Positions 1 to 64,000 of a DNA stretch of 64,000 bases are shown piece by piece (the stretch's first letter is position 1; each line of letters begins with the position of its first letter). The notes beneath the pieces are model-generated. The model did no database searches. It saw nothing but the letters and a program-made list of their open reading frames with translations, and was not told the DNA's origin. Source of the DNA: an uncultured bacterium (GTDB lineage Bacteria > Cyanobacteriota > Vampirovibrionia > Gastranaerophilales > Gastranaerophilaceae); assembly GCA_947073645.1 (NCBI GenBank), contig CAMTMK010000001.1, positions 1-64,000 on the forward strand, in the 5' to 3' direction. The translations under genes and the position numbers were made by a program.

Positions 1-617
1 CCTATTGCTTTTTTTATGTATGTTTCTGCACTGATTAAGTCATTTGATTTTAAATACCCCAAAGATGCAACATAATTTGCATAGTCGGAATTTTGAAGCA
101 AAGAAGTGTTTTTAACAAGCTCTGCCGTAGCTTCACGACTTTGGTCATTATACATAATGTTTGAAAAAACTTCACCCAAGTATATTTCATCATCTCTTTT
201 AAGTTTTTTAGACGGGAAATAATAGAGTTTCATATCTTCAACTACAAAATCTGAAAGACTCTTATCATCAATTTTTGAAACTGCCATATCAGAAAGGTTG
301 AAAAAACCGATGTCAGCCATTCTTTGAGCAAGCTGAATGTAAGCATAATCACTTTCATCCATTGTTTCTACAAGAACTTTAAAATCGTTATAAGCAGACT
401 TTACGTTGCTCTGCACAAACCTGTCAAAAGCTATTGCATATTGATTGTGCAGACTGTTATGAGTCAAAACGGCTTTTTTCACAGGCAGAGCAATTGTATT
501 TGAAGGAATTTGCATTGGTAAAAGCGGGTTTGCAGGAGCAATTATGTCAAACCCTTCTGCAAAAACAGGTGATGACACAAATGCAACTATTGAAAGTGTA
601 CAAAAAAGTTTTTTCAT
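1..617 (-). CDS. Secreted TPR-like protein, partial (C-terminus beyond left edge)
   Basis: Not recognised as a named family. The first ~20 residues (MKKLFCTLSIVAFVSSPVFA) form a signal peptide with an AFA-type cleavage site. The next ~185 residues are helix-rich, with alternating tyrosine/alanine patterns (e.g. DYAYIQLAQRMADIGFFNLS, DYANYVASLGYLKS) that look like degenerate TPR repeats. The reading frame stays open to the window edge, so the C-terminus is missing. Its ATG shares one base with the TAA of the upstream HD-GYP gene (TAATG), which implies translational coupling in one operon. Probably periplasmic or outer-membrane associated. Function unknown. Confidence 0.8.
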   Translation of the reverse strand, partial: MKKLFCTLSIVAFVSSPVFAEGFDIIAPANPLLPMQIPSNTIALPVKKAVLTHNSLHNQYAIAFDRFVQSNVKSAYNDFKVLVETMDESDYAYIQLAQRMADIGFFNLSDMAVSKIDDKSLSDFVVEDMKLYYFPSKKLKRDDEIYLGEVFSNIMYNDQSREATAELVKNTSLLQNSDYANYVASLGYLKSNDLISAETYIKKAI

Positions 618-2287
618 TAACCCTCTATGTTATCTTTATTCCCCGAATAGTAAAAATTAAACAATTCTGCAATGTGTTTATTTTGACTATTCTCATCTGT
701 TATAAAATCACAAATATTTCTCAAATTAAAGTGACTTAAAGTTTCACAATCTTCATCTTTCAAAGAATGATGATTTTCTGTCAAAAATACTTTTACGATT
801 TTGTCTGTTGAAATCTTCAAGAATGCATCAACAAGTTTTCCGTCAAAATGTCTATCCTTACCGCTTACCAAGATATCAATAACGTTTTGAATAGGCATTT
901 TATCACGGTAGTGACGTTTTGAAGTTATCGCATCAAACACATCCGCAACGGCTAATATTCTTCCGCCGTATGGAATTTCTTCACCTTTAAGGTGTCTGTA
1001 ATACCCTGAGCCATCGTATTTTTCATGGTGTGAGCAGGCGAATTCGGTAATCATTTTAAAGCTTTCTGATGTGTGAATTTTTTCTAAAATATCATGAGTA
1101 ATTTTTACGTGTTCCTGAATATGCTTATATTCCTCATCTGTAAGTTTTCCCTCTTTTTGAAGAACTGAATCTCTAATACCGATTTTTCCAATATCATGCA
1201 AAATTGCAGCCTTTTCAATCAGTTCTTTATATTTTTCGTCACATCCGAGTTCATCAGCAAGAAGCATTGAATAAAGTTTTACACGGCTTGAATGACCTGC
1301 CGTAATCTTGTCGCGGGCATCGATAGAGGTTGCGAGAGTATTAATAAAACTTTCAAAAAGCTCTTTCTGTTCTTTAAATAATTGTGCGTTTTCTAAAGCA
1401 ATAGAGGCACTTCCGCCGATTGCAACAAGTAAATCCTCGTCGCCTTTTGTAAACACTCCGCTCATTTTATTCAGAACCTGAAAAGCACCGATAATTTCCT
1501 GATTATTATTTTTAATAGGCAGACAAAGAATTGTTTTTGTCACATAACCTGTTTTTTTATCAACTTCAGGGTTAAAACGCGGGTCATTATAAGCATCAGG
1601 GATATTTAAAGGTTCGCCAGTCTGAACAACATATCCGGCAAGCCCTTTATCTGCAGGAAATCTAATTTCCTGACTATCCATACCTAAAGCAACTTTGCTC
1701 CAGAGTTCATTTTTCTCTTTATCAAGTAAAAATACTGTACATCTGTCCGCCTGAATTGCAATTTTAGTTTCTTCTGCAATAACCTTTAAAAGCACATTAA
1801 TATCAGTCACGGCAGTAATTGAGCGTCCGATTTTAACAAGTGATACAAGCGGGTCGCTTTTAATAGGCAGTGAAAAATCCATACCGTTCTTAATTTGTTT
1901 CGCACGAGTAAGCACATATCCCATAATTGAAAGCTCATCACCATATGTCATTGCAATGTTTTTGGCATTATCAAAGTGGATAAGCGCAACATCTTTATTG
2001 CCCTCTCCAAAATCAACCGTACCCTGTGCGTATTCATTCACAAGTTTTGCGGTATTACTTTTGGAAAACTGCGCCATATACCTCGCATCGCTTAAACATT
2101 TCAAAGCTTCCGAAACATTATTTTTATCCTGCAGATACTTTGCCATTCCAAGCAAGCTTAAAACAACAGAAACGCTGTCGTCAGAATTTTCTTTTGCCTG
2201 CTCAAATAATTCCACTGCACCGTCATAATTCTTATCTTCCAAAAGGGCTAAGCCTTTTCTTATAACCTCTGTATCACAATCAATCAT
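617..2287 (-). CDS. TPR-GAF-HD-GYP domain protein (putative cyclic-di-GMP phosphodiesterase)
   Basis: 556 residues with no membrane segment. Residues 1-130 are TPR-like helices, ~160-305 a GAF sensor domain (FPADKGLAGYVVQTGEPLNI is typical) and ~310-500 an HD-GYP domain. The HD pair is H364-D365 in HDIGKIG, followed by HHEKYDG at 420-426. The name-giving GYP motif reads GYY (428-430), an uncommon change, while the flanking HLKGEEIP is normal. HD-GYP proteins usually hydrolyse cyclic-di-GMP to GMP, so a cytosolic signalling role is inferred, with TPR and GAF regions as sensors. It overlaps the downstream secreted TPR-like gene by one base. Confidence 0.9.
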   Translation of the reverse strand: MIDCDTEVIRKGLALLEDKNYDGAVELFEQAKENSDDSVSVVLSLLGMAKYLQDKNNVSEALKCLSDARYMAQFSKSNTAKLVNEYAQGTVDFGEGNKDVALIHFDNAKNIAMTYGDELSIMGYVLTRAKQIKNGMDFSLPIKSDPLVSLVKIGRSITAVTDINVLLKVIAEETKIAIQADRCTVFLLDKEKNELWSKVALGMDSQEIRFPADKGLAGYVVQTGEPLNIPDAYNDPRFNPEVDKKTGYVTKTILCLPIKNNNQEIIGAFQVLNKMSGVFTKGDEDLLVAIGGSASIALENAQLFKEQKELFESFINTLATSIDARDKITAGHSSRVKLYSMLLADELGCDEKYKELIEKAAILHDIGKIGIRDSVLQKEGKLTDEEYKHIQEHVKITHDILEKIHTSESFKMITEFACSHHEKYDGSGYYRHLKGEEIPYGGRILAVADVFDAITSKRHYRDKMPIQNVIDILVSGKDRHFDGKLVDAFLKISTDKIVKVFLTENHHSLKDEDCETLSHFNLRNICDFITDENSQNKHIAELFNFYYSGNKDNIEG

Positions 2288-2376
2288 CTTCTCTTTTCCA
2301 TAAATTTACAACTATCTGTTTTTATTGTACAATATTTTTGGCAATAATACAAATAGTTTTTTAAAAAGGTTATGGG

Positions 2377-3063
2377 ATGAAAAAGATTACGATATTGATA
2401 CCTGTTTTTAATGAGGTTAATACTCTTTCTCAAATTTTGGAGAAAGTTGAAAATACAGATTTTTGCGGTCTGGAAAAAGAAATAATTCTTATCGACGATT
2501 ATTCAACAGACGGCACTAGAGATTTGTATAAAAATTATAATTACAAAATTCTTTACCACGAATATAATCAGGGCAAAGGCGCGGCTTTGCGTACAGGATT
2601 TAAAGAAGCAACAGGCGATATTATAGTAATTCAAGATGCCGATATGGAATACGACCCTGTTGACTATGAACCGCTGATTAAACTTATACTTGACGGCAGA
2701 GCAGATGTCTGCTACGGTTCAAGACTATCAGGCGGAAAACCTTCTCGCTCATTTATGTTCCACCACCTGCTCGGTAATAAATTCTTATCACTTTTAACAA
2801 ATATTCTGTACGGTTCGACTTTAACCGATATGGAAACATGTTATAAAGCTTTCAGAGCAGAATTTATCAAAGGAATTGAGATTAAATCAAACAGATTCGA
2901 CTTTGAACCCGAAATTACCGCAAAAGTTTTAAAACGAGGAGCAAGATTATACGAACTTCCAATTTCATATTACGGACGCGAGTTTTCGGAAGGTAAAAAA
3001 ATCACGTGGCGTGACGGTATTCACGCAATAATTGCATTAGTAAAATATAGATTTATGGATTAA
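2377..3063 (+). CDS. Family 2 glycosyltransferase (DPM1/DpgS-like)
   Basis: 228 residues, a GT-A fold glycosyltransferase. It starts with the strand-loop ITILIPVFNE, then IDDYSTDGT at ~40-48 for nucleotide-sugar binding, and DADMEYDP at ~88-95 as the metal-binding DxD region. No C-terminal membrane helices are seen, so it resembles the short soluble dolichyl/polyprenyl-phosphate sugar synthases. It probably transfers a sugar from a nucleotide sugar to a lipid carrier, but the sugar cannot be told. The ATG follows AAAGG and gives the normal family N-terminus. It is the first of five consecutive rightward genes. Confidence 0.88.
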   Translation: MKKITILIPVFNEVNTLSQILEKVENTDFCGLEKEIILIDDYSTDGTRDLYKNYNYKILYHEYNQGKGAALRTGFKEATGDIIVIQDADMEYDPVDYEPLIKLILDGRADVCYGSRLSGGKPSRSFMFHHLLGNKFLSLLTNILYGSTLTDMETCYKAFRAEFIKGIEIKSNRFDFEPEITAKVLKRGARLYELPISYYGREFSEGKKITWRDGIHAIIALVKYRFMD

Positions 3064-3077
3064 GAAAGGACAACGTT

Positions 3078-3923
3078 ATGAAGAAATTTTTCACTTTTTT
3101 TGTATGTGCAATTTTATCATTACATCTATCAGCAAACGCAGCTACAACTACTAACTGGAACAGTGCTGCACAAGTAAAAAGAGTTAATACTATCGGCAAA
3201 AACCTTTTGGCTAAAAACAACTTACCGACAAAAATCACATTCAAAGTTATGCAAACTGACGAAATCAACGCTTTTGCAAATGCAGATAAAGAAATTTATG
3301 TATACACAGGTCTTTTAAAATTCGTAGAAAATGATGCTGAACTTGCAGCCGTAATCTCTCACGAAATCGGTCACATCGTTAACAACCACGTAGCAAAACA
3401 AAATGTTGTAGGAACAGTTACTGCAACTGCAATTTATAACGCAAATATTGACTCAAGAATTAAAGCAGGTGCAAATATCGCAAACAATATGACAATGCTT
3501 AAAATGTCAAGAACAGAAGAATACGAAGCTGATATTACAGGCGCAGACCTTATGACAAAAGCAGGCTACAATCCGCTTGCAATGGTTTCTGTTCTAAACA
3601 AAATCAGCGGAAACTACGTTGATGTAATCTCAACTCACCCGTCAGGCGATAAAAGAACAATGTACGTTTATGATTACATTACATACACATATCCGCAAAA
3701 AACCAAATTAGGTTACACATCAGCATCTTTCAAAAGTTTTATGAACTATGCAGGCCCTATTGTTAAAGAAAGAAATGCTGACCCTAAAAAATTGGCTAAA
3801 TTCAACAAATCTCAAGAAAAACTTAAAGCTAAAAGAGCAGCTAAACTTGAAAAATATAAAACTGCAAAAGACAGTAACGGCTGGGATAAATCATTCAACG
3901 TAATAAGAGCAATCTCTTATTAG
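3078..3923 (+). CDS. M48-family zinc metalloprotease, secreted
   Basis: 281 residues. Residues 1-21 are a signal peptide ending ANA. The active-site motif HEIGH is at 95-99, and the third zinc ligand is E148 in SRTEEYEAD, the usual M48 (BepA/YcaL/Oma1-like) EXXXD arrangement. There are no transmembrane segments after the signal, so it is predicted to be periplasmic and act in envelope protein quality control. The C-terminal ~50 residues are Lys/Ala-rich (KLAKFNKSQEKLKAKRAAK). It follows the glycosyltransferase by 14 bases and is followed 11 bases later by a paralogue without active-site residues. Confidence 0.92.
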   Translation: MKKFFTFFVCAILSLHLSANAATTTNWNSAAQVKRVNTIGKNLLAKNNLPTKITFKVMQTDEINAFANADKEIYVYTGLLKFVENDAELAAVISHEIGHIVNNHVAKQNVVGTVTATAIYNANIDSRIKAGANIANNMTMLKMSRTEEYEADITGADLMTKAGYNPLAMVSVLNKISGNYVDVISTHPSGDKRTMYVYDYITYTYPQKTKLGYTSASFKSFMNYAGPIVKERNADPKKLAKFNKSQEKLKAKRAAKLEKYKTAKDSNGWDKSFNVIRAISY

Positions 3924-3934
3924 AAAGGGGAAAA

Positions 3935-4765
3935 ATGAAAAAATTACTATTATTATTTACGGCAATTTTACTCGCAGCTCCTGCATTTTCAGCTAATTGG
4001 AGTGCAGTAGACAGAGTTCCGACAGTGGGTAAACAAATCCTTACAAAAAACAATCTGCCCGCAGACACTAAATTTGTTGTAACAGAAACTGCCGTTGTAA
4101 ATAGCACTTCTAATACAAACAAAGAAATTTATATCCAAAAAGAAGCTTTGGGCTATACAGGCAATGATAACGAAGTTGCAGCAGTTATTTCTCAAGAAAT
4201 CGGTACAATAATTAATGCTAACGCATCAAAGAAAAAACTTGTTTCTAACCTTACATCAGCATTAGCTGGAAGCGTTTCAGGAGAAAGCGCTCAAAATAAT
4301 GCGATAATTATCAACGAACTTGCAATGAACAATATGTCAGCAAAAGACCAGATGGATGCTGACGTTACAGGTGTTGACTTAATGATTCAGGCAGGTTACA
4401 ACCCGCTTGCAATGATTGTGGTTCTCGGCAAAATGCCTGGTTCAACAATGGATACTTTAAAAAGCCAGCCAAACAATTTCAAACGCACAATGTATATTTA
4501 TGATTATTTGACATACAATTATCCATCAAAAATCAAAGCAGGATACAATTGTAAAGAATACAAAAACTTTGCGGCATACGTTCAGCCTACAGTTGATGAA
4601 AGAAAAGCAGACAAGAAAAAACTTGCAAAATTCAACAAAGAACAAGCAAAATTAAAATCAGAACGCGCAAAACAAATCGCTAAATACAAAGCAACAGGCG
4701 GTTTGAACGGTTGGGATGCTTCTTACACAATCTTGAAAAACTTATCTGAAAGTTCAGAAAAATAA
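3935..4765 (+). CDS. Catalytically dead M48 paralogue (pseudoprotease)
   Basis: 276 residues, co-linear with the preceding M48 protease: signal peptide (1-19, ending AFS), the same GKQILTKNNLP start, ADVTGVDLMIQAGYNPLAMI middle and KKLAKFNKEQ tail. The HEXXH motif has become QEIGT (87-91), and the position of the third zinc ligand is Q139 instead of Glu. All three zinc ligands are lost, yet the frame is intact over the full length, so this is a maintained non-enzyme rather than a decaying gene. It may bind clients or regulate its sister protease. Both genes share an operon (GAAAGGGG ribosome site, 11-base gap). Confidence 0.88.
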   Translation: MKKLLLLFTAILLAAPAFSANWSAVDRVPTVGKQILTKNNLPADTKFVVTETAVVNSTSNTNKEIYIQKEALGYTGNDNEVAAVISQEIGTIINANASKKKLVSNLTSALAGSVSGESAQNNAIIINELAMNNMSAKDQMDADVTGVDLMIQAGYNPLAMIVVLGKMPGSTMDTLKSQPNNFKRTMYIYDYLTYNYPSKIKAGYNCKEYKNFAAYVQPTVDERKADKKKLAKFNKEQAKLKSERAKQIAKYKATGGLNGWDASYTILKNLSESSEK

Positions 4766-4768
4766 GGC

Positions 4769-4788
4769 GAAGGGGGCTCACCCCCTTC
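4769..4788 (+). terminator. Intergenic hairpin, weak terminator or mRNA stabiliser
   Basis: Perfect 8-bp stem GAAGGGGG / CCCCCTTC with a CTCA loop, directly after the dead M48 stop codon. There is no run of T after it, so it more likely stabilises the 3' end or causes partial termination before the zinc-ribbon gene. Confidence 0.45.
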
Positions 4789-4805
4789 CTTTCAAAAGGA
4801 GATAT

Positions 4806-5318
4806 ATGGCAGACACACAAAACAACTTAACTTGTCCCGCTTGCGGATGCGAAATGACTAAACTTTTTATAGCAGATAAAGCTATAAATCTGGATATATG
4901 CGCAAACGGATGCGGAGGAATATATTTCGATAATCAGGAAATCCAAGAATTCAGCGGAGAAAATGAAGATTTATCAGAAATCAAAAAACTTATTGACGGT
5001 AAAAACTTCATGCCTGTCGACGAAACACTAACACGCGTTTGCCCTAACTGCAAAACTCCAATGGCAAAAACAAATGCATTTGGAATACAAATTGACACCT
5101 GCTATAAATGCGGTGGAATTTTCCTTGATAACGGCGAATTTGAACAAATCAGAACTCATTTCAAAAAACGGCAAAAAGTTCAACCTGTAAATGTTAATAA
5201 TGCAAGTGAAATTAATCTGAATGATTTCTACACATACGAACAGAACAATTACAGCAGATTTAATTTCCTTTTAACAATTTTATTAACTCCATTACATAGA
5301 CGTAATAGATTTTTTTAA
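4806..5318 (+). CDS. Double TFIIB-type zinc-ribbon protein
   Basis: 170 residues with two zinc-ribbon modules. Module one is CPACGCEM...CANGCGGIYFDNQEI (about residues 11-45), and module two is CPNCKTPM...CYKCGGIFLDNGEF (about 77-115). Each has two CxxC-like knuckles followed by the (I/F)(Y/F)(F/L)DN signature of the zf-TFIIB family. Such proteins are common in bacteria and usually of unknown role, perhaps nucleic-acid or metal related. The ribosome site AAAGGAG is 5 bases before the ATG. Its 3' end overlaps the oppositely oriented phosphohexomutase gene by 27 bases. Confidence 0.85.
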   Translation: MADTQNNLTCPACGCEMTKLFIADKAINLDICANGCGGIYFDNQEIQEFSGENEDLSEIKKLIDGKNFMPVDETLTRVCPNCKTPMAKTNAFGIQIDTCYKCGGIFLDNGEFEQIRTHFKKRQKVQPVNVNNASEINLNDFYTYEQNNYSRFNFLLTILLTPLHRRNRFF

Positions 5319-6662
5319 TCTTTCCAGACTTTCTAAACTTTCGCTTTCAAAATAAATTCTAAGCAGCGGTTCTGTACCGCTCGGACGAACTAAAATCCAG
5401 CTTTGATTATCATCAAAGTATAATTTTACACCGTCTTTTGTATCAATTTTACTTACTTTAAAATCTCCGATTGAAGTTTTATTTTTGTATTCTTCAAGCA
5501 GCGGTTTAACCTCATCAAAATTCTCAAGATGTTTATCAATCCTGTCATTATAGAACTTACACCCGACAAAATCATACAAATCTTTTTGAAGCTCAACAAG
5601 GGATTTATGTTCACACTCCATTGCTTCTAACACAAGAAGATTTGCTAATAAACCGTCTTTTTCGGGAATATGTCCCTGAATACTCAATCCGCCGGATTCT
5701 TCACCTCCGATAATCGGATTAAATTTACGCATAGCTTCACCAACATGTTTAAATCCGACAGCAGTTTCAACAACTTGTACCCCGAGTTTTTCGGCAGCTT
5801 TATTGAGCAAAAGACTTGCCCCGACTGTTTTTACCAAACATCCTGAATACCCTTTATTCTTTTTCAAATGCATCAAAAGAATTGAAATAATTTCGTTTGG
5901 CGAAACATACTCACCATTCTCATTTATTACTCCAAACCTGTCAGCATCGCCATCGTTTGCAAAACCGATAGAATTTGGAACTGCTTTGACTTTTTCAATA
6001 AGCTCTGCTAAAAATTTCGGTTTCGGTTCAGGCATTCCACCTCCAAAATTAACATCATGAAACATGTGAAGACTGTCAAATTTCACGTTATGTTTTTCAA
6101 GAAGTTTGTCGAAATATCCGACACTTGCTGAATAAAGCCCGTCAAAAATTATGTTTTTGTCAAAAGATTTAATTTCAACCAGTTTTTCAATATGTTCAAA
6201 ATAATCGGGTGCAAAATCATATTTCTGTACTTCACCCTGACCTTGAATATCAAAAGATACATCCAAATTTTTCATCAATTCATCCGTAATCTCAGAAGTA
6301 GCAGGCCCCGCATAATCCGGAATAAATTTAATCCCCAAATATTCAGGAGGATTGTGAGAAGCCGTAAACATAACCGCACAAGCATTTAAGTATTTTGCAC
6401 TATATGCTAAAACAGGTGTCGGAAGAACTTTATCTGACAATAATACATTAAAGCCATACCCTGCAAGTTGATTTGCCGTTTGTTGAGCAAACTCAAATGC
6501 CATATTACGCGGATCATAACCGACAATAATTTTCTTATCAGAACCGAAGTTATCAAAAACATATTTTCCAATCGCCTTTGTAACCGTTCTTACATTTTCT
6601 TCATTAAAATCTTTTCCTACAACAGCTCTCCAGCCGTCTGTTCCAAATTTTATACAGCTCAT
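5292..6662 (-). CDS. Phosphoglucomutase/phosphomannomutase family protein
   Basis: 456 residues of the alpha-D-phosphohexomutase superfamily. All four landmarks are present: the phosphoserine loop TASHNP (near residue 100), the metal loop NDGDADRFG (~237-245), the sugar-specificity loop GEESGG (~322-327) and the phosphate-binding RPSGTEP near the C-terminus. It interconverts hexose 1- and 6-phosphates. Whether the substrate is glucose, mannose or glucosamine is not settled by these motifs, though the GEESGG loop fits PGM/PMM better than GlmM. It overlaps acpS by four bases (ATGA), so the two are co-translated. Confidence 0.88.
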   Translation of the reverse strand: MSCIKFGTDGWRAVVGKDFNEENVRTVTKAIGKYVFDNFGSDKKIIVGYDPRNMAFEFAQQTANQLAGYGFNVLLSDKVLPTPVLAYSAKYLNACAVMFTASHNPPEYLGIKFIPDYAGPATSEITDELMKNLDVSFDIQGQGEVQKYDFAPDYFEHIEKLVEIKSFDKNIIFDGLYSASVGYFDKLLEKHNVKFDSLHMFHDVNFGGGMPEPKPKFLAELIEKVKAVPNSIGFANDGDADRFGVINENGEYVSPNEIISILLMHLKKNKGYSGCLVKTVGASLLLNKAAEKLGVQVVETAVGFKHVGEAMRKFNPIIGGEESGGLSIQGHIPEKDGLLANLLVLEAMECEHKSLVELQKDLYDFVGCKFYNDRIDKHLENFDEVKPLLEEYKNKTSIGDFKVSKIDTKDGVKLYFDDNQSWILVRPSGTEPLLRIYFESESLESLERLKKSITSM

Positions 6663-7003
6663 ACTACCTCCGCTGTAACAAAAGCAACTGCTTTTGTTCT
6701 ATCATGCGACAAACTTAACTCAAAAGTAATATCTTTTTCGAGTTTTCTTAAAATCCTTATTTGCGGACATCTGTTTTCATTATGATATACTTCTATCTCT
6801 GACAAATTAACAGCTGTAATTTCAAGTGCCGTAAGAGCTTTTATAACAGCTTCTTTCGCACAAAAACGCACCGCAAAATGACTTTCGGGCTTAGAATATT
6901 TCATACAGTATTCTATCTCCACAGGTGTAAAAACACGCTCGATAAATTCCTGAGATTTATCTTTAAATCTTTCTATATCTTCAATATCTACTCCGACTGC
7001 CAT
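6659..7003 (-). CDS. acpS: Holo-[acyl-carrier-protein] synthase
   Basis: 114 residues, slightly short for the family (~120). It has the N-terminal GVDIEDIERF motif carrying the magnesium-binding aspartate, the central FCAKEAVIKAL with the second acidic ligand, and the C-terminal LSHDRTKAVAFV strand. It transfers 4'-phosphopantetheine from CoA to apo-ACP for fatty-acid synthesis. There is no Shine-Dalgarno before the ATG. Instead a -10 box lies 6 bases upstream, so the mRNA is probably leaderless. First gene of an acpS-phosphohexomutase operon. Confidence 0.93.
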   Translation of the reverse strand: MAVGVDIEDIERFKDKSQEFIERVFTPVEIEYCMKYSKPESHFAVRFCAKEAVIKALTALEITAVNLSEIEVYHNENRCPQIRILRKLEKDITFELSLSHDRTKAVAFVTAEVV

Positions 7004-7009
7004 ATCCGA

Positions 7010-7038
7010 ATTTTAGCAAACATTGACGAATTTTGCAA
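7010..7038 (-). promoter_or_regulatory. Leaderless promoter of acpS
   Basis: On the minus strand: -35 TTGCAA (7038-7033), 17-base spacer, -10 TAAAAT (7015-7010), then 6 bases to the ATG at 7003. The predicted start site coincides with the A of ATG, and no ribosome-binding site is present. It overlaps the divergent promoter at 7023-7052. Confidence 0.65.
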
Positions 7039-7052
7039 ACATATGATAAAAT
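7023..7052 (+). promoter_or_regulatory. Promoter of the tail-fibre gene pair
   Basis: -35 TTGACG (7023-7028), 18-base spacer, -10 TAAAAT (7047-7052). It lies back to back with the acpS promoter and shares bases with it. Downstream is a ~45-base leader and the GAAAGGA ribosome site before 7103. Confidence 0.6.
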
Positions 7053-7102
7053 AGGGTATCAAACGCCTTTTATATTCATTAAATTGGTCAGAAAGGAAAT
7101 TT

Positions 7103-7783
7103 ATGACTAATTCAATGATACCATATTCGTTCATACCCGGCACAAAAGCAAAAGCCGGCGAAGTTAATGCGAATTTTATTGCACTTGCAGATATCATAGA
7201 TAAAAATAAAGAACTTGCTATGGAAAATGTTCTTGAAATAAAAGAACTCATGAAAGATAAAGCAGACAAAGATGAATTAATCAATGACTTTACAATCTCA
7301 AGCGCCGACACAGATTTAAACGACTACAAAACCCCCGGAACTTATATATTCTCTGCACTTTATACACCATTGAATATTCCAAAAGGGGAATCCGGAACAC
7401 TGACCGTAGCCGGTTCTGAAGAATCAACGGTAAAACAAATCTGGTACTGTGACGGAATTAACGGAGAAATTTTCACACGCAGTTATCAAAATGCAGAATG
7501 GAGTGAATGGAATTCGAATGTCGGCAGTGTTACTTTAAAAAACCCCGGCTATTTAAAATTCCCTAACGGTTTTGTTATGCAATGGGGTCAAGGAAGTGTT
7601 GCCAAAGCAATAACTTACCCTGTTGCTTTCGAAACATTTGTATGTCCTGTTGCTTTAAAAAACGGTTGCGGCACAGATTTCACACGAAGTGATATGGGAT
7701 TTACCGCATCAACATTAACAGGCTTTACATATAACACAGCCGGAAAATACAGTTCACTAAACTGGTTAGCAATAGGTTACTAA
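7103..7783 (+). CDS. Phage tail-fibre-like protein (pyocin-knob and gp53-like C-terminal domain)
   Basis: 226 residues. After a short N-terminus with a predicted coiled coil (~28-60), residues ~75-140 match the pyocin-knob fold: YKTPGTYIF...IWYCDGINGEIFTRSY...WSEW. The C-terminus (~150-226) matches the gp53-like tail-fibre tip: FPNGFVMQWGQGS, YPVAFETF and the terminal NWLAIGY. Such proteins bind receptors at the tip of phage or pyocin fibres. The anchoring N-terminal region is very short. No head, sheath, portal or integrase genes lie nearby, so this is an orphan, possibly domesticated or left from a prophage. Followed 10 bases later by a chaperone-like gene. Confidence 0.75.
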   Translation: MTNSMIPYSFIPGTKAKAGEVNANFIALADIIDKNKELAMENVLEIKELMKDKADKDELINDFTISSADTDLNDYKTPGTYIFSALYTPLNIPKGESGTLTVAGSEESTVKQIWYCDGINGEIFTRSYQNAEWSEWNSNVGSVTLKNPGYLKFPNGFVMQWGQGSVAKAITYPVAFETFVCPVALKNGCGTDFTRSDMGFTASTLTGFTYNTAGKYSSLNWLAIGY

Positions 7784-7793
7784 GGAGAAAATT

Positions 7794-8201
7794 ATGAAAT
7801 ATTACGGAACAAAAAACAATAAAGATTATGGATTTTATGAACACAATTTCGAAAATGCCGTTGAAATAACTGATGAATATTGGATAAATCTCCTTTCTCA
7901 ACAAGCTGAAGGAAAAATAATAATCCTATACGAAAATAAAGTTATGGCAGTAGAGGAAAATGAATACGAATTACAAAACGGCTTATGGACTAAATTATCA
8001 AATACAGAAAGTAAAACAAGACAACTTACAATACAAAATGCAGTTCGGGCTGAGGAGATTCTACAGGAACTGGATATTTTAGACCAAAAACGTATCAGAG
8101 CAATAGCCGAACCCTCATTGAAGGATGAAAATACAACCTGGTTGGAATACTATAATACCCAAATAGCAAATCTTCGTGACGAACTGGCTGAAATTTCATA
8201 A
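7794..8201 (+). CDS. Tail-fibre-associated protein (putative fibre assembly chaperone)
   Basis: 135 residues, starting at an ATG preceded by AAGGAGAAA. The N-terminal part (MKYYGTKNNKDYGFYEH) recalls small phage proteins encoded just after tail fibres. The C-terminal half has an amphipathic helix and the pattern DQKRIRAIAEPS...WLEYYNTQIANLRDEL, seen in phage tail-associated proteins of unknown role. The pairing with the fibre gene and a shared terminator supports a joint function, probably folding or assembly of the fibre. Assignment by context is moderate, and the molecular role is unproven. Confidence 0.6.
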   Translation: MKYYGTKNNKDYGFYEHNFENAVEITDEYWINLLSQQAEGKIIILYENKVMAVEENEYELQNGLWTKLSNTESKTRQLTIQNAVRAEEILQELDILDQKRIRAIAEPSLKDENTTWLEYYNTQIANLRDELAEIS

Positions 8202-8210
8202 CAAAAAAAT

Positions 8211-8243
8211 AAAACCGGTTTAATTAAACCGGTTTTATTTTTT
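8211..8243 (+). terminator. Rho-independent terminator of the tail-fibre pair
   Basis: Perfect dyad: AAAACCGGTTTAA followed directly by TTAAACCGGTTTT, then an ATTTTTT tract. Effective in both directions. Confidence 0.85.
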
Positions 8244-8381
8244 AATACCCAAATATGCACACATCATCTTATGAATAAATTCGTTAAATCTTATCCATTT
8301 ATTTTCTCCATAGCTTTATCAAAAACTGTAAAATTTTTTTTTGCGCATGATATAATTATTTACAAAAGGGAGATATGAAAA

Positions 8382-9602
8382 ATGGAAATAAGAGAAGAAT
8401 TTATTGAGCAGGCAAAACATTTAACACGTAATGCTGAAGTTTTACCCGGAGGTATTGATGAATTAGCCGTAAAACTACAGCACGCCCACGATACAAAAAC
8501 TCCATTAAGAATTAAACTCGGTATGGATCCTACACGTCCCGACCTTCATTTAGGGCACACTGTTGTTATGAGAAAACTTAGAGAATTCCAAAACCTTGGA
8601 CACCAAATTGTACTAATCGTTGGGGGAGCGACCGCTATGGTCGGCGACCCATCGGGAAAATCCGAAACACGTCCTGCCCTAACTAAAGAACAAGTTGAAG
8701 AAAACGCAAAATCATACTTTGAACAAATGTCAAAAGTTCTTGATGTATCTAACGCAGAAGTTACAAATAATGCAGACTGGCTTCACAAAATGTCATTCAC
8801 AGACTTGCTAAAACTTTCTGCACAGGTAACAGTAGCTCAAATGATGACGCGCGATGATTTTGCAAAACGCTATGCAGACGGCAGACCGATTTCAATTCAC
8901 GAATTCTTCTATCCGCTGATGCAGGCATATGATTCTGTAGAAATTGACTCTGACATAGAACTTGGCGGAACAGATCAAAGATTTAATACCTTACTTGGCA
9001 GAGATATCCAATCGGCATACGGCAAAAAATATCCTCAGCTGGTAATGCTTTTACCTTTATTAGAAGGTACTGACGGCGTTGTAAAAATGTCAAAAACATA
9101 TCCTGAACACTGTATTTCTTTAACAGATTCAGAAGTTGATATGTTCGGAAAATTAATGAGTATTCCAGATAATATGATTTCAAGATACTTCAGCCTTCTT
9201 ACAGACGCAACAAAAGAAGAACTTGAAACTATCGACAAACAAATTGCAGAAGGTTCTGTAAACCCGCGTGATATCAAAATTAAACTTGCATACACAATTA
9301 CAGCAGAATACCATGGAGAAGAAGGTGCAAAACGCGGTCAAGACGCATTCATTAATATTTGTTCAAACAAAGGAATTCCTGACGATATTGAAGAAATTTC
9401 GGGAATGAACAGCAAAGGCATCTTAGATGTTCTTGTTGAACTCAAATTTGTTGCAAGCAAAGGAGAAGCAAAACGCTTAATCCAAGGAGGCGGAGTAAAA
9501 GTTGACGGAGAAAAAATTACCGACATGACCTATACATTCAATATTGCAGAAAGCGTAATATTACAAGCAGGTAAACGTAAATTTGCAAAACTGGTAAAAT
9601 AA
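8382..9602 (+). CDS. tyrS: Tyrosyl-tRNA synthetase
   Basis: 406 residues, a class I synthetase that charges tRNA-Tyr. The HIGH-type motif is HLGH (56-59) and the KMSKS loop is KMSKT (~235). The C-terminal ~60 residues form an S4-like RNA-binding domain (ASKGEAKRLIQGGGVKVDG). Length and KMSKT context fit the TyrZ-like bacterial type. An earlier ATG at 8375 is out of frame and closes quickly. The AAGGGAG ribosome site fits the start at 8382. A TATAAT box lies at 8351-8356. The cysE start follows two bases after the stop, so the two are co-transcribed. Confidence 0.96.
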   Translation: MEIREEFIEQAKHLTRNAEVLPGGIDELAVKLQHAHDTKTPLRIKLGMDPTRPDLHLGHTVVMRKLREFQNLGHQIVLIVGGATAMVGDPSGKSETRPALTKEQVEENAKSYFEQMSKVLDVSNAEVTNNADWLHKMSFTDLLKLSAQVTVAQMMTRDDFAKRYADGRPISIHEFFYPLMQAYDSVEIDSDIELGGTDQRFNTLLGRDIQSAYGKKYPQLVMLLPLLEGTDGVVKMSKTYPEHCISLTDSEVDMFGKLMSIPDNMISRYFSLLTDATKEELETIDKQIAEGSVNPRDIKIKLAYTITAEYHGEEGAKRGQDAFINICSNKGIPDDIEEISGMNSKGILDVLVELKFVASKGEAKRLIQGGGVKVDGEKITDMTYTFNIAESVILQAGKRKFAKLVK

Positions 9603-9603
9603 T

Positions 9604-10254
9604 ATGCTTACAATCCTAAAACGCGGAATAACAAAAGTAAAAGAAGATATTCAAGTCATTTATGACAAAGACCCTGCAGCAACAAATTTGCTTGAGGTCA
9701 TCCTTTGTTATCCTGGTCTGCATGCTTTGATTGCATACCGCTTTGCACACAGATTATACAAATGGCATATACCGCTTATACCTCGGATAATTTCATATAA
9801 TACAAGAATTATTACAGGTATTGAAATTCATCCTGCCGCAAGAATTGGCAGAAGATTTTTCATAGACCATGGCGAGGGTGTAGTAATCGGTGCAACAACA
9901 ATAATCGGTGATGATGTATTGATTTATCAGCAGGTAACACTAGGCGGAACAGGTAAAGAACATGGCAAACGCCATCCGACACTGGGAAGCGGAGTAATAG
10001 TCGGTGCAGGTGCAAAGGTTCTCGGAAATATTACTCTTGGCGACCACGTAAGAGTCGGCGCAGGTTCTGTTGTAATGGAAGATGTCCCCGAATACTCGAC
10101 AGTAGTAGGAGTTCCAGGACGTATAGTCCAGCGCAAAATCAAAGATGAAAACGGAGTTTTGATGCACAATAGAGTTCCTGACCCGATAAAATGTGAGTTG
10201 AACAGACTTAAATACGAAGTTTTAGAATTAAAAGAAAAAATTGAAAAAGCTTAG
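9604..10254 (+). CDS. cysE: Serine O-acetyltransferase
   Basis: 216 residues. It makes O-acetylserine from serine and acetyl-CoA, the first step of cysteine synthesis. The left-handed beta-helix hexapeptide repeats run from ~75 to 185 (HPAARIGRRFFIDHGEGVVI and onwards), with the catalytic HGEG and the QQVTLGGTG loop typical of CysE. The N-terminal helical part is shorter than in enterobacterial enzymes, as in the short SAT type of Gram-positives and cyanobacteria. Located directly after tyrS (2-base gap), before a small conserved-looking gene. Confidence 0.95.
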   Translation: MLTILKRGITKVKEDIQVIYDKDPAATNLLEVILCYPGLHALIAYRFAHRLYKWHIPLIPRIISYNTRIITGIEIHPAARIGRRFFIDHGEGVVIGATTIIGDDVLIYQQVTLGGTGKEHGKRHPTLGSGVIVGAGAKVLGNITLGDHVRVGAGSVVMEDVPEYSTVVGVPGRIVQRKIKDENGVLMHNRVPDPIKCELNRLKYEVLELKEKIEKA

Positions 10255-10264
10255 GAGGCAAAAA

Positions 10265-10465
10265 ATGTACCACGTATACACAGAAAGAAATCATTCAGAA
10301 TTTACAAAAAATGAAATAGCGCAATGCAAAGATTATGATACAGCTTTACAAAAAGCTCAAAAAGCAATCGAAGGCAAAGAAGGCTACAATTACATAATCG
10401 AAGAAACAGATGGTTCAATGAACAGTTATGGCGAACTTATTGCAAGAGTAGTTGCAGAAGGTTAG
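10265..10465 (+). CDS. Small hypothetical protein (66 aa)
   Basis: Not recognised. The ribosome site AGGAGG lies 8 bases before the ATG at 10265, so this start is preferred over an ATG at 10241 inside cysE. The 66-residue product begins MYHVYTERNHSEFTKNEIAQ, is hydrophilic, has mixed helix/strand character, and has no signal or membrane segment. Its stop codon runs into a GGAGCG/CGCTCC hairpin. Same operon as tyrS and cysE by spacing. Confidence 0.7.
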   Translation: MYHVYTERNHSEFTKNEIAQCKDYDTALQKAQKAIEGKEGYNYIIEETDGSMNSYGELIARVVAEG

Positions 10466-10480
10466 GAGCGTAGCCGCTCC
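10465..10480 (+). other. Short GC hairpin between genes
   Basis: GGAGCG-TAGC-CGCTCC, a perfect 6-bp stem starting in the stop codon of the 66-residue gene. No T-run follows. It could stabilise the upstream mRNA end or modulate read-through into the dehydrogenase gene. Confidence 0.4.
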
Positions 10481-10529
10481 ACCTGCCACATTGGGCATTG
10501 GAAAAATTTTAAAGAGATTGGAGAATAAT

Positions 10530-11495
10530 TTGAAAGCTGTAGTATTTGATGAAGTTTTAAAACTTGTAGATGATTATAAAAAACCCATTCCGCAAAAAGG
10601 CGAAGCTCTTATAAGAGTAACTCTTGCAGGAATTTGCAACACCGATTTTGAAATCACAAAAGGCTATATGGGTTATAAAGGTATATTAGGTCATGAGGCT
10701 GTGGGCGTAGTTGAAGAAATCAACGACCCAGACCAATCATTATTGGGGAAACGTGTAGTTTCTGAAATAAGCTATGGATGCAAAGACCCTGATTGCGCAT
10801 ATTGTGGAGAAAAACTCTACCGCCATTGTCCTGAACGCCACACTTTAGGCATATGGAGAAAAGACGGCTGTTTTGCTGAATACTTTACAATGCCTCTGGA
10901 AGTTCTTTTTGAAGTTCCAGAAAACGTAACCGATGAACAGGCAGTATTCGTAGAACCTTTGGCGGCAGCTTGCGAAATTACAGAACAATTACATATTAAA
11001 CCTTTCCAAAAAGTTATAGTTTTAGGCGATGGTAAATTAGGACTTATTACAGCTTTGACATTAAACGCTCAAAATATAGATGTAACTTTAGTCGGAAAAC
11101 ATCAAAATAAACTTGATATTGCAAAAGCGCAAGGAGTTGAAACAAAACTTTTATCAGAGCTGAAAGTTGAAAAAGTTTATGATGTTGTAGTTGAAGCAAC
11201 AGGTTCAATTTCAGGCTTTGAAACTGCTCTGGCACTGACCAAACCTCGTGGAGTTTTGGTTTTGAAAAGTACTGTTGCAGCATCAAAAGAATTCAATCTT
11301 GCACCGATTGTAATCGATGAAATTACAGTATTAGGTTCAAGATGCGGACAGTTTGGTGCAGCATTAAGACTTTTAAAATCACAAAAAATTGATTTTATAC
11401 CACTTATTTCTGCACGTTACAAAGCTGATGATGCAATTGAAGCTTTTGAAAAAAACAAGGAAAAAGAAGTGTTAAAAGTTCTTTTAGAATTTTAA
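10530..11495 (+). CDS. Zinc-dependent alcohol/polyol dehydrogenase-like protein (MDR family)
   Basis: 321 residues from a TTG start with GGAG 7 bases upstream. This start gives the classic family N-terminus (M)KAVVFDE, whereas any longer form adds sequence unlike the family. It has GICNTDFE with the catalytic zinc cysteine, GHEAVG with the zinc histidine, and a four-cysteine structural zinc loop (CKDPDCAYCGEKLYRHC). The NAD(P)-binding Rossmann motif is VLGDGKLG, with GDG where GxG is expected. It resembles threonine/sorbitol dehydrogenases, but the substrate cannot be assigned. It ends at a bidirectional terminator. Confidence 0.85.
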   Translation: MKAVVFDEVLKLVDDYKKPIPQKGEALIRVTLAGICNTDFEITKGYMGYKGILGHEAVGVVEEINDPDQSLLGKRVVSEISYGCKDPDCAYCGEKLYRHCPERHTLGIWRKDGCFAEYFTMPLEVLFEVPENVTDEQAVFVEPLAAACEITEQLHIKPFQKVIVLGDGKLGLITALTLNAQNIDVTLVGKHQNKLDIAKAQGVETKLLSELKVEKVYDVVVEATGSISGFETALALTKPRGVLVLKSTVAASKEFNLAPIVIDEITVLGSRCGQFGAALRLLKSQKIDFIPLISARYKADDAIEAFEKNKEKEVLKVLLEF

Positions 11496-11522
11496 AAAAA
11501 AGCCTCACCTGAGGCTTTTTTT
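11496..11522 (+). terminator. Bidirectional terminator
   Basis: AAAAAAGCCTCA-CC-TGAGGCTTTTTTT. It serves the dehydrogenase gene on the plus strand and the converging prepilin gene on the minus strand. Confidence 0.88.
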
Positions 11523-11523
11523 A

Positions 11524-12297
11524 TTACCAATATAGTAAATTTTGCCAACGATTTTCAACTTCTTCAAAAGAAAGATGCAAATAATCCATATTGCGATGTT
11601 TTATAATCCAAGAACCGCAGCTAAGCCCCATTCTATCTGCACTATCGTGAATATTACATTCACTTGCAGTATCTTGCCAAGCATAAGGAGCTAAACGTTC
11701 TTTCGCCAACCCGAAAACAAATTGATCTTTCCCTAAAGTATTAGGTCCTTTTTTGCCATTAGTATCAAGCCAGAAAAAAGAATGATGAGTCGCGTTTGCA
11801 CCGCCAAATGTTATACATTCTCCCGACATAAGAGCTACTGTCGGAGTATGACGTACTAATTCCGCACTTTTGCCAACCTTATTACCATTCAAATAATAAC
11901 TCGTATCAGGCATACAGTTTCGAGCTTTACTGTCTAAGAATTCCGAACTTATCTTCAAATATGGTTTAAATGTATTATATAAAAACTCATTGTCATAACT
12001 CCCAACCTTAAATTTTCCATTTTCATATCCAGACTTTACTCCCTCCCAACTCTCAACAGGCCCTAATTCATTTAATGAAAGTTTGTATGCATTCTCTAAA
12101 ATTGAATAAACGCGTAAATAGGATGTAATCCATACTTTCTCATTATATTTTTGAACTAAAGACGGAATAGTCATCGCCGCAACTACACCAATAATTCCCA
12201 GAGTAATTAAAACCTCTGCCAAAGTAAAAGCCAAACGCACAGGAGTTAAACTATGAGTGCCCCCCCCCCGATAATTTCGATTAAATACTATTTTCAT
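11524..12297 (-). CDS. Type IV prepilin-like protein A, in frame through a G10 tract (phase ON)
   Basis: 257 residues from an ATG with a perfect AAAGGAGG site 5 bases upstream. The leader is MKIVFNRNYRGGGTHSLTPV, whose GGG is encoded by a run of ten G (12269-12260). The prepilin-peptidase motif then follows: AFTLAEVLITLGIIGVVAAM with the conserved glutamate at +5. Later family marks are DTNGKKGPNTLGKDQF and the C-terminal NMDYLH. With nine or eleven G the frame closes within a few codons, so expression should switch with tract length. Probably a pseudopilin or surface pilin. Terminator shared with the gene on the other strand. Confidence 0.85.
   Translation of the reverse strand: MKIVFNRNYRGGGTHSLTPVRLAFTLAEVLITLGIIGVVAAMTIPSLVQKYNEKVWITSYLRVYSILENAYKLSLNELGPVESWEGVKSGYENGKFKVGSYDNEFLYNTFKPYLKISSEFLDSKARNCMPDTSYYLNGNKVGKSAELVRHTPTVALMSGECITFGGANATHHSFFWLDTNGKKGPNTLGKDQFVFGLAKERLAPYAWQDTASECNIHDSADRMGLSCGSWIIKHRNMDYLHLSFEEVENRWQNLLYW
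12260..12269. repeat. Homopolymer tract, ten G on the coding strand (prepilin A)
   Basis: Ten consecutive C on the plus strand, preceded by GAGTG and located 8-11 codons after the start of prepilin A. It is in frame at this length. Similar tracts are at 26530-26539 and 58663-58672. Confidence 0.9.
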
Positions 12298-12346
12298 AAT
12301 TTCCTCCTTTTTTTATAGTATCATGTTCTTCATATATTTTCAATAT

Positions 12347-12375
12347 TTGATAATTAAACTTGTTTACTATATCAT
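12347..12375 (+). promoter_or_regulatory. Leaderless promoter of the LptF/G permease gene
   Basis: -35 TTGATA (12347-12352), 17-base spacer, -10 TATCAT (12370-12375), then 7 bases to the ATG at 12383. No Shine-Dalgarno is seen. The start chosen is supported by this geometry. Confidence 0.55.
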
Positions 12376-12382
12376 TTTATAT

Positions 12383-13492
12383 ATGGAACAGCTGAAAAAT
12401 ATAAAATTACTTGATAAATATATCCTCAAACAGGTTATAGAAATGTTTATAATGGGTGTTGCAGTATTCACATCTATTATATTTGCATCAGATACATTTA
12501 TTACACTTATTAAACAAATTTCATTGTTCGGAATACCTTTCAATGTAGCGTTAATGATGATTATATTAAACCTTCCGCAAGTAGTTGTAATGACTATTCC
12601 AATGGGGGTTTTGTTATCTACAGTAATGACTTTGAACGGTTTAAGTTTAAAATCAGAAATTACTGTAATGAGAGCGTGCGGTATAGGCTTGAATAGAATT
12701 GCCAAACCAATATTTATTTTCGCAATTGTTATGTCTGTTTGCAGTTTTATTATCAATGAAACCGTTGTTCCTGTAATGTCTAAACAATCAAAAGACCTTG
12801 CACTATGGTCGTTGGGACAAAAAAATATTCCCGAAGGCAAACAAAACTTTGTATTCAAAGAACTTAACGATAAAGGAAGTATCAAAAGATTATTTTATGT
12901 AGGTTATTGCGAAGATAAAGTTCTGCACAATATTACCGTTCTTGATACGGCAAAAGAAGGTACAATTCAAGTCCTTCAAGCTGATGAAGGCAAAACTTCT
13001 CCTGAAGGCTGGGAATTTCAAAAGGGTGCAGTTTACACAGTAGATAATCATGGAAAAGTTCTTAATACAACCCTTTTTGACAGCTCTGTAGTAAAATTCG
13101 GACTTGATTTGTCAAAAGAGCTTAATAAAAATGTTGCAAAAGAAATGAACTTTACTAAACTAATTAACTATATTCGCACAAATGCACTTGAGAAAAAGGA
13201 AAACAATATTTTACGCATAGAACTTTATGACAAATTAGCACTTCCTTTAACAACAATCGCATTGGTACTTATCGGTGTACCTTTAGCGATTACACCGCCA
13301 AGAGTAAGATATAACAGAGGATTTTTGTTCAGTATCTTAATCATTTTTGCATACTATTTGATTAGAGCTTTATCAATTTCCTTTGGAGAAGCAGGTACTT
13401 TGCCCGCATTTTTGGGAGCTTGGATGCCAAATATTGTACTTACAATAATTGGTACAATGTTGTATTATAAGAAAGTTTACACAATTGAGTGA
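12383..13492 (+). CDS. LptF/LptG (YjgP/YjgQ) family permease
   Basis: 369 residues from the ATG at 12383. Upstream in-frame starts would add a hydrophobic tail unlike the family. Membrane helices lie near 20-40, 60-85 and 100-120, then a ~150-residue soluble periplasmic domain (~135-280), then three C-terminal helices (~285-365), the layout of LptF/LptG. These inner-membrane proteins, with the ATPase LptB, extract lipopolysaccharide for transport. A single homologue is seen here, as in cyanobacteria, so F versus G is not decided. It implies an outer membrane. Predicted leaderless mRNA. Confidence 0.88.
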   Translation: MEQLKNIKLLDKYILKQVIEMFIMGVAVFTSIIFASDTFITLIKQISLFGIPFNVALMMIILNLPQVVVMTIPMGVLLSTVMTLNGLSLKSEITVMRACGIGLNRIAKPIFIFAIVMSVCSFIINETVVPVMSKQSKDLALWSLGQKNIPEGKQNFVFKELNDKGSIKRLFYVGYCEDKVLHNITVLDTAKEGTIQVLQADEGKTSPEGWEFQKGAVYTVDNHGKVLNTTLFDSSVVKFGLDLSKELNKNVAKEMNFTKLINYIRTNALEKKENNILRIELYDKLALPLTTIALVLIGVPLAITPPRVRYNRGFLFSILIIFAYYLIRALSISFGEAGTLPAFLGAWMPNIVLTIIGTMLYYKKVYTIE

Positions 13493-13534
13493 TAAAGGCA
13501 AAAATAAATCTTCACATGTTTTAGGTAACTTGAA

Positions 13535-14101
13535 ATGACACAAAACTTATTTCAAAACAAAAGATTAAACGACTACGATTTGAATATCCTGAATGATAAT
13601 TCATTTAAAGATCTTGATGACAAGACCTTAAAATTGGAATGCCTTATCGCAGAAAAAGAAGAAGCACTTGAAAACTTGAATAACAAAATAAAAGGAGCTG
13701 AACTTATAGGCAAACTCCTTGATGTAATGGAACTAAAAATTCAGGCAAAACAGATTGAAAATGAGCTTGCACAATTAAGAAGCGAATATGCAAAAAGAAA
13801 TATTACTGAAAGACTAACCCCGAAAATCTCCAAACCTAAAAAACGACTTTCTCCATTGAAGCTTTTTGCAAGATTTGTTACACGTCACATTTTTGCTAAA
13901 GTTTCAAAAAAATTTAAATCAATTGCGGATTTGGGAGATTCACTTGATACTCTTGTAAGTATTAATGATAACGTTGATGAGCTTATTGCAATGAAAGTTC
14001 CATACGGCGAAACCAAAGCCAATTACGAAAAACTTACAAATTACCTTTATCGCGCAAACAGAATTCATTCTGACATAAGCAAAAAAATGCAGAAATTATA
14101 A
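13535..14101 (+). CDS. Hypothetical coiled-coil protein (188 aa)
   Basis: Not recognised. Residues ~25-90 are strongly heptad-like (LKLECLIAEKEEALENLNNK), indicating a coiled coil. A basic stretch follows (ISKPKKRLSPLKLFARFVTR, ~100-120) and then a helical C-terminus. No signal peptide or membrane helix. It lies 42 bases after the LptF/G permease and may be co-transcribed. The ribosome site is weak (AGG, 10 bases upstream of the ATG). Confidence 0.65.
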   Translation: MTQNLFQNKRLNDYDLNILNDNSFKDLDDKTLKLECLIAEKEEALENLNNKIKGAELIGKLLDVMELKIQAKQIENELAQLRSEYAKRNITERLTPKISKPKKRLSPLKLFARFVTRHIFAKVSKKFKSIADLGDSLDTLVSINDNVDELIAMKVPYGETKANYEKLTNYLYRANRIHSDISKKMQKL

Positions 14102-14114
14102 AAATTTAAAAATA

Positions 14115-14143
14115 TTGCATTATACTGAGTTTTATATTATAAT
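14115..14143 (+). promoter_or_regulatory. Strong promoter of the micro-peptide gene
   Basis: -35 TTGCAT (14115-14120), exactly 17 bases, -10 TATAAT (14138-14143). Transcription is predicted to start near 14150, giving a ~74-base leader that contains the fold at 14168-14219. Confidence 0.7.
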
Positions 14144-14167
14144 TATTTTATAGGGTAAACTTCCAAA

Positions 14168-14219
14168 TACCTCCACTGACACAACAGATTAGTTAAGAAA
14201 TCGGTCAGGAAAGGAGGTA
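14168..14219 (+). promoter_or_regulatory. RNA fold that hides the ribosome-binding site of the micro-peptide
   Basis: TACCTCC (14168-14174) is perfectly complementary to GGAGGTA (14213-14219), which contains the Shine-Dalgarno. Next to it CTGAC (14176-14180) pairs with GTCAG (14204-14208). The 12 pairs close a ~23-base loop. Translation of the 24-residue peptide should be blocked unless the fold is opened, processed or trapped by another RNA or by ribosomes. Confidence 0.7.
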
Positions 14220-14223
14220 AAAA

Positions 14224-14298
14224 ATGAACCGAGAATTAATTAAAAAAGCCCTAGCTATACTAGAGCTTTTAATTAAATTAATAATCGTATTAATTTAG
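14224..14298 (+). CDS. 24-residue hydrophobic peptide, toxin-like
   Basis: Not a known family. The ATG is 6 bases after an ideal GGAGG. The product reads MNRELIKKALAILELLIKLI plus IVLI: a short charged start followed by a Leu/Ile-rich helix, like membrane-acting peptides of type I toxin-antitoxin systems. A strong promoter, a leader that sequesters the ribosome site, and a long 3' hairpin frame it tightly, which argues that it is a real gene. Alternatives are a regulatory leader peptide or a small membrane protein. The convergent AbrB and XRE genes lie just downstream. Confidence 0.6.
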   Translation: MNRELIKKALAILELLIKLIIVLI

Positions 14299-14348
14299 GG
14301 AAGTTAAGAAAGACTTTAAGAGTTACGACCTCTTAAGGTCTTTTCCCT
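14297..14348 (+). terminator. Long hairpin terminator after the micro-peptide
   Basis: AAGACTTTAAGAG (14310-14322) pairs with CTCTTAAGGTCTT (14330-14342) with one G-U pair. An outer AGGGAA/TTCCCT extends the stem. The T tract is short, so it may act partly as a stabilising 3' structure. Confidence 0.6.
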
Positions 14349-14364
14349 ATATTTGTATTATTTA

Positions 14365-14535
14365 CTATTTTCTGTCTTTTGTCAAGTGGGATAGTTTTTC
14401 AATTTTTATAGTATTATTATCTATTTTTAACGCAACCTCATCCAAAACAGGATTTATAGATAACCCTTCTAAAATTGCTTTAGGGATTATTATCCCCCAA
14501 CTATTTCCTATCGGTGTAAACTTTTTCTTTATCAT
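14365..14535 (-). CDS. AbrB/MazE-like (SpoVT-AbrB fold) small DNA-binding protein
   Basis: 56 residues, ribosome site AGGAG 6 bases before the ATG. The sequence FTPIGNSWGIIIPKAILEGL matches the swapped-hairpin start of AbrB/MazE antitoxins, including the typical (I/L)GNSxG(I/V)xIPK motif. The rest (LDEVALKIDNNTIKIEKLS) fits the second strand pair. Such proteins are usually antitoxins or autoregulators. No MazF-type toxin is adjacent. The nearest candidates are the 24-residue peptide downstream on the other strand and the XRE gene upstream on the same strand (24-base gap). Confidence 0.75.
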   Translation of the reverse strand: MIKKKFTPIGNSWGIIIPKAILEGLSINPVLDEVALKIDNNTIKIEKLSHLTKDRK

Positions 14536-14559
14536 TATAACTCCTGTTATAATTTTTTA

Positions 14560-14781
14560 TTATTTTATAGCATCTAGTAACTTATTAAAATCAATATTTA
14601 AACCTTTTACAATTTTATAAAGATTATAAAAAGTTATAGCTTTCTCACCTCGTTCTAGAGTACCAATTAGAGATAAACCACATCCAGAAATACTCGCAAG
14701 TTCTTCTTGTGATATATCTTGCTTTAATCTTTCCATCTTAATAAATAAACCAAGATTTTTTGAAAAAATTTTCTTTTGCAT
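14560..14781 (-). CDS. XRE-family helix-turn-helix repressor (73 aa)
   Basis: 73 residues, nearly all one HTH_3 domain: LGLFIKMERLKQDISQEELA, then SISGCGLSLIGTLERGEKAI as recognition helix and turn. There is no effector domain. Its promoter lies on the same ~70 bases as the divergent promoter of the 14889 gene, with a long dyad between them that is a likely operator. It is predicted leaderless: TATAAT at 14793-14788, 6 bases from the ATG, no Shine-Dalgarno, weak -35. Probably regulates itself, the AbrB-like gene and the divergent gene. Confidence 0.85.
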   Translation of the reverse strand: MQKKIFSKNLGLFIKMERLKQDISQEELASISGCGLSLIGTLERGEKAITFYNLYKIVKGLNIDFNKLLDAIK

Positions 14782-14798
14782 TTTATTATTATAAAGTA

Positions 14799-14827
14799 TT
14801 GACTTTTATATTTCCAGTTGCTATAGT
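14799..14827 (+). promoter_or_regulatory. Promoter of the 77-residue gene
   Basis: -35 TTGACT (14799-14804), 17 bases, -10 TATAGT (14822-14827). The -10 lies inside the dyad at 14816-14851, so a bound repressor would occlude it. Confidence 0.65.
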
Positions 14828-14851
14828 AGTATTAATTATACTAAAGCAACT
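14816..14851. promoter_or_regulatory. Candidate operator dyad for the XRE repressor
   Basis: Imperfect palindrome: AGTTGCT at 14816-14822 and AGCAACT at 14845-14851 as perfect arms, with further inner symmetry (ATAGTA versus TACTAA). It sits between the divergent XRE gene and the 14889 gene and covers the latter's -10 box. Confidence 0.6.
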
Positions 14852-14888
14852 ATTTATACACTTTTGAATACTCGGAAGGGAAAATTTT

Positions 14889-15122
14889 ATGAAAGACTAC
14901 TGTAAACTAGACAAAGCAACAGCAGACAAAATGGATACAATCGGATGCAGATTATTTACATTACGAAACGGACTAAACCTTTTATTATATTGCATGGAAG
15001 GCGAAATTTACTCAGAAAATGCATCTGAAATTCATAGTTTTGGGCTTATACTTCACGAATATTTTCTTAAAACCAAAAATATGTATAACGAAATTGAAGA
15101 AGAAGTTGGAACATTAAATTAA
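14889..15122 (+). CDS. Small hypothetical protein (77 aa)
   Basis: Not recognised. The start ATG has GGAAGGG ~9 bases upstream. 77 residues, begins MKDYCKLDKATADKMDTIGC, predicted all-helical and acidic at the C-terminus, with no signal or membrane segment. Its promoter is under the dyad next to the XRE gene, so it belongs to that regulatory islet rather than to gatA, which has its own ribosome site 68 bases later. Confidence 0.65.
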   Translation: MKDYCKLDKATADKMDTIGCRLFTLRNGLNLLLYCMEGEIYSENASEIHSFGLILHEYFLKTKNMYNEIEEEVGTLN

Positions 15123-15189
15123 CTGTAACTTGCGAAACAGTTATTTTTGTCATAAAATCAAATTATAGAATCAGCTTTAAGGAGATATT

Positions 15190-16653
15190 ATGAACGAGCT
15201 TTTAAGAAAATCAGCGGCAGAGCAAAGCAAAGCCTTGAAAAATAAAGAAATTTCAGCTGTTGAATTAACAAATGCAGCTTTTGAAAGAATTGCAGAGTTA
15301 GACGAAAAACTTGGTGCATTCAATTCTTTGACAAAAAACACTGCACTTGAAACAGCTAAAAAAGTAGATGAAAAAATAGCTAAAGGGGAAGAATTACCGC
15401 TTCTTGCAGGTGTTCCGCTTGCATTAAAAGATAACATGAACCTTGTAGGCTCTAAAACTACGGCTTCATCAAAAATCTTGGAAAATTTTGTTTCTCCGTT
15501 CAACGCAACAGTTACGGAAAAACTTTTAAATAACTTAGTACCAATCGTAGGAAAAGCAAACCTTGACGAATTTGCAATGGGTTCATCAAACGAAAACTCA
15601 GCATTCAAAAAGGTTCACAACCCTTGGGATTTGAACAAAGTTCCTGGCGGTTCTTCTGGCGGTTCAGCTGCTTCTGTTTCAGCTTGCGAAGCAACTTTAG
15701 CATTGGGTTCTGACACAGGCGGTTCAATCCGTTTACCTGCATCTTTCTGCGGTATTGTTGGGATGAAACCTACTTATGGTAGAGTTTCTCGCTACGGCTT
15801 GATTGCATTCGCATCATCTCTTGACCAAATCGGTCCGTTTGCAAGAACTGTTGAAGATGCTGCAAATCTTCTTGAAGTTATTTCAGGACATGACCCAAAA
15901 GATTCTACATCTTTAGACTTGCCTGTTGAACACTATTCAGCAAACTTAAATAACGACATTAAAGGAATGAAAGTCGGCGTTATTAAAGAACTTATGACAG
16001 AAGGTTTGTCAGAAGATGTTGCAAAAGCTATGGAAAGAGCGATTGAAGATTACAAAAAACTCGGCGCTGAAATCGTTGAAATTTCATTACCAAACTTGAA
16101 ACACTCAATCGGAATTTACTACATCTTGGCAACAGCTGAATGTTCATCAAATTTGGCTAGATTTGACGGTGTAAAATATGGTTACAGAACTCCTGACGCA
16201 AAAACATTAATGGAAATGTATACAAAATCAAGAGCAGAAGGCTTCGGACCTGAAGTTAAACGTCGTATAATGCTTGGAACTTACGCATTGTCATCAGGTT
16301 ACTATGATGCTTATTACAAAAAAGCTCAACAAATGAGAGCATTGGTAACTCAAGACTTTATAGAAGCATTCAAGAAAGTTGATATTTTGATTTCACCAAC
16401 CTGCCCGAACACAGCGTTCGAACTTGGTGCAAAATCAAGCGATCCTCTTGCAATGTATTTGACAGATATTGCAACAATTTCTGCAAACCTTGCAGGTATC
16501 CCAGGTATGAGCGTTCCTGCAGGATTTGATAAGGACGGAATGCCAATCGGTTTGCAGATTCTTGCTCCGCAATTGCAGGAAAGCAGACTGTTTAATGCGG
16601 CTCACAAATTCGAAAGAGCAAACGATTATTATTTACAGTTGGCAAATATTTAA
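15190..16653 (+). CDS. gatA: Aspartyl/glutamyl-tRNA(Asn/Gln) amidotransferase subunit A
   Basis: 487 residues, the amidase subunit of GatCAB, which converts Glu-tRNA-Gln (and Asp-tRNA-Asn) to the amide form. The amidase triad is visible: K80 in LALKDN, the cis-serine S155 in PGGSSGGSA, and the nucleophile S179 in GSDTGGSIR. Full family length. The ribosome site AAGGAG is 6 bases before the ATG. gatB and gatC are not in the window. It ends at a strong hairpin terminator. Confidence 0.96.
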   Translation: MNELLRKSAAEQSKALKNKEISAVELTNAAFERIAELDEKLGAFNSLTKNTALETAKKVDEKIAKGEELPLLAGVPLALKDNMNLVGSKTTASSKILENFVSPFNATVTEKLLNNLVPIVGKANLDEFAMGSSNENSAFKKVHNPWDLNKVPGGSSGGSAASVSACEATLALGSDTGGSIRLPASFCGIVGMKPTYGRVSRYGLIAFASSLDQIGPFARTVEDAANLLEVISGHDPKDSTSLDLPVEHYSANLNNDIKGMKVGVIKELMTEGLSEDVAKAMERAIEDYKKLGAEIVEISLPNLKHSIGIYYILATAECSSNLARFDGVKYGYRTPDAKTLMEMYTKSRAEGFGPEVKRRIMLGTYALSSGYYDAYYKKAQQMRALVTQDFIEAFKKVDILISPTCPNTAFELGAKSSDPLAMYLTDIATISANLAGIPGMSVPAGFDKDGMPIGLQILAPQLQESRLFNAAHKFERANDYYLQLANI

Positions 16654-16655
16654 TT

Positions 16656-16685
16656 TAAAAAGGCGGTTTTAAAACCGCCTTTTTA
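16656..16685 (+). terminator. gatA terminator (bidirectional)
   Basis: AGGCGGTTTT/AAAACCGCCT stem flanked by A and T runs; overlaps the end of the convergent 72-residue gene. Confidence 0.88.
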
Positions 16686-16901
16686 TTTATAATAATTATT
16701 AATATCTTGAACTATTTGTTGATGTTCATAAGCCAAAATTGATGCGAGTTCAAAATCTCCATTTGCACGTGCAAGTTGAACTTGTCGCATCTTTAAATTT
16801 GCATTACGTTTCAAATCTGCCAAGTTTTGAGGTTGTTTAATTTGATTACTCAAATATTGCTGGGCTTTATCATAGTTAAAATTTTGGATAGAATTTACCA
16901 T
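16683..16901 (-). CDS. Small hypothetical protein (72 aa)
   Basis: Not recognised. Helical and glutamine-rich (QQYLSNQIKQPQNLADLKRN...HQQIVQDINNYY), no signal or membrane helix. The ATG overlaps the stop of the upstream 110-residue gene by one base (TAATG), so the two are translated together and their products may interact. Second gene of a two-gene operon driven from the element near 17318. Confidence 0.65.
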   Translation of the reverse strand: MVNSIQNFNYDKAQQYLSNQIKQPQNLADLKRNANLKMRQVQLARANGDFELASILAYEHQQIVQDINNYYK

Positions 16902-17233
16902 TATGTCATCTCCGGTTTTTGATAATCAAAAACACTTTTGCCCATTGGAATACTTGACGGAAGGGGATTATTTTGATTTTGATTTTGATTATTGTTTAAT
17001 CCTGCCACATCAGCAACTTGTGTGCGCATATTATCATCACTAATAGAATTTAAAAACGATTTGCCTTCCTTTTCTGCGACAAAAACTGACAAATTTTTAT
17101 CATTTAAAGCTGCTAATCTTGATAAATCTACAGTATCAGTTTTTTCAGGATTTGATTTTCCTGTCAAACGCTGAATTTTTGCCCACTCAAAATTGTCATT
17201 ATACTGATACAAATCTTTTACTGTAATAGCCAT
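16901..17233 (-). CDS. Hypothetical protein with Asn/Gln hexanucleotide repeat (110 aa)
   Basis: Not recognised. The ATG at 17233 has GGAAAGGA at proper spacing. An ATG three codons earlier is too close to it. Begins MAITVKDLYQYNDNFEWAKI; the middle is helical; a linker LNNNQNQNQNNPL is encoded by three tandem TTTTGA units on the plus strand (16971-16988). No membrane segment. Its promoter region resembles those of the 36947 and 38348 genes, which suggests shared regulation. Confidence 0.65.
   Translation of the reverse strand: MAITVKDLYQYNDNFEWAKIQRLTGKSNPEKTDTVDLSRLAALNDKNLSVFVAEKEGKSFLNSISDDNMRTQVADVAGLNNNQNQNQNNPLPSSIPMGKSVFDYQKPEMT
16971..16988. repeat. TTTTGA x3 microsatellite in coding sequence
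   Basis: Three tandem hexamers encoding the Asn/Gln linker of the 110-residue protein. Copy-number change would keep the frame and only lengthen or shorten the linker. Confidence 0.7.
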
Positions 17234-17300
17234 AACAACCATCCTTTCCCATATTTATATAAAAACAAATTATAGAAAAAATTTGACAGGTACCCCATAC

Positions 17301-17345
17301 ATGCTATGCTATGAGGGATTATACAAGGATTTCCAGATTTGTAAA
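17301..17345 (-). promoter_or_regulatory. Promoter with AGCAT repeat, diverged third copy of the repeat element
   Basis: On the minus strand: -35 TTTACA (17345-17340), 16 bases, -10 TATAAT (17323-17318), then CCCTC and about two and a half copies of ATAGC/CATAG. The order -10, CCTC/CCCTC, pentamer repeat matches the elements at 37405-37493 and 38674-38767. Confidence 0.55.
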
Positions 17346-17378
17346 AGATTATTAAGCAAATGTTACATAAGACAAATT

Positions 17379-18809
17379 TTACTTATACCACCCTGCTCCC
17401 TTAGATATTGTTGCAACAATATTAGTTAATTTTTTTTGCAATAATTCAAGATATGTACTTAACCCCGACTCATCAATTTCTTCTTGAGTATGATAATTAA
17501 AATTTGTATCTGTTCGCTTACTTTGGGAAGTATTATTTGCATCAAACTTTACAAGCTTGCCGTCTTGGATAAAAAAACTATCTTTAATTCTGCCCTGATA
17601 ACCTAAAACAATAAGTTTCACACTTGGTTTTCCACCCACAACAGGAAAACTTAAATGTATATCTTCCTCATAAGGTCCTGAATTTTTATATAAAATCGCC
17701 TGATTTTGTCCTGAAAAAGTTTGTACATCAAGTTTTTGTTTAGCTAAATTTTTTCTTTCAGCATCTTTCAAAGAAAGAAGAGCTTTTCTCATTATGCCAT
17801 ATTTATTATAAATATCATCAATAAGCCCCTGAGCAGTTGAAGCTATCGTACCGACTGATGTAGTTGAATATTTTGTTTTAAACTGATTTCTTCCTTCGAG
17901 TTTCTGCAAAAAATATTCATTATATTTTTCAAGTTCGCTTTTGAGTATTAAAAGATGGTCACGAATTTCAGGTGAATCAAGTTCTTTTTGACTATAATAC
18001 TCAGGTTTATCACCTATTTTACATTTTCTGTTAATTTTCTTGGATTTTAAAACTCTGCCATCAGGTTCTATTATAATATTTGTTGTATTGTTTTGTTTGT
18101 CAGTTACTCTGACAACTAGATTAATCTGACTTTTATGGTCAGCAAGAACATTCACTGTATAATCTTTTCCGTTCAAATCAGTAAAAGCAAGTTGTTTAGA
18201 GCCTTTTACACCTGTTTTTATTGACGGATATCCGTTTTTGATTTTAGAACGAGAAACTTGATTGTCAATTGACATAATATTTTCATCAATTTTTCGAAAT
18301 AAAGTGATAATTTCATTTGCAGTTTCCATATTTTTAGTGCTTAATTTTGCACGCTGTGAAAATGTTTCAAGAAATTTTACAAAATTATCATTAACAAACA
18401 TTCTTCTCAACTTTAATAATGGAAAATCTAACATTTCACATACTTCTCCAATAAAGTTCTCTACAGCAGTTTTGTTCTCAAAACCTTTAGCCTGTGCTGA
18501 CCCGCTATTACTTACATATAAATCACGTTCAATTTTTTGAGTTGTAATATTTTGTTCAGACAATCTTATTGAATATGGATTTTCAGAAGTTAAAATTATT
18601 CTCCGTTTTCCATTTACAAAACTCACACCTTCAGAAACAATGTCACTCATTCCTGTTTGAGCCGAAATTTCTCCTAAAGCCGTTTTTATTTTTGCTTTAT
18701 TAGCGGAATTTAAGATAGTTTGAATCGGTGCTTTTACACTGTTAAAAGCTGAAATAATCCCATTTGCAGACTGTCTTTGACTATATGGAATATCTAATTT
18801 TATTACCAT
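17379..18809 (-). CDS. Large hypothetical protein (476 aa), lineage-specific type
   Basis: Not recognised. 476 residues, no signal peptide or clear membrane helix. It seems to hold two related halves: each contains a beta-rich stretch with a glycine turn (DLNGKDYTVNVLADHKSQIN near 213 and VVGGKPSVKLIVLGYQGRIK near 390), a DGR/DGK turn (PDGRVLK, QDGKLVK), and then a (Y/H)xQEE/QKEL(D/I)(E/S) helix start (YYSQKELDSPEI, YHTQEEIDESGL). This suggests an internal duplication of a beta sandwich plus helix. The second half ends KGAGWYK. Single-gene unit between two intergenic gaps. Confidence 0.7.
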   Translation of the reverse strand: MVIKLDIPYSQRQSANGIISAFNSVKAPIQTILNSANKAKIKTALGEISAQTGMSDIVSEGVSFVNGKRRIILTSENPYSIRLSEQNITTQKIERDLYVSNSGSAQAKGFENKTAVENFIGEVCEMLDFPLLKLRRMFVNDNFVKFLETFSQRAKLSTKNMETANEIITLFRKIDENIMSIDNQVSRSKIKNGYPSIKTGVKGSKQLAFTDLNGKDYTVNVLADHKSQINLVVRVTDKQNNTTNIIIEPDGRVLKSKKINRKCKIGDKPEYYSQKELDSPEIRDHLLILKSELEKYNEYFLQKLEGRNQFKTKYSTTSVGTIASTAQGLIDDIYNKYGIMRKALLSLKDAERKNLAKQKLDVQTFSGQNQAILYKNSGPYEEDIHLSFPVVGGKPSVKLIVLGYQGRIKDSFFIQDGKLVKFDANNTSQSKRTDTNFNYHTQEEIDESGLSTYLELLQKKLTNIVATISKGAGWYK

Positions 18810-18843
18810 ATTTTCTTTAAAACACGTAAAAGAATTTTTTGCT

Positions 18844-18872
18844 AAAAAAATAGCGAGCCCGAAAGCCCGCTA
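18844..18872 (-). terminator. dnaK terminator
   Basis: Minus-strand hairpin TAGCGGGC-TTTC-GGGCTCGCTA (imperfect) followed by seven T. Confidence 0.75.
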
Positions 18873-18892
18873 TTAGTATTAGATTATTTAAA

Positions 18893-20725
18893 TTACTCTT
18901 TTGTATATTCTGCATCGATTACATCATCATCTTTTTTGCCATCTGTTGATGATGCATTTTCGCTTGATGCTGTTGCTTGTTCTTCTTTTTGAACAGCTTC
19001 ATAAGCTTTTTGTGAAATACTGAACATTGTCTGCTGTAATTCATCTGATAATTTTTTCAATTCTTCAGTTGATTTGTTTTCATCCAATGCTTTTTGAAGT
19101 GAAGCTTTTTGTTCATCTAATTTTGCTTTGTCAGCAGAATCAATTTTACCTTCAAAATCTTTTACGATTCTTTCAGCAGAACCAATCAAGCTTGTTGCAT
19201 TGTTTTTAATTTCAGCTTCTTCTTTTTTCTTTTTGTCTTCTTGAGCGTTAGCTTCTGCTTCTTTAACCATTTTGTCAATATCAGCATCACTCAAGTTCGA
19301 AGAATTTGTAATTGTAATTTTTTGTTCTTTGTTTGTAGCTTTATCTTTAGCTGAAACGTTAACAATACCGTTTGCGTCGATATCAAATGTAACTTCGATT
19401 TGAGGCAAACCTCTCATTGCCGGTGGAATACCGTCAAGTCTGAACATACCTAAAGATTTGTTATCAGATGCCATTGGTCTTTCACCTTGAAGAACGTGAA
19501 TATCTACTGCAGTTTGGTTATTTTCAGCAGTTGAGAATACTTGTGATTTAGAAACAGGAATTGTAGTGTTTCTTGGAACTAATGGAGTCATAACGCCGCC
19601 CAATGTTTCAATACCTAATGTCAACGGAGTTACATCTAACAAGACGATATCTTTAACTTCACCTGCAAGTACGCCTGCTTGAACTGCTGCACCAACTGCA
19701 ACAACTTCGTCAGGGTTAACTGATTGGTTAGGTTCTTTACCTGTGTATTCTTTAACAAGCTGTTGTACAGCAGGGATACGAGTTGAACCGCCGACTAATA
19801 CTACTTCATCAATATCAGATTTTGAAACACCTGCATCTTTCAATGCATTTTCAACAGGAACTTTACATCTGTTCAACAAGTCACGAGAAAGGTCTTCAAA
19901 TTTAGCTCTTGTCAAGTTCAAGTCTAAGTGTTTAGGACCGTTTGCATCAGCTGTAATGAACGGAAGGTTAATATTTGTTTCCATAACTGATGACAATTCA
20001 CATTTAGCTTTTTCAGCAGCCTCTTTAACACGCTGCATAGCTTGTTTATCATTTTTAAGGTCAATACCTTCTTGTTTTTGGAACTCTTCACAAATCCAAT
20101 CCATAACTTTTTGGTCAAAATCGTCACCGCCTAAGTGAGTGTCACCGGAAGTTGAAAGAACTTCATGAACACCGTCGCCGATTTCAAGGATAGAAACGTC
20201 GAAAGTACCGCCGCCTAAGTCAAATACAAGAACTTTTTCTGATTTTTCTTTTTCAAGACCGTAAGCCAAAGCTGCAGCTGTAGGTTCGTTAACGATACGA
20301 AGAACATCTAAACCTGCGATTTTACCAGCATCTTTAGTAGCTTGTCTTTGAGCATCGTTGAAGTATGCAGGAACTGTGATTACTGCAGATGTAACTTTTT
20401 CACCCAAGTAAGCACTTGCATCATCAGCAAGTTTTCTCAAAATCATAGCTGAGATTTCTTGCGGAGTGTAATCTTTTCCGTCAATATTTTTTTTGTAATC
20501 GTCACCCATATGTCTTTTAATAGACGCAATTGTTTTATCAGGGTTAAGGATAGCTTGACGTTTTGCAAGCTGACCTACTAATTTTTCACCTGTTTTTGAA
20601 AAGCCGACGATAGAAGGGGTTGTTCTAGAACCTTCTGCGTTAGCAATAACTGTAGGTTTACCACCTTCCATGACTGCTACAACGGAGTTTGTTGTACCCA
20701 AGTCAATACCAATTGTTTTTGCCAT
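18893..20725 (-). CDS. dnaK: Chaperone protein DnaK (Hsp70)
   Basis: 610 residues. ATPase domain 1-~385 with GIDLGTTNS, the phosphate-2 motif [10 protein letters not shown], and [10 protein letters not shown]. The linker [10 protein letters not shown] leads into the substrate-binding domain, then a helical lid. The tail ends in a charged DDDVIDAEY stretch typical of bacterial DnaK. Folds and rescues proteins in the cytosol with DnaJ and GrpE, neither of which is in the window. The ribosome site AAAGGAG is well placed. No CIRCE dyad is seen upstream, so HrcA control is not supported. Confidence 0.98.
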
Positions 20726-20807
20726 AATCTTTATCTCCTTTACATGATTATTTTTTCATCACTATTCATTTATAACACTGATTTTTGAAATTCTTAAAAA
20801 AATAAAC

Positions 20808-20846
20808 AAAAAATTAATAATTCGGCGTGCAATACTGCACGCCGAA
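20808..20846 (-). terminator. Terminator of the 105-residue secreted protein gene
   Basis: 11-bp stem TTCGGCGTGCA/TGCACGCCGAA with a four-base loop. The minus strand then reads ATTATTAATTTTTT. Confidence 0.75.
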
Positions 20847-20850
20847 AAAC

Positions 20851-21168
20851 TTATTCCATTATATCCCCTCCGTCATCAACTCCCGGCAGACAAACACCAA
20901 ATTGGCAGTTGGAGTTATAGTCATTTGTCGGCGCCCCTTTTGTTGATGCACTTTCCGTATTTATCAAAGCGTCATGATAAGGAGTAACATAACTTGGCTG
21001 AAACGCATCAGTTCTCTGCAAATCTTGAAGCCTGTTCGGCAAATGTCTTTCCTGCAATGAAGTTGAATCCCAATTAGAAGCAGTACAAGCTCCGCCGTCT
21101 ATAGGGCAGGATGCAAAAACAGGAAACGCAAAAGTAAACATAGCAAACAGTAATAAAAATCTTTTCAT
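20851..21168 (-). CDS. Small secreted hypothetical protein (105 aa)
   Basis: Not recognised. Residues 1-19 (MKRFLLLFAMFTFAFPVFA) are a clear signal peptide. The mature protein has four cysteines in two groups (CPIDGGAC near the start, CQFGVC near the end), which could form disulfides in the periplasm. The rest is polar and low in helix. The ribosome site is AAAGGAA. A single-gene unit with its own terminator. Confidence 0.75.
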   Translation of the reverse strand: MKRFLLLFAMFTFAFPVFASCPIDGGACTASNWDSTSLQERHLPNRLQDLQRTDAFQPSYVTPYHDALINTESASTKGAPTNDYNSNCQFGVCLPGVDDGGDIME

Positions 21169-21294
21169 ATATCAAATTCCTTTCAAATTATTCCACATGC
21201 TAAGATTAAACGACAATGTATAAATTTTCATTGCCCGAAAGTAGCAAAAAATATTTTCAGGGGTTTTATAAAAAACGGAAAAAGGAGTGACATT

Positions 21295-21855
21295 ATGAAT
21301 AATATTAGTTTCCAAGGCAAAACAAATTTAAAATTTAATACCTCAATTTATAATAAAGTCTTATCTCAAAAAACTGGTATAGCACTTACAAATCTGAACA
21401 TAACCAATAGCAGTAAATGTAAAATTCACAATGCCAGAATAATTACTTATGACCCAAATGAAAATGCAGCCACCGGAGTTTTACTACTGAATGAAAAAAA
21501 AGGAATGTTTTTCCATAATGCTGAAGGAAAAATAAATGAAATTATTGAATATATTACAGAACTACAACAAACTGCAAGAAATAAATTAACAGCCTGGATT
21601 ATAGGCGGGTATAGAAGTGATAAAACCACAAATGACATTAATAAACTTGCTGAAGTACTATGTGACAGAGGGGACATTGATACATCAATCATTGCTGGCC
21701 AAAATTCAATTGCTCCAAATATCACTTTACACCACACTGTTGAAAGACTTGAAGTAAATTTGGGGATCCCGGCACCAAAAAAAGGTGAAAATGTTGAAAA
21801 TTATCTGGAAAACTACTTTGATGTAGTTGAACTGAACAATACATCTATTTCTTAG
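21295..21855 (+). CDS. Hypothetical protein with SFQG N-terminus (186 aa)
   Basis: Not recognised as a named family. The ribosome site AAAGGAG precedes the ATG. It begins MNNISFQGK. The body has alternating strands and helices, such as NARIITYDPN, ATGVLLLNEKKGMFFHNAEG and LTAWIIGGYRSDKTTNDINK, and could be a CheD- or deamidase-like sandwich; this is only a resemblance. Its C-terminus overlaps the convergent YkgJ-like gene by 11 bases. Confidence 0.7.
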   Translation: MNNISFQGKTNLKFNTSIYNKVLSQKTGIALTNLNITNSSKCKIHNARIITYDPNENAATGVLLLNEKKGMFFHNAEGKINEIIEYITELQQTARNKLTAWIIGGYRSDKTTNDINKLAEVLCDRGDIDTSIIAGQNSIAPNITLHHTVERLEVNLGIPAPKKGENVENYLENYFDVVELNNTSIS

Positions 21856-22258
21856 ATTTGGATATTTTTTCAAAAACCTCAGAAAAAGGAATAATCGGCT
21901 CCATTTTATATCCGCAGTCGTCAGACAATGCACCGCCCATGGAAAATAATTCTTCCTGCGGATAGCGTCTGCAAATTCCCGGACGGTTTTTATGGATTTT
22001 ACATTTGTGCGTTTGAGGATCAAGATTTTGACATTCAAAAACCAGACCAATATCATCTTTGCCTATAACTTTCAAATATGTGTAAAATCTATGCAAATAT
22101 TGGAGTTTTTTAAATTCTTTTTCATCCTGAATAACATGCTTGTAATGTTTTACATATATATGTGTACAGCATTTTCCGCACGCATTGCATTTGCCTGTTC
22201 TGTAATACTTTCGGCGTAAAATTTTTGATAAAAAGAATTTCCTCAATTTCTCAATCAT
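21845..22258 (-). CDS. YkgJ-family CxxCxxCC metal-binding protein
   Basis: 137 residues. It carries CNACGKCC at ~23-30 and the second cluster CQNLDPQTHKCKIHKNRPGI-C with further Cys, the pattern of the putative zinc/iron-chelating YkgJ domain. The first ~20 residues are basic. These proteins are widespread and of unproven function, perhaps metal-dependent demethylase-like or Fe-S binding. No Shine-Dalgarno: TATTAT lies 6 bases before the ATG, hinting at a leaderless mRNA, though the -35 is weak. Confidence 0.82.
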   Translation of the reverse strand: MIEKLRKFFLSKILRRKYYRTGKCNACGKCCTHIYVKHYKHVIQDEKEFKKLQYLHRFYTYLKVIGKDDIGLVFECQNLDPQTHKCKIHKNRPGICRRYPQEELFSMGGALSDDCGYKMEPIIPFSEVFEKISKSKK

Positions 22259-22347
22259 AATTACATAATATCATAAAGTTTTGTAAACATTTAATTCAAA
22301 AAAAGCAAAACAAAATCTTGAGGACAATTATAAAAAATGTAAAACGA

Positions 22348-22388
22348 ATAACCAATCATAATTACTATAACATAACCAAAATAACCAA
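22348..22388 (+). repeat. Three ATAACCAA repeats in an untranslated region
   Basis: ATAACCAA at 22348-22355, 22372-22379 and 22381-22388, just before an intrinsic terminator in a region with no open frame. Could be protein- or RNA-binding sites. Confidence 0.5.
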
Positions 22389-22392
22389 CCTT

Positions 22393-22419
22393 GACCTTGC
22401 CAAAGCAAGGTCTTTTTTT
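22393..22419 (+). terminator. Orphan terminator upstream of rubrerythrin (possible sRNA or attenuator)
   Basis: GACCTTGC-CAAA-GCAAGGTC followed by seven T. No plus-strand gene precedes it, so it either ends a small RNA or attenuates the rubrerythrin mRNA. The 249-base gap 22259-22506 holds nothing else recognisable. Confidence 0.8.
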
Positions 22420-22506
22420 AGAAATAAAACTGATAATAATTCCTACTTTACATTTTTTTTTTATGTTTTAAAATAATCTTGTAGATATATAGAAAGGTGG
22501 TAGAAA

Positions 22507-23046
22507 ATGGCTAAATTTGTATGTACAGTATGCGGTTGGTCAACAGAAGCAGATAAAGCTCCGGAAAGATGCCCTCTTTGCAATGCAACAACATTCAATG
22601 AAATTACAGAAGGTGTAAAAACTTATGCCTGCGAACATGAAGTTGGATGCGGTAAAGTTGAAGATGCAGAGGTTATGGAAGGTTTAAGAGCTAACTTTAT
22701 GGGCGAATGCACAGAAGTAGGTATGTATCTTGCAATGGCAAGAGTTGCTGAAAGAGAAGGATATCCTGAAATTGCAGAAGCTTATAAAAGATATGCTTTT
22801 GAAGAAGCTGAACATGCTGCAAAATTTGCTGAATTATTAGGCGAAGTTGTTACAAATTCAACTAAGAAAAACCTTGAATTAAGAGCAGAAGCTGAACACG
22901 GCGCTTGTGCAGGCAAACTTGCAATTGCAAAACGTGCTAAAGAATTAGGCTACGATGCAATTCATGACACAGTTCATGAAATGGCTAAAGATGAAGCTCG
23001 TCACGGTAAAGGTTTTGACGGTTTATTGAAAAGATATTTTTCATAA
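22507..23046 (+). CDS. Reverse rubrerythrin (rubredoxin domain first)
   Basis: 179 residues. The N-terminal rubredoxin-like iron site is CTVCGW...CPLC (residues ~6-26), followed by a four-helix ferritin-like di-iron domain with [24 protein letters not shown] and DEARHGKGF supplying Glu/His ligands. The domain order is the reverse of classical rubrerythrin, as in clostridial revRbr, which reduces hydrogen peroxide and oxygen. It protects an anaerobe, consistent with the hydrogenases in this window. The ribosome site is GAAAGGTGG. A strong terminator follows. Confidence 0.93.
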
Positions 23047-23047
23047 T

Positions 23048-23080
23048 AAAAAAGACCTCTCGTTTGAGAGGTCTTTTTTT
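23048..23080 (+). terminator. Rubrerythrin terminator
   Basis: GACCTCTC-GTTT-GAGAGGTC with A run before and seven T after; usable from both sides. Confidence 0.9.
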
Positions 23081-23086
23081 GTGCTT

Positions 23087-23374
23087 TTAAATTCTGTTAT
23101 GCCAAACCCCGCCCTTACGATCAACAAAAGCATCATAACAAGACCAAAATCTAAATACACCTGTCAAACCTAAAATAGCGTGTGTAGCATTTTTTTCAAC
23201 AGGGTTATCAAGGATTAACTGTCCCAAACCTGGCCATACCAATAATGATACCGCTGCAGCACCTACTGATTTTCCAGATACTTTTCCTGGACGACCTTCA
23301 GTTCCCCCTGCAAATACAGGTGTTGACAAACTCATAACTGTAATTAATAATGCCAAAATTGTAATCTTTTTCAT
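23087..23374 (-). CDS. Small secreted/membrane hypothetical protein (95 aa)
   Basis: Not recognised. Signal peptide at 1-22 (ending VFA), then a basic GGTEGRPGKVSGK stretch and two hydrophobic segments around AAAVSLLVWPGLGQLIL and ATHAILGLTGVFRFWSCYDA. The pattern PGLGQL...FWSCYDAF recalls small TM2-like membrane proteins. It lies 14 bases after the acyl-CoA ligase gene with its own AAGGAG site, so it is probably co-transcribed. Confidence 0.72.
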   Translation of the reverse strand: MKKITILALLITVMSLSTPVFAGGTEGRPGKVSGKSVGAAAVSLLVWPGLGQLILDNPVEKNATHAILGLTGVFRFWSCYDAFVDRKGGVWHNRI

Positions 23375-23388
23375 TCTTAACTCCTTTT

Positions 23389-25062
23389 TTATACTTGTGC
23401 TAATGCCTTAACGTCTTTACGTTTAACCTTATTGGTTGCCGTTCTTGGTAAAGGCGCTTTTGATACAATAATATTTACAGGACGTTTATAAGATGTAACA
23501 TGAGTTGAAAGCTGCTTAACTTCTGCTCTTACAACTTTTTCAAGTTCTTCGTCACTGTATTTATCAATAATTTCTTGTTTTGGAACTACAACAGCTGCAA
23601 TTTCTTCAGTACCGTCTTTTGAGCCAAATGTTCTGGAAAGTCCGAAAACACAGACCTCAGAAAACAACGGACTTTTTTCCAATACAGCTTCAACTTCTTC
23701 AGGGAACACTTTTTTACCGCCTGACAATACAATCATATTTTTAATTCTGCCTGTAATATAAATATGTCCGCCGTTTCGGATTTCAGCAATATCACCGGTG
23801 TGGAACCAGCCATCCTCATCTATAACTTCTTTAGTAAGTTCCGGCTGATTATGATATCCTTTCATAACACAAGGACCTTTTAAAAGTAATTCACCTGTTT
23901 CATTATCAACCATAGCCTCGAAACTTTTTAACGGCTGACCGACTGAAGCAATATCACTATGTCTGTTTACATTAATTGAAGCTACAGGACTTACTTCCGA
24001 TAAACCATAACCTTGGAATACTCTAATACCAATTCTCTGGAAAAATTCTCCTACAGAAATATCCAAAGGAGCACCACCGGAGATACATCCCATAAATCTT
24101 CCGCCAAATTTATCATGTGTTTTTCTAAACATAAATTTCTTGATTCTATATGACGGAATAAATTTTGCCAGAGCAAATTTTATATTAAACTTCATTTGCT
24201 CCAATTTCGACTCATTACTCAATTCAGATTCAATTGTAGTTTTTAATAATTTCAAAAACGCAGGAACTACAACCATAAACTGGATACGTTTTTCTCTCAT
24301 AATGCTCAAAATATCTTTTGGTTTTAAACTTGAAGTATAATATAAAGAGCATCCAAAATTCAAAAAAGTTGAAAACCCTACAGTCATTTCAAACAAATGA
24401 TTCATCGGGAGAATTGAAAGCAAGTTGATATTCTTAAACGGAAGAATTTGGTCAAGAGCAAACTTCAAATCATCAAGCTGAGTAAGCATATTTGTAAAAG
24501 TTGTTTCAACACCTTTCGGCATACCTGTTGTTCCGGAGGTGTAAATAATAAACGCTGTTGATTTTGAGCTTCTCACTCTCCACTTTGCATCATAATTATC
24601 AGGAAGCTGATAAATACTTGTTTCTTCAATATTATAATAAGGTTCATCCATAACAAGGATAGTATGTATAGAAGAAATTTCATCTTTCAAAAATTTAGCC
24701 ATAGCAATATGTTTTCTTGATACAAGCATTACAGAAGGCAGACAGTCTGAAAGAATTGATTTTAATTCATATTTAGTTAATTTAACATCTAACGGAACAG
24801 TAATTGTACCTGCAAGAATTGAGGCAAATACACAAGCACCGAATTCAGGTTTTGATTCAGATAAAATTGCAACTTTTTCACCTTTTTCAACTTTAATCTC
24901 ATTAATCAAATAAGATGCAAGTTTTCTTGATAAAAGCCCAACTCCTGAATATGTAAGTTCTTTCCAGCCGTATTGAGTTTTCATGCCCAATGCGACTTTA
25001 TCAGAATAATTTTCTGTTCTGTTTTTTAATAATGTTAAAATACTCTGTTTCTTAGATTCCAT
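23389..25062 (-). CDS. AMP-binding long-chain acyl-CoA synthetase-like ligase
   Basis: 557 residues of the ANL superfamily. The P-loop A3 motif is YTSGTTGMPKGVE (~174-186), then FQGYGLSEVSP (A5), GWFHTGDIAEI (A7) and the hinge GRIKNMIVLSGGKKVFPEEVE (A8). The catalytic lysine region PRTATNKVKRK is at the C-terminus. It activates a carboxylic acid as the acyl-AMP and then the CoA thioester; chain length is unknown. No membrane segment is obvious. Start ATG with AAGGGG upstream. Confidence 0.92.
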   Translation of the reverse strand: MESKKQSILTLLKNRTENYSDKVALGMKTQYGWKELTYSGVGLLSRKLASYLINEIKVEKGEKVAILSESKPEFGACVFASILAGTITVPLDVKLTKYELKSILSDCLPSVMLVSRKHIAMAKFLKDEISSIHTILVMDEPYYNIEETSIYQLPDNYDAKWRVRSSKSTAFIIYTSGTTGMPKGVETTFTNMLTQLDDLKFALDQILPFKNINLLSILPMNHLFEMTVGFSTFLNFGCSLYYTSSLKPKDILSIMREKRIQFMVVVPAFLKLLKTTIESELSNESKLEQMKFNIKFALAKFIPSYRIKKFMFRKTHDKFGGRFMGCISGGAPLDISVGEFFQRIGIRVFQGYGLSEVSPVASINVNRHSDIASVGQPLKSFEAMVDNETGELLLKGPCVMKGYHNQPELTKEVIDEDGWFHTGDIAEIRNGGHIYITGRIKNMIVLSGGKKVFPEEVEAVLEKSPLFSEVCVFGLSRTFGSKDGTEEIAAVVVPKQEIIDKYSDEELEKVVRAEVKQLSTHVTSYKRPVNIIVSKAPLPRTATNKVKRKDVKALAQV

Positions 25063-25170
25063 ACACTTAACCCCTTACTCTATAATAATAAAAGGATAAT
25101 ATTTTTTTAGTGTTAAGTCAAGAGTATTAAGTATTTTTGTATTATAATTATACATATCGAAAGGGAAGAT

Positions 25171-26493
25171 ATGACAAAAAAAGTTTATATAGAAACAATG
25201 GGATGCCAGATGAACAAATCAGATACCGAAAGAATGCTCGGTATGCTATCCCACTTTGACTATGAAGAAACAAAAGTACAGGAAGAAGCAGACTTGTTAA
25301 TGGTTAACACCTGCTCAATAAGACAGCTTTCGGAAGATAAAGCTTTCAGTCAGCTTGGAGTTTGGGGCAAGTGGAAAAAGAACAGAGATATTAAAATAGG
25401 CATCTGCGGATGCGTTGCACAACAAAAAGCAAGAAAAGTTTTTTCTCGTGCACCATATGTAGATTTCGTTCTCGGAACTCATAAAATCTACTCGCTTCCC
25501 GAAATTATAAAAAGAATTAATGAAGGCGAAAGGGTTTGTGAATGTGAAGAAACAAATCTTCCATCATCAAATGAAGAAGGTTTTCCGATTAACCGCGTAA
25601 AATCAACAAACGCATGGATTAATATTACAGAAGGCTGCAACAACTTCTGCACATATTGTATCGTTCCTTACACAAGAGGCAGAGAACGCTCACGTGAACC
25701 CGAAGTAATTATTAAAGAAGTTAAAGATGCGCTTAATGCAGGCTTCAAAGAGATTACACTCCTCGGTCAAAATGTAGACAGTTACGGCAAAGATTTTAAA
25801 GACAAACAATACCGCCTTGCACAATTACTACGCGACATCAATGCAATTGAAGGAAAGTTCAGAATACGTTTCGTAACATCATATCCGACTGATATTACTG
25901 ATGAACTTATTGAAACAGCAGTAGAACTTGACAAAGTTTGTGAATATTTTCATATTCCGATGCAATCAGGAAGTTCAAGAGTTCTAAAAGCAATGAACAG
26001 ACGTTATGACAGAGAAACTTATGCAAAAATCGTGGAAAAAGTCCGCAGAATGGTTCCTGACGTTACAATTACAAGCGACTTTATTGCAGGCTTCCCCGGC
26101 GAAACAGAAGAGGAATTTGTAGAAACTCTGACTGCAATCGACGAATTTGAACTGGATTACTCAAACGTTGCCGCTTATTCTCCGCGCGAAAAAACAGTTG
26201 CGGCAAAATGGGTTGATAAATTTATACCCGAAGATATTAAAGATGAAAGATTTCAACGATTGAACCTGAAAGTTCAGGAAAACTGCTTGAAATCAAATCT
26301 TAAATATGTAGGACGCGAAATGGAAGTTCTTGTTGAAAACTTCTATGAACACAAAGGCAAAATGATTAATACCGGAAAAACAAGGAATTTTAAAACAGTT
26401 CACATTCCTTGCGACGAAGATTTAACCGGACAATTCATAAACGTAAAAATATCAGGCGCAAAAACTTGGTATTTAAAAGGTGAAATAATATAG
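25171..26493 (+). CDS. miaB: tRNA-2-methylthio-N6-dimethylallyladenosine synthase
   Basis: 440 residues, a methylthiotransferase. The N-terminal UPF0004 domain carries cluster cysteines C12, C48 and C81; the radical-SAM motif CNNFCTYC has C156, C160 and C163; a C-terminal TRAM domain (~378-440) binds RNA. The sequence TEGCNNFCTYCIVPYTRGRE and the absence of a lysine-rich MtaB-type pattern fit MiaB. It adds a methylthio group to adenosine 37 of tRNAs. The ribosome site is AAAGGGAAG, and a TATAAT lies ~25 bases upstream. A prepilin gene follows by 10 bases. Confidence 0.95.
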   Translation: MTKKVYIETMGCQMNKSDTERMLGMLSHFDYEETKVQEEADLLMVNTCSIRQLSEDKAFSQLGVWGKWKKNRDIKIGICGCVAQQKARKVFSRAPYVDFVLGTHKIYSLPEIIKRINEGERVCECEETNLPSSNEEGFPINRVKSTNAWINITEGCNNFCTYCIVPYTRGRERSREPEVIIKEVKDALNAGFKEITLLGQNVDSYGKDFKDKQYRLAQLLRDINAIEGKFRIRFVTSYPTDITDELIETAVELDKVCEYFHIPMQSGSSRVLKAMNRRYDRETYAKIVEKVRRMVPDVTITSDFIAGFPGETEEEFVETLTAIDEFELDYSNVAAYSPREKTVAAKWVDKFIPEDIKDERFQRLNLKVQENCLKSNLKYVGREMEVLVENFYEHKGKMINTGKTRNFKTVHIPCDEDLTGQFINVKISGAKTWYLKGEII

Positions 26494-26503
26494 GAGGTAA
26501 TAT

Positions 26504-27399
26504 ATGTTTAAAATTAATACTCAGAGTTGCCCCCCCCCCAACAGAATCCGCTAGTAGCAAGCGACTTAAGGAGCTTTTACAAAATCTGTGTGGTGAGTCA
26601 AGCAGCACGCTTGGCTTTTACACTTGCTGAGGTTCTTATTACCTTAGGGGTTATCGGGGTAATTGCAGCAATTACAATGCCGACACTTATCGGTAATCAT
26701 CGTGAAAAAGTTACTGTCACACGCTTAACACATACATACAGCCTGCTCTCACAAGCAATTGAACGTATGATAGAAGACCAGGGTGAAACTATTCAATATT
26801 GGGGAAGTGATGCTGCCACAAGACGTGCAAAATTTGAAGAACTTTTACCAAAATATGTTGAAATAATAAAAAAATGTGAAAAAATGGAAAAAGGCTGTAT
26901 TTCTCCAACTAATTATACACCCGGAGTTATAGGAGCACCAGCCGGAGTTTGGATTACAGGAAGAACAACTCTAGCAAACAGTTATCTGTTAAAAAATGGG
27001 GTAGGAATAAAAGTAAATAAAGGAGGAACATGTCAGCAAGACACAACCTTACAAAAGAAAGGATGTTCAGAATTTAACCTTAACTGTAACCCAAACGAGG
27101 CAACACTTAACTATGGCACTTATCAACATAATTGCATTGGATTATTTGTTGACATTAATGGTCCAGCAGGTCCTAACAAAACAGACATTGATTATTTTGA
27201 ATTCTCTATAGTACAAAATGGGATTGTACCAAGTGGTTCTTCAAAAGAAACTATTTGGACAGAAAAATTTGATAATTGTATAAAATATAACCGGTACAAC
27301 AATTGCAAATGCACAGCCTGGGTTATTTATAACAAAAATATGGATTACCTCAAATGTCCTGACAAACTCGGCTGGAACAAAGCTTCAAGCTGTAAATAA
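26504..27399 (+). CDS. Type IV prepilin-like protein B, out of frame at a C10 tract (phase OFF)
   Basis: An ideal TAGGAGG site precedes the ATG at 26504. From there the frame reads MFKINTQSCPPPNRIR and stops at 26552. The prepilin frame, open from about 26527, encodes AFTLAEVLITLGVIGVIAAI, then the family marks DINGPAGPNKTDIDYFEF and NMDYLK near the C-terminus. Adding one C or removing two to the run at 26530-26539 joins start and prepilin frame into a ~298-residue protein. A phase-OFF gene, frameshift mutation or homopolymer read error are the alternatives. Mature part ~255 residues with six or more cysteines. Confidence 0.8.
26530..26539. repeat. Homopolymer tract, ten C on the coding strand (prepilin B)
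   Basis: Ten C, preceded by GAGTTG, nine codons after the start. Length is taken from the reading frame of the downstream protein. Relative to the gene, this tract is inverted compared with the tracts in prepilins A and C. Confidence 0.85.
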
Positions 27400-27457
27400 T
27401 ACAAGACAGATAAAATTTTACAAAACACATATATCTACGTGCGTAGCACAAAAAAAT

Positions 27458-27490
27458 GGCTGAATTTTTCAATTCAGCCTATATTTTTTT
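27458..27490 (+). terminator. Prepilin B terminator
   Basis: GGCTGAATT-TTTC-AATTCAGCC followed by TATATTTTTTTT. Confidence 0.88.
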
Positions 27491-27531
27491 TGGTGAAAAA
27501 AATATTCTTTTTGCCAGTCCAAACGCTTGTT

Positions 27532-28044
27532 CTATGCGTCTGTTTTTAAAACGTTATGCGTAAAACCTGTTAAGAATCCTACACCAGCACCTGCTACAAG
27601 GAACGGAACTACAGGTCTTTTTATTTTAAGCATCATGTGATATGCAGTGCTCCACCTTTTTAGCATTTGAGCAGAAGATTCATTTACACTTCTGATAATG
27701 CCTCTGAACTCTTTTCCTGCAGTTGAACTTTCTCCGCCAAGAGCCTCGACTTTTCTTGCGAGCCTATCGAATTGGAACGCTTCCTTATCACCTGACTCAA
27801 TCATTTTAACAAAACAATCCTGAGCTTTAGTTTTAACACCCATTTCGTTAAACTCTTTCATTTTCGCTCTGTTTGTAAGTTTATGACAATAATTAGTCAT
27901 AACTTTAGCATTAAAATCATCTTCCTGCTTAGTAACAGGATAAAGATACTTCAATGCATACCCTGCGCCTGTTCCAACCGCAGTTGAAGTAACAATCGTA
28001 CCAATGTGTGAATGTTCGTCATGTCCTACTGCTCTTACTGTCAT
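27532..28044 (-). CDS. Hypothetical protein with glycine-rich hydrophobic ends (170 aa)
   Basis: Not recognised. Start ATG at 28044 with GTGAGG upstream; a longer form would start without a ribosome site. Residues ~12-28 (IGTIVTSTAVGTGAGYALKY) and ~145-165 (VPFLVAGAGVGFLTGF) are glycine-rich hydrophobic segments, and the middle is helical and charged. This could be a hairpin-type membrane protein with a soluble core. No signal peptide. Lone gene between the prepilin B terminator and wecA. Confidence 0.68.
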   Translation of the reverse strand: MTVRAVGHDEHSHIGTIVTSTAVGTGAGYALKYLYPVTKQEDDFNAKVMTNYCHKLTNRAKMKEFNEMGVKTKAQDCFVKMIESGDKEAFQFDRLARKVEALGGESSTAGKEFRGIIRSVNESSAQMLKRWSTAYHMMLKIKRPVVPFLVAGAGVGFLTGFTHNVLKTDA

Positions 28045-28178
28045 AATACACCTCACCGCTAAGTTTTCACTTAACTTCTAACACTAATATAGCAGATTTA
28101 CACTTAAATATTCTGAATGTCTAAAGAAAACGAGATTCAAAACTGAGTAATTAAATCCGGTCACATTTTAACATATAT

Positions 28179-29210
28179 TTATTTTTTTGTCAAGAGTTTA
28201 ATTAAATTCAGAACAAACATTACAATTACAATTGCAAGAATAGCAATAGCATATTGTTTAACAGTAGCACCGCCTGTAATCAAAACAGCAAGACCGCCAG
28301 CTATAATTGCAGCAGATGTTAAAATCATAACAGTTTTCTTTTGAGAAAATCCTGCATGTAATAATTTGTGATGAATATGCTCAGCATCAGCCACAAAAGG
28401 TGATTTTCCTTTCGCAATTCTTCTCAATGACGAGAAAGTAATATCCATAATAGGTACTGCAAGAACCAGGAAAGGTAAAAGTATTGCCAATGTCGCAGCT
28501 TTCATAACCCCTGTTATTGATATTGCAGCAAGCAAAAATCCTGAAAAAAGAGCACCACTGTCGCCCATAAAAATTCTTGCAGGGTTAAAGTTGTAAGTCA
28601 AAAACGCCAACATAGAACCTGCTAGAATAAACCCTATTAATGCGCTGATAGGACTTGGAGGCATCATTGCAACTGCAATAATTGCAAGAGTAACTGCATT
28701 TACAGTAACAACAGAACCTGCCAACCCGTCAACTCCGTCAATAAAGTTCAATGCATTAGAAATTCCCACAATCCACAACAAAGTTATAGGATAAGAAAAA
28801 ATTCCGATATCACCGATAAATGGAATTGTATTAATCTGAACACCTAAAAGATAAACCAAAGTTGCAATAGCAATTTGCAAAAACAGTTTAAATTTGGCAT
28901 TAAGATTATAAATATCATCAACAAGCCCGAGCAAGAACATCAAAGACCCGCCGAGCAAAATTCCTGATAACAAGCTTCCATAAGGATAATAACTCATAAA
29001 TACAAGGCACAAAAAAGTAAGCATTGTGCTTGCCCATATAGCAACACCGCCAATGCGTGATATAGGTTTGGTATGAATTTTTCTGTCATTAGGAACATCA
29101 ACAAGCCCCTCTTTTTTAGAATAACTAATTACCAAAGGTACAAGACATACCCCGATAAGGTACGCAATTACTGTTCCTATTACATGTGCATGATTGAGTT
29201 TTATAAGCAT
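28179..29210 (-). CDS. wecA: Undecaprenyl-phosphate N-acetylhexosamine-1-phosphate transferase (WecA/TagO-like)
   Basis: 343 residues, about ten membrane helices. It shows the MraY/WecA family marks: IHTKPISRIGG near the N-terminus, GLVDDIYNL (catalytic DD), NALNFIDGVDGLAG, NPARIFMGDSGAL, and the HIHH loop (AEHIHHKLL) typical of WecA/TagO rather than MraY. It loads a UDP-amino sugar onto the lipid carrier to start polysaccharide synthesis. Last gene of the rfbC-rfbB-rfbD-rfbA-glyA-wecA operon, 6 bases after glyA. The sugar donor is inferred. Confidence 0.92.
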   Translation of the reverse strand: MLIKLNHAHVIGTVIAYLIGVCLVPLVISYSKKEGLVDVPNDRKIHTKPISRIGGVAIWASTMLTFLCLVFMSYYPYGSLLSGILLGGSLMFLLGLVDDIYNLNAKFKLFLQIAIATLVYLLGVQINTIPFIGDIGIFSYPITLLWIVGISNALNFIDGVDGLAGSVVTVNAVTLAIIAVAMMPPSPISALIGFILAGSMLAFLTYNFNPARIFMGDSGALFSGFLLAAISITGVMKAATLAILLPFLVLAVPIMDITFSSLRRIAKGKSPFVADAEHIHHKLLHAGFSQKKTVMILTSAAIIAGGLAVLITGGATVKQYAIAILAIVIVMFVLNLIKLLTKK

Positions 29211-29216
29211 ATTATA

Positions 29217-30458
29217 TTAACCTCTATAAATCGGATATTTCTTACAAAGTTTAAGTGAACGTTCTCTTAAATTTTGTAATCCCAATTCATTATCTGACGA
29301 AAATATTGCAGATGCAATAATTTTTGCAACTTCAGTCATATCTTCCTCTTTGAACCCGCGGGTAGTAACAGCAGGAACGCCTAATCTTATACCGCTTGTA
29401 ACAAACGGACTTTGCGGGTCATTCGGAACTGTATTTTTATTAGCAGTAATTCCGACACGTTCCAAAATATTCGCCATATCTTTACCTGTTTTACCCGTTT
29501 TTCTCAAATCCAATGTCATAAGGTGGTTTTCTGTCATTCCACCGACAATATCCATTCCCTCATCCATCAATCCTTGCGCCAAAGCTTTTGCGTTCTTAAT
29601 AATCTGTTCGCCATAAGCTTTAAACTCAGGTTGAGAAGCTTCATATAATGCAACAGCTTTACCTGCAATAATGTGTTCCAACGGGCCGCCCTGCATTCCA
29701 GGGAAAATCGCCTTGTCAATACCTAGAGCATGTTCTTCGTCACACATAACAATACCACCGCGAGGCCCTCTTAGAGATTTGTGGGTAGTTGTTGTTACAA
29801 ATTGAGCGTAACCCGCAGGCGACGGATGTAAACCTGTTGCAACAAGCCCAGCAATATGCGCAATATCAGCTAACAAATACGCGCCGACTTCATCTGCAAT
29901 TTCTCTAAACTTTTTAAAATCAATAATTTTTGAATAGTTACTTGCTCCGCAAATAATTAATTTCGGTTGATGTTCATGCGCCATTTTACGTACATCTTCA
30001 TAATCAATATTTCCGTTTTCATCAACTCCGTAACTTTTCACATCAAAATAAAGTCCTGAAAAATTGACAGGAGAACCATGAGAAAGGTGTCCGCCGTTTG
30101 ACAAATCCATACCCAAAACTTTATCACCGGGTTTTAGAAGATACATAAATACTGCCATATTTGCCTGCGCACCACTATGAGGCTGAACATTTGCATGAGC
30201 CATTCCAAAAAGTTCACATGCACGTTTTTGACAAATTTCTTCTATTACATCAACGTGTTCACAGCCGTTGTAAAATCTTTTATGCGGTTTACCTTCTGCA
30301 TATTTGTTTGTCAAAACACTTCCGCAAGCTTCCATTACAGCCTCTGACGTAATATTTTCAGAAGCAATAAGCTCAATTGTGTTTTGCTGTCTGTCAAATT
30401 CTTTTTCTATCTGTTCCGCAACCTGCGGGTCAACTTTTTTTATATGTTCAATATGCAT
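29217..30458 (-). CDS. glyA: Serine hydroxymethyltransferase
   Basis: 413 residues, a PLP enzyme converting serine and tetrahydrofolate to glycine and methylene-tetrahydrofolate. The PLP-lysine motif is [14 protein letters not shown] (K near 226), with the N-terminal [10 protein letters not shown] and [11 protein letters not shown] motifs of the family. Full length. It sits inside a surface-sugar operon: 47 bases after rfbA and 6 before wecA. The ribosome site is AAAGAGGG. Confidence 0.97.
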
Positions 30459-30505
30459 CCTTTTACCCTCTTTCCCAAATTTCTTAAAATCTTTCGCGAT
30501 TTTGG

Positions 30506-31387
30506 TTAAATGTTATCTCCCCTAACCATCTCTTTTACATAATTATAATAATCGTTATTTGAATATTTGGCAATATGTTTTTCCAAATCTTCTTTTGTAA
30601 CAAATCCCATACGATATGCAACTTCTTCAAGACACGCGATTTTTATGCCCTGATTTTCTTCAATTGTATGAACATACTGACTTGCCTGCAAAAGCGAATG
30701 GTGAGTTCCAGTATCAAGCCATGCAAAACCGCGTCCGAGAAGTTCTACATTAAGTTTACCTTCCTTCAAATAAATATTATTCAAATCAGTAATTTCTAAC
30801 TCCCCACGCGCAGAAGGTTTTAAACCCTTTGCATACTCAACAACCTTGTTATCATAGAAATACAAACCTGTTACGGCATAATTTGATTTAGGATTTTGCG
30901 GTTTTTCTTCAATGGAAATCGCGCCTCCTTTTTCATCAAATTCCACTACTCCAAACCTTTGCGGATCTTTTACATAATATCCGAATACTGTTGCTCCGCC
31001 GTTTTTGGTATTTTCAACAACATTTTTCAATTTACCCGAAAATCCGTCGCCGTAGAAAATATTGTCACCCAAAACAAGTGCTGCATCATCATTTCCGATA
31101 AATTCTTCTCCGAGAATAAATGCCTGAGCCAAACCGTCAGGTGACGGTTGCTCTTTGTAAGAAAATTTTACACCAAATTGACTGCCGTCACCGAGAAGTC
31201 TTTGAAAATTAGGTAAATCAGCAGGTGTAGAGATTATAAGAATTTCTCTAATCCCCGCAAGCATTAAAACAGAAATCGGATGATAAATCATAGGCTTATC
31301 ATAAATCGGCAAAAGCTGTTTTGAAACCGCAATTGTCGAAGGATGTAACCTTGTTCCCGCACCGCCTGCTAATACAATACCTTTCAT
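30506..31387 (-). CDS. rfbA: Glucose-1-phosphate thymidylyltransferase
   Basis: 293 residues. It makes dTDP-glucose from dTTP and glucose-1-phosphate, the first step of dTDP-rhamnose synthesis. The nucleotide-binding start is [16 protein letters not shown]; it also has [29 protein letters not shown] and [10 protein letters not shown]. Starts two bases after the end of rfbD, in the operon order C-B-D-A. AGAGG precedes the ATG. Confidence 0.96.
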
Positions 31388-31389
31388 AA

Positions 31390-32208
31390 TTATACCTCTC
31401 TAAGTTCCAAGTAATCCTTTAATGCAGCCTGCCACTTTCTGCAAATTCCGCCGTTGTCCATAACACTGAACTTCGGACGTTTTGCGGGACGCGGAAATCC
31501 ATCTGTTGTACAAGGTTTCAAATTAACTTCCAAACCTGATTGGGCAAAAATTTCCTTTGCAAACCCATACCAAGTCGTAAAGCCTGATCCGCAAACATGA
31601 TATGTTCCGTAAGGCTTTGAAAATAATTTCACAATACCGTTTGCAAGTTCGCAAGTCCAAGTTGGACAGCCAACCTGATCGTCTACAACATTAACTTCGT
31701 TTCTGTCAGCAAGCCCAATCATTGTTTCCACAAAGTTTTTACCATGATGCCCGTAAAGCCAACTAGTTCTGACAACGTAATATTTTTCGCAAAGACTTCT
31801 TACAGCTTCTTCGCCCTCATATTTTGTCGCACCGTAGTTGTTTATAGGATTTGGCAAATCCTCTGTTGTATAAGGTTCAACCGTTTCACCGTCAAAAACA
31901 TAATCAGTTGAAATATAAACCAAAGTAATACCGAGTTTTCCGCAAGTTTCTGCTATATTTTCCGTACCCGTAACATTGATTAATTCTGCGGTTTTTAAAT
32001 CCTCTTCAGCTTTATCAACATTGGTATAAGCCGCGCAATGAATTACCATATCCGGTTTTTCATCCGATAAAACCTGCTTTACCTGCTCAACATTTGTAAT
32101 ATCCAATTTATCAACATCAGTTTCAATAACTTCTGCACCACTATCTTCCAATATAGGACACAAATCCTGCCCGAGCATTCCTTTTGCGCCTGTTACCAAT
32201 ATCTTCAT
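31390..32208 (-). CDS. rfbD: dTDP-4-dehydrorhamnose reductase
   Basis: 272 residues, an extended short-chain dehydrogenase. Rossmann motif [10 protein letters not shown] at 7-16, the active-site YGATKYEGE (YxxxK) near 130, and [16 protein letters not shown]. It performs the final NADPH reduction to dTDP-L-rhamnose. Its ATG overlaps the rfbB stop by four bases (ATGA). Confidence 0.95.
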
Positions 32209-33182
32209 ACTAATTCCTTCTTAGCTTCAATAGATTTCATCCAATCTTGATTGTTCAAATACCAATCTATAGTAATTTTTATTCCTTCTTCAAATGTCAA
32301 AGACGGTTTCCAGCCGAGTTCATTTTGAATTTTATCGTTACATATTGCATAACGCTTGTCATGCCCGAGTCTGTCCTCAACGTATTTGATAGAACTTTCG
32401 TCTTTACCCATAGCACCAAGAATTAAACGAGTAATTTCCATATTAGTTTTTTCGTTATGACCGCCTATATTGTAAACTTCGCCAACTCTGCCTTTATGTA
32501 ATACTGTATCAATTGCACAGCAATGATCATAAACATATAACCAATCGCGAACATTCAAACCGTCGCCGTATACAGGAACTTTTTCATCTTTTAGTAATTG
32601 CGAAATAAAGAACGGGATTAACTTTTCAGGATACTGATAAGGCCCGTAGTTGTTTGAACATCTTGTTGTTAAAACAGGCATTTTGTAAGTTTCATAATAC
32701 GCTCTGACAAGCATATCAGCACTTGCTTTTGAAGCCGAATACGGACTGTTTGGCGCAAGCGGAGTAGTTTCTGTGAAATATCCCGTTTTGCCTAAAGTTC
32801 CGTAAACCTCATCTGTCGAAACCTGTAAATATCTATCGATTTTAAACTGTTTTGCGCATTGCAAAAGGTTCAATGTACCCTTAACGTTTGTTTCTATAAA
32901 AATCTCAGGTCCTGTAATAGAGCGATCAACATGAGATTCTGCAGCAAAGTTTACGACAGCATCAACCTGTTCAACAATTTGCGGAACTAATTTTTTATCG
33001 CAAATATCACCGTGAACAAATGTATAATTAGGGTTATCTTTGACATCATTAAGATTATCGATATTTCCTGCATAAGTCAACGCATCCAAATTTATTATTT
33101 TATAATCGGGATGCTCATTAAGCATTCTTCTGACAAAACAACTCCCGATAAATCCTGCACCGCCTGTGACCAAAATTCTCAT
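32205..33182 (-). CDS. rfbB: dTDP-glucose 4,6-dehydratase
   Basis: 325 residues. NAD-binding GGAGFIGSCFVR at 7-18, HVDRSI and the catalytic YSASKAS, STDEVYG motif and NNYGPYQYPEKLIP, all diagnostic for RmlB. It converts dTDP-glucose to the 4-keto-6-deoxy sugar. It overlaps rfbC by one base upstream and rfbD by four downstream, so translation of the set is tightly coupled. Confidence 0.96.
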   Translation of the reverse strand: MRILVTGGAGFIGSCFVRRMLNEHPDYKIINLDALTYAGNIDNLNDVKDNPNYTFVHGDICDKKLVPQIVEQVDAVVNFAAESHVDRSITGPEIFIETNVKGTLNLLQCAKQFKIDRYLQVSTDEVYGTLGKTGYFTETTPLAPNSPYSASKASADMLVRAYYETYKMPVLTTRCSNNYGPYQYPEKLIPFFISQLLKDEKVPVYGDGLNVRDWLYVYDHCCAIDTVLHKGRVGEVYNIGGHNEKTNMEITRLILGAMGKDESSIKYVEDRLGHDKRYAICNDKIQNELGWKPSLTFEEGIKITIDWYLNNQDWMKSIEAKKELV

Positions 33183-33724
33183 TAAAACACCTCTTTCAAA
33201 GTCGGCTGATTTTTGTCTTTTTCTGACAAAATCGGCTCAAAATCAATTTCCCAATCAATATTTATGTCTTTGTCACACCATAAAAGTCCTCTATCAGCTC
33301 CAGCGTTATATTCTCCGCTTGCTTTATAAAGGAGTTCTGCCTCATCCGACAGCACAACAAACCCATGTGCAAAACCTTCGGGAATAAACAACATATACTT
33401 ATTCTCCTCAGAAAGTTCAACCTTCACATACTGCCCGAAAGTTGGAGATGAAGGTCGAATATCAACCGCAACATCATAAATTCTTCCGCGTCCGCATCTT
33501 ACAAGTTTTGCCTGCCCGTAAGGACTTTCCTGATAATGCAAACCTCTCAATACATGTGCGGTAGATTTGGAATGATTATCCTGATTAAATTCAACATCAA
33601 TACCGTTTGCAAAAAACTCGGATTTTTTGTAAGTTTCCATAAAAAATCCGCGATTGTCGCCATAAACTTTTGGTTTAACTAAAATTACTTCTTTAATTTT
33701 TTGTCTTTCAAATTCAAATGTCAT
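33182..33724 (-). CDS. rfbC: dTDP-4-dehydrorhamnose 3,5-epimerase
   Basis: 180 residues from the ATG at 33724. Cupin-fold epimerase with NRGFFMETYKKSEF, the catalytic-histidine motif VLRGLHYQ and IPEGFAHGFVVLSDEAELLYK. A GTG five codons earlier has no ribosome site either. The -10 box sits exactly 6 bases before the chosen ATG, so the operon mRNA is predicted leaderless. First gene of the surface-sugar operon. Confidence 0.95.
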   Translation of the reverse strand: MTFEFERQKIKEVILVKPKVYGDNRGFFMETYKKSEFFANGIDVEFNQDNHSKSTAHVLRGLHYQESPYGQAKLVRCGRGRIYDVAVDIRPSSPTFGQYVKVELSEENKYMLFIPEGFAHGFVVLSDEAELLYKASGEYNAGADRGLLWCDKDINIDWEIDFEPILSEKDKNQPTLKEVF

Positions 33725-33730
33725 ACATCT

Positions 33731-33759
33731 ATTATACACAAAATTTCACCACTAGCCAA
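33731..33759 (-). promoter_or_regulatory. Leaderless promoter of the rfb-glyA-wecA operon
   Basis: -35 TTGGCT (33759-33754), 17 bases, -10 TATAAT (33736-33731), 6 bases, ATG at 33724. No Shine-Dalgarno. Confidence 0.68.
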
Positions 33760-33818
33760 ACGGGTAATAGATTTATACATAAAAACGGGTTAAATATTCA
33801 TTAAAAGAGGAAATTTAC

Positions 33819-34301
33819 ATGAAAAAATTATTAACATTATTATTACTTATGATACCTTTGACAGGAGTTGCTATGGAAAACAAAATTAAATTTGATGATG
33901 AAACATATAACCTATCAGTTAATACAGAAAACGGATATAATTATTACCCAAAAGGTGAAAATGCAGACAACTGGCATTCAAAAATAACAATAAAAAAACT
34001 TCCCGCAGGCACAAACCCCGTTGAAGCATCTGCAGAATTTGCGCACCAAATCCAATCAGAGCATCCGGGAGCATCGGTTTTAGTTTATCCTGATGCGGGA
34101 ATGGTCGGATATCTTATGCCTTCAAAAGATTTTTATGAATACAATACAGCATATTTCCAAAAAGACAGCGAATTTACATACGGCAGAAGATTTTACAACT
34201 CTGACGGCGACGCCCGCACTAAAGCAATCGAATTTGCCGAAAAATACAACAAAAAATATATGGAGCTTGTAAACAAAGAAGCACCAAAGCATAAATTGTA
34301 A
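33819..34301 (+). CDS. Secreted hypothetical protein (160 aa)
   Basis: Not recognised. Signal peptide 1-18 (MKKLLTLLLLMIPLTGVA), then a soluble domain with alternating strands and helices (IKFDDETYNLSVNTENGYNY, SKITIKKLPAGTNPVEASAE, SVLVYPDAGMVGYLMPS). No cysteines in the mature part. Probably periplasmic. AAGAGGAAA precedes the ATG. Lone gene between the rfb operon, which reads away from it, and gyrA. Confidence 0.75.
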   Translation: MKKLLTLLLLMIPLTGVAMENKIKFDDETYNLSVNTENGYNYYPKGENADNWHSKITIKKLPAGTNPVEASAEFAHQIQSEHPGASVLVYPDAGMVGYLMPSKDFYEYNTAYFQKDSEFTYGRRFYNSDGDARTKAIEFAEKYNKKYMELVNKEAPKHKL

Positions 34302-34378
34302 AGATTAATTAAAATTACTCATTTCCGCTTGTTTGTGCTATACTAACACTAAGGGTTATTATAAGACTGGGAGAAAAA

Positions 34379-36922
34379 ATGAGCAATCAACAAAGCATGT
34401 TTAGTGACGGAAAAATCGTTCCCGTTAATATTAGAGAAGAAATGAAACGTTCATATATCGATTATGCGATGAGTGTTATCGTAGGTCGTGCGTTACCTGA
34501 TGTTCGTGACGGTTTGAAACCCGTACACAGACGTATTTTATACGCTATGAACGAACTCGGTATGACACCTGATAAACCGTTCAAGAAATGTGCCCGTATC
34601 GTTGGTGAAGTTCTCGGTAAATACCACCCGCACGGTGATAGTGCGGTTTACGAAGCTTTGGTTCGTATGGCTCAAGACTTCTCAACTCGTTACTTAACTG
34701 TTGACGGTCACGGTAACTTCGGTTCTGTTGACGGTGACGGTGCAGCCGCAATGCGTTATACAGAGGCTAGAATGCACAAAATTACTCAATCTATGCTTGC
34801 TGATATCGATTGCGAAACAGTTGAATTTGAACCAAACTTTGACGGTTCTTTACAAGAGCCTTCAGTATTGCCGGTAAGACTTCCAATGCTTTTGTTAAAC
34901 GGTGTTTCAGGTATCGCGGTTGGTATGGCGACAAATATTCCGCCTCACAACCTTTGCGAAATCGTTGACGGTACAATCGCTCTTATCGACAATCCGCAAA
35001 TCACTGTTCAAGAATTAATGGAATACGTAAAAGGTCCTGACTTCCCGACAGCCGCAACTATTATCGGTTTAAGCGATATTAAACAAGCTTACGAAACAGG
35101 CAGAGGCTCTATCAAAATGCAAGCCGTTGCAGGTTTTGAAGAAATTGCAGGCGGCGGCGGACGTCAAGCTCGTACAGCTATCGTTGTTACAGAAATACCT
35201 TATCAGGTTAACAAAGCTGCCTTAATTGAAAAAATCGCAGAACTAGTTAAAGACCAAAGAATTACAGGCATATCTGATATTCGCGACGAATCCGACAGAG
35301 AAGGTATGCGTATTGTAATCGAACTTAAACGCGATGCTAAACCTGATGTTGTTAAAAATAACTTGTTCAAATATACACAACTTGCAACAACTTTCGGCGT
35401 AAACATGCTTGCTTTATGCGGAAAACAGCCAAGATTATTGAACCTTTATGAAGTTCTTTCAGAATTCGTTGAACATAGGGTTGAAATCGTTACAAGACGT
35501 ACAATTTTCTTCCTTAAAAAAGCTAAAATCAGAGCTCACATTTTGGCAGGTTTGATTATCGCTTTGGGTTCAATTGATGAAGTTATTGAACTTATCAAAA
35601 AATCTAAAACAACAGATGATGCAAGAACAGGTTTGATGAGCCGTTTCGGACTTGATATTGACCAATCAAACGCTATTTTGGAAATGCAATTAAGACGTTT
35701 GACAGGTTTGGAACAAGATAAAGTTAAGGCTGAATACGATGAACTTATCAAGAAAATTGCGGAATACGAATCAATTCTTGCAAGCCGTCAAAAAATCCTT
35801 GATATTATCAAAACTGAATTACTGGAAGATAAAGAAAAATACGGCGACGACAGAAAAACTCAAATTTTACCTGAACAAGGCGAAGTTACAATTGAGGACT
35901 TAACTCCAAATACACCTATGGCAGTATTCATTACTCACCAAGGATATTTGAAACGTATTTCTCTTGACACATTCGAACGTCAAAACCGTGCAACACGTGG
36001 TAAATCAGGTATGAAAACAAAAGAAGATGATGATATTCAACACTTCTTCACTGCAATGATGCACGATAAAGTATTGTTCTTCTCATCTAAAGGAACGGTT
36101 TACAGCTTGAACGTATACGACTTCCCTGAAGGCGGACGTCAGGCAAAAGGCTTGCCGATTGTAAACGTTCTTCCGATTGAACAGGATGAAAGAATTACTG
36201 CAGTTGTACCTGTAAGCAACTTCTCACACGATTTGAACTTGATTATGCTTACTAAAAAAGGTTACATTAAACGTATCGAACTTGATAACTTCTCAAATAT
36301 CAGAAGAAACGGCATTATCGCAATCGGTCTTGAAGAAGGCGACGAATTGAACTGGGTAAAACTTGCAACCGCACGCGATGAAATCATTATCGGTACATCT
36401 TGCGGTATGGCAATTCGCTTCCCGATTGAAGATTTAAGACCATTGGGACGTTCTGCTCGCGGTGTAACATCTATGAAATTGAGAACAGGCGATGAACTTG
36501 TAGGATGCGATATTGTACCTAGAGATTATGATGCTGACTTGCTTGTTGTAACTTCTGACGGCTTTGGAAAACGTACAAAACTTTCTGAATTCAGAAGCCA
36601 AAACAGAGGCGGAATCGGTTTGATTGCAACTAAATTCAAATCATCAGCATCAAGACTGGTTGCATTAACAATTGTTCAGGATTCTGACGACATTATGATG
36701 GTAACTGCAAACGGTGTTGTAACAAGACTTAATGCAGGCTCAATCTCTCGTCAGGGCAGACCTGCGACAGGGGTTAGAGCACAAAACTTAGTTGATACAG
36801 ATACTGTAGTTTCAGTAAACAAAATCGTAAACCCTGATGAAGATGAAACAGTTAAAAAAGACGTTGAGGCAATGGAAACTAAAGAATCCACACAGACAAG
36901 TCTTTTAGATAAGAACGAATAA
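34379..36922 (+). CDS. gyrA: DNA gyrase subunit A
   Basis: 847 residues. The catalytic tyrosine is Y127 in AMRYTEARM. The quinolone-resistance region is [10 protein letters not shown], with S88 and E92 at the positions of E. coli S83 and D87, so no resistance change is evident. The C-terminal beta-propeller carries the GyrA-box-like [10 protein letters not shown] (~538). With GyrB it introduces negative supercoils. The ribosome site is GGGAG. A diverged second copy of its last 17 codons lies 1.3 kb downstream. Confidence 0.98.
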
Positions 36923-36949
36923 AAAAGAGGCTGATGCCTCTTTTTTTTA
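36921..36949 (+). terminator. gyrA terminator
   Basis: AAAAAAGAGGC-TGAT-GCCTCTTTTTTTT, bidirectional with the converging 126-residue gene. Confidence 0.9.
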
Positions 36950-37327
36950 TCCAAGTTTCCACCAGGTTTTAACCGGATTTGAAAGACGTTCACAAATATC
37001 TAAAACAGGTTTACCTTCAGCTTTGTCATATAATTGACAATAGCCATGTGTATTTAGATATTCTATATTTGCAGAATTTACTGCCTGTGTGCCGCCTTTT
37101 ATAGGTCTTGTCATTCGCATTATAGTATTAACTCCGTCTTTGCCGAGTGATTGAGCATAGTCAGTTCCCAATCTGTTATCAATCCTCAAATTTAATTTTC
37201 GAAGCTTATCTGTTTTAACAAGTTTAAATGTACCGTCACCGAATCTTACTCCGCCGTATTTGACACCTCTTGCTCTGTTAAATAAAAATTTTGCAGCAGA
37301 AGCAGCTTTAGACAAATTAATTCCCAT
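36947..37327 (-). CDS. Hypothetical basic protein (126 aa)
   Basis: Not recognised. Basic and soluble: GINLSKAASAAKFLFNRARG at the start, then a strand-rich part (VKYGGVRFGDGTFKLV) and DICERLSNPVKTWWKLG at the end. AAAGGA ribosome site. It lies in the slot between the gyrA end and repeat element R1. In the parallel slot at 38348-38611, between the gyrA relic and repeat R2, there is a different gene. This suggests exchangeable cargo. Confidence 0.65.
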   Translation of the reverse strand: MGINLSKAASAAKFLFNRARGVKYGGVRFGDGTFKLVKTDKLRKLNLRIDNRLGTDYAQSLGKDGVNTIMRMTRPIKGGTQAVNSANIEYLNTHGYCQLYDKAEGKPVLDICERLSNPVKTWWKLG

Positions 37328-37404
37328 AATAAATCCTTTCTTTTAAAATATTTTCCCCGTAAAATCGATTTCCCTTACTTCTTTATAAAAACAATTTGTC
37401 TGAA

Positions 37405-37493
37405 ACAATTGCTAAACGTACATTACGAGCATAGCATAGCATAGAGGCATTATGACAGGGTTTGAGCCTATTTAAAAGTCATATTTACATTTC
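37405..37493 (-). repeat. Dispersed repeat R1: promoter/5' leader with AGCAT x3
   Basis: 89 bp matching R2 at 38674-38767. The last ~68 bp are nearly identical apart from one base and one fewer AGCAT unit. Read on the minus strand it has TTTAAA, 16 bases, CATAAT, then GCCTC and three ATGCT units, upstream of the 126-residue gene. Likely its promoter and the start of its 5' leader. Confidence 0.8.
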
Positions 37494-37500
37494 ATTACAA

Positions 37501-37525
37501 TCACAAAAAATATTTGTGATATAAT
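37501..37525 (+). promoter_or_regulatory. Operator dyad and -10 box of the hepT-mntA operon
   Basis: Perfect dyad TCACAAA-N5-TTTGTGA (37501-37519) abutting TATAAT (37520-37525), 20 bases before the hepT start. A protein bound here would cover the spacer and -35, which fits autoregulation by the toxin-antitoxin complex. Confidence 0.6.
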
Positions 37526-37544
37526 TTTAGCAAAGGAGAATTAT

Positions 37545-37952
37545 ATGCAGGAAATTCGCTGGCATCAACGGTTTAAAAATTTAATAACAGCATTTCAAAA
37601 TCTTGAAGATACAATAAATTGTATAAATCAAGAAGGTATAAATAAAATTTATACAATGGCTTTGATACAAGCTTTTGAAATTGTTTTTGAGTTGTCATGG
37701 AAAACTCTAAAAGATTACCTTGAATTTAACGGTATAATTGTAAATACTCCCCGTGAAGTTATAAAAGAGGCGTTTTCTAAAAATATTATTCAAGACGGGC
37801 AAATTTGGATTGAAATAATGGAAGCAAGAAACAAGACTTGTCATACATATCAGGAAAAATTTGCAAAAGAATTATGTAATGATATTTTGAATGTTTATAC
37901 AACGGAAATCAAAAATTTACTTGTATTTTTAACGGGTAAAATTAATGGATAA
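37545..37952 (+). CDS. hepT: HepT-like HEPN ribonuclease toxin (nucleotidyltransferase substrate-binding family)
   Basis: 135 residues, all-helical. It starts QEIRWHQRFKNLITAFQNLE, has the FELSWKTLKDYLEFNG core of the HI0074/NTase substrate-binding family, and carries RNKTCHTY. This last motif matches RX4HXY, the active-site and AMPylation motif of HepT toxins. HEPN proteins of this type cleave RNA and are silenced when the partner nucleotidyltransferase AMPylates the tyrosine. AAAGGAG ribosome site. It overlaps mntA by 8 bases. The symbol is by analogy. Confidence 0.85.
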   Translation: MQEIRWHQRFKNLITAFQNLEDTINCINQEGINKIYTMALIQAFEIVFELSWKTLKDYLEFNGIIVNTPREVIKEAFSKNIIQDGQIWIEIMEARNKTCHTYQEKFAKELCNDILNVYTTEIKNLLVFLTGKING

Positions 37953-38259
37953 TTTTGGCTTACCAGATAAAACAATTGAAATGATTAAAAATTTATTTCG
38001 CTCATATTCTGAAATTAGTGAAGTGAAAATTTTTGGCTCACGGGCAAGAGGAAATTACAAACCTGGTTCTGATATTGATTTGGCAATTTTTGGCAAAATA
38101 AACGAAAAACTTTTGCGTCACATAGCTTTTGAACTTGATGAACTCTCAACACCATATAAATTTGATGTTTTAAATTATGACACTGTTGATAATGAAGCGT
38201 TAAAACAAAACATAGACAAATACGGAAAACTGTTACACAGAAACTCACCTGCAAACTAA
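37945..38259 (+). CDS. mntA: MntA-like minimal nucleotidyltransferase antitoxin
   Basis: 104 residues. The polymerase-beta-like motif GSRARGNYKPGSDIDLA gives GSX10DXD, the signature of MNT antitoxins that AMPylate HEPN toxins. A downstream strand carries KFDVLNYD with a further acidic residue. It overlaps hepT by 8 bases, so the pair is made together. A gyrA 3' relic starts ~11 bases after its stop, so the module sits at a recombination scar. Confidence 0.87.
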   Translation: MDNFGLPDKTIEMIKNLFRSYSEISEVKIFGSRARGNYKPGSDIDLAIFGKINEKLLRHIAFELDELSTPYKFDVLNYDTVDNEALKQNIDKYGKLLHRNSPAN

Positions 38260-38269
38260 CACATTTTCA

Positions 38270-38320
38270 ATAGAAGCCGAAGATACAACTCAAACTAGTC
38301 TTTTAGATAATAACGAATAA
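38270..38320 (+). pseudogene. Relic of a gyrA 3' end (17 codons)
   Basis: Encodes IEAEDTTQTSLLDNNE plus stop, against [16 protein letters not shown] plus stop at the true gyrA end (36872-36922). Nucleotides agree at 40 of 51 positions and both are followed by an intrinsic terminator. The fragment has no start or upstream gyrA sequence, so it is a leftover from recombination or element insertion at the gyrA 3' end. Confidence 0.8.
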
Positions 38321-38323
38321 AGC

Positions 38324-38347
38324 AAGGCGGATTTTTAAATCCGCCTT
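38324..38347 (+). terminator. Terminator after the gyrA relic
   Basis: AAGGCGGATTT-TT-AAATCCGCCTT followed by TT. It would serve an ancestral gyrA end and also the convergent 87-residue gene. Confidence 0.85.
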
Positions 38348-38611
38348 TTAAATTTCAGTATTTAATTTTTGTTGTTTATCTAACTCTTTTAATTCTTTAC
38401 CGGCTTTATTAAACTCAATCATTCCAACTAATCCACTCAATCCACCAACAGCCAAAAGTGCCAAACCTGCCCAATTGTTTTTTACATAAGATGAGCCTAT
38501 GACAGTTGTAAGTCCACCCATAGCCAACATCGTTCCACTTTGCTGACGTTTCTTCAAACTATCACGATAACTATTTACATAATTCGCATTACTAACTGCA
38601 CCTACTGCCAT
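38348..38611 (-). CDS. Small membrane hypothetical protein (87 aa)
   Basis: Not recognised. Two predicted membrane segments (~28-45, TMLAMGGLTTVIGSSYV, and ~48-66, AGLALLAVGGLSGLVGMIEF), with charged ends (YRDSLKKRQQ; KELKELDKQQK). AGAAAGGAAA precedes the ATG. It occupies the second slot between a gyrA end and an AGCAT repeat element, and is unrelated in sequence to the 126-residue protein in the first slot. Confidence 0.68.
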   Translation of the reverse strand: MAVGAVSNANYVNSYRDSLKKRQQSGTMLAMGGLTTVIGSSYVKNNWAGLALLAVGGLSGLVGMIEFNKAGKELKELDKQQKLNTEI

Positions 38612-38673
38612 AAATTTTTCCTTTCTACTTAAAAGTTTTACTACACATTATTTATAAAAACTTTTTAACAAAA

Positions 38674-38767
38674 ACAATTGCTACACGGGCAGTTCGAGCA
38701 TAGCATAGCATAGCATAGAGGCATTATGACAGGGTTTGAGCCTATTTAAAAGTCATCTTTACATTTC
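38674..38767 (-). repeat. Dispersed repeat R2: promoter/5' leader with AGCAT x4
   Basis: 94 bp copy of R1 with one extra AGCAT unit (four versus three). It lies upstream of the 87-residue gene in the same orientation that R1 has to the 126-residue gene. Confidence 0.8.
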
Positions 38768-38773
38768 TTTATA

Positions 38774-39181
38774 TTATTCACCAACTCTAAATTCCGCTGA
38801 AGTCAGTACTTTTTGCGGGTTGTCTTTTGAGTAAACTTTCATTATATAAAACCCTTTTTCATTCAAAACAAGATAATCAGTAAAATAATTTACTTCTTCA
38901 TCTTTAAGTCGAACATTACGTGTCCAAATAAGGTTGTACCCTAAACGTCCGTAAGAATTATCTTTCTTAATAACCTGAATATAAATATATCTCGACTGAA
39001 TTTTTTTGGGCACTAAAACCAGATAATAAATCCTTGCGCCAACAGGAAAAATTACAGAATAATCATAGACATTCTGCTCGCTTATCGGATGTCTGTTAAA
39101 AAGAATTGCAGGCTTATCCGCATTTGTACAACCGCAAGCTGTAAGAGCAATTAAAATCAGTAAACTAATTATTCTTTTCAA
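38774..39181 (-). CDS. Lipoprotein, unknown function (~135 aa)
   Basis: Not recognised beyond its signal. A TTG start at 39181 with AAAGG nine bases upstream gives a lipoprotein signal: LKRIISLLILIALTAC with the lipobox LTAC, then GCTN. No good ATG exists in a sensible place. The mature part is strand-rich (YYLVLVPKKIQSRYIYIQVI) with an immunoglobulin-like feel. The start lies inside the last codons of the TPR gene, so expression is coupled to it. Probably anchored to a membrane facing the periplasm. Confidence 0.75.
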   Translation of the reverse strand: MKRIISLLILIALTACGCTNADKPAILFNRHPISEQNVYDYSVIFPVGARIYYLVLVPKKIQSRYIYIQVIKKDNSYGRLGYNLIWTRNVRLKDEEVNYFTDYLVLNEKGFYIMKVYSKDNPQKVLTSAEFRVGE

Positions 39182-41177
39182 GTTGACTAACCTTTTCTTG
39201 AACAGATTTTGCCGTAGCCTCATCCCTATTATGAACAAGGAAAATTTTATAATTGTTCAAAGCTTCTTTTGTATTTCCGTCTTGCTCATATGCAAGGCCC
39301 AATGCATAGTATGCATAACCGTAATTTGGATTTAACGAAATTACGCGGTGGAAAGCTTCTTTAGCTCTGTTATTATTTTTTTCGTTTGCATAAACAAGTC
39401 CAAGATTGAACCAACCGTCTGCATAATTAGGATTTACAACAATAGACTTTTTATAGAAGTTAATTGCATTCTTGTTGTCATTCTTAATTTTATAGATATT
39501 ACCTAATTTTAACAATGTAACTTCGTCAGCAGGATTTACATTAAGTGCATCCTGATAATTTCTTATTGCAACATCATAATTTTTGTTTTTATAATTTTCG
39601 TCACCTTTTAAAATCAAATCCTTATTATCTTCCTGACCATAGTCCATTGTAAGCAGAACTTCCTGAATTTCATTTGAAGTATCTGAAATTTTCACCTCAG
39701 ATTTGCTTGTTGCAGAAATAAATTCTGCAAATTCTTGACTATATTCTGCTCTGTCAGGTGACATAGCAATAGCTTTTTCAAAATATTCCGTCGCTTTGTC
39801 ATTCAAATCACAAGCACGATAAGACTGTGCAAGGGCAAAGTATGCATAACTGTCATTAGTTCCACGTTCAACCGCTTTTTCAAGCATTTCTGATGCAAGC
39901 GAATAATTACAAGCTTTCAGATATTCATCACCCTGAGCAATATAAGCTGATGTCAAATTAGCTTCCAAAGCATCGTTATTTTTTACTTTTGATAATTCAT
40001 TATATAAAGCAATTGCATCACCGTATTTGTTCATTGAATGCAAAATTACGGCTTTGTTATACTTAACATCATAATTATCAGGATTTGATGCCAAAACTTC
40101 ATCATAATATTTTAATGCGTTTACATAATCCTTATTTAAGTAATAGCATTCTGCCAAATCGCTTACGAGTGCCAAATCTCTCTTGTCTTTTTGAAGTTTT
40201 AAAGCATTTTGGAAATTTGTAATCGCATCATCAGTTTTCAACAAGCGTTTATAAACAATAGCTATATTTTGGTAAGCTCTCGCATCTTGCGGATAATTTT
40301 CAATATAAATTTTGTAATTTTCGATAGAAGCTTCTTCCTTGCCCATTTCTGCAAGCAGATTTCCATAATCAAAACGCAAAGAATGCAAAGCCGGCTGTTG
40401 TCTAAAAACAACATCAAATTGAGAAAGAGCAAGATTATTTTTGCCCAGTTCCTGATAAGAAAGCGCAAGATTAATATGTGCAGAAGAATTATCAGGGTCA
40501 GAATCTACAGCTTTTTCCAAAAACTCTACAGCTTTTTCATAATTTTTCACTTCAAATAATGCAAGTCCGTATTTATAATAATCTTTGAATGCTGCCTGAT
40601 TTTTTGAATAAATATTTGCATATTCGTTCACGGCAGACTGATAATTTCCGTCACTCAAATATGATGCGGCAAGATTTTCACGAGCTTCACGATGCTGTGA
40701 ATAAGTTGCCAAAAATTTGTTATAATTTTCAATAGCTGACTTGTAATCCCCCAGCTGATATTGAACATTACCCAAATTCAGATAATTATATAAATATTCG
40801 GGACACATTTCCATAACTTTGCTATAAGCGGAGAGAGCTTCTTTATATTTGCCTTGATTTTCGTAAATACTTCCAACACTGATATAAATATATCCGTCAG
40901 CAGGTTTCAATTCAGCAACTTTAGCATAAGCTTGTAATGCTTTGTCATACTCGCCCATTTCAGAATATACGCCTGCAAGTTTAGTATAAATCATTACATC
41001 ATTAGGCGAAATTGCAAGAGCTTCGGTCAATTTTTCCACCGCAGTTTTATAATCTTCTTTATATTCTGCAGAGCACGCCTGCTGATATAAAGAGTTTGCC
41101 TGCGGTGTCATAGCCTGAACCTGAGCACCTGCAAGAACTAAAGATAATAACGCTGAAACTAAAAACCTCTCTCTCAT
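39165..41177 (-). CDS. Large secreted TPR-repeat protein (670 aa)
   Basis: Signal peptide 1-22 (MRERFLVSALLSLVLAGAQV-QA). The rest is about sixteen 34-residue TPR units, e.g. EYDKALQAYAKVAELKP and NYDVAIRNYQDALNVNP, with a less regular linker near 490-515. TPR arrays are protein-binding scaffolds; this one should lie in the periplasm and probably works with the lipoprotein encoded at its 3' end. Leaderless: TTGCAT-17-TATAAT and then 6 bases to the ATG, no Shine-Dalgarno. Confidence 0.87.
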   Translation of the reverse strand: MRERFLVSALLSLVLAGAQVQAMTPQANSLYQQACSAEYKEDYKTAVEKLTEALAISPNDVMIYTKLAGVYSEMGEYDKALQAYAKVAELKPADGYIYISVGSIYENQGKYKEALSAYSKVMEMCPEYLYNYLNLGNVQYQLGDYKSAIENYNKFLATYSQHREARENLAASYLSDGNYQSAVNEYANIYSKNQAAFKDYYKYGLALFEVKNYEKAVEFLEKAVDSDPDNSSAHINLALSYQELGKNNLALSQFDVVFRQQPALHSLRFDYGNLLAEMGKEEASIENYKIYIENYPQDARAYQNIAIVYKRLLKTDDAITNFQNALKLQKDKRDLALVSDLAECYYLNKDYVNALKYYDEVLASNPDNYDVKYNKAVILHSMNKYGDAIALYNELSKVKNNDALEANLTSAYIAQGDEYLKACNYSLASEMLEKAVERGTNDSYAYFALAQSYRACDLNDKATEYFEKAIAMSPDRAEYSQEFAEFISATSKSEVKISDTSNEIQEVLLTMDYGQEDNKDLILKGDENYKNKNYDVAIRNYQDALNVNPADEVTLLKLGNIYKIKNDNKNAINFYKKSIVVNPNYADGWFNLGLVYANEKNNNRAKEAFHRVISLNPNYGYAYYALGLAYEQDGNTKEALNNYKIFLVHNRDEATAKSVQEKVSQLEKNN

Positions 41178-41183
41178 ACCAGT

Positions 41184-41212
41184 ATTATAACAGAAAATTG
41201 AATTTAATGCAA
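41184..41212 (-). promoter_or_regulatory. Leaderless promoter of the TPR-lipoprotein operon
   Basis: -35 TTGCAT (41212-41207), 17 bases, -10 TATAAT (41189-41184), 6 bases, ATG at 41177. The hexamers are the same as in the micro-peptide promoter at 14115. Confidence 0.72.
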
Positions 41213-41429
41213 AACCAATCGGGCAATTGAAAAAAATAAATAATATGGTTAAGATTTAGATATCGTTTTTTGCACCAAAAATCTTTACAAAAATTTACAT
41301 CAAATTTACTTAGATATAGAGCAAATTTTGATATGTTTTAGTTTTTGTGCCACTAGAAAAAAATATAACTATTTGTTATAATGCAAAAAAATGATATATG
41401 TGTGTACTAATGGTAAAAGGAGAATGTCT

Positions 41430-41585
41430 ATGTTAACTACAAAAGTAACAAAAGAAAAAACGACAAAATCCAAATTCAACGACGAATTTGAAAATTATTT
41501 AAAAACACAATGTTTAAAAACAACATTCAATGGAATCGAACTTGAAACATTTTCCTGGTATAAGAAAGTTTTAGGACTAGTATAA
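41430..41585 (+). CDS. Small hypothetical protein (51 aa)
   Basis: Not recognised. The AAAAGGAG site is 7 bases before the ATG at 41430; an ATG six bases earlier is too close to it. 51 residues, basic N-terminus (MLTTKVTKEKTTKSKFNDEF) and an aromatic C-terminus (ELETFSWYKKVLGLV). A TATAAT box lies near 41378 within a small dyad (ATAAC...GTTAT). The 250-base gap before it holds no other recognisable gene. A terminator follows. Confidence 0.6.
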   Translation: MLTTKVTKEKTTKSKFNDEFENYLKTQCLKTTFNGIELETFSWYKKVLGLV

Positions 41586-41600
41586 GAATAATTAAAAAAA

Positions 41601-41636
41601 TAACCGCCTGTCATCGAAAGGCGGTTATTTTTTATT
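41601..41636 (+). terminator. Bidirectional terminator
   Basis: TAACCGCCT...AGGCGGTTA stem with ATTTTTT. Shared with the converging prepilin D gene. Confidence 0.82.
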
Positions 41637-42291
41637 AGTAATCCATCTTCCAGCCGTCTTGCATGATTTTAGTTAAACAACCGACCCCATAGCCGATATC
41701 GTTACCCAGACAATAATCTGCTTGATGGGAATTATTATAGCTTTCAGCAACCTTACCATCACTATATAATTCCATATAGATCAAATCTCTACCAACTATA
41801 TTAGGACCTTGTGAACCATTTACATCAACTTGGAGGCAAAAGTTACCATGATAATAAGACCCATGATATCCAAGCCAATTGCAAGAGATAGAAACAGAAG
41901 CACCACTAGCTATCGATACAGCAGCTAAAGGATTGTCTAACGTAAATGCGCTACCATCAAGTTGTTTATAACTACTTGCAAAACAAGGTGTCAAATCAGT
42001 TCCACAGTTATTTACTACTCTAAAATTATCATTTAAAAAATCTCTTGCCCCATTTGCATTGTTACCATTGTATTTTGTTTCATCAAGCGAAATTGCATTA
42101 TTTTCCTGAATTGCTTTTTCTGCTGCCTGCGACAGTTCATTTACAACTTTCTGTAATTGCGTTACATAAACCTGTCGCTGGTGATTTTTTACTAATGTTG
42201 GTAAAGTCATTGCAGATATTACACCAATAATACCAAGAGTTACCAAAACCTCGGCAAGTGTAAACCCATTGCGTTTTAATAAATCCCTCAT
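41635..42291 (-). CDS. Type IV prepilin-like protein D (no homopolymer tract)
   Basis: 218 residues from the ATG at 42291, ribosome site AAAGGAG 8 bases upstream. Short leader MRDLLKRNG, then FTLAEVLVTLGIIGVISAMT. Family marks follow: DVNGSQGPNIVGRDLIYMEL and a C-terminal KMDY. Four or more cysteines. Unlike prepilins A, B and C there is no run of G or C before the helix, so this member should be made constitutively. A useful internal comparison. Function inferred: pseudopilin or minor pilin. Confidence 0.87.
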   Translation of the reverse strand: MRDLLKRNGFTLAEVLVTLGIIGVISAMTLPTLVKNHQRQVYVTQLQKVVNELSQAAEKAIQENNAISLDETKYNGNNANGARDFLNDNFRVVNNCGTDLTPCFASSYKQLDGSAFTLDNPLAAVSIASGASVSISCNWLGYHGSYYHGNFCLQVDVNGSQGPNIVGRDLIYMELYSDGKVAESYNNSHQADYCLGNDIGYGVGCLTKIMQDGWKMDY

Positions 42292-42344
42292 AAATCCTGC
42301 TCCTTTAATATACATTATCATTATAACGTATTTTTAAACAGATT

Positions 42345-44093
42345 TCAAGATATAGCTCTTATCATTTCTTGAGCTTCTTCACATTCAGGAAATGTTTCAA
42401 CAATTTTATCAAGAGTTTCAAGCGCTTCGTCTTGTTTGCCTAATTTCTCATAACATTTTGCCGAACACAAAAGCAAATTAATATTCAACGGACTCTGTTC
42501 CAATAAATGCTTAAAAATCCCATTTGCCTGTTCATATTCACCAAGTTCAAAATAGCACATTCCAAGCATATGTTCAGTATCAGAAGCTTTTTCCAATTCA
42601 TATGATTTTATGTAATACATTTTTGCATCTTCATAATCCTTTTGAAGATATTTAATTTTACCTGCAATAAAGTACATAAAACCGTCATCAGTAACCATAT
42701 TTAAAACTTTTTCAATCATTGAATAAGCTGTGTCCAAATCTCCTAAAAGCATTTTATTTAAAGCGCAAAATCCGATTGCTTCATAGTTATCGGAACAAAT
42801 CGCAAGAGCTTTTTCATAATACTCATCAGCTTTTTTGAAATCAGTTGTTGCATGAAGAAAGTTTGCATACTCAAACAATACACCAAAATTATTCGGGTCA
42901 GCTTTCAAACCTTTTTGGAATTCATCTTCAGCATAATCAAACAGACGTTTACTCAAATAAAGAACACCTAAATCCTTATGAGCCGGTGCAAATTCAGGAT
43001 TAAGCTCAATAACTTTTTTCAAAATCTTTTCTGCTTTATCACTATCATTTGTTTTTGAACAAATATGTGCAAATTCGTAATAAATTTCATGAGAAACATT
43101 TCCTTGGCGGATAATTTTTTCATAAAGTTCTTTAGCATTAAGCAGTTTACCAACTTTAATATAAATATTTGCAAGTTTTCTTGACATTGAAACCGATTTA
43201 GGATTCAAAAGCACCAAATGCGCAAGAATTGCAATCGCACTAGCATACTCTCCGACTGCATCATAACAGCAGGCAAGATTATATTGGAAATTAGGTTTTT
43301 CAGGATTATGAGAAGCAAGAGTTTTATAATGTGTAATAGCATCTCTCAACTGATTTGATTTAACTTCCGAAAGCGCAAGAGCTGTAAGATAATTATCCTG
43401 CGGATCAAGAACATATGCTTTTTTAAAGAACACACAAGCTTCTTCGTGTTTATTCTGCATTTGCAAAATTGATGCAATGTTAAAATAAGTAATTGAATTA
43501 TCAGGATTATGTTCGCTTGCCTTCAAGAAAGTGTGATAAGCCTTATCCAAATCTCCCGTTGAAACATAACAAGTACCCAGATTATTATAAAGCTGAGAAT
43601 GTTCGGGGTTAAGTTCAAGAGCTTTTTCAAAAAACTCAAGCGCCTTTGCAAAATCTTTCAACGCCATACAAGCAGTTCCTGCAATATAATAAACCGTATA
43701 ATCATCAGTTACATAATCCAAAGCTCTTTGTGCAGTTTCAACAGCTTTTTGAGGTTCTTGATTTTTAACATATACAACCGCAAGATTTTTATATGCATCA
43801 CAATACCCGCTGCGCATTCTCAAAACTTCTTCATAAGCGGCTATTGCATGGAGAAAATCATCTTGATTATCATAACAATTCGCAAGATAAAACCAGCTTG
43901 TTGCATCGTCATTATATTTTACAACTGTTTCAAAAACTCCCTGCCCTTCTTTATACTCGCCAAGATTTACATGGCAAAGTCCCAAAAGTTTTAGGGCTTC
44001 AATATTTTTTTCGTCTTTATCTAAAATCTTTAATAATTCTTGTTTAGCAATTGCGAATTCTTTGTTGTTTATAAGCTCATTAATCTTTTCCAT
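42345..44093 (-). CDS. Cytosolic TPR-repeat protein (582 aa)
   Basis: Starts at MEKINELINNKEFAIAKQEL (ATG 44093). No signal peptide; about 16 TPR units cover the whole chain, e.g. DFAKALEFFEKALELNPEHS and DKAEKILKKVIELNPEFAPA. Probably a protein-interaction scaffold in the cytosol. No Shine-Dalgarno: the -10 box is 7 bases before the ATG. Lies 51 bases downstream of nothing on its own strand, so it is a separate unit from the prepilin D gene that follows it. Confidence 0.85.
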   Translation of the reverse strand: MEKINELINNKEFAIAKQELLKILDKDEKNIEALKLLGLCHVNLGEYKEGQGVFETVVKYNDDATSWFYLANCYDNQDDFLHAIAAYEEVLRMRSGYCDAYKNLAVVYVKNQEPQKAVETAQRALDYVTDDYTVYYIAGTACMALKDFAKALEFFEKALELNPEHSQLYNNLGTCYVSTGDLDKAYHTFLKASEHNPDNSITYFNIASILQMQNKHEEACVFFKKAYVLDPQDNYLTALALSEVKSNQLRDAITHYKTLASHNPEKPNFQYNLACCYDAVGEYASAIAILAHLVLLNPKSVSMSRKLANIYIKVGKLLNAKELYEKIIRQGNVSHEIYYEFAHICSKTNDSDKAEKILKKVIELNPEFAPAHKDLGVLYLSKRLFDYAEDEFQKGLKADPNNFGVLFEYANFLHATTDFKKADEYYEKALAICSDNYEAIGFCALNKMLLGDLDTAYSMIEKVLNMVTDDGFMYFIAGKIKYLQKDYEDAKMYYIKSYELEKASDTEHMLGMCYFELGEYEQANGIFKHLLEQSPLNINLLLCSAKCYEKLGKQDEALETLDKIVETFPECEEAQEMIRAIS

Positions 44094-44100
44094 AGTCAGA

Positions 44101-44128
44101 ATTATAGCACATACTTTACAGATTTCAA
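44101..44128 (-). promoter_or_regulatory. Leaderless promoter of the 582-residue TPR gene
   Basis: -35 TTGAAA (44128-44123), 16 bases, -10 TATAAT (44106-44101), 7 bases, ATG at 44093. Confidence 0.65.
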
Positions 44129-44210
44129 ACACACGTGATATAATATTATATGCCTTTTGAAATTCACTAGATTTTTGTCCTTATAAAATTTCTACTGAAA
44201 GGATAAAATA

Positions 44211-44909
44211 ATGGGAAAATCTTCAAAATATCCCGGCTATTCGACCGGAACAATTAAAGTAAACGGGCAGACAAAAGCCTCTACATACAAATCAGGGAAT
44301 AACGTAGTAACAAATTATAATATGTCTGATGCTGAAAAACGTGCCTATGATTACGCTCAAAACTCATTTGCAAATGCACTGCCGTCAATCAACGTGTTTG
44401 ATGATGACACACGTAAAAATCTTCAATCACAGTTAGACGCATATACACTGCAAGGACAAAAAATGGTTAACAGCATTTACACTCCGATGTTAAATGACTT
44501 AAAAACAGATGTTGCTTCACGTTTCGGAAACTTTGATAATTCTGTATTTATGGACAGTTTAAATGCAATTGAATCTAACCGCGCTGATGCAATAAACAAT
44601 CTTGCACAAGACATAACTGCAAAACGCTCTGAGCTTATCAACAATGAATTATCCCAAAGATATTCATACCTGAATTTTTTACAAGATATTCAAAATCAAA
44701 CTAACTCAAATATCTTGAATTTTGCAAACAGTTCGCAAGCAAACAGCAACTCAGGCAATAGCTATAACGCACAGGCTTATGCAGCAAATCGTTCCTCAAA
44801 CAGCGGACTTGGTGCATATGCAAACCTTGCATCAGGAGTATTAAGCACAATGGGACCTTATGGTATGGCAGCATCTGCAGCCTTACAGGTTGCCAAAAAT
44901 TATATGTAA
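44211..44909 (+). CDS. Hypothetical protein, possibly phage-derived (232 aa)
   Basis: Not firmly recognised. GAAAGGA ribosome site. The N-terminus is strand-like (YSTGTIKVNGQTKASTYKSG), the middle (~45-170) long helices rich in Asn/Gln/Asp (DDDTRKNLQSQLDAYTLQGQ), and the C-terminus an Ala/Ser/Gly-rich tail with GLGAYANLASGVLSTMGPYG. The build recalls phage virion-associated proteins, but no phage genes lie nearby and this is only a resemblance. Own terminator. Confidence 0.62.
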   Translation: MGKSSKYPGYSTGTIKVNGQTKASTYKSGNNVVTNYNMSDAEKRAYDYAQNSFANALPSINVFDDDTRKNLQSQLDAYTLQGQKMVNSIYTPMLNDLKTDVASRFGNFDNSVFMDSLNAIESNRADAINNLAQDITAKRSELINNELSQRYSYLNFLQDIQNQTNSNILNFANSSQANSNSGNSYNAQAYAANRSSNSGLGAYANLASGVLSTMGPYGMAASAALQVAKNYM

Positions 44910-44910
44910 T

Positions 44911-44937
44911 AAAAAAGGGCTTTAAAAAGCCCTTTTT
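44911..44937 (+). terminator. Terminator containing the mnmE -35 region
   Basis: AAAAAAGGGCTTT-AAAA-AGCCCTTTTTT. The mnmE -35 hexamer TTTAAA (44921-44926) lies in its loop and stem. Confidence 0.85.
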
Positions 44938-44948
44938 TGGTATATAAT
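44921..44948 (+). promoter_or_regulatory. Leaderless promoter of mnmE
   Basis: -35 TTTAAA (44921-44926), 16 bases, -10 TATAAT (44943-44948), 6 bases, ATG at 44955. No Shine-Dalgarno. Confidence 0.62.
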
Positions 44949-44954
44949 AAACTT

Positions 44955-46289
44955 ATGAATATTATTCAGGAATTTGACACAATAACAGCAATTGCAACTC
45001 CAATAGGCACAGGCGGAGTTGGCGTAATCCGTATTTCGGGCGACAAAAGTTTTGAAATAATTGATAAAATTTATTCAAAACATAACCTTGAAGCGGGAAA
45101 AATTTCTCATGGCTGGATTATTGACAACAACAAAAAAATTGATGAAGTAATCATACTTCCATTTAAAAATCCTAACAGCTATACTGGCGAAGATGTCATA
45201 GAAATTCACTGCCATGGCGGGATAAATGTTGTGCGCAATATTCTTGATATAATTTTGAAAAATGGGGCAAGAATGGCTGAACGCGGAGAATTTACTAAAC
45301 GCGCATTCTTAAATAAAAAACTTGACCTGTCGCAAGCGGAAGCAGTTGCAGACATAATTCATGCAAAAACAAAAGACTTTGCAAAACACTCGGCAAAAAA
45401 TCTTTCAGGTGTATTGGGCGCAAAAATCAAAGAAATAAGAGATGATATTTTTAATGTTTTATCAAAAATCATTGCAGGAATTGATTTTCCGGAAGATGTT
45501 GCAGAGCCTGAATATGAATATATTATTGAAGAATTTGAAAAATCAATCTCAAAAATTGACAATATTTTAGCCGGAGCAAACTCATCAAACATAATGCGTC
45601 AGGGTATTAAAATTGCAATAGTCGGCAAACCTAATGTCGGTAAATCATCATTATTTAATACTTTATTGAATGTTGAGCGTGCAATTGTAACCGATATTGC
45701 AGGTACAACACGCGATGTTTTGACAGAAACACTGGATTGGGATGTTGCAATTACTCTTATAGATACAGCAGGTATCCGCGATGGTGAAGAAGTCGGAAAA
45801 GTTGAAGAAATAGGTATAGAATTCTCAAAACAATCAGCAGATGAAGCAGACCTCGTATTATTCCTATATGATGCATCGCGCGGAATGAATGAAGATGATA
45901 AAGTTATTTTAGAACTTATAAAAGACAAAAATCATATTATTATCGCAAACAAAGCTGACTTAGCAGAAAAACGCGAAATTGACACATTTTATCTTTCAAC
46001 CGTAACAAAAGAAGGGTTAGATGAGCTTAAAACTAAAATCAAACAAACTGCATACAATTTCTCACTTGAAGATACCGAATTTGTAACCAACAACCGTCAG
46101 CAAGACTGTCTTACAAAATGCCGTGAAAGCTTATTACAAGCCCTCAACGCTGCAAAAATCAATGAACTTCAAGACCTTATTTCAATTGATTTAAAATCAG
46201 CACTTCTATACCTTGATGAGATTACGGGTGAAGTGATTACAGATGATATTCTAAACAACATTTTTGACCATTTTTGTATCGGAAAATAA
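44955..46289 (+). CDS. mnmE: tRNA uridine-5-carboxymethylaminomethyl modification GTPase
   Basis: 444 residues from the ATG at 44955; MNIIQEFDTITAIATPIGTG is the family start, and an upstream TTG adds only unrelated residues. N-terminal folate-binding domain, helical domain, then the G domain with P-loop GKPNVGKSS, TAGTTRD, DTAGIRD and NKAD. The chain ends in the catalytic CIGK. With MnmG it modifies wobble U34 of tRNAs. The stop abuts the convergent gene at 46290. Confidence 0.97.
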   Translation: MNIIQEFDTITAIATPIGTGGVGVIRISGDKSFEIIDKIYSKHNLEAGKISHGWIIDNNKKIDEVIILPFKNPNSYTGEDVIEIHCHGGINVVRNILDIILKNGARMAERGEFTKRAFLNKKLDLSQAEAVADIIHAKTKDFAKHSAKNLSGVLGAKIKEIRDDIFNVLSKIIAGIDFPEDVAEPEYEYIIEEFEKSISKIDNILAGANSSNIMRQGIKIAIVGKPNVGKSSLFNTLLNVERAIVTDIAGTTRDVLTETLDWDVAITLIDTAGIRDGEEVGKVEEIGIEFSKQSADEADLVLFLYDASRGMNEDDKVILELIKDKNHIIIANKADLAEKREIDTFYLSTVTKEGLDELKTKIKQTAYNFSLEDTEFVTNNRQQDCLTKCRESLLQALNAAKINELQDLISIDLKSALLYLDEITGEVITDDILNNIFDHFCIGK

Positions 46290-47844
46290 TTAAAAAAGCA
46301 TTGTGTTTTCGTTTATTTCGCCAATACAAATTTTCTGCGCCAGTTCATTATATAAAAATTTGCCGTAAAGAGGTACAAGTTCGTCGCAGTTAAAATCAGG
46401 ACCCATATACGGGAAAACCACCGAAGTTGTCAAATGCGATTTAGTCGCTTTATCAAAAACAATAGTTAAATTCTTAGACTTAATTTTAAATTCAGGCAAA
46501 AGTTTTCCGCATATAAATTTATCATCCCTGTTTTTTATTTCTGCAATTCTTTCCAATTCACGTTTCCCGGCATTTATCGCAACTGATGGTGCAAAAACAA
46601 TATTTTTATTTTTCGAACCAGTGTCGGAAAGTTCTATATAGGGAAAAACTTCCTCTTTCATTGATAAACCACTGAGAACACAATCGTCGACTACAACTGC
46701 TACTGCATTTTTAGGCAGACTTTCTACCTCATCAGCCCTTGATAAATAATCCTCAGAAAGAAATACATATTTAGGATTTTCAATATGATTAACCTTTGTG
46801 TATACATAATTTGCAGGCATAAAACTTTTTGTAACGGAAGGAATTATAAAATAAACATCATCCATAGTTTTCCCATGTTCTTTGAGGTATTCAAGCAATT
46901 GCTTATGAATATTATGAAAATATTTACCATATTGTTTTGGTGTAACAACTGTCAAAGTTCTGTCCAAAAATTTTAAAATATCTTTTTGCGCATCAGGTTT
47001 ATTATTTGAAATTTCATTTATCACAGATTTAAACTCATCCTTTGACGGCATAATAGGGTTTAAATTATCAGCAATTTTTTCAGGCGTACATATATTAACA
47101 TGTTTTATAACCTCGATTTGCCCCCCTCCCGAAAGTATTTTCATATTTTTATAGTTTTCGCCGTTTAAAACATAACGAATGTTATAACTCAAATTTTTAT
47201 CGTTATGTTTTTGGAATTTCTGCGCCTTTTTTATCACATCAATAGTGTAATTTTCAAAACTCTTTTCCTGATTAAAAAAATTATAACCATTTTCAAAATT
47301 ATCAAAATATAATAACTTAAAATCAAACTCCTTTATATAATCAAAAAAATTCTTTCTGCCTTTCGCATCCATATTTTTTACAGTATTAATCAAGTTGGAA
47401 TCAACCATTATTGCATTGTTTTCCCCCTTAATACGCAAATTTTTACCGCATATATATGACATAACATTTGAAACAGGTATACTTTCACTCATATATTCAT
47501 ACGGCAAAGCTGTTATAGAACATATCTCCCTATAACTTAGTGCACTTTCTATATCTTGCAAACTTTTATAACTTGAATACTGACTTAAAAGCCCCATTGC
47601 ATAATAAACACTATCAAGCCCGACTCCCGTTTTTTTGGAAACATTATTGGCTTGTTTTACAATATCTTGCGGAGTTACAACCCCCATTGATTTTTCAAGT
47701 TTTGAATAAAAAATATCACATTCTTTATCAAAATCAAACGAAGATTTTTCAAATCTGTCAGGACGACTAACAAACTGATTTCGCTCTGTTTTTTTTGACA
47801 GAAGTAAATATAGGTTTATATGTTTGAATTGCACCTACTCTCAT
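46290..47844 (-). CDS. Phosphoribosyltransferase-like protein, probable frameshift at an A8 tract
   Basis: Main frame 46290-47834 (514 residues from a GTG without a ribosome site). Residues ~385-400 read AVAVVVDDCVLSGLSMKEEV, close to the PRPP-binding loop VVVDDxxxxG(G/A)(S/T) of type I phosphoribosyltransferases. The rest is not recognised. An ATG at 47844 opens a different frame (MRVGAIQTYKPIFTSVKKN) and enters a run of eight A (minus strand, ~47791). With seven A this N-terminus joins the main frame smoothly (SVKKTERNQFVSRPDRFEKS). So the gene is frameshifted, phase-variable, slippage-dependent or mis-sequenced here. Confidence 0.65.
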
Positions 47845-47878
47845 ATGCTACATATAAAACCAGTAAAAATAAATTTTG

Positions 47879-48184
47879 CTAGTACTGAAAATACCTGTCA
47901 AAATCTACATCATCAAAACTGCAAAGAAGTTTATAAACTTCATCATCCTCATCCATTCTTTGAAAAGAATAGTTGTCAAATTTCCAATATTTCGGATTAA
48001 TGCCTTTTACCCTTATTATCCCGGCATCTTTTAAAATAACAAGTTTTTTCTTGACAATATCAAGCGGTAGTTCTACCATCTTGGCAAGCTCTACAGCAGT
48101 AACCCATTCTTCCCCCGAACTTTTTTCGGGCGTCATAAACATAAGTTCAAGTCCTACCTTTTTTAACTCATTATCTTCGCACAT
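47879..48184 (-). CDS. Putative winged-helix small protein (101 aa)
   Basis: Residues ~25-65 (EEWVTAVELAKMVELPLDIV-KKKLVILKDAGIIRV) have the pattern of a winged helix: two short helices, a recognition helix, then a strand with K/N/P loop. The C-terminal part is acidic and aromatic (DEDDEVYKLLCSFDDVDFDR). It could be a DNA-binding regulator of its neighbours, but the target is unknown. No clear Shine-Dalgarno. Located between hydF and the phosphoribosyltransferase-like gene, all leftward. Confidence 0.6.
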   Translation of the reverse strand: MCEDNELKKVGLELMFMTPEKSSGEEWVTAVELAKMVELPLDIVKKKLVILKDAGIIRVKGINPKYWKFDNYSFQRMDEDDEVYKLLCSFDDVDFDRYFQY

Positions 48185-48218
48185 ATATATATATTAATGC
48201 CAAACAAAAAATTTTTTA

Positions 48219-49385
48219 TCATATTTTTGTATTAAATATTTTGACCGCTCTAGGCAAAATTCCCAAACAATAAGAAATTACAACACCGTAATTTGTAATC
48301 GGCACACCAGCCTTACCTGCCAGAAGAATTCTAGACAAAACCTCACGTCTGTTGGTCATACACGCTCCGCAATGGATTATAAGCTTATAATCTTTAATAT
48401 CAGGAAAATCATGTCCCGCATAATTGTGAATAACAAGATTTTTTCCTGTTTTTTTGCGGAGAAGGTTAGGTATCTTAACCCTTCCAATATCATCCTCAAT
48501 GGCGTGATGCGTACAACTTTCTAAAATAAGAACCAAATCCCCGTCTTGAAGCCTATCAATCGCCTGCGCACCTTTTACAAATTCGTCCAAATCACCTTTT
48601 AATCGAGCAAACAAAATCGAAAAAGATGTCAAAGGAATTGCCTCAGGCACAATTTCACTAACTTTTTTAAACGCCTGACTATCGGTAATTACAAGTGAAG
48701 GCTGAGTTTTTAAATTATCCAAAGCCTGCTTCAATTCAGTTTCCTTAACCACATACGTCAAACATTCACTATCCAGCAAATCCCTTATAGTCTGAACCTG
48801 CGGTAAAATAATCCTTCCTTTAGGTGCTTCTTTATCAATAGGTATAACAAGAATTACAGTACTTTTCGGTTCAACCAAATCCCCCGCAATCTTTGGAGAA
48901 TTAACAAACTCGTCAGGCAAAAGTTTTACAAGTGCTTCTTTGAACTTAAACACTAACTGTTCGTCATCTTTGACCGATGTATAAAGTGCATCCTTATCAA
49001 GTACAGGTTTTGCAATATCACATTTGTTAACTACAATCAGATATGGAATTTTTAACTCGTCAAGTTTTTGAATAAGCTCATTTTCATAATCGCCCAAACC
49101 CCTGTTATCACAAACGATTACCCCAACATCAGTACGGTTCAAAACCTTCATTGTTTTTTCAATACGCTGTTCGCCAAGTTCGGATTTATCGTCCAAACCA
49201 GCTGTATCAAGGAAAGTTACTGGTCCGACAGGCAAAAGTTCCATAGATTTTTCAACAACATCGGTCGTAGTTCCCGCAATATCAGAAACAATAGAGATTT
49301 CCTGATTAGTAATTCTATTTAAAAGTGACGATTTTCCAACATTTGTTCTGCCGAAAACCCCAATATGCAAACGCATTGATTTCAT
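48219..49385 (-). CDS. hydF: [FeFe] hydrogenase maturation GTPase HydF
   Basis: 388 residues. N-terminal GTPase domain: GRTNVGKSSLLNRI (P-loop), DIAGTTTD, DTAGLDD, NKCD. Middle dimerisation domain. C-terminal cluster domain with H338, C339, C342 (HCGACM) and C373 (SYCLG), the ligands for the [4Fe-4S] cluster. HydF is the scaffold that receives the di-iron subcluster made by HydE and HydG and delivers it to the hydrogenase. HydE and HydG are not in the window. AGGAG site 6 bases before the ATG. The hydrogenases lie 3-7 kb away on the other strand. Confidence 0.95.
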   Translation of the reverse strand: MKSMRLHIGVFGRTNVGKSSLLNRITNQEISIVSDIAGTTTDVVEKSMELLPVGPVTFLDTAGLDDKSELGEQRIEKTMKVLNRTDVGVIVCDNRGLGDYENELIQKLDELKIPYLIVVNKCDIAKPVLDKDALYTSVKDDEQLVFKFKEALVKLLPDEFVNSPKIAGDLVEPKSTVILVIPIDKEAPKGRIILPQVQTIRDLLDSECLTYVVKETELKQALDNLKTQPSLVITDSQAFKKVSEIVPEAIPLTSFSILFARLKGDLDEFVKGAQAIDRLQDGDLVLILESCTHHAIEDDIGRVKIPNLLRKKTGKNLVIHNYAGHDFPDIKDYKLIIHCGACMTNRREVLSRILLAGKAGVPITNYGVVISYCLGILPRAVKIFNTKI

Positions 49386-49397
49386 ATAAAGCTCCTA

Positions 49398-49423
49398 CTA
49401 AAAAAGGGTCTTTCGACCCTTTT
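49398..49423 (-). terminator. rpsO terminator
   Basis: Minus strand AAAAGGGTC-GAAA-GACCCTTTTTT between rpsO and hydF. Confidence 0.85.
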
Positions 49424-49431
49424 AAAACTTC

Positions 49432-49501
49432 TTGATTGCTCGCGTTTAACGGGTCTACCGCCGTCGCCTTCGCGTCGCCGTGCGCCCTCAGCTCACAATC
49501 G
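49432..49501. repeat. GC-rich intergenic element after rpsO
   Basis: About 70 bases with far higher G+C than the AT-rich surroundings, directly after the rpsO stop. Minus-strand ends are GATTG and CAATC; inside is a direct repeat of GGCGACG. It shares the CGCGAGCAA word with a GC-rich in-frame insert in purB (51582-51642). Function unknown. Confidence 0.5.
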
Positions 49502-49765
49502 CTATCCGCGGATACCGAGTTTTTTAATCAATTCTCTGTATTCGTCAAGATTTTGAGATTTCAAATAAGAAAGTAATCTCTTTCTTTTACCAACCATCAT
49601 CAAAAGACCTCTTTTAGTAGCGAAATCTTTTTTGTTAGATTTAAGGTGTTCAGTAAGTTCAGAGATTTTTTTGCTCATCATAGCAACTTGAACAGCTGTA
49701 GAACCAGTGTCTTTTTCGTTTTTGCCGTAAGCTTTAATAATTTCTTGTTTGTTTTTTAAGTTCAT
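49502..49765 (-). CDS. rpsO: 30S ribosomal protein S15
   Basis: 87 residues, full length for S15 (~89). [20 protein letters not shown] start, [20 protein letters not shown] and the [18 protein letters not shown] signature with the 16S rRNA-binding helices. The ATG at 49765 has AAAGGAAA upstream; a longer reading frame runs into untranslated leader. Followed by the GC-rich element and a terminator. Confidence 0.97.
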
Positions 49766-49785
49766 TGTAATTTCCTTTACTTGTT

Positions 49786-49809
49786 GAGTGATTATTGGCG
49801 TAAGCACTC
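49786..49809 (-). promoter_or_regulatory. Possible rpsO leader hairpin
   Basis: GAGTG and CACTC arms separated by 14 bases, ~20 bases before the rpsO ribosome site. S15 often represses its own mRNA through such leaders, but the fold here is short and does not match a known class clearly. Confidence 0.3.
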
Positions 49810-49864
49810 TACAAACTGCATGATAATATATAAAGGAAAAAATGCAAGTAAGATGTTAAATTTT

Positions 49865-50335
49865 CTAAACTATTCTGTGAGTTTGATAATTAGCAGTCTG
49901 CAATGCCGAAATAAATGCACTATATGCTTCACTTACTGATTTAGCTGATTTATTATAAATTCCTTGATCATAAAAAGAATTTTTCTCATTCATAGCAGTC
50001 AATAAATCATTATTTGACGAAACACCATATTTTGAGAACAAAGCATTATTAACAGAAGTTTGCTCTCCTAACAATGCTTTATATTGTGCTTCAAGTTCCT
50101 GATAATTGGCAATTAAAGCTTCAGATTGAACCTTATGTTTATCATAAGCTTCCATTCTCATATTAAAAAATGCTTCAGCAGGATTAAATGTAAATTTCGG
50201 ATTATTTTTTGCAAAAGTAAAAGCCGACTGAGTTCCCAATTGAGCTGACATAAAATTTTCATATGAACCATACTGAGCTTTTAACTCAGGCATTTTTTCA
50301 AATTGTTCTTTTGAAACATATCCGACTTTAGTCAT
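49865..50335 (-). CDS. Hypothetical helical protein (156 aa)
   Basis: Not recognised. Start ATG with AGAGAGG upstream. Begins MTKVGYVSKEQFEKMPELKA; residues ~80-115 (NYQELEAQYKALLGEQTSVN) suggest a coiled coil. No signal peptide, membrane helix or cysteine. The motif YGSYENFMSAQLGTQSAFTF is Tyr/Phe-rich. Single-gene unit between rpsO and purB. Confidence 0.66.
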   Translation of the reverse strand: MTKVGYVSKEQFEKMPELKAQYGSYENFMSAQLGTQSAFTFAKNNPKFTFNPAEAFFNMRMEAYDKHKVQSEALIANYQELEAQYKALLGEQTSVNNALFSKYGVSSNNDLLTAMNEKNSFYDQGIYNKSAKSVSEAYSAFISALQTANYQTHRIV

Positions 50336-50430
50336 AATTATCCTCTCTTAGTCTTGAAGCTACATATATATAAAGTATTTACTTTGTAAATAATTGCCTT
50401 TTTTGTAAAGTTTTGTGATAAGATAAAAAT

Positions 50431-51771
50431 ATGATTGAAAGATACTCACGCGAAGAAATGAAAAAAATTTGGGATTTGCAGTCAAAATTCCAATACTACC
50501 TTGATGTGGAAATTGCCGTAGCACAAGCGTATGCACAAAATGGTGACTTCCCGAAAAATGAAATAGATGAACTTGCTAAAAAAGCAAAATTTGATCTTAA
50601 ACGAATTGACGAAATTGAAGCGGAAGTCAGACACGACGTAATCGCATTTTTAACCTGCGTCAATGAAAGCCTCGGCGACCTTGCAAAATATATGCATGTC
50701 GGAATGACAAGTTCTGACGTTATTGATACTGCTTTTGCACTTCAAATTCAAGACAGCGGAAAAATTATCCTGAAAGATTTGGATGATACAATTCAATCAT
50801 TAAAAGATTTAGCAAAAAAACACAAAAACACTGTATGCATCGGACGTTCACACGGAATTCATGCCGAAGTTATGACTTTTGGCATAAAAATTTGTAATTG
50901 GATAGATATTCTTGAACGTCAAAGAGAAAACTTTATCCACGCACTTGAACAAATTCGCGTAGGACAAATTTCAGGTCCTGTTGGAACTTACAGCAACATT
51001 TCACCTGTTATCGAAAAAATTACCTGTGAAAACTTAGGACTTAAACCCGCAAGGATTTCAACACAAATTATTGCAAGAGATTACCACGCATACTTTATGC
51101 AATCATTAGCTTTAATTGCAAGCGTAATCGAACAATTTGCGACAGAAATAAGACACTTGCAAAGAACAGAAGTTTTGGAAGTCGAAGAGGGTTTTGGCAA
51201 AAACCAGAAAGGTTCTTCTGCAATGCCTCACAAGAAAAACCCTGTTTTATCTGAAAACCTTTGTGGGCTTGCACGTGTTGTCAGAGCAAATTCTCTAGTT
51301 GCATTGGAAAATATTCCACTGTGGCACGAAAGAGATATTTCTCACAGTTCTGCCGAGCGTATAATTTTCCCTGACAGCTTAACTTTGGTAGATTTTATGT
51401 TAAACCGTTTCAATTCGGTTGTTCAAAATCTTGTTGTACATGAAAAAAATATGCTTAAAAATACAGACAAATTCGGCGGAATAGTTTTCTCGCAAAAAGT
51501 TCTTTTGAAGATAATTGAAAAAGGTTTAACCCGTGAAGAAGCGTATCGTTTGGTTCAAAGAAACGCACTCAACGCATTTGAAAACCGCGAGCAAAGGGCT
51601 GAAGCGTCAGCGTGCCCATATAACGCGAGCGATAGAGAAGGCGATTTCAAAGCTAATCTGTTGAATGACAGCGAGATACCTCTCACCCCTCAAGAGATTG
51701 AGGAGATTTTCAACAAAGAAGAATTTTTGAAAAATATTGATGAAATATATTCAAGAATACTTGCTTTATAA
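50431..51771 (+). CDS. purB: Adenylosuccinate lyase, with a C-terminal in-frame insert
   Basis: 446 residues of the fumarase/aspartase superfamily. The signature loop GSSAMPHKKNP is at ~255-265, and the catalytic histidine region is GRSHGIHAEVMTFG. It acts twice in purine synthesis. In the C-terminal domain, between RNALNAFE and DFKANLLND, lies an extra ~20 residues (NREQRAEASACPYNASDREG) encoded by GC-rich DNA, absent from typical PurB. No Shine-Dalgarno: TAAGAT (50419-50424) is 6 bases before the ATG, so a leaderless start is possible, though the -35 is poor. Confidence 0.95.
   Translation: MIERYSREEMKKIWDLQSKFQYYLDVEIAVAQAYAQNGDFPKNEIDELAKKAKFDLKRIDEIEAEVRHDVIAFLTCVNESLGDLAKYMHVGMTSSDVIDTAFALQIQDSGKIILKDLDDTIQSLKDLAKKHKNTVCIGRSHGIHAEVMTFGIKICNWIDILERQRENFIHALEQIRVGQISGPVGTYSNISPVIEKITCENLGLKPARISTQIIARDYHAYFMQSLALIASVIEQFATEIRHLQRTEVLEVEEGFGKNQKGSSAMPHKKNPVLSENLCGLARVVRANSLVALENIPLWHERDISHSSAERIIFPDSLTLVDFMLNRFNSVVQNLVVHEKNMLKNTDKFGGIVFSQKVLLKIIEKGLTREEAYRLVQRNALNAFENREQRAEASACPYNASDREGDFKANLLNDSEIPLTPQEIEEIFNKEEFLKNIDEIYSRILAL
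51582..51642. repeat. GC-rich in-frame insert within purB
   Basis: About 60 bases with two near-copies of (A)CGCGAGC(A/G)A, high G+C, and no counterpart in normal PurB. It shares CGCGAGCAA and AACGCGAGC words with the element after rpsO. Confidence 0.45.
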
Positions 51772-51805
51772 CGCGAAATACTATAAAATATAATAGAGGA
51801 AGTTT

Positions 51806-52045
51806 ATGGCAAAAATTAATATAACAGTCTGCATGGGAAGTTCGTGTTTTGCACGTGGTAATCAAGAAAATTTGGCATTTATTGAAGCTTTTATACAAGA
51901 GCATAATATGGATGCAGAAATTGACCTTGCTGGCAAAAGATGTGAAAATAAATGCACACATGGTCCAAACGTTATAATCAACGGCGTTGAATATAACAGT
52001 GTTAATGAAGAAAAATTGGAAGAAATTCTGACAAAATTAATATAA
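51806..52045 (+). CDS. Thioredoxin-like [2Fe-2S] ferredoxin (NuoE C-terminal type)
   Basis: 79 residues. Cysteines in C-MGSS-C (C9, C14) and C-ENK-C (about C47, C51) match the thioredoxin-like [2Fe-2S] fold of NuoE/HndA and hydrogenase small subunits. It probably passes electrons to or from the PAS-containing hydrogenase 90 bases downstream. GAGGAAG ribosome site. It opens the hydrogen-sensing gene cluster (51806-55368), which closes with a second protein of the same fold. Confidence 0.85.
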   Translation: MAKINITVCMGSSCFARGNQENLAFIEAFIQEHNMDAEIDLAGKRCENKCTHGPNVIINGVEYNSVNEEKLEEILTKLI

Positions 52046-52136
52046 CCGTCGGAAAGGGTCAAACAGGAACGAGCAAAAACGAGTGACTGACCAAAATCTA
52101 TAAAATATCATCAAAATTTACGCAGAGGGTAAAAAA

Positions 52137-53843
52137 ATGAATAATCAGTATCCGGTCTACACGTTGACAAACGAATGTCACGATTGTTACAAATGTATCA
52201 GGGAATGTCCAGTAAAAGCAATTAAAATTGAAAAAGGGCACGCATCAGTTATTCCCGAAAAATGTATTGCCTGCGGAAACTGTGTAAAAGCCTGCCCATC
52301 CAATGCAAAACGCGTAAGATGCGATATTGATAAAGCCCAAGCATTAATCAGGGCACAAAAAGATGTTTATGTATCGCTTGCACCCTCTTGGAGAGCCTCT
52401 TTTGAAAACTCTGCAGAAAAAATGATTGCTCTTTTAAAACAACTAGGTTTCAAAGACGTATCAGAAACAGCACTTGGCGCTCAGGAAGTTTCGATTAAGA
52501 CCGCACAAATGCTTAACAATGCTGAAAAAGGCTTGTTTATTTCAAGTGCCTGTCCCGTAATCGTTGATTACATAAGACAATATATGCCTGAGTTTACAAA
52601 ATACATCACTCCAATCGGCTCACCTTTAATGACACATGCAAAAATGCTCAAAGAAACTTTTGGCAAAGATATTGCTATTGTTTTTATAGGACCTTGTATC
52701 GGGAAGAAAAACGAAGTTACCTATTCTGGACTTTTTGATGTTGCATTGACATTTGAAGAACTCAGAATGTGGTTTAACGAAGAAATTATCGACATTACAA
52801 AAGTCGCAAGAGATAAAAAATTCAAATTTGTACCTGAATCCGCATATGAGGGAACATTGTACCCGATAGACGGAGGTATGAATCAAACTATAAGAAAATC
52901 AGGCATCAATGACAACGTTCAACTATTGGAAGTTTGCGGTTTGAGCGCATTGCGACGCTCATTAAAAAATCTTAAACCAGAACAATTAGACAAAACAATC
53001 TTTATAGAAGCTTTGGCTTGCGAAGGCGGATGTGTCGGCGGACCTTGTATTTCATCAGAAAAAGCCGGGATTACAATGGTTTCCGATATTCTGACCAAAG
53101 AAAAAAAACGCGACAAAATTCCCGCAGAACCAAAAGTAGTTGTGGATTATAACGTTGAACCTAAAGTGATTGTAAATTCTGATTATCCGCTTGAAGAAAT
53201 TTTAAAAACACTTAAAAAAATCGGCAAACATACAATTGATGATGAATTAAACTGCGGAGGATGCGGTTATGCAACCTGCCGTGACCTTGCAAAAGCACTG
53301 CTTGACGGGGATGCTGAAACTTCAATGTGCGTATCTTATATGAGAAAAATCGCAATGAGAAAAGCTGCGGCAATGATTAGATGTATGCCGTCCGCAATCG
53401 TTATGGTAGATAACAATTTGAAAATTTTGGAAGCAAACGACAGCTTTATGAGAATGTTCACAGGCGATATGTATGAAGTGTTTAAGGCTCGTCCTGACGG
53501 ACTTACTGGCGCTGCATTAGATAGAATCGTCGATTTTGCAGACCTTTTCAAAACAATTTTGAAAACAGGAAAAGACTTGCACAAAGAGCGATATAATGTC
53601 AAAGGCAGACTATACGATATTTCAGCATTCACAATCGAAGAAAACGAAATTGTCGGAGCAGTAATCACAGACGTAACTTCTGCCGAAACTAACAGGGAAA
53701 AAATTTCTCAAAAAGCACATGAAGTTATCTCCAAAAATATTTCGATTGTACAAGAAATCGCCTGCTTGCTTGGTGAACACATGGTAGAAACAGAAACACT
53801 TTTAAGTTCTATTGCAGAAGACTACGAAGAAAGGCAAGAATAG
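52137..53843 (+). CDS. PAS-containing [FeFe] hydrogenase, group C-like (putative H2 sensor)
   Basis: 568 residues. Two 4Fe-4S ferredoxin motifs (C14-C24 region and C43-C53 region); H-cluster domain with SSACP (A138-C139), GPC (C187) and the L3 motif with C295 and C299 in ACEGGCVGG; a further 4Fe-4S domain with C373, C376, C381 and C398; then a PAS-like domain (~410-520) and a helical tail. The proton-relay cysteine of catalytic enzymes is alanine (A138), as in sensory HydS proteins. Likely senses hydrogen and signals through the overlapping phosphatase gene. GAGGG ribosome site. Confidence 0.9.
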   Translation: MNNQYPVYTLTNECHDCYKCIRECPVKAIKIEKGHASVIPEKCIACGNCVKACPSNAKRVRCDIDKAQALIRAQKDVYVSLAPSWRASFENSAEKMIALLKQLGFKDVSETALGAQEVSIKTAQMLNNAEKGLFISSACPVIVDYIRQYMPEFTKYITPIGSPLMTHAKMLKETFGKDIAIVFIGPCIGKKNEVTYSGLFDVALTFEELRMWFNEEIIDITKVARDKKFKFVPESAYEGTLYPIDGGMNQTIRKSGINDNVQLLEVCGLSALRRSLKNLKPEQLDKTIFIEALACEGGCVGGPCISSEKAGITMVSDILTKEKKRDKIPAEPKVVVDYNVEPKVIVNSDYPLEEILKTLKKIGKHTIDDELNCGGCGYATCRDLAKALLDGDAETSMCVSYMRKIAMRKAAAMIRCMPSAIVMVDNNLKILEANDSFMRMFTGDMYEVFKARPDGLTGAALDRIVDFADLFKTILKTGKDLHKERYNVKGRLYDISAFTIEENEIVGAVITDVTSAETNREKISQKAHEVISKNISIVQEIACLLGEHMVETETLLSSIAEDYEERQE

Positions 53844-55006
53844 TGTTTATTGATATCGATTGCAGTCAAATGAAAAAATATAACCAGAATGCTTATGGAG
53901 ATTACTTTGTTTCCAAAAGATATCCTGATGAAGCGAAATTGATTGCTGTGCTTTCTGACGGGCTCGGAAGCGGGATTAAGGCAAACATTCTTTCCTGTAT
54001 GACAGCCACTATGCTTTTAAAATTTATTGAAGGTGAACAAATTCCAATCAGTAAAGCAGCAGAAATCATTATGAACTCTCTGCCTGTTTGCAAAGTCAGA
54101 AGGATTAGCTATTCAACTTTTTCTGCAATTGAGGTTAATGACGACGGACATGCCAAAATAGTCGAAGAAGGTAACCCCGAATTCATCTGGATTAGAGGAA
54201 ATGAAATTATACAACCCGAATACGAAGCAATTCCTTCTAAAACATTCAAAAACAGATGCTTAAGAGTTTATAAACTAAAACTACAACTCGGTGACCGACT
54301 TATATTCTGCTCGGACGGCGTAACCCAATCGGGACTTGGCGGCGGCAGATTAAAACTCGGTTTAAGACGCGAAGGACTTATTATTCTTTTGCAGGACAAA
54401 CTGAAAGAATGTCCAGATATATCAAGTACAGAACTTTCGCAATACATAGTAAATCAGGCAAGAAATATCGAAACCGACAGACTTCCAAAAGACGATATTT
54501 CCTCCTGTGTTTTGTATTTCAGAGAACCCAGAGAAGCTTTAGTTTTCACAGGTCCTCCTTATCACCAGCAAAAAGATAAAGAATATGCGGAAATGTTTGC
54601 AAACTTTAAAGGTAAAAAAGCAATCGCAGGCGGAACAACCGCAAACCTTATTTCACGCGAGCTAAACCGTCCGATTACAATGGATACAACAATAAGTATC
54701 GGCAAACTCCCGTCTTGCTCATATATGGACGGAGTTGATTTGGTAACCGAAGGTATTTTAACATTAACCAAAACTTTAGAATATCTGGAAAATGGCACAT
54801 CCGATATTGACAACGCGGCAGGTAAACTGGTAAAATTCTTATTAGATAGTGACTGTATCAATTTCATGGTAGGCGCAAAACTTAATCAGGCTCACTATGA
54901 TCCCGCTTTACCGATTGAAATTGAAATCAGGAAAAATATTATCAAGAAGATGGCGTACGTTCTACAAGAAAAATATTTTAAGAAGGTTAATGTTCAATAC
55001 ATGTAG
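53843..55006 (+). CDS. SpoIIE/PP2C-type serine phosphatase
   Basis: 387 residues from a GTG that shares one base with the preceding TAG; GAAAGG sits 8 bases upstream. SpoIIE-family motifs: VLSDGLGSGIKAN (metal-binding aspartate), IFCSDGVTQSGLGGG and PKDDISSCVLYF near 210-220. The last ~160 residues (from FTGPPYHQQKD) form an extra domain with a GGTTANLISREL motif, as in phosphatases next to group C hydrogenases. It probably turns the hydrogenase redox state into dephosphorylation of a regulator. Confidence 0.88.
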   Translation: MFIDIDCSQMKKYNQNAYGDYFVSKRYPDEAKLIAVLSDGLGSGIKANILSCMTATMLLKFIEGEQIPISKAAEIIMNSLPVCKVRRISYSTFSAIEVNDDGHAKIVEEGNPEFIWIRGNEIIQPEYEAIPSKTFKNRCLRVYKLKLQLGDRLIFCSDGVTQSGLGGGRLKLGLRREGLIILLQDKLKECPDISSTELSQYIVNQARNIETDRLPKDDISSCVLYFREPREALVFTGPPYHQQKDKEYAEMFANFKGKKAIAGGTTANLISRELNRPITMDTTISIGKLPSCSYMDGVDLVTEGILTLTKTLEYLENGTSDIDNAAGKLVKFLLDSDCINFMVGAKLNQAHYDPALPIEIEIRKNIIKKMAYVLQEKYFKKVNVQYM

Positions 55007-55110
55007 GGAATAGTTATTATAGAATAGGTGGCGATAAACGTCAGAGAGGATAAAACCTTTCACCAAGAGTTAATAGTGTCGGACCAATGTCGACAGAGAG
55101 GATGAAAAGA

Positions 55111-55368
55111 ATGAGTCAAAAAATTAGTGTTAAAGTATGTTTAGGAACAACTTGTTTTGTAATGGGTTCATCAAACTTGCAAGAATTAATCGAAACTGTT
55201 CCTGCAAAATACGGAGATAAAGTAGAAGTATCAGGCGTTCCCTGCTTGGGTCTTTGCTCAATCGACTGGGAATTTTCAAAAGCACCTTACGTCAAAGTTG
55301 ATGACGAAGTAATCAAAGAAGCAACGGTTGAAAAAGTTTTATCGGCAATCGATGCGAAATTAAAATAA
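55111..55368 (+). CDS. Thioredoxin-like [2Fe-2S] protein, second copy
   Basis: 85 residues from the ATG at 55111; GAGAGG fits this start, and two upstream ATGs are too close to it. Cysteines C-LGTT-C near 9-14 and C-LGL-C near 48-52 as in NuoE-type domains. Related in plan, not closely in sequence, to the 79-residue protein at 51806. It ends the PAS-hydrogenase/phosphatase cluster and is followed by a strong terminator. The 104-base gap before it has two similar stretches (GTCAGAGAGGATAAAA and GACAGAGAGGATGAAAAG). Confidence 0.83.
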   Translation: MSQKISVKVCLGTTCFVMGSSNLQELIETVPAKYGDKVEVSGVPCLGLCSIDWEFSKAPYVKVDDEVIKEATVEKVLSAIDAKLK

Positions 55369-55397
55369 AAAAAGAACCCTTAAAGGGTTCTTTTTTT
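55369..55397 (+). terminator. Terminator of the H2-sensing cluster
   Basis: AAAAAAAGAACCCT-TAA-AGGGTTCTTTTTTT, bidirectional with the convergent XRE gene. Confidence 0.9.
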
Positions 55398-55725
55398 AAA
55401 TATCTTCAACCAAATCTCTTAAAATTTTATAGATCTTTTCAAGCATTTTATTATCATCTTTTGCAGTATTAATATAAAAATTTATATCCTCTAAAAGTTC
55501 TGAATTTGTTTTAATATGGTTATTGGCAAAAAGTTCTTCTGTAGAAACATTTAAGGCAGTCAATAATCTTTCTAAAGTTTCAGCTTTTACAAAACATTCA
55601 CCAACCTCTATTTTACTTAAGTTCCTTGGAGAAATATCAATCATTTCCGCAAGCTGTTCCTGCGTTAAATTTCTTTTTTTCCTTAATCTTTTAACCTTTT
55701 CACCAAAAGATTTTTTTACGTCCAT
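55396..55725 (-). CDS. XRE-family transcriptional regulator (109 aa)
   Basis: HTH_3 domain at residues ~8-62: GEKVRLRKKRNLTQEQLAE-like start, MIDISPRNLSKIEVGECFVK recognition part. The remaining ~45 residues are helical and could dimerise. No ligand-binding domain is seen. AAAGG precedes the ATG. It lies between the hydrogen-sensing cluster and the catalytic hydrogenase, so it may regulate either, but this is position only. Confidence 0.87.
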   Translation of the reverse strand: MDVKKSFGEKVKRLRKKRNLTQEQLAEMIDISPRNLSKIEVGECFVKAETLERLLTALNVSTEELFANNHIKTNSELLEDINFYINTAKDDNKMLEKIYKILRDLVEDI

Positions 55726-55922
55726 ACAAAACCTTTATATTGAATTTTTTTACAAATTAGATGTTCTATATCATAATATATTAACTTTTGTAAACCCGTA
55801 ACGACAATCTATATCTATATTTTACGTAATTTCTATATTTTATATCTAAATTTCTGCAATTTTCTATCTCCAAATGTTTTTATATACATGTACACACAAG
55901 AGAGTATAAAGGAGATTTAAAC

Positions 55923-56351
55923 ATGAGCATTAACGGAGCATTTTTCAACATTAATGGAGCGACATCTAATCCATACGCAGAAAGAATTAAAGAAAAGAGT
56001 GATGGAGATGTATTTATTACAAACATTTTTGACAAAAATACGGATATTACCGGGCGGCCAATACAAGGTATGAACTTTGTACGAACCGACTTAACAGGAA
56101 ACATAGAACTTACTAAAGAAACAATTCCAACTGAAAATGGACATAGAACTGAATTTAGAGATGAAAATGGACAATTAATTCGCAGCATCAACATTACTTA
56201 TCACGATGATCCATATATTGTAGATAGAAAAGACACAGACAAAGATGGTAATGTATACCGATCTTTATATCATGATGGAACAAACACTTATTACAAAGAT
56301 GCAAACGGTAATATTATAAGTAGTGAAGAATTTAACCAATTACAACCATAA
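55923..56351 (+). CDS. Hypothetical protein, beta-rich (142 aa)
   Basis: Not recognised. AAAGGAG ribosome site. Begins MSINGAFFNINGATSNPYAE; the rest is strand-rich with repeated D/N-G turns (TDKDGNVYRSLYHDGTNTYY, KDANGNIISSEEF) recalling YD/RHS-like or calcium-binding turns. No signal peptide. Unlike its neighbours it shows no tie to hydrogen metabolism. Terminator follows. Confidence 0.65.
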   Translation: MSINGAFFNINGATSNPYAERIKEKSDGDVFITNIFDKNTDITGRPIQGMNFVRTDLTGNIELTKETIPTENGHRTEFRDENGQLIRSINITYHDDPYIVDRKDTDKDGNVYRSLYHDGTNTYYKDANGNIISSEEFNQLQP

Positions 56352-56352
56352 A

Positions 56353-56387
56353 AAGCAGGACGAATGTTACTTCGTCCTGCTTTTTGA
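56353..56387 (+). terminator. Terminator
   Basis: AAAAGCAGGACGAA-TGTTAC-TTCGTCCTGCTTTTT, a 10-bp GC-containing stem plus T run. Confidence 0.9.
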
Positions 56388-56454
56388 AAAATTTCTATGT
56401 TTATGCAATAATTCTGTTAAGGTGATATTTAAAAAAGTAGAAGGAAGTTGAAAA

Positions 56455-57924
56455 ATGGCAATAAATACCCCTAAACAGACATCACACTTAAAAAGAGAGA
56501 TTTTAGTAAGACTTATCAGATCTTTTTTAAGTGACAATTTTGAAGAAAACACAAGATTAATCCCATACGATATGCGTCCGAAAGGTCACGAAGTACCGTA
56601 TAGATGTTGTATCCACAAAGAGCGTGCAATTTTGCGCGACCGTGCAATTGCAGGTTTGGGATGTTCTATTGAAGAAACAGATGACAGCACTTTATTATCT
56701 ACAGTAGCTGAAAAAGCATTAGATAGAAAACAACCGGAAGAAAACCCGTTAACAGTTTTAACAACAGCCTGCAAAGGATGTGTTCCGTCAAGAATATACG
56801 TAACTGACCTTTGTCAGGGCTGTGTTGCAAGACCTTGCGAAAATACATGCAAATTCGGTGCAATAAAAGTTATTAACGGCAAATCAGTTATTGATCCTGC
56901 TAAATGTAAAAACTGCGGAATGTGCGCTCAGGTTTGCCCTTACCAAGCAATCCAAAAAATTATCGTACCTTGCGAAAGCGCTTGCCCTGTCGGTGCAATT
57001 GCTAAAGGTGATGACGGATCTGCAAAAATCGATTTTGAGAAATGTATTTCTTGTGGAAAATGCGTTGCAGCATGTCCATTCGGTGCAGTTCACGAAAAAA
57101 GTCAAATTATCGATGTTTTGAAAAATATCAAAGCAGGCAAAAAGGTGATAGCAATGGTAGCACCTGCAATTATGGGTCAATTACCTTGCACACCGCAGCA
57201 ATTAAGACAAGCGATTTTAAACCTCGGTTTTGCTGATGTTTACGAAGTTGCTCAAGGTGCAGATATTACAACAAAAACAGAAGCTGCTGAATTTGTTGAA
57301 AGACTTGAACACGGTGCAGAATTTATGACAACATCTTGCTGTGCAGGCTACAACGAGCTTGTTGACAAACATATTCCTGAAATGAAACCGTTCAGATCAG
57401 ATACAAAAACTCCAATGTACTACACTGCAGAAATCGTAAAACGCGAACATCCAGATGCAGTAACAGTATTTTTCTCACCATGTGTTGCAAAACGTCGTGA
57501 AGCTTTGAAAAATCCTAACGTAGACTATGTTCTTAACTACGAAGAAGTAGGTGCTTGGTTTATTGCACACGGAATTCAGGTTGGCGAATGCGCTGAGAGT
57601 GAATTTAAAACAGAAGCCTCAGCAGAAGCAAGAAAATACGCTGTAATTGGCGGTGTTGCAGAAGCTGTTCAAACACAATTACCTGAAGAAATTCCTGCTC
57701 ACCCTGTAATTATCGACGGTTTGAACAAGCAATCTATCCGTGATTTGAAAAAATACGCTAAAAATGGAATGTGCGAACTCGGCAACTTGATTGAAGTTAT
57801 GGCATGTCAGGGCGGATGCTTAGGCGGTAACGCAACAATCAATGCTTACAAACCGGCATTGAAACAATTATCGGCATACGTAAGTGAGAGTAAACCGCTA
57901 AACGCAGAAGAAACTAAAGCATAA
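56455..57924 (+). CDS. hydA: Monomeric [FeFe] hydrogenase, group B-like
   Basis: 489 residues. N-terminal cysteine motifs (C106-C132 region) and two ferredoxin-like clusters (C151-C161, C197-C207), then the H-cluster domain: L1 TTSCCAGY with C295 (proton relay) and C296, L2 SPC (C343) and L3 MACQGGCLGG (C451, C455). SPCVAKRREA and the AGY ending of L1 fit the group B enzymes of anaerobes better than group A. It makes or uses hydrogen with ferredoxin. No subunit genes adjoin. GAAGG lies before the ATG. Terminator after the stop. The symbol is by family. Confidence 0.93.
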   Translation: MAINTPKQTSHLKREILVRLIRSFLSDNFEENTRLIPYDMRPKGHEVPYRCCIHKERAILRDRAIAGLGCSIEETDDSTLLSTVAEKALDRKQPEENPLTVLTTACKGCVPSRIYVTDLCQGCVARPCENTCKFGAIKVINGKSVIDPAKCKNCGMCAQVCPYQAIQKIIVPCESACPVGAIAKGDDGSAKIDFEKCISCGKCVAACPFGAVHEKSQIIDVLKNIKAGKKVIAMVAPAIMGQLPCTPQQLRQAILNLGFADVYEVAQGADITTKTEAAEFVERLEHGAEFMTTSCCAGYNELVDKHIPEMKPFRSDTKTPMYYTAEIVKREHPDAVTVFFSPCVAKRREALKNPNVDYVLNYEEVGAWFIAHGIQVGECAESEFKTEASAEARKYAVIGGVAEAVQTQLPEEIPAHPVIIDGLNKQSIRDLKKYAKNGMCELGNLIEVMACQGGCLGGNATINAYKPALKQLSAYVSESKPLNAEETKA

Positions 57925-57950
57925 AAAAAGAGCCTTCGGGCTCTTTTTTA
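57925..57950 (+). terminator. Hydrogenase terminator (bidirectional)
   Basis: AAAAAAAGAGCC-TTCG-GGCTCTTTTTT; overlaps the end of the convergent prepilin C gene. Confidence 0.9.
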
Positions 57951-58693
57951 TTTACCGCATTTAGTCTGAGTTGCCCAATCTAAATTACAGTGGAGATAAT
58001 CCATGTTTTCATTTTTCAAAATCCAATTCGCACAACCTCTTGCCTGAGTACTACTATTAAAACTGCATGCTTTTTGAGCATTTGCAGTTGTGGAATCAAA
58101 CTCTAAAGGCTTTATTCTTTGAAAGGCAGTTTCTTTATAATTATTTAGTTCTGTATGCATATTCATTTCAAAGAAAAAAGTATCATATCCATAATGATTT
58201 GGCGGTTTGGGACCATTAACATCTACTCTTATTCTTACAGCACCATTATAATCTGAAAAAACTTGAATTAAAGTCCCGTCTTTAAGTATTATAGCGTTGT
58301 TGTACCCCCAAAAATCATTTCCCCTTTTTTCTAAAAAATTATAGTAATATCTTCGAGACGGAACACAAAATGTTTTTGCTTCATCGCACTTGACGGTTAT
58401 ATCCAAATAAGGGCTAATTTTATTTAAAAACTCAATAGGTGATATTGCAACTCTGGTTGCAGTATCAGCTAAAACAAAATTATAACCGTATTCTTCTTGA
58501 GCCATTCTATATGCATTTTGCAAAACGGAATAAGTTTTTTTAAGCTGTATAACAGTTGCTCTTTCTTTGTGACGCTGAACAACATCTGGTAAAACAAGTG
58601 ACGCAACAACCCCAATAACCCCTAAAGTAATTAATACTTCCGCTAAAGTAAAGCCTAGAGTGCCCCCCCCCCGACATTCCAACTATATTTCAT
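57948..58693 (-). CDS. Type IV prepilin-like protein C, out of frame at a G10 tract (phase OFF)
   Basis: GGAGG stands 5 bases before the ATG at 58693. From there the frame reads MKYSWNVGGGAL and hits TAG just after the run of ten G (58672-58663). The prepilin frame encodes GFTLAEVLITLGVIGVVASL, then DVNGPKPPNHYGYDTFFFEM and the C-terminal NMDYLH. An in-frame TAG just upstream means it has no proper start of its own, only a TTG at 58682 without a ribosome site. One extra G (or two fewer) restores MKYSWNVGGGGTLGFTLAEV. Phase-OFF state is inferred. Sequencing error in the run is possible. Confidence 0.8.
58663..58672. repeat. Homopolymer tract, ten G on the coding strand (prepilin C)
   Basis: Ten C on the plus strand, preceded by GAGTG as at the prepilin A tract. 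Eight codons after the ATG. Out of frame at this length. Confidence 0.9.
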
Positions 58694-58728
58694 GATGACC
58701 TCCTTTATATATTATTATAAACTATTTT

Positions 58729-58757
58729 TTTATATTTTACAATATTTGTCATATAAT
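58729..58757 (+). promoter_or_regulatory. Leaderless promoter of dxr
   Basis: -35 TTTATA (58729-58734), 17 bases, -10 TATAAT (58752-58757), 6 bases, ATG at 58764. No Shine-Dalgarno. Confidence 0.6.
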
Positions 58758-58763
58758 AACCTT

Positions 58764-59855
58764 ATGAAGAGAAAAATAAGCATTATAGGTTCAACCGGTT
58801 CTATCGGAACTCAGGCGTTGGAAGTTATTGAAAAATTACAAGACAAATTCGAAATTATCGCACTTGCAGGCGGTCACAACAAGGAACTTCTTGCAAAACA
58901 GGCTGAAAAATTCAAACCAAAATACACTTGTCTTGGCGAAGAAGGTTTGGAAAAAATTTGTTCCGATAAAGAAAACGATATTATTCTTGTTGCTTGTTCG
59001 GGCAAAATCGGCTTAAAACCGACGTTTACGGCAATCAGAAACGGTATCGATATTGCACTTGCCAACAAAGAAACTCTTGTAATGGCGGGTGATATTGTTA
59101 TGGCTGAGGCTAAAAAATACGGTGTGCAAATCATTCCAGTTGACAGCGAACACTGCGCAATTCACCAGTGCATAAAAGATATCAATCAGGTTGAAAAGCT
59201 TATTATCACAGCATCAGGCGGTCCATTCCTTAAAAAATCCATTGAAGATATGAAAAATGCAACTGTAGAACAAGCTCTTGCACATCCGAGATGGAATATG
59301 GGTAAAAAAATTACCGTTGACAGCGCAACTTTGATGAACAAAGGTTTGGAAATCATTGAAGCACATCATCTTTTCGGGTTTGATTATGACAAAATTGATG
59401 TTGTTATTCATCCTCAAAGCATTGTGCACTCTGCAATTGAGTATAAGGATGGAAGCGTAATCGCACAAATCGGCTTGCCGAGTATGCATATTCCAATTCA
59501 GTACGCAATCACTTACCCTGAAAGATTTGAGGGCATAAAGTCAAAAAGTTTCAGTTTTTCAGAAATTGCAAGGTTAGATTTTGAAAAACCTGATTTTGAA
59601 AAATTCCCTACATTGAAACTAGCTTATGATATGGGAAAACTCGGCGGAACGGCAACTGTTTGTCTTAATGCCGCAAATGAAGAAGCTGTATTTGCATTTT
59701 TAGACGGCAAAATCAAACTTTATGATATTTACAAAATCACCAAAAAAATGTGTGATGAACATAAAGTAATTCAAAACCCTACAATCGATGAGATTTTTGC
59801 AGTCGACAAAGAAGTTCGCCAACTTACAAAATGTCTAGTGGGTCAACATCAATAA
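58764..59855 (+). CDS. dxr: 1-deoxy-D-xylulose 5-phosphate reductoisomerase
   Basis: 363 residues from the ATG at 58764, which gives the family start MKRKISIIGSTGSIGTQALE with the NADPH loop. PVDSEHCAIHQ holds the metal-binding D and E; SGGPF, HPRWNMGKKITVDSATLMNK and HPQSIVHSAIEY follow. It commits DXP to isoprenoid synthesis by the MEP route. Slightly short at the C-terminus versus typical ~385 residues. Predicted leaderless mRNA. Its 3' end overlaps priA (opposite strand) by 32 bases. Confidence 0.96.
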   Translation: MKRKISIIGSTGSIGTQALEVIEKLQDKFEIIALAGGHNKELLAKQAEKFKPKYTCLGEEGLEKICSDKENDIILVACSGKIGLKPTFTAIRNGIDIALANKETLVMAGDIVMAEAKKYGVQIIPVDSEHCAIHQCIKDINQVEKLIITASGGPFLKKSIEDMKNATVEQALAHPRWNMGKKITVDSATLMNKGLEIIEAHHLFGFDYDKIDVVIHPQSIVHSAIEYKDGSVIAQIGLPSMHIPIQYAITYPERFEGIKSKSFSFSEIARLDFEKPDFEKFPTLKLAYDMGKLGGTATVCLNAANEEAVFAFLDGKIKLYDIYKITKKMCDEHKVIQNPTIDEIFAVDKEVRQLTKCLVGQHQ

Positions 59856-62016
59856 CCATTTTAATATCTTTTGGCAAAGTGATTTTATTCAAGAAACTTG
59901 ATATAAAGTCATGACCTTTCTGTCCAAGTTTATTTTTGATTAATATTTGAAAGCGATATTGACTGTTAATACGCTCAATCACACATGGTGTCGGACCGAG
60001 AACTTCCAAACGTTCTGATATCCCGAATTTTTCAATCATCATACAAAGGCGCAGTGCAATTTCCTGTGCAGATTTTTCGGCACGAAAATTATTTTGCGAA
60101 CTCAAAACCAATCGTGCAATTTGGCTAAAAGGCGGATAATCAAATTCTTCACGCGCCACAATTTCTGTATCATAAAACTCATTATAATTTTGCTCTTTTG
60201 CACTCGCAAGCGCATAAAAGTCAGGGTTGTAAGTTTGGAATAAAACTTTTCCCGAAAACTCACCGCGTCCTGCACGCCCCGCAACCTGTGTCAAAAGCTG
60301 AAAACCACGTTCCGATGCTCTAAAATCGGGAAGATTAAAACTTGCATCCGCAGAAATTACACCAACAAGCGTAACGTTGGGATTATCCAAACCCTTTGCA
60401 ATCATTTGCGTTCCGACCAAAATATCGATTTCTTTGCGTTGAAAACGCTCCAAAAGTCTTATGTGTTCACCTTTTCTTGTTAAAATATCACTATCGATAC
60501 GCTCAATTACGTTATCAGGGAAAATATCTTTTATGTACTGCTCAATTTTTTGCGTTCCCGTACCGCTGTTTTTCAACGCATCCGAACCGCATTCGGGGCA
60601 AAATTCGGGAAAATATTGCGCATGATTGCAATAATGACACTTTAACATTTGGTCTTTTGCGTGCCAAATCATTGGAATTGCGCAATTAGGACATTCCACA
60701 ACATGCCCGCATGCCTGACATTGAGTGAAAGTCGAAAATCCGCGGCGGTTAATCAGCAAAATCACCTGCTGACCTTTTTCAAGCGTTTCTTTAATCTCAT
60801 TCTGCATTGGAATAGAAATTACATTTTTGTATGCAGCACGACCGTATTCCTGCATATTTATGACAGAAACCGGCGGAACTTTAGCATTATTGTATCGGTT
60901 TTTAAGTTCAAAGAGATTACCTTCGTTTACAGCTCTGTAATATGATGAAATATCAGGAGTTGCAGAACCCAATAATAACGGGCATTTGTGAAACTCTGAA
61001 AGTTTTCTTGCAACTGTTTTTGCATCATAGCGAGGGGCAGGAGTTGTCTGTTTGTACGCACTTTCGTGCTCCTCATCGATTATTATTAAGCCAATATTTT
61101 GCAAAGGGGCAAAAACGGCAGAACGTGCACCCGCAAGGATTTTAATCTCGTTTTTATACAGTTTTTGCCAAACATCATAACGCTCACCGTCAGAAATACT
61201 ACTGTGCCAAATTGCAACATCTTCCGTTCCGAATTTTCTTGCCAAACGCTTGGTTAATTGTGATGCTAGAGCAATTTCAGGCGCGAGGAAAAGAACATTT
61301 TTTCCTGCCTTAATCGTGTCGTCAATAAGCTTAAAATAAACCTCTGTTTTTCCTGATGCAGTAACCCCGTGGAGCAAAATCTGCCCTTCTTTTTTCTTAG
61401 CTATGCCTTCATAAACTTTTTTCTGCTCACCCGAAAGCTCAAACAAAGGTTCACGCTGTGTAATTTGTAAAATATCCAAAGGATTTCTGTACAATTCTTC
61501 TTGGGAAAGTTTTACGCACCCCATTGCCTCAAGTTTTTTTATCGTAGCTCGGGTGGTTTTTGCATATTTTTCAAACAAAATTAAAGGCATTTTACCTGAT
61601 TTTTCAAGAAGCTGTAAAACTTCCATCTGACGCTTTGTCGCCCCCTCGCAGGATACAAATTCAATAAGCTGTTCTGTTTTTGAGGCTTTTTCTATTAGTT
61701 TTAAAGGGATTGCAGCATTCAAAACCGTTACCAAATCGCAACAGTAATAATTTGCAACCCATTCCAAAAGTTTGAGATAATCGATTGAAAAAAGCGGGGT
61801 TTCATCAAGGATTTTATTGATTTTTTTAACCTTAAAATTCCCCGGCAAATAATCCGAAAACCCCACACAAAAAGCATTAACAAGCCCTTGTCGTCCAAAT
61901 GGCACAAGAATTGCCTGTCCGATTTGGATTTTTTCTTTCATTTCGTCAGGGATAAGATAACTGAATGTCTTAACCCCCAAACCTTTGATATTAACAAGAG
62001 CAAGAGCGTATTTCAT
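59824..62016 (-). CDS. priA: Primosomal protein N' (replication restart helicase PriA)
   Basis: 730 residues. N-terminal DNA 3'-end-binding domain, then a superfamily-2 helicase: HGVTASGKTEVY (Walker A), IDEEHE (Walker B), GSATPD, and the eight-cysteine zinc region from CQACGHVVECPNC to CPECGSDAL (~435-480). The C-terminal helicase lobe has TQMIAKGLDNPNVTLVGV and QVAGRAGRGE. It reloads the replisome at stalled forks. Shares one base with the stop of the upstream PC4-like gene (TAATG, GAGGAG site). Confidence 0.96.
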   Translation of the reverse strand: MKYALALVNIKGLGVKTFSYLIPDEMKEKIQIGQAILVPFGRQGLVNAFCVGFSDYLPGNFKVKKINKILDETPLFSIDYLKLLEWVANYYCCDLVTVLNAAIPLKLIEKASKTEQLIEFVSCEGATKRQMEVLQLLEKSGKMPLILFEKYAKTTRATIKKLEAMGCVKLSQEELYRNPLDILQITQREPLFELSGEQKKVYEGIAKKKEGQILLHGVTASGKTEVYFKLIDDTIKAGKNVLFLAPEIALASQLTKRLARKFGTEDVAIWHSSISDGERYDVWQKLYKNEIKILAGARSAVFAPLQNIGLIIIDEEHESAYKQTTPAPRYDAKTVARKLSEFHKCPLLLGSATPDISSYYRAVNEGNLFELKNRYNNAKVPPVSVINMQEYGRAAYKNVISIPMQNEIKETLEKGQQVILLINRRGFSTFTQCQACGHVVECPNCAIPMIWHAKDQMLKCHYCNHAQYFPEFCPECGSDALKNSGTGTQKIEQYIKDIFPDNVIERIDSDILTRKGEHIRLLERFQRKEIDILVGTQMIAKGLDNPNVTLVGVISADASFNLPDFRASERGFQLLTQVAGRAGRGEFSGKVLFQTYNPDFYALASAKEQNYNEFYDTEIVAREEFDYPPFSQIARLVLSSQNNFRAEKSAQEIALRLCMMIEKFGISERLEVLGPTPCVIERINSQYRFQILIKNKLGQKGHDFISSFLNKITLPKDIKMVIDVDPLDIL

Positions 62017-62249
62017 TACTCCTCAGCCATAAATTCTTGACGAGCAGCTTGAATAGCTTCTTCCAACAAATCCAATTGATCAGGTGCAAAAGTAACGCCT
62101 TTTTTAGTAGGAAGCCAAGTTGCGCCTTCATCTGTTGTATAGAATATTCTCATATTCAAATAACTTCTGCCTTTGTATTCACTAACAGAAATCTGTAATT
62201 GTTCTGTGTCGCTTCTTTCAATAGTAGCCAAAATTTTTGCATCTGCCAT
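62016..62249 (-). CDS. PC4/Sub1-like transcriptional coactivator-type protein (77 aa)
   Basis: 77 residues. ISVSEYKGRSYLNMRIFYTT, DEGATWLPTKKGVTFAPDQL and the final helix LDLLEEAIQAARQ match the bacterial PC4 (p15) single-strand-binding fold, with the KG and W positions conserved. Such proteins bind single-stranded DNA or RNA and modulate transcription. AAGGAGAG lies before the ATG. It overlaps priA by one base; co-expression with a fork-restart helicase fits a single-strand-DNA role. Confidence 0.85.
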   Translation of the reverse strand: MADAKILATIERSDTEQLQISVSEYKGRSYLNMRIFYTTDEGATWLPTKKGVTFAPDQLDLLEEAIQAARQEFMAEE

Positions 62250-62314
62250 AATCTTCTCTCCTTATAAAATTTACTTTTTTATGGTATCATAAAAATAATA
62301 AGGAGAGAAAAATT

Positions 62315-63064
62315 ATGATTAAAATAGCAGTATGCGGAGCGTTAGGAAAAATGGGGCAAGAAGTTTGTCAGGCGGTTACAGATTGTCCTGAAACAGAACT
62401 TATTGCAAAAATTGATATAGCATCAGACCATATGTATCACACAATTGAAGAAGCTCACAGGGTTGAAGATATTGATGTATTAATTGATTTTACACAACCT
62501 AAATCAATTTATGAAAACGCATTGTACTGCTTAAATAACGGAATAAAAATCGTAATCGGCACAACAGGCTTGACCGATGAGCAGATTGCAGAATTAAAAA
62601 GACTTTCTGAAGAAAACAATACAGGATGTTTAATCGCTCCAAACTTTTCTACAGGTGCGGTTTTAATGATGATGTTTGCACAGCAGGCAGCAAAATATTT
62701 TGATAATGCCGAAATCATTGAACTTCACCACAACCAAAAGAAAGATGCACCGTCAGGTACTGCGATTAAAACAGCATTGATGATGTCTGAGGCAAAAGAA
62801 ACATTCAAAAAAGGCAACTGCGCGGAAACAGAAACAATTAAAGGTTCACGCGGCGGAACATCATACTCTGATATCCAAATCCATTCTGTCAGAATGCCGG
62901 GTTACATTGCATCGCAGGAAGTAATTTTCGGTTCATCAGGTCAAATTTTCAAAATCAGACACGATTCAATGGACAGAAAATGTTATATGGACGGCATTTT
63001 ACTTGCTGTAAAACACGTTGCTGAAAAAAATGATTTTACTTACGGATTAGAGAATATTTTATAG
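62315..63064 (+). CDS. dapB: 4-hydroxy-tetrahydrodipicolinate reductase
   Basis: 249 residues. NAD(P)-binding GALGKMGQEV at 8-17, DFTQPKS, GTTGLTDEQ, APNFSTGAVLMM and the catalytic region ELHHNQKKDAPSGTA. It acts in lysine and diaminopimelate synthesis, needed for peptidoglycan. AAGGAGAG ribosome site. asd follows 9 bases later, so the two pathway genes form an operon. Confidence 0.97.
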   Translation: MIKIAVCGALGKMGQEVCQAVTDCPETELIAKIDIASDHMYHTIEEAHRVEDIDVLIDFTQPKSIYENALYCLNNGIKIVIGTTGLTDEQIAELKRLSEENNTGCLIAPNFSTGAVLMMMFAQQAAKYFDNAEIIELHHNQKKDAPSGTAIKTALMMSEAKETFKKGNCAETETIKGSRGGTSYSDIQIHSVRMPGYIASQEVIFGSSGQIFKIRHDSMDRKCYMDGILLAVKHVAEKNDFTYGLENIL

Positions 63065-63073
63065 GGAGAAAAA

Positions 63074-64000
63074 ATGAGCAGAAAACCAAACATTGCAATA
63101 TTAGGCGCGACAGGCGTTGTAGGAAGAGAGATTACTAAAATCGTTGACGAATTAAAAATCGATTTCAACGAAATCAAATTTTTATCAAGCCCAAAGTCAG
63201 CAGGTACAAAACTTGAATTTCAAGGCAAAACCTACACGGTTGAAGAAGCAAAACCTGAAAGCTTTGACGGCGTAAATATTGTACTCGCTTCTGCAGGCGG
63301 TTCAACTTCTCAAAAATTCGCTCCAGAAATCGTAAAAAGAGGAGGAGTTTTAATCGACAATTCATCTGCATTCAGAATGGAAAAAGATGTTCCGCTCGTT
63401 ATCGCTTATGTTAATGATGAAGATTTAAAAAAGCACAAAGGGATTATCGCAAACCCGAACTGCTCAACTTCACAATTGATGCTTGTATTAAAACCTTTAC
63501 ACGAAAAAGCAAAAATCAAAAGACTTATCGTATCAACTTATCAAGCAGTATCAGGCGCAGGCTTAGCAGCAATCAACGAACTTCGTGACGATACAAAAGC
63601 AAACCTTGCAGGCGAAACTTTTGAAAATAAATGTTTCAAAAAACCGATTTCATTCAACGTAATCCCGCAAATAGACGTATTCTGCGAAAACGGTTATACA
63701 AAAGAAGAAATGAAAGTTGTTAAGGAAACTAAAAAAATTCTTCACCTTGATAAGGAAACTCCGATTTCCTGCACAGCAGCACGCGTTCCGGTATTCAACG
63801 GACACTCGGAAGCAGTTGATATCGAATTTGAAGAAGAAATTTCACCTGATGAAGTTCGCGAAATTTTGAAAAACTCATTCGGATTAGAAGTTATTGACAA
63901 CCCTGAAAACTTTGAATACCCGACAACACGTGACGCGTCAGGCGTAGACCCTGTATTTGTCGGTCGTATTCGCAAAAACCTTGCGTTCAAAAACGGTATT
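63074..64000 (+). CDS. asd: Aspartate-semialdehyde dehydrogenase, partial (C-terminus beyond right edge)
   Basis: 309 codons present, with about 30 residues missing at the end. NADP loop GATGVVGRE at 11-19, NSSAFRM substrate loop at 96-102, the catalytic cysteine C130 in NPNCST, QAVSGAG, and the active-site region RVPVFNGHSE. It reduces aspartyl phosphate to the semialdehyde, the branch-point to lysine/DAP, threonine and methionine. GGGAG precedes the ATG. Co-transcribed with dapB. Confidence 0.96.
   Translation, partial: MSRKPNIAILGATGVVGREITKIVDELKIDFNEIKFLSSPKSAGTKLEFQGKTYTVEEAKPESFDGVNIVLASAGGSTSQKFAPEIVKRGGVLIDNSSAFRMEKDVPLVIAYVNDEDLKKHKGIIANPNCSTSQLMLVLKPLHEKAKIKRLIVSTYQAVSGAGLAAINELRDDTKANLAGETFENKCFKKPISFNVIPQIDVFCENGYTKEEMKVVKETKKILHLDKETPISCTAARVPVFNGHSEAVDIEFEEEISPDEVREILKNSFGLEVIDNPENFEYPTTRDASGVDPVFVGRIRKNLAFKNGI

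Follow-up and report, generated by a model that had tools for sequence, protein, structure and literature searches.

The gene for prepilin B, which follows miaB in the window (the whole stretch of 64,000 nucleotides analysed here), is split between two reading frames by a run of ten C residues, and dozens of prepilin genes of the same host, a member of Candidatus Gastranaerophilales with a genome of 1.71 Mb and 35% G+C, are built alike. Slipped-strand translational phase variation with a default-OFF register is probably the best reading of these prepilin tracts, as judged from the sequences. Specifically, prepilin B would be one of at least about 50 host prepilins whose leader is broken by a hypermutable G/C homopolymer of around ten bases, and the gain or loss of bases by strand slippage during replication would switch each of these genes. 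In the putative OFF state, the default at 10 in most prepilins, a short peptide would end just past the tract, while the full prepilin would be made in the ON state, at 8, 11 or 14. The cells of one population would then display differing small subsets of a large pilin repertoire. We infer from this a high rate of tract slippage and the lack of prepilin B in OFF cells. The frame arrangement, the default-OFF register, coding across the tract, a flank motif at the DNA level and G on the leading strand are the traits that the sequences themselves present.

The features of the locus are collected in Table 1. The first-pass annotation had followed TAGGAGG and the ATG at 26504 through the C10 run to a stop at 26552, and this proved exact at base level; it had also placed the prepilin in another frame, to be fused by a change in tract length, and we confirmed that the frame of mature prepilin B is -1 relative to that of the ATG, 8, 11 or 14 C being needed for fusion. 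The locus thereby fits the layout of a homopolymer contingency gene, with a run of at least 8 near the 5' end of the ORF and a one-base change that joins or breaks the frame. The protein scored 17.5 bits against TIGR02532 (prepilin N-terminal cleavage/methylation domain), above the curated cut-off of 16.3, and 14.1 against Pfam N_methyl, under the cut-off of 21.2. The predicted mature domain has a long N-terminal helix in a low-confidence model (mean pLDDT 64.5), with which Foldseek returned weak matches throughout, the pilin 1ay2 among them at E 1.7. The orthologue in a sister species (G010, 75-76% identity) also carries C10 and is OFF. Loci of other species hold no prepilin B between miaB and the hairpin region (L075, L077, L083, L089, L091), and single prepilin genes, to judge from such loci, come and go as whole units. 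We also observed a leader element, AAGCGTAGCCGCTTGACCCGCCACATTGGGTTTTG..., of about 40-55 bases, which lies between tract and mature prepilin in either orientation and is in frame both ways (forward copies in L011, L019 and L033; inverted copies in L015 and L059).

Table 1. Sequence features of the prepilin B locus and the other two tracts, in window coordinates
Feature	Position	Strand	Basis
miaB ORF	25171-26493		ORF list
Shine-Dalgarno TAGGAGG; its TAG is the miaB stop codon	26491..26497	+	sequence
Stretch holding prepilin B, not present beside miaB at the corresponding site of five congeners	26494..27402	+	locus comparison
Putative OFF-state short leader ORF, ATG 26504 to TAG 26552-26554, peptide MFKINTQSCPPPNRIR*	26504..26554	+	sequence
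3' flank of the G-strand motif, CAACTCTGAG, common to other tracts	26520..26529	-	flank comparison
C10 tract (G10 on the minus strand); predicted ON lengths 8, 11, 14	26530..26539	+	sequence
Extended leader segment, inverted copy (by eye) of the AAGCGTAGCCGCTTGACCCGCCACATTGGGTTTTG leader element of the genome's other prepilins	26580..26615	+	
Two in-frame GTG codons, sole plausible downstream start; judged unlikely	26590..26595	+	
Mature prepilin B, FTLAEV to stop, starting FTLAEVLITLGVIG... / FTLAEVLITLGVIGVIAAITMPTL...	26617..27399	+	ORF list, profile match
Terminator-like hairpin 3' of prepilin B	27458..27479	+	
G10 of another prepilin, in frame (ON) at 10, MKIVFNRNYRGGGTHSLTPVRLAFTLAEVL...	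12260..12269	-	sequence
G10 of another prepilin, out of frame, ON at 8/11	58663..58672	-	sequence

The window holds three G or C runs of at least 7, each of exactly 10 bases, against no C10 or G10 in 100 dinucleotide-preserving shuffles. The earlier statement that prepilin B is "also" out of frame stands for prepilin B itself and for the tract at 58663, and fails for the one at 12260, which is in frame at its present length. The contrast that had been pointed out on the coding strand, C in prepilin B and G in the other two, was confirmed; it arises because all three tracts are G on the minus strand. In the entire host genome we counted 67 G/C runs of 8-12 bases (8: four; 9: nine; 10: forty-two; 11: ten; 12: two), at least 53 of which sit in prepilin genes, past a start with a ribosome-binding site and ahead of FTLAEVL; the 53 tract-bearing prepilins comprise 31 G-coding and 22 C-coding genes. 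The tracts were studied on the sequence stretches surrounding them. Of the genus's 33 genomes, the majority carry 20 to 176 runs of at least 9, and the other families of the order mostly 0 to 6. Tract-poor congeners yielded 9 and 17 prepilins, compared with 52 in G012 by the same search, and their prepilin leaders are ordinary and short (MKKIFG/FTLSEL, MKYRG/FTLAEV). Other Gastranaerophilales MAGs (L323-L361) share this design but differ in length and flank, the tract mode being G9 and the flanks C-G9-CGWCTCCTCTAAGTAG. Assembly breakage at tracts, a possible sign of mixed lengths, was sought at 20 contig ends of the window's genome and none was found; two contigs of G010 start at or near similar tracts.

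By the sequence evidence, tract orientation tracks the replication fork and not the gene, with G on the G-rich leading strand. In the window's genome, 31 pairs of neighbouring prepilins include 1 in which the strand of the tract changes and 16 in which that of the gene does; over five genomes, adjacent tracts on one contig showed 9 strand changes in 225 pairs (P about 1e-52 versus coin tossing). The flips fall at GC-skew extrema, that is at replichore boundaries, and G is therefore placed on the leading strand. Specifically, the flip at 259.6-297.9 kb in G010 encloses the cumulative GC skew minimum (about 265-280 kb), and that at 758-823 kb in G019 encloses the maximum (about 775 kb). Agreement is less sharp in G026, and G006 is an exception to the polarity rule, with T-flanked runs on mixed strands. 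The assignment was taken from GC skew because dnaA, which we dropped as an origin marker, was not located at the polarity flips. The dnaA genes (G000:C3:42516, G010:C4:41581, G019:C11:508290) lie far from the GC-skew extrema, so they do not mark the origin. As a separate observation, the G runs of G006 (L247, L253, L256, L265) are T- or A-flanked and mostly outside prepilins, unlike those of its relatives. The minus strand, carrying the G10 of the prepilin B tract, would thus be the leading strand, and prepilin B is C-rich on its coding strand because the gene is encoded opposite the local leading strand.

The bases around the tracts belong to the G strand as well. Their consensus on that strand is TC-G10-CA..CT.AGC, with C at -1 in 54, C at +1 in 59, A at +2 in 51 and T at +4 in 53 of the 67 tracts; prepilin B has GTT-G10 at the 5' side, with T at -1, as in 11 of the 67, in place of the commoner TC-G10. 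A flank profile trained on G-coding genes gave a mean score of +12 on its training genes. With C-coding genes it reached +6.2 on their G strand and fell to -17.7 on their coding strand; tracts lying outside prepilins scored +2.4 (median +8.3), compared with -14.7 for random positions. The proposal that the run, and not a coded peptide, is conserved is borne out indirectly by the two scores of the C-coding genes. Since the flanks follow the G strand, the peptide encoded by the same DNA differs with orientation (GGGT... or PPP...). In addition, a pair of homologous prepilins from two species, 64% identical, differs in its tracts (G11 and C10) and has unrelated leaders.

Slippage alone leaves the leading-strand polarity and the conserved C...C flanks unexplained. 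Tentatively, and with rather less than even confidence, we suggest that G10 and its C-flanked motif form a DNA element specific to one strand, which some activity coupled to replication, either a dedicated protein or fork-directed slippage, places or maintains; G may be kept on the leading strand for useful slippage behaviour or for the stability of that orientation. The tracts might be mainly DNA elements read at the fork, in binding, nicking, recombination or gene conversion between prepilins, with switching as a secondary effect. The strict polarity and the strand-specific flanks, both kept regardless of gene direction and type, are in line with this proposal, as are the homologous pair with opposite tracts and the gain or loss of whole prepilin genes at their sites. 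Its model would be the gonococcal pilE G4 (PMC3547852), likewise a G-rich element beside a pilin gene whose orientation matters. The pilE element, however, is an upstream G4 of four runs with an sRNA promoter and drives gene conversion, while each leader here holds a single G10. Moreover, the tract lies inside a coding leader with a consistent register, it is found also in non-prepilin genes (the L018 type, GT-D and hexapeptide genes), and no protein or recombination product has been identified for such a role. We regard a chiefly DNA-level function as unlikely, although it could coexist with frame switching.

Frame switching is the reading to which the registers point. Among 126 prepilins with a mapped start, from five species, 90 are one base short (71%), 24 are in frame (19%) and 12 are one base long (10%), so that both ON and OFF lengths (24 and 102 genes, respectively) occur among relatives. 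Compared with one third, the binomial P is 4e-4 for ON and 3e-18 for the -1 phase, values obtained on genes related by descent and so not independent; the ON share is below the third expected of neutral drift. In-frame prepilins that share the register of prepilin B have 11 bases in 13 genes and 8 in one, two of the lengths that the first-pass annotation had named for in-frame homologues; C11 is the tract of four C-oriented in-frame prepilins (L052, L062, L266, L269), and one pair of orthologues at 91% identity has C9 in one member and C10 in the other. Where the register is unlike that of prepilin B (20 genes), 10 are in frame, 4 are one base long and 6 one base short: length is held near 10 and the -1 phase is not. 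At the commonest length, 10, prepilins appear to be OFF and non-prepilin genes such as two enzymes, a GT-D glycosyltransferase (L054) and a hexapeptide transferase (L055), appear to be ON; as these two are in frame at 10, the assembled length is believable. A non-prepilin gene of unknown family (L018, L177, L201, L202), about 70% identical across four species, reads ATG...G10...early stop, its ORF being in the -1 frame.

The -1 phase at length 10 is so common that a constitutive re-framing device is conceivable, and this is the main rival within the frame-switch reading. Ribosomes would slip by -1 on C CCC CCC or G GGG GGG, or RNA polymerase would add a base, and length-10 genes would make a constitutive low level of prepilin. 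Exactly such a shift is what the 90 one-base-short prepilins need, the L018-type gene keeps the -1 arrangement across its four species, and a slippery heptamer of the X XXY YYZ form, C CCC CCC, is present inside C10. The device is weakened, on the other hand, by the altered registers, of which 6 in 20 are at -1, by RNA structure downstream of the prepilin B tract that is no more than chance (z -0.70), and by the published absence of transcriptional slippage at G or C runs of E. coli and Buchnera (PMC5574713). It is also silent on the leading-strand polarity, and we consider it improbable.

On the evidence of the reading frames, translation of the prepilin family must cross the tract. From the tract to FTLAEV, the 2,541 codons of the prepilin frame include 4 stops, all in one odd gene, compared with 299 and 194 stops in the other two frames. 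FTLAEV begins at most 13 nt past the tract in 23 genes; among the 79 long-leader genes, an in-frame start accompanied by an SD-like tetramer is present in only 6, and 22 lack any start codon. A start downstream of the tract, which had been named as the finding that would refute the frame-switch reading, is contradicted at the family level by these counts of stops and start codons; no alternative start bypasses the tract in the family, and the weak GTG pair is what is left for prepilin B.

Initiation of prepilin B at the GTG at 26590 or 26593 (MSQAARLA/FTLAEVL), the short ORF then being a regulatory or spurious leader, would yield a normal prepilin leader of 8-9 residues. V, L or M stands at the matching place in some homologues, and in one species the leader itself contains TATAAT followed by an ATG. 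Nevertheless, the pair is without a well-placed SD, the nearest SD-like sequence, AAGGAG at 26568-26573, being about 17-20 nt off; many family members offer no room or no codon for such a start, as counted above, and the interval is kept coding in the prepilin frame right up to the tract. This makes a downstream start highly unlikely. The leaders with TATAAT belong to many prepilins of G026 (L119, L121, L122, L135, L139), where six bases separate it from the ATG (TGTTATAATAGTGATATGAAA); this may be a promoter within the leader, with leaderless initiation, or merely the conserved peptide CYNSDM.

As regards the origin of the tracts, insertion as a fixed sequence was rejected, no clean empty site being found for the tract itself: tractless orthologues are often equal in length, with GGTAGTGGGG or AGTAACGGGT in place of the G10 of L060, and AGAGGGACAGGA in L055. 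Tracts therefore arise or decay partly by substitution. A MutS_I domain occurs in all but one genome of the genus, and the instability is therefore not attributed to lost mismatch repair. Growth of the runs purely by substitution, at the GnT hotspot that turns T into G after G runs, would act on the leading strand only; in Pseudomonas and Salmonella the hotspot shows a strong specificity for that strand (PMC12344412), and T follows just 4 of the 67 tracts. The two processes are alike in their leading-strand dependence, but the traces that the hotspot predicts are absent here. In 610 kb from five species, the leading strand shows no surplus of G3-G6 beyond what GC skew accounts for, T after leading-strand G3-G5 is undepleted (40-48% T), and runs of 7 or 8 are absent; at +1, A and T are equally rare, which means that C is positively favoured. 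We give very little credence to this route. Least credible of all is an assembly or homopolymer-calling artefact, or a pseudogene, since even though the sequence is a MAG consensus and G runs are error-prone in sequencing, the arrangement recurs in many species that were assembled independently, the frame is held at 10 in the in-frame genes L055 and L060, and the ORFs past the tract are intact, at 210-280 residues, in nearly all genes.

Homopolymer phase variation of surface genes is already well known. The closest tested precedent, by analogy, is that of the sortase pili of Bifidobacterium breve (bbr_0113 and bbr_1889), in which an intragenic G-tract forms a switch driven by replication slippage (PMC9187656). 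As here, the organism is a gut commensal, an ORF with the upstream start and a pilin ORF lie in different frames, a change in the G-tract joins them, and the genes were assembled OFF. Unlike the two sortase-pilus loci of B. breve, the present set comprises dozens of prepilins with an N-terminus of the type IV/type II class, both tract orientations, replication-strand polarity and conserved flanks. The contingency loci of Campylobacter and Helicobacter resemble it in having tens of poly-G tracts per genome, a peak at 9-10 and frame-based ON/OFF states (PMC6321876). In Campylobacter, however, ORF tracts have G on the coding strand and only 5% are poly-C (PhasomeIt, PMC6321876), whereas orientation in the host depends on the fork and prepilin B bears its C10 on the coding strand. 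We found no open paper linking the order Gastranaerophilales with phase variation. As far as the literature searched shows, what is new is the scale within one prepilin family of the order, and the replication-strand polarity with its strand-specific flanks.

In conclusion, our data point, for a gut bacterial order as yet uncultured, to a large pilin repertoire that is a candidate for phase variation, and suggest that homopolymer switches can be organised by the direction of replication. The cause of tract orientation, tract length and switching rate can now be tested directly, one genome with both coding orientations supplying natural controls. If the replication-coupled reading is true, pilin switches would be tuned genome-wide by the direction of the fork rather than that of the gene, and genes that change strand would acquire the opposite coding tract.
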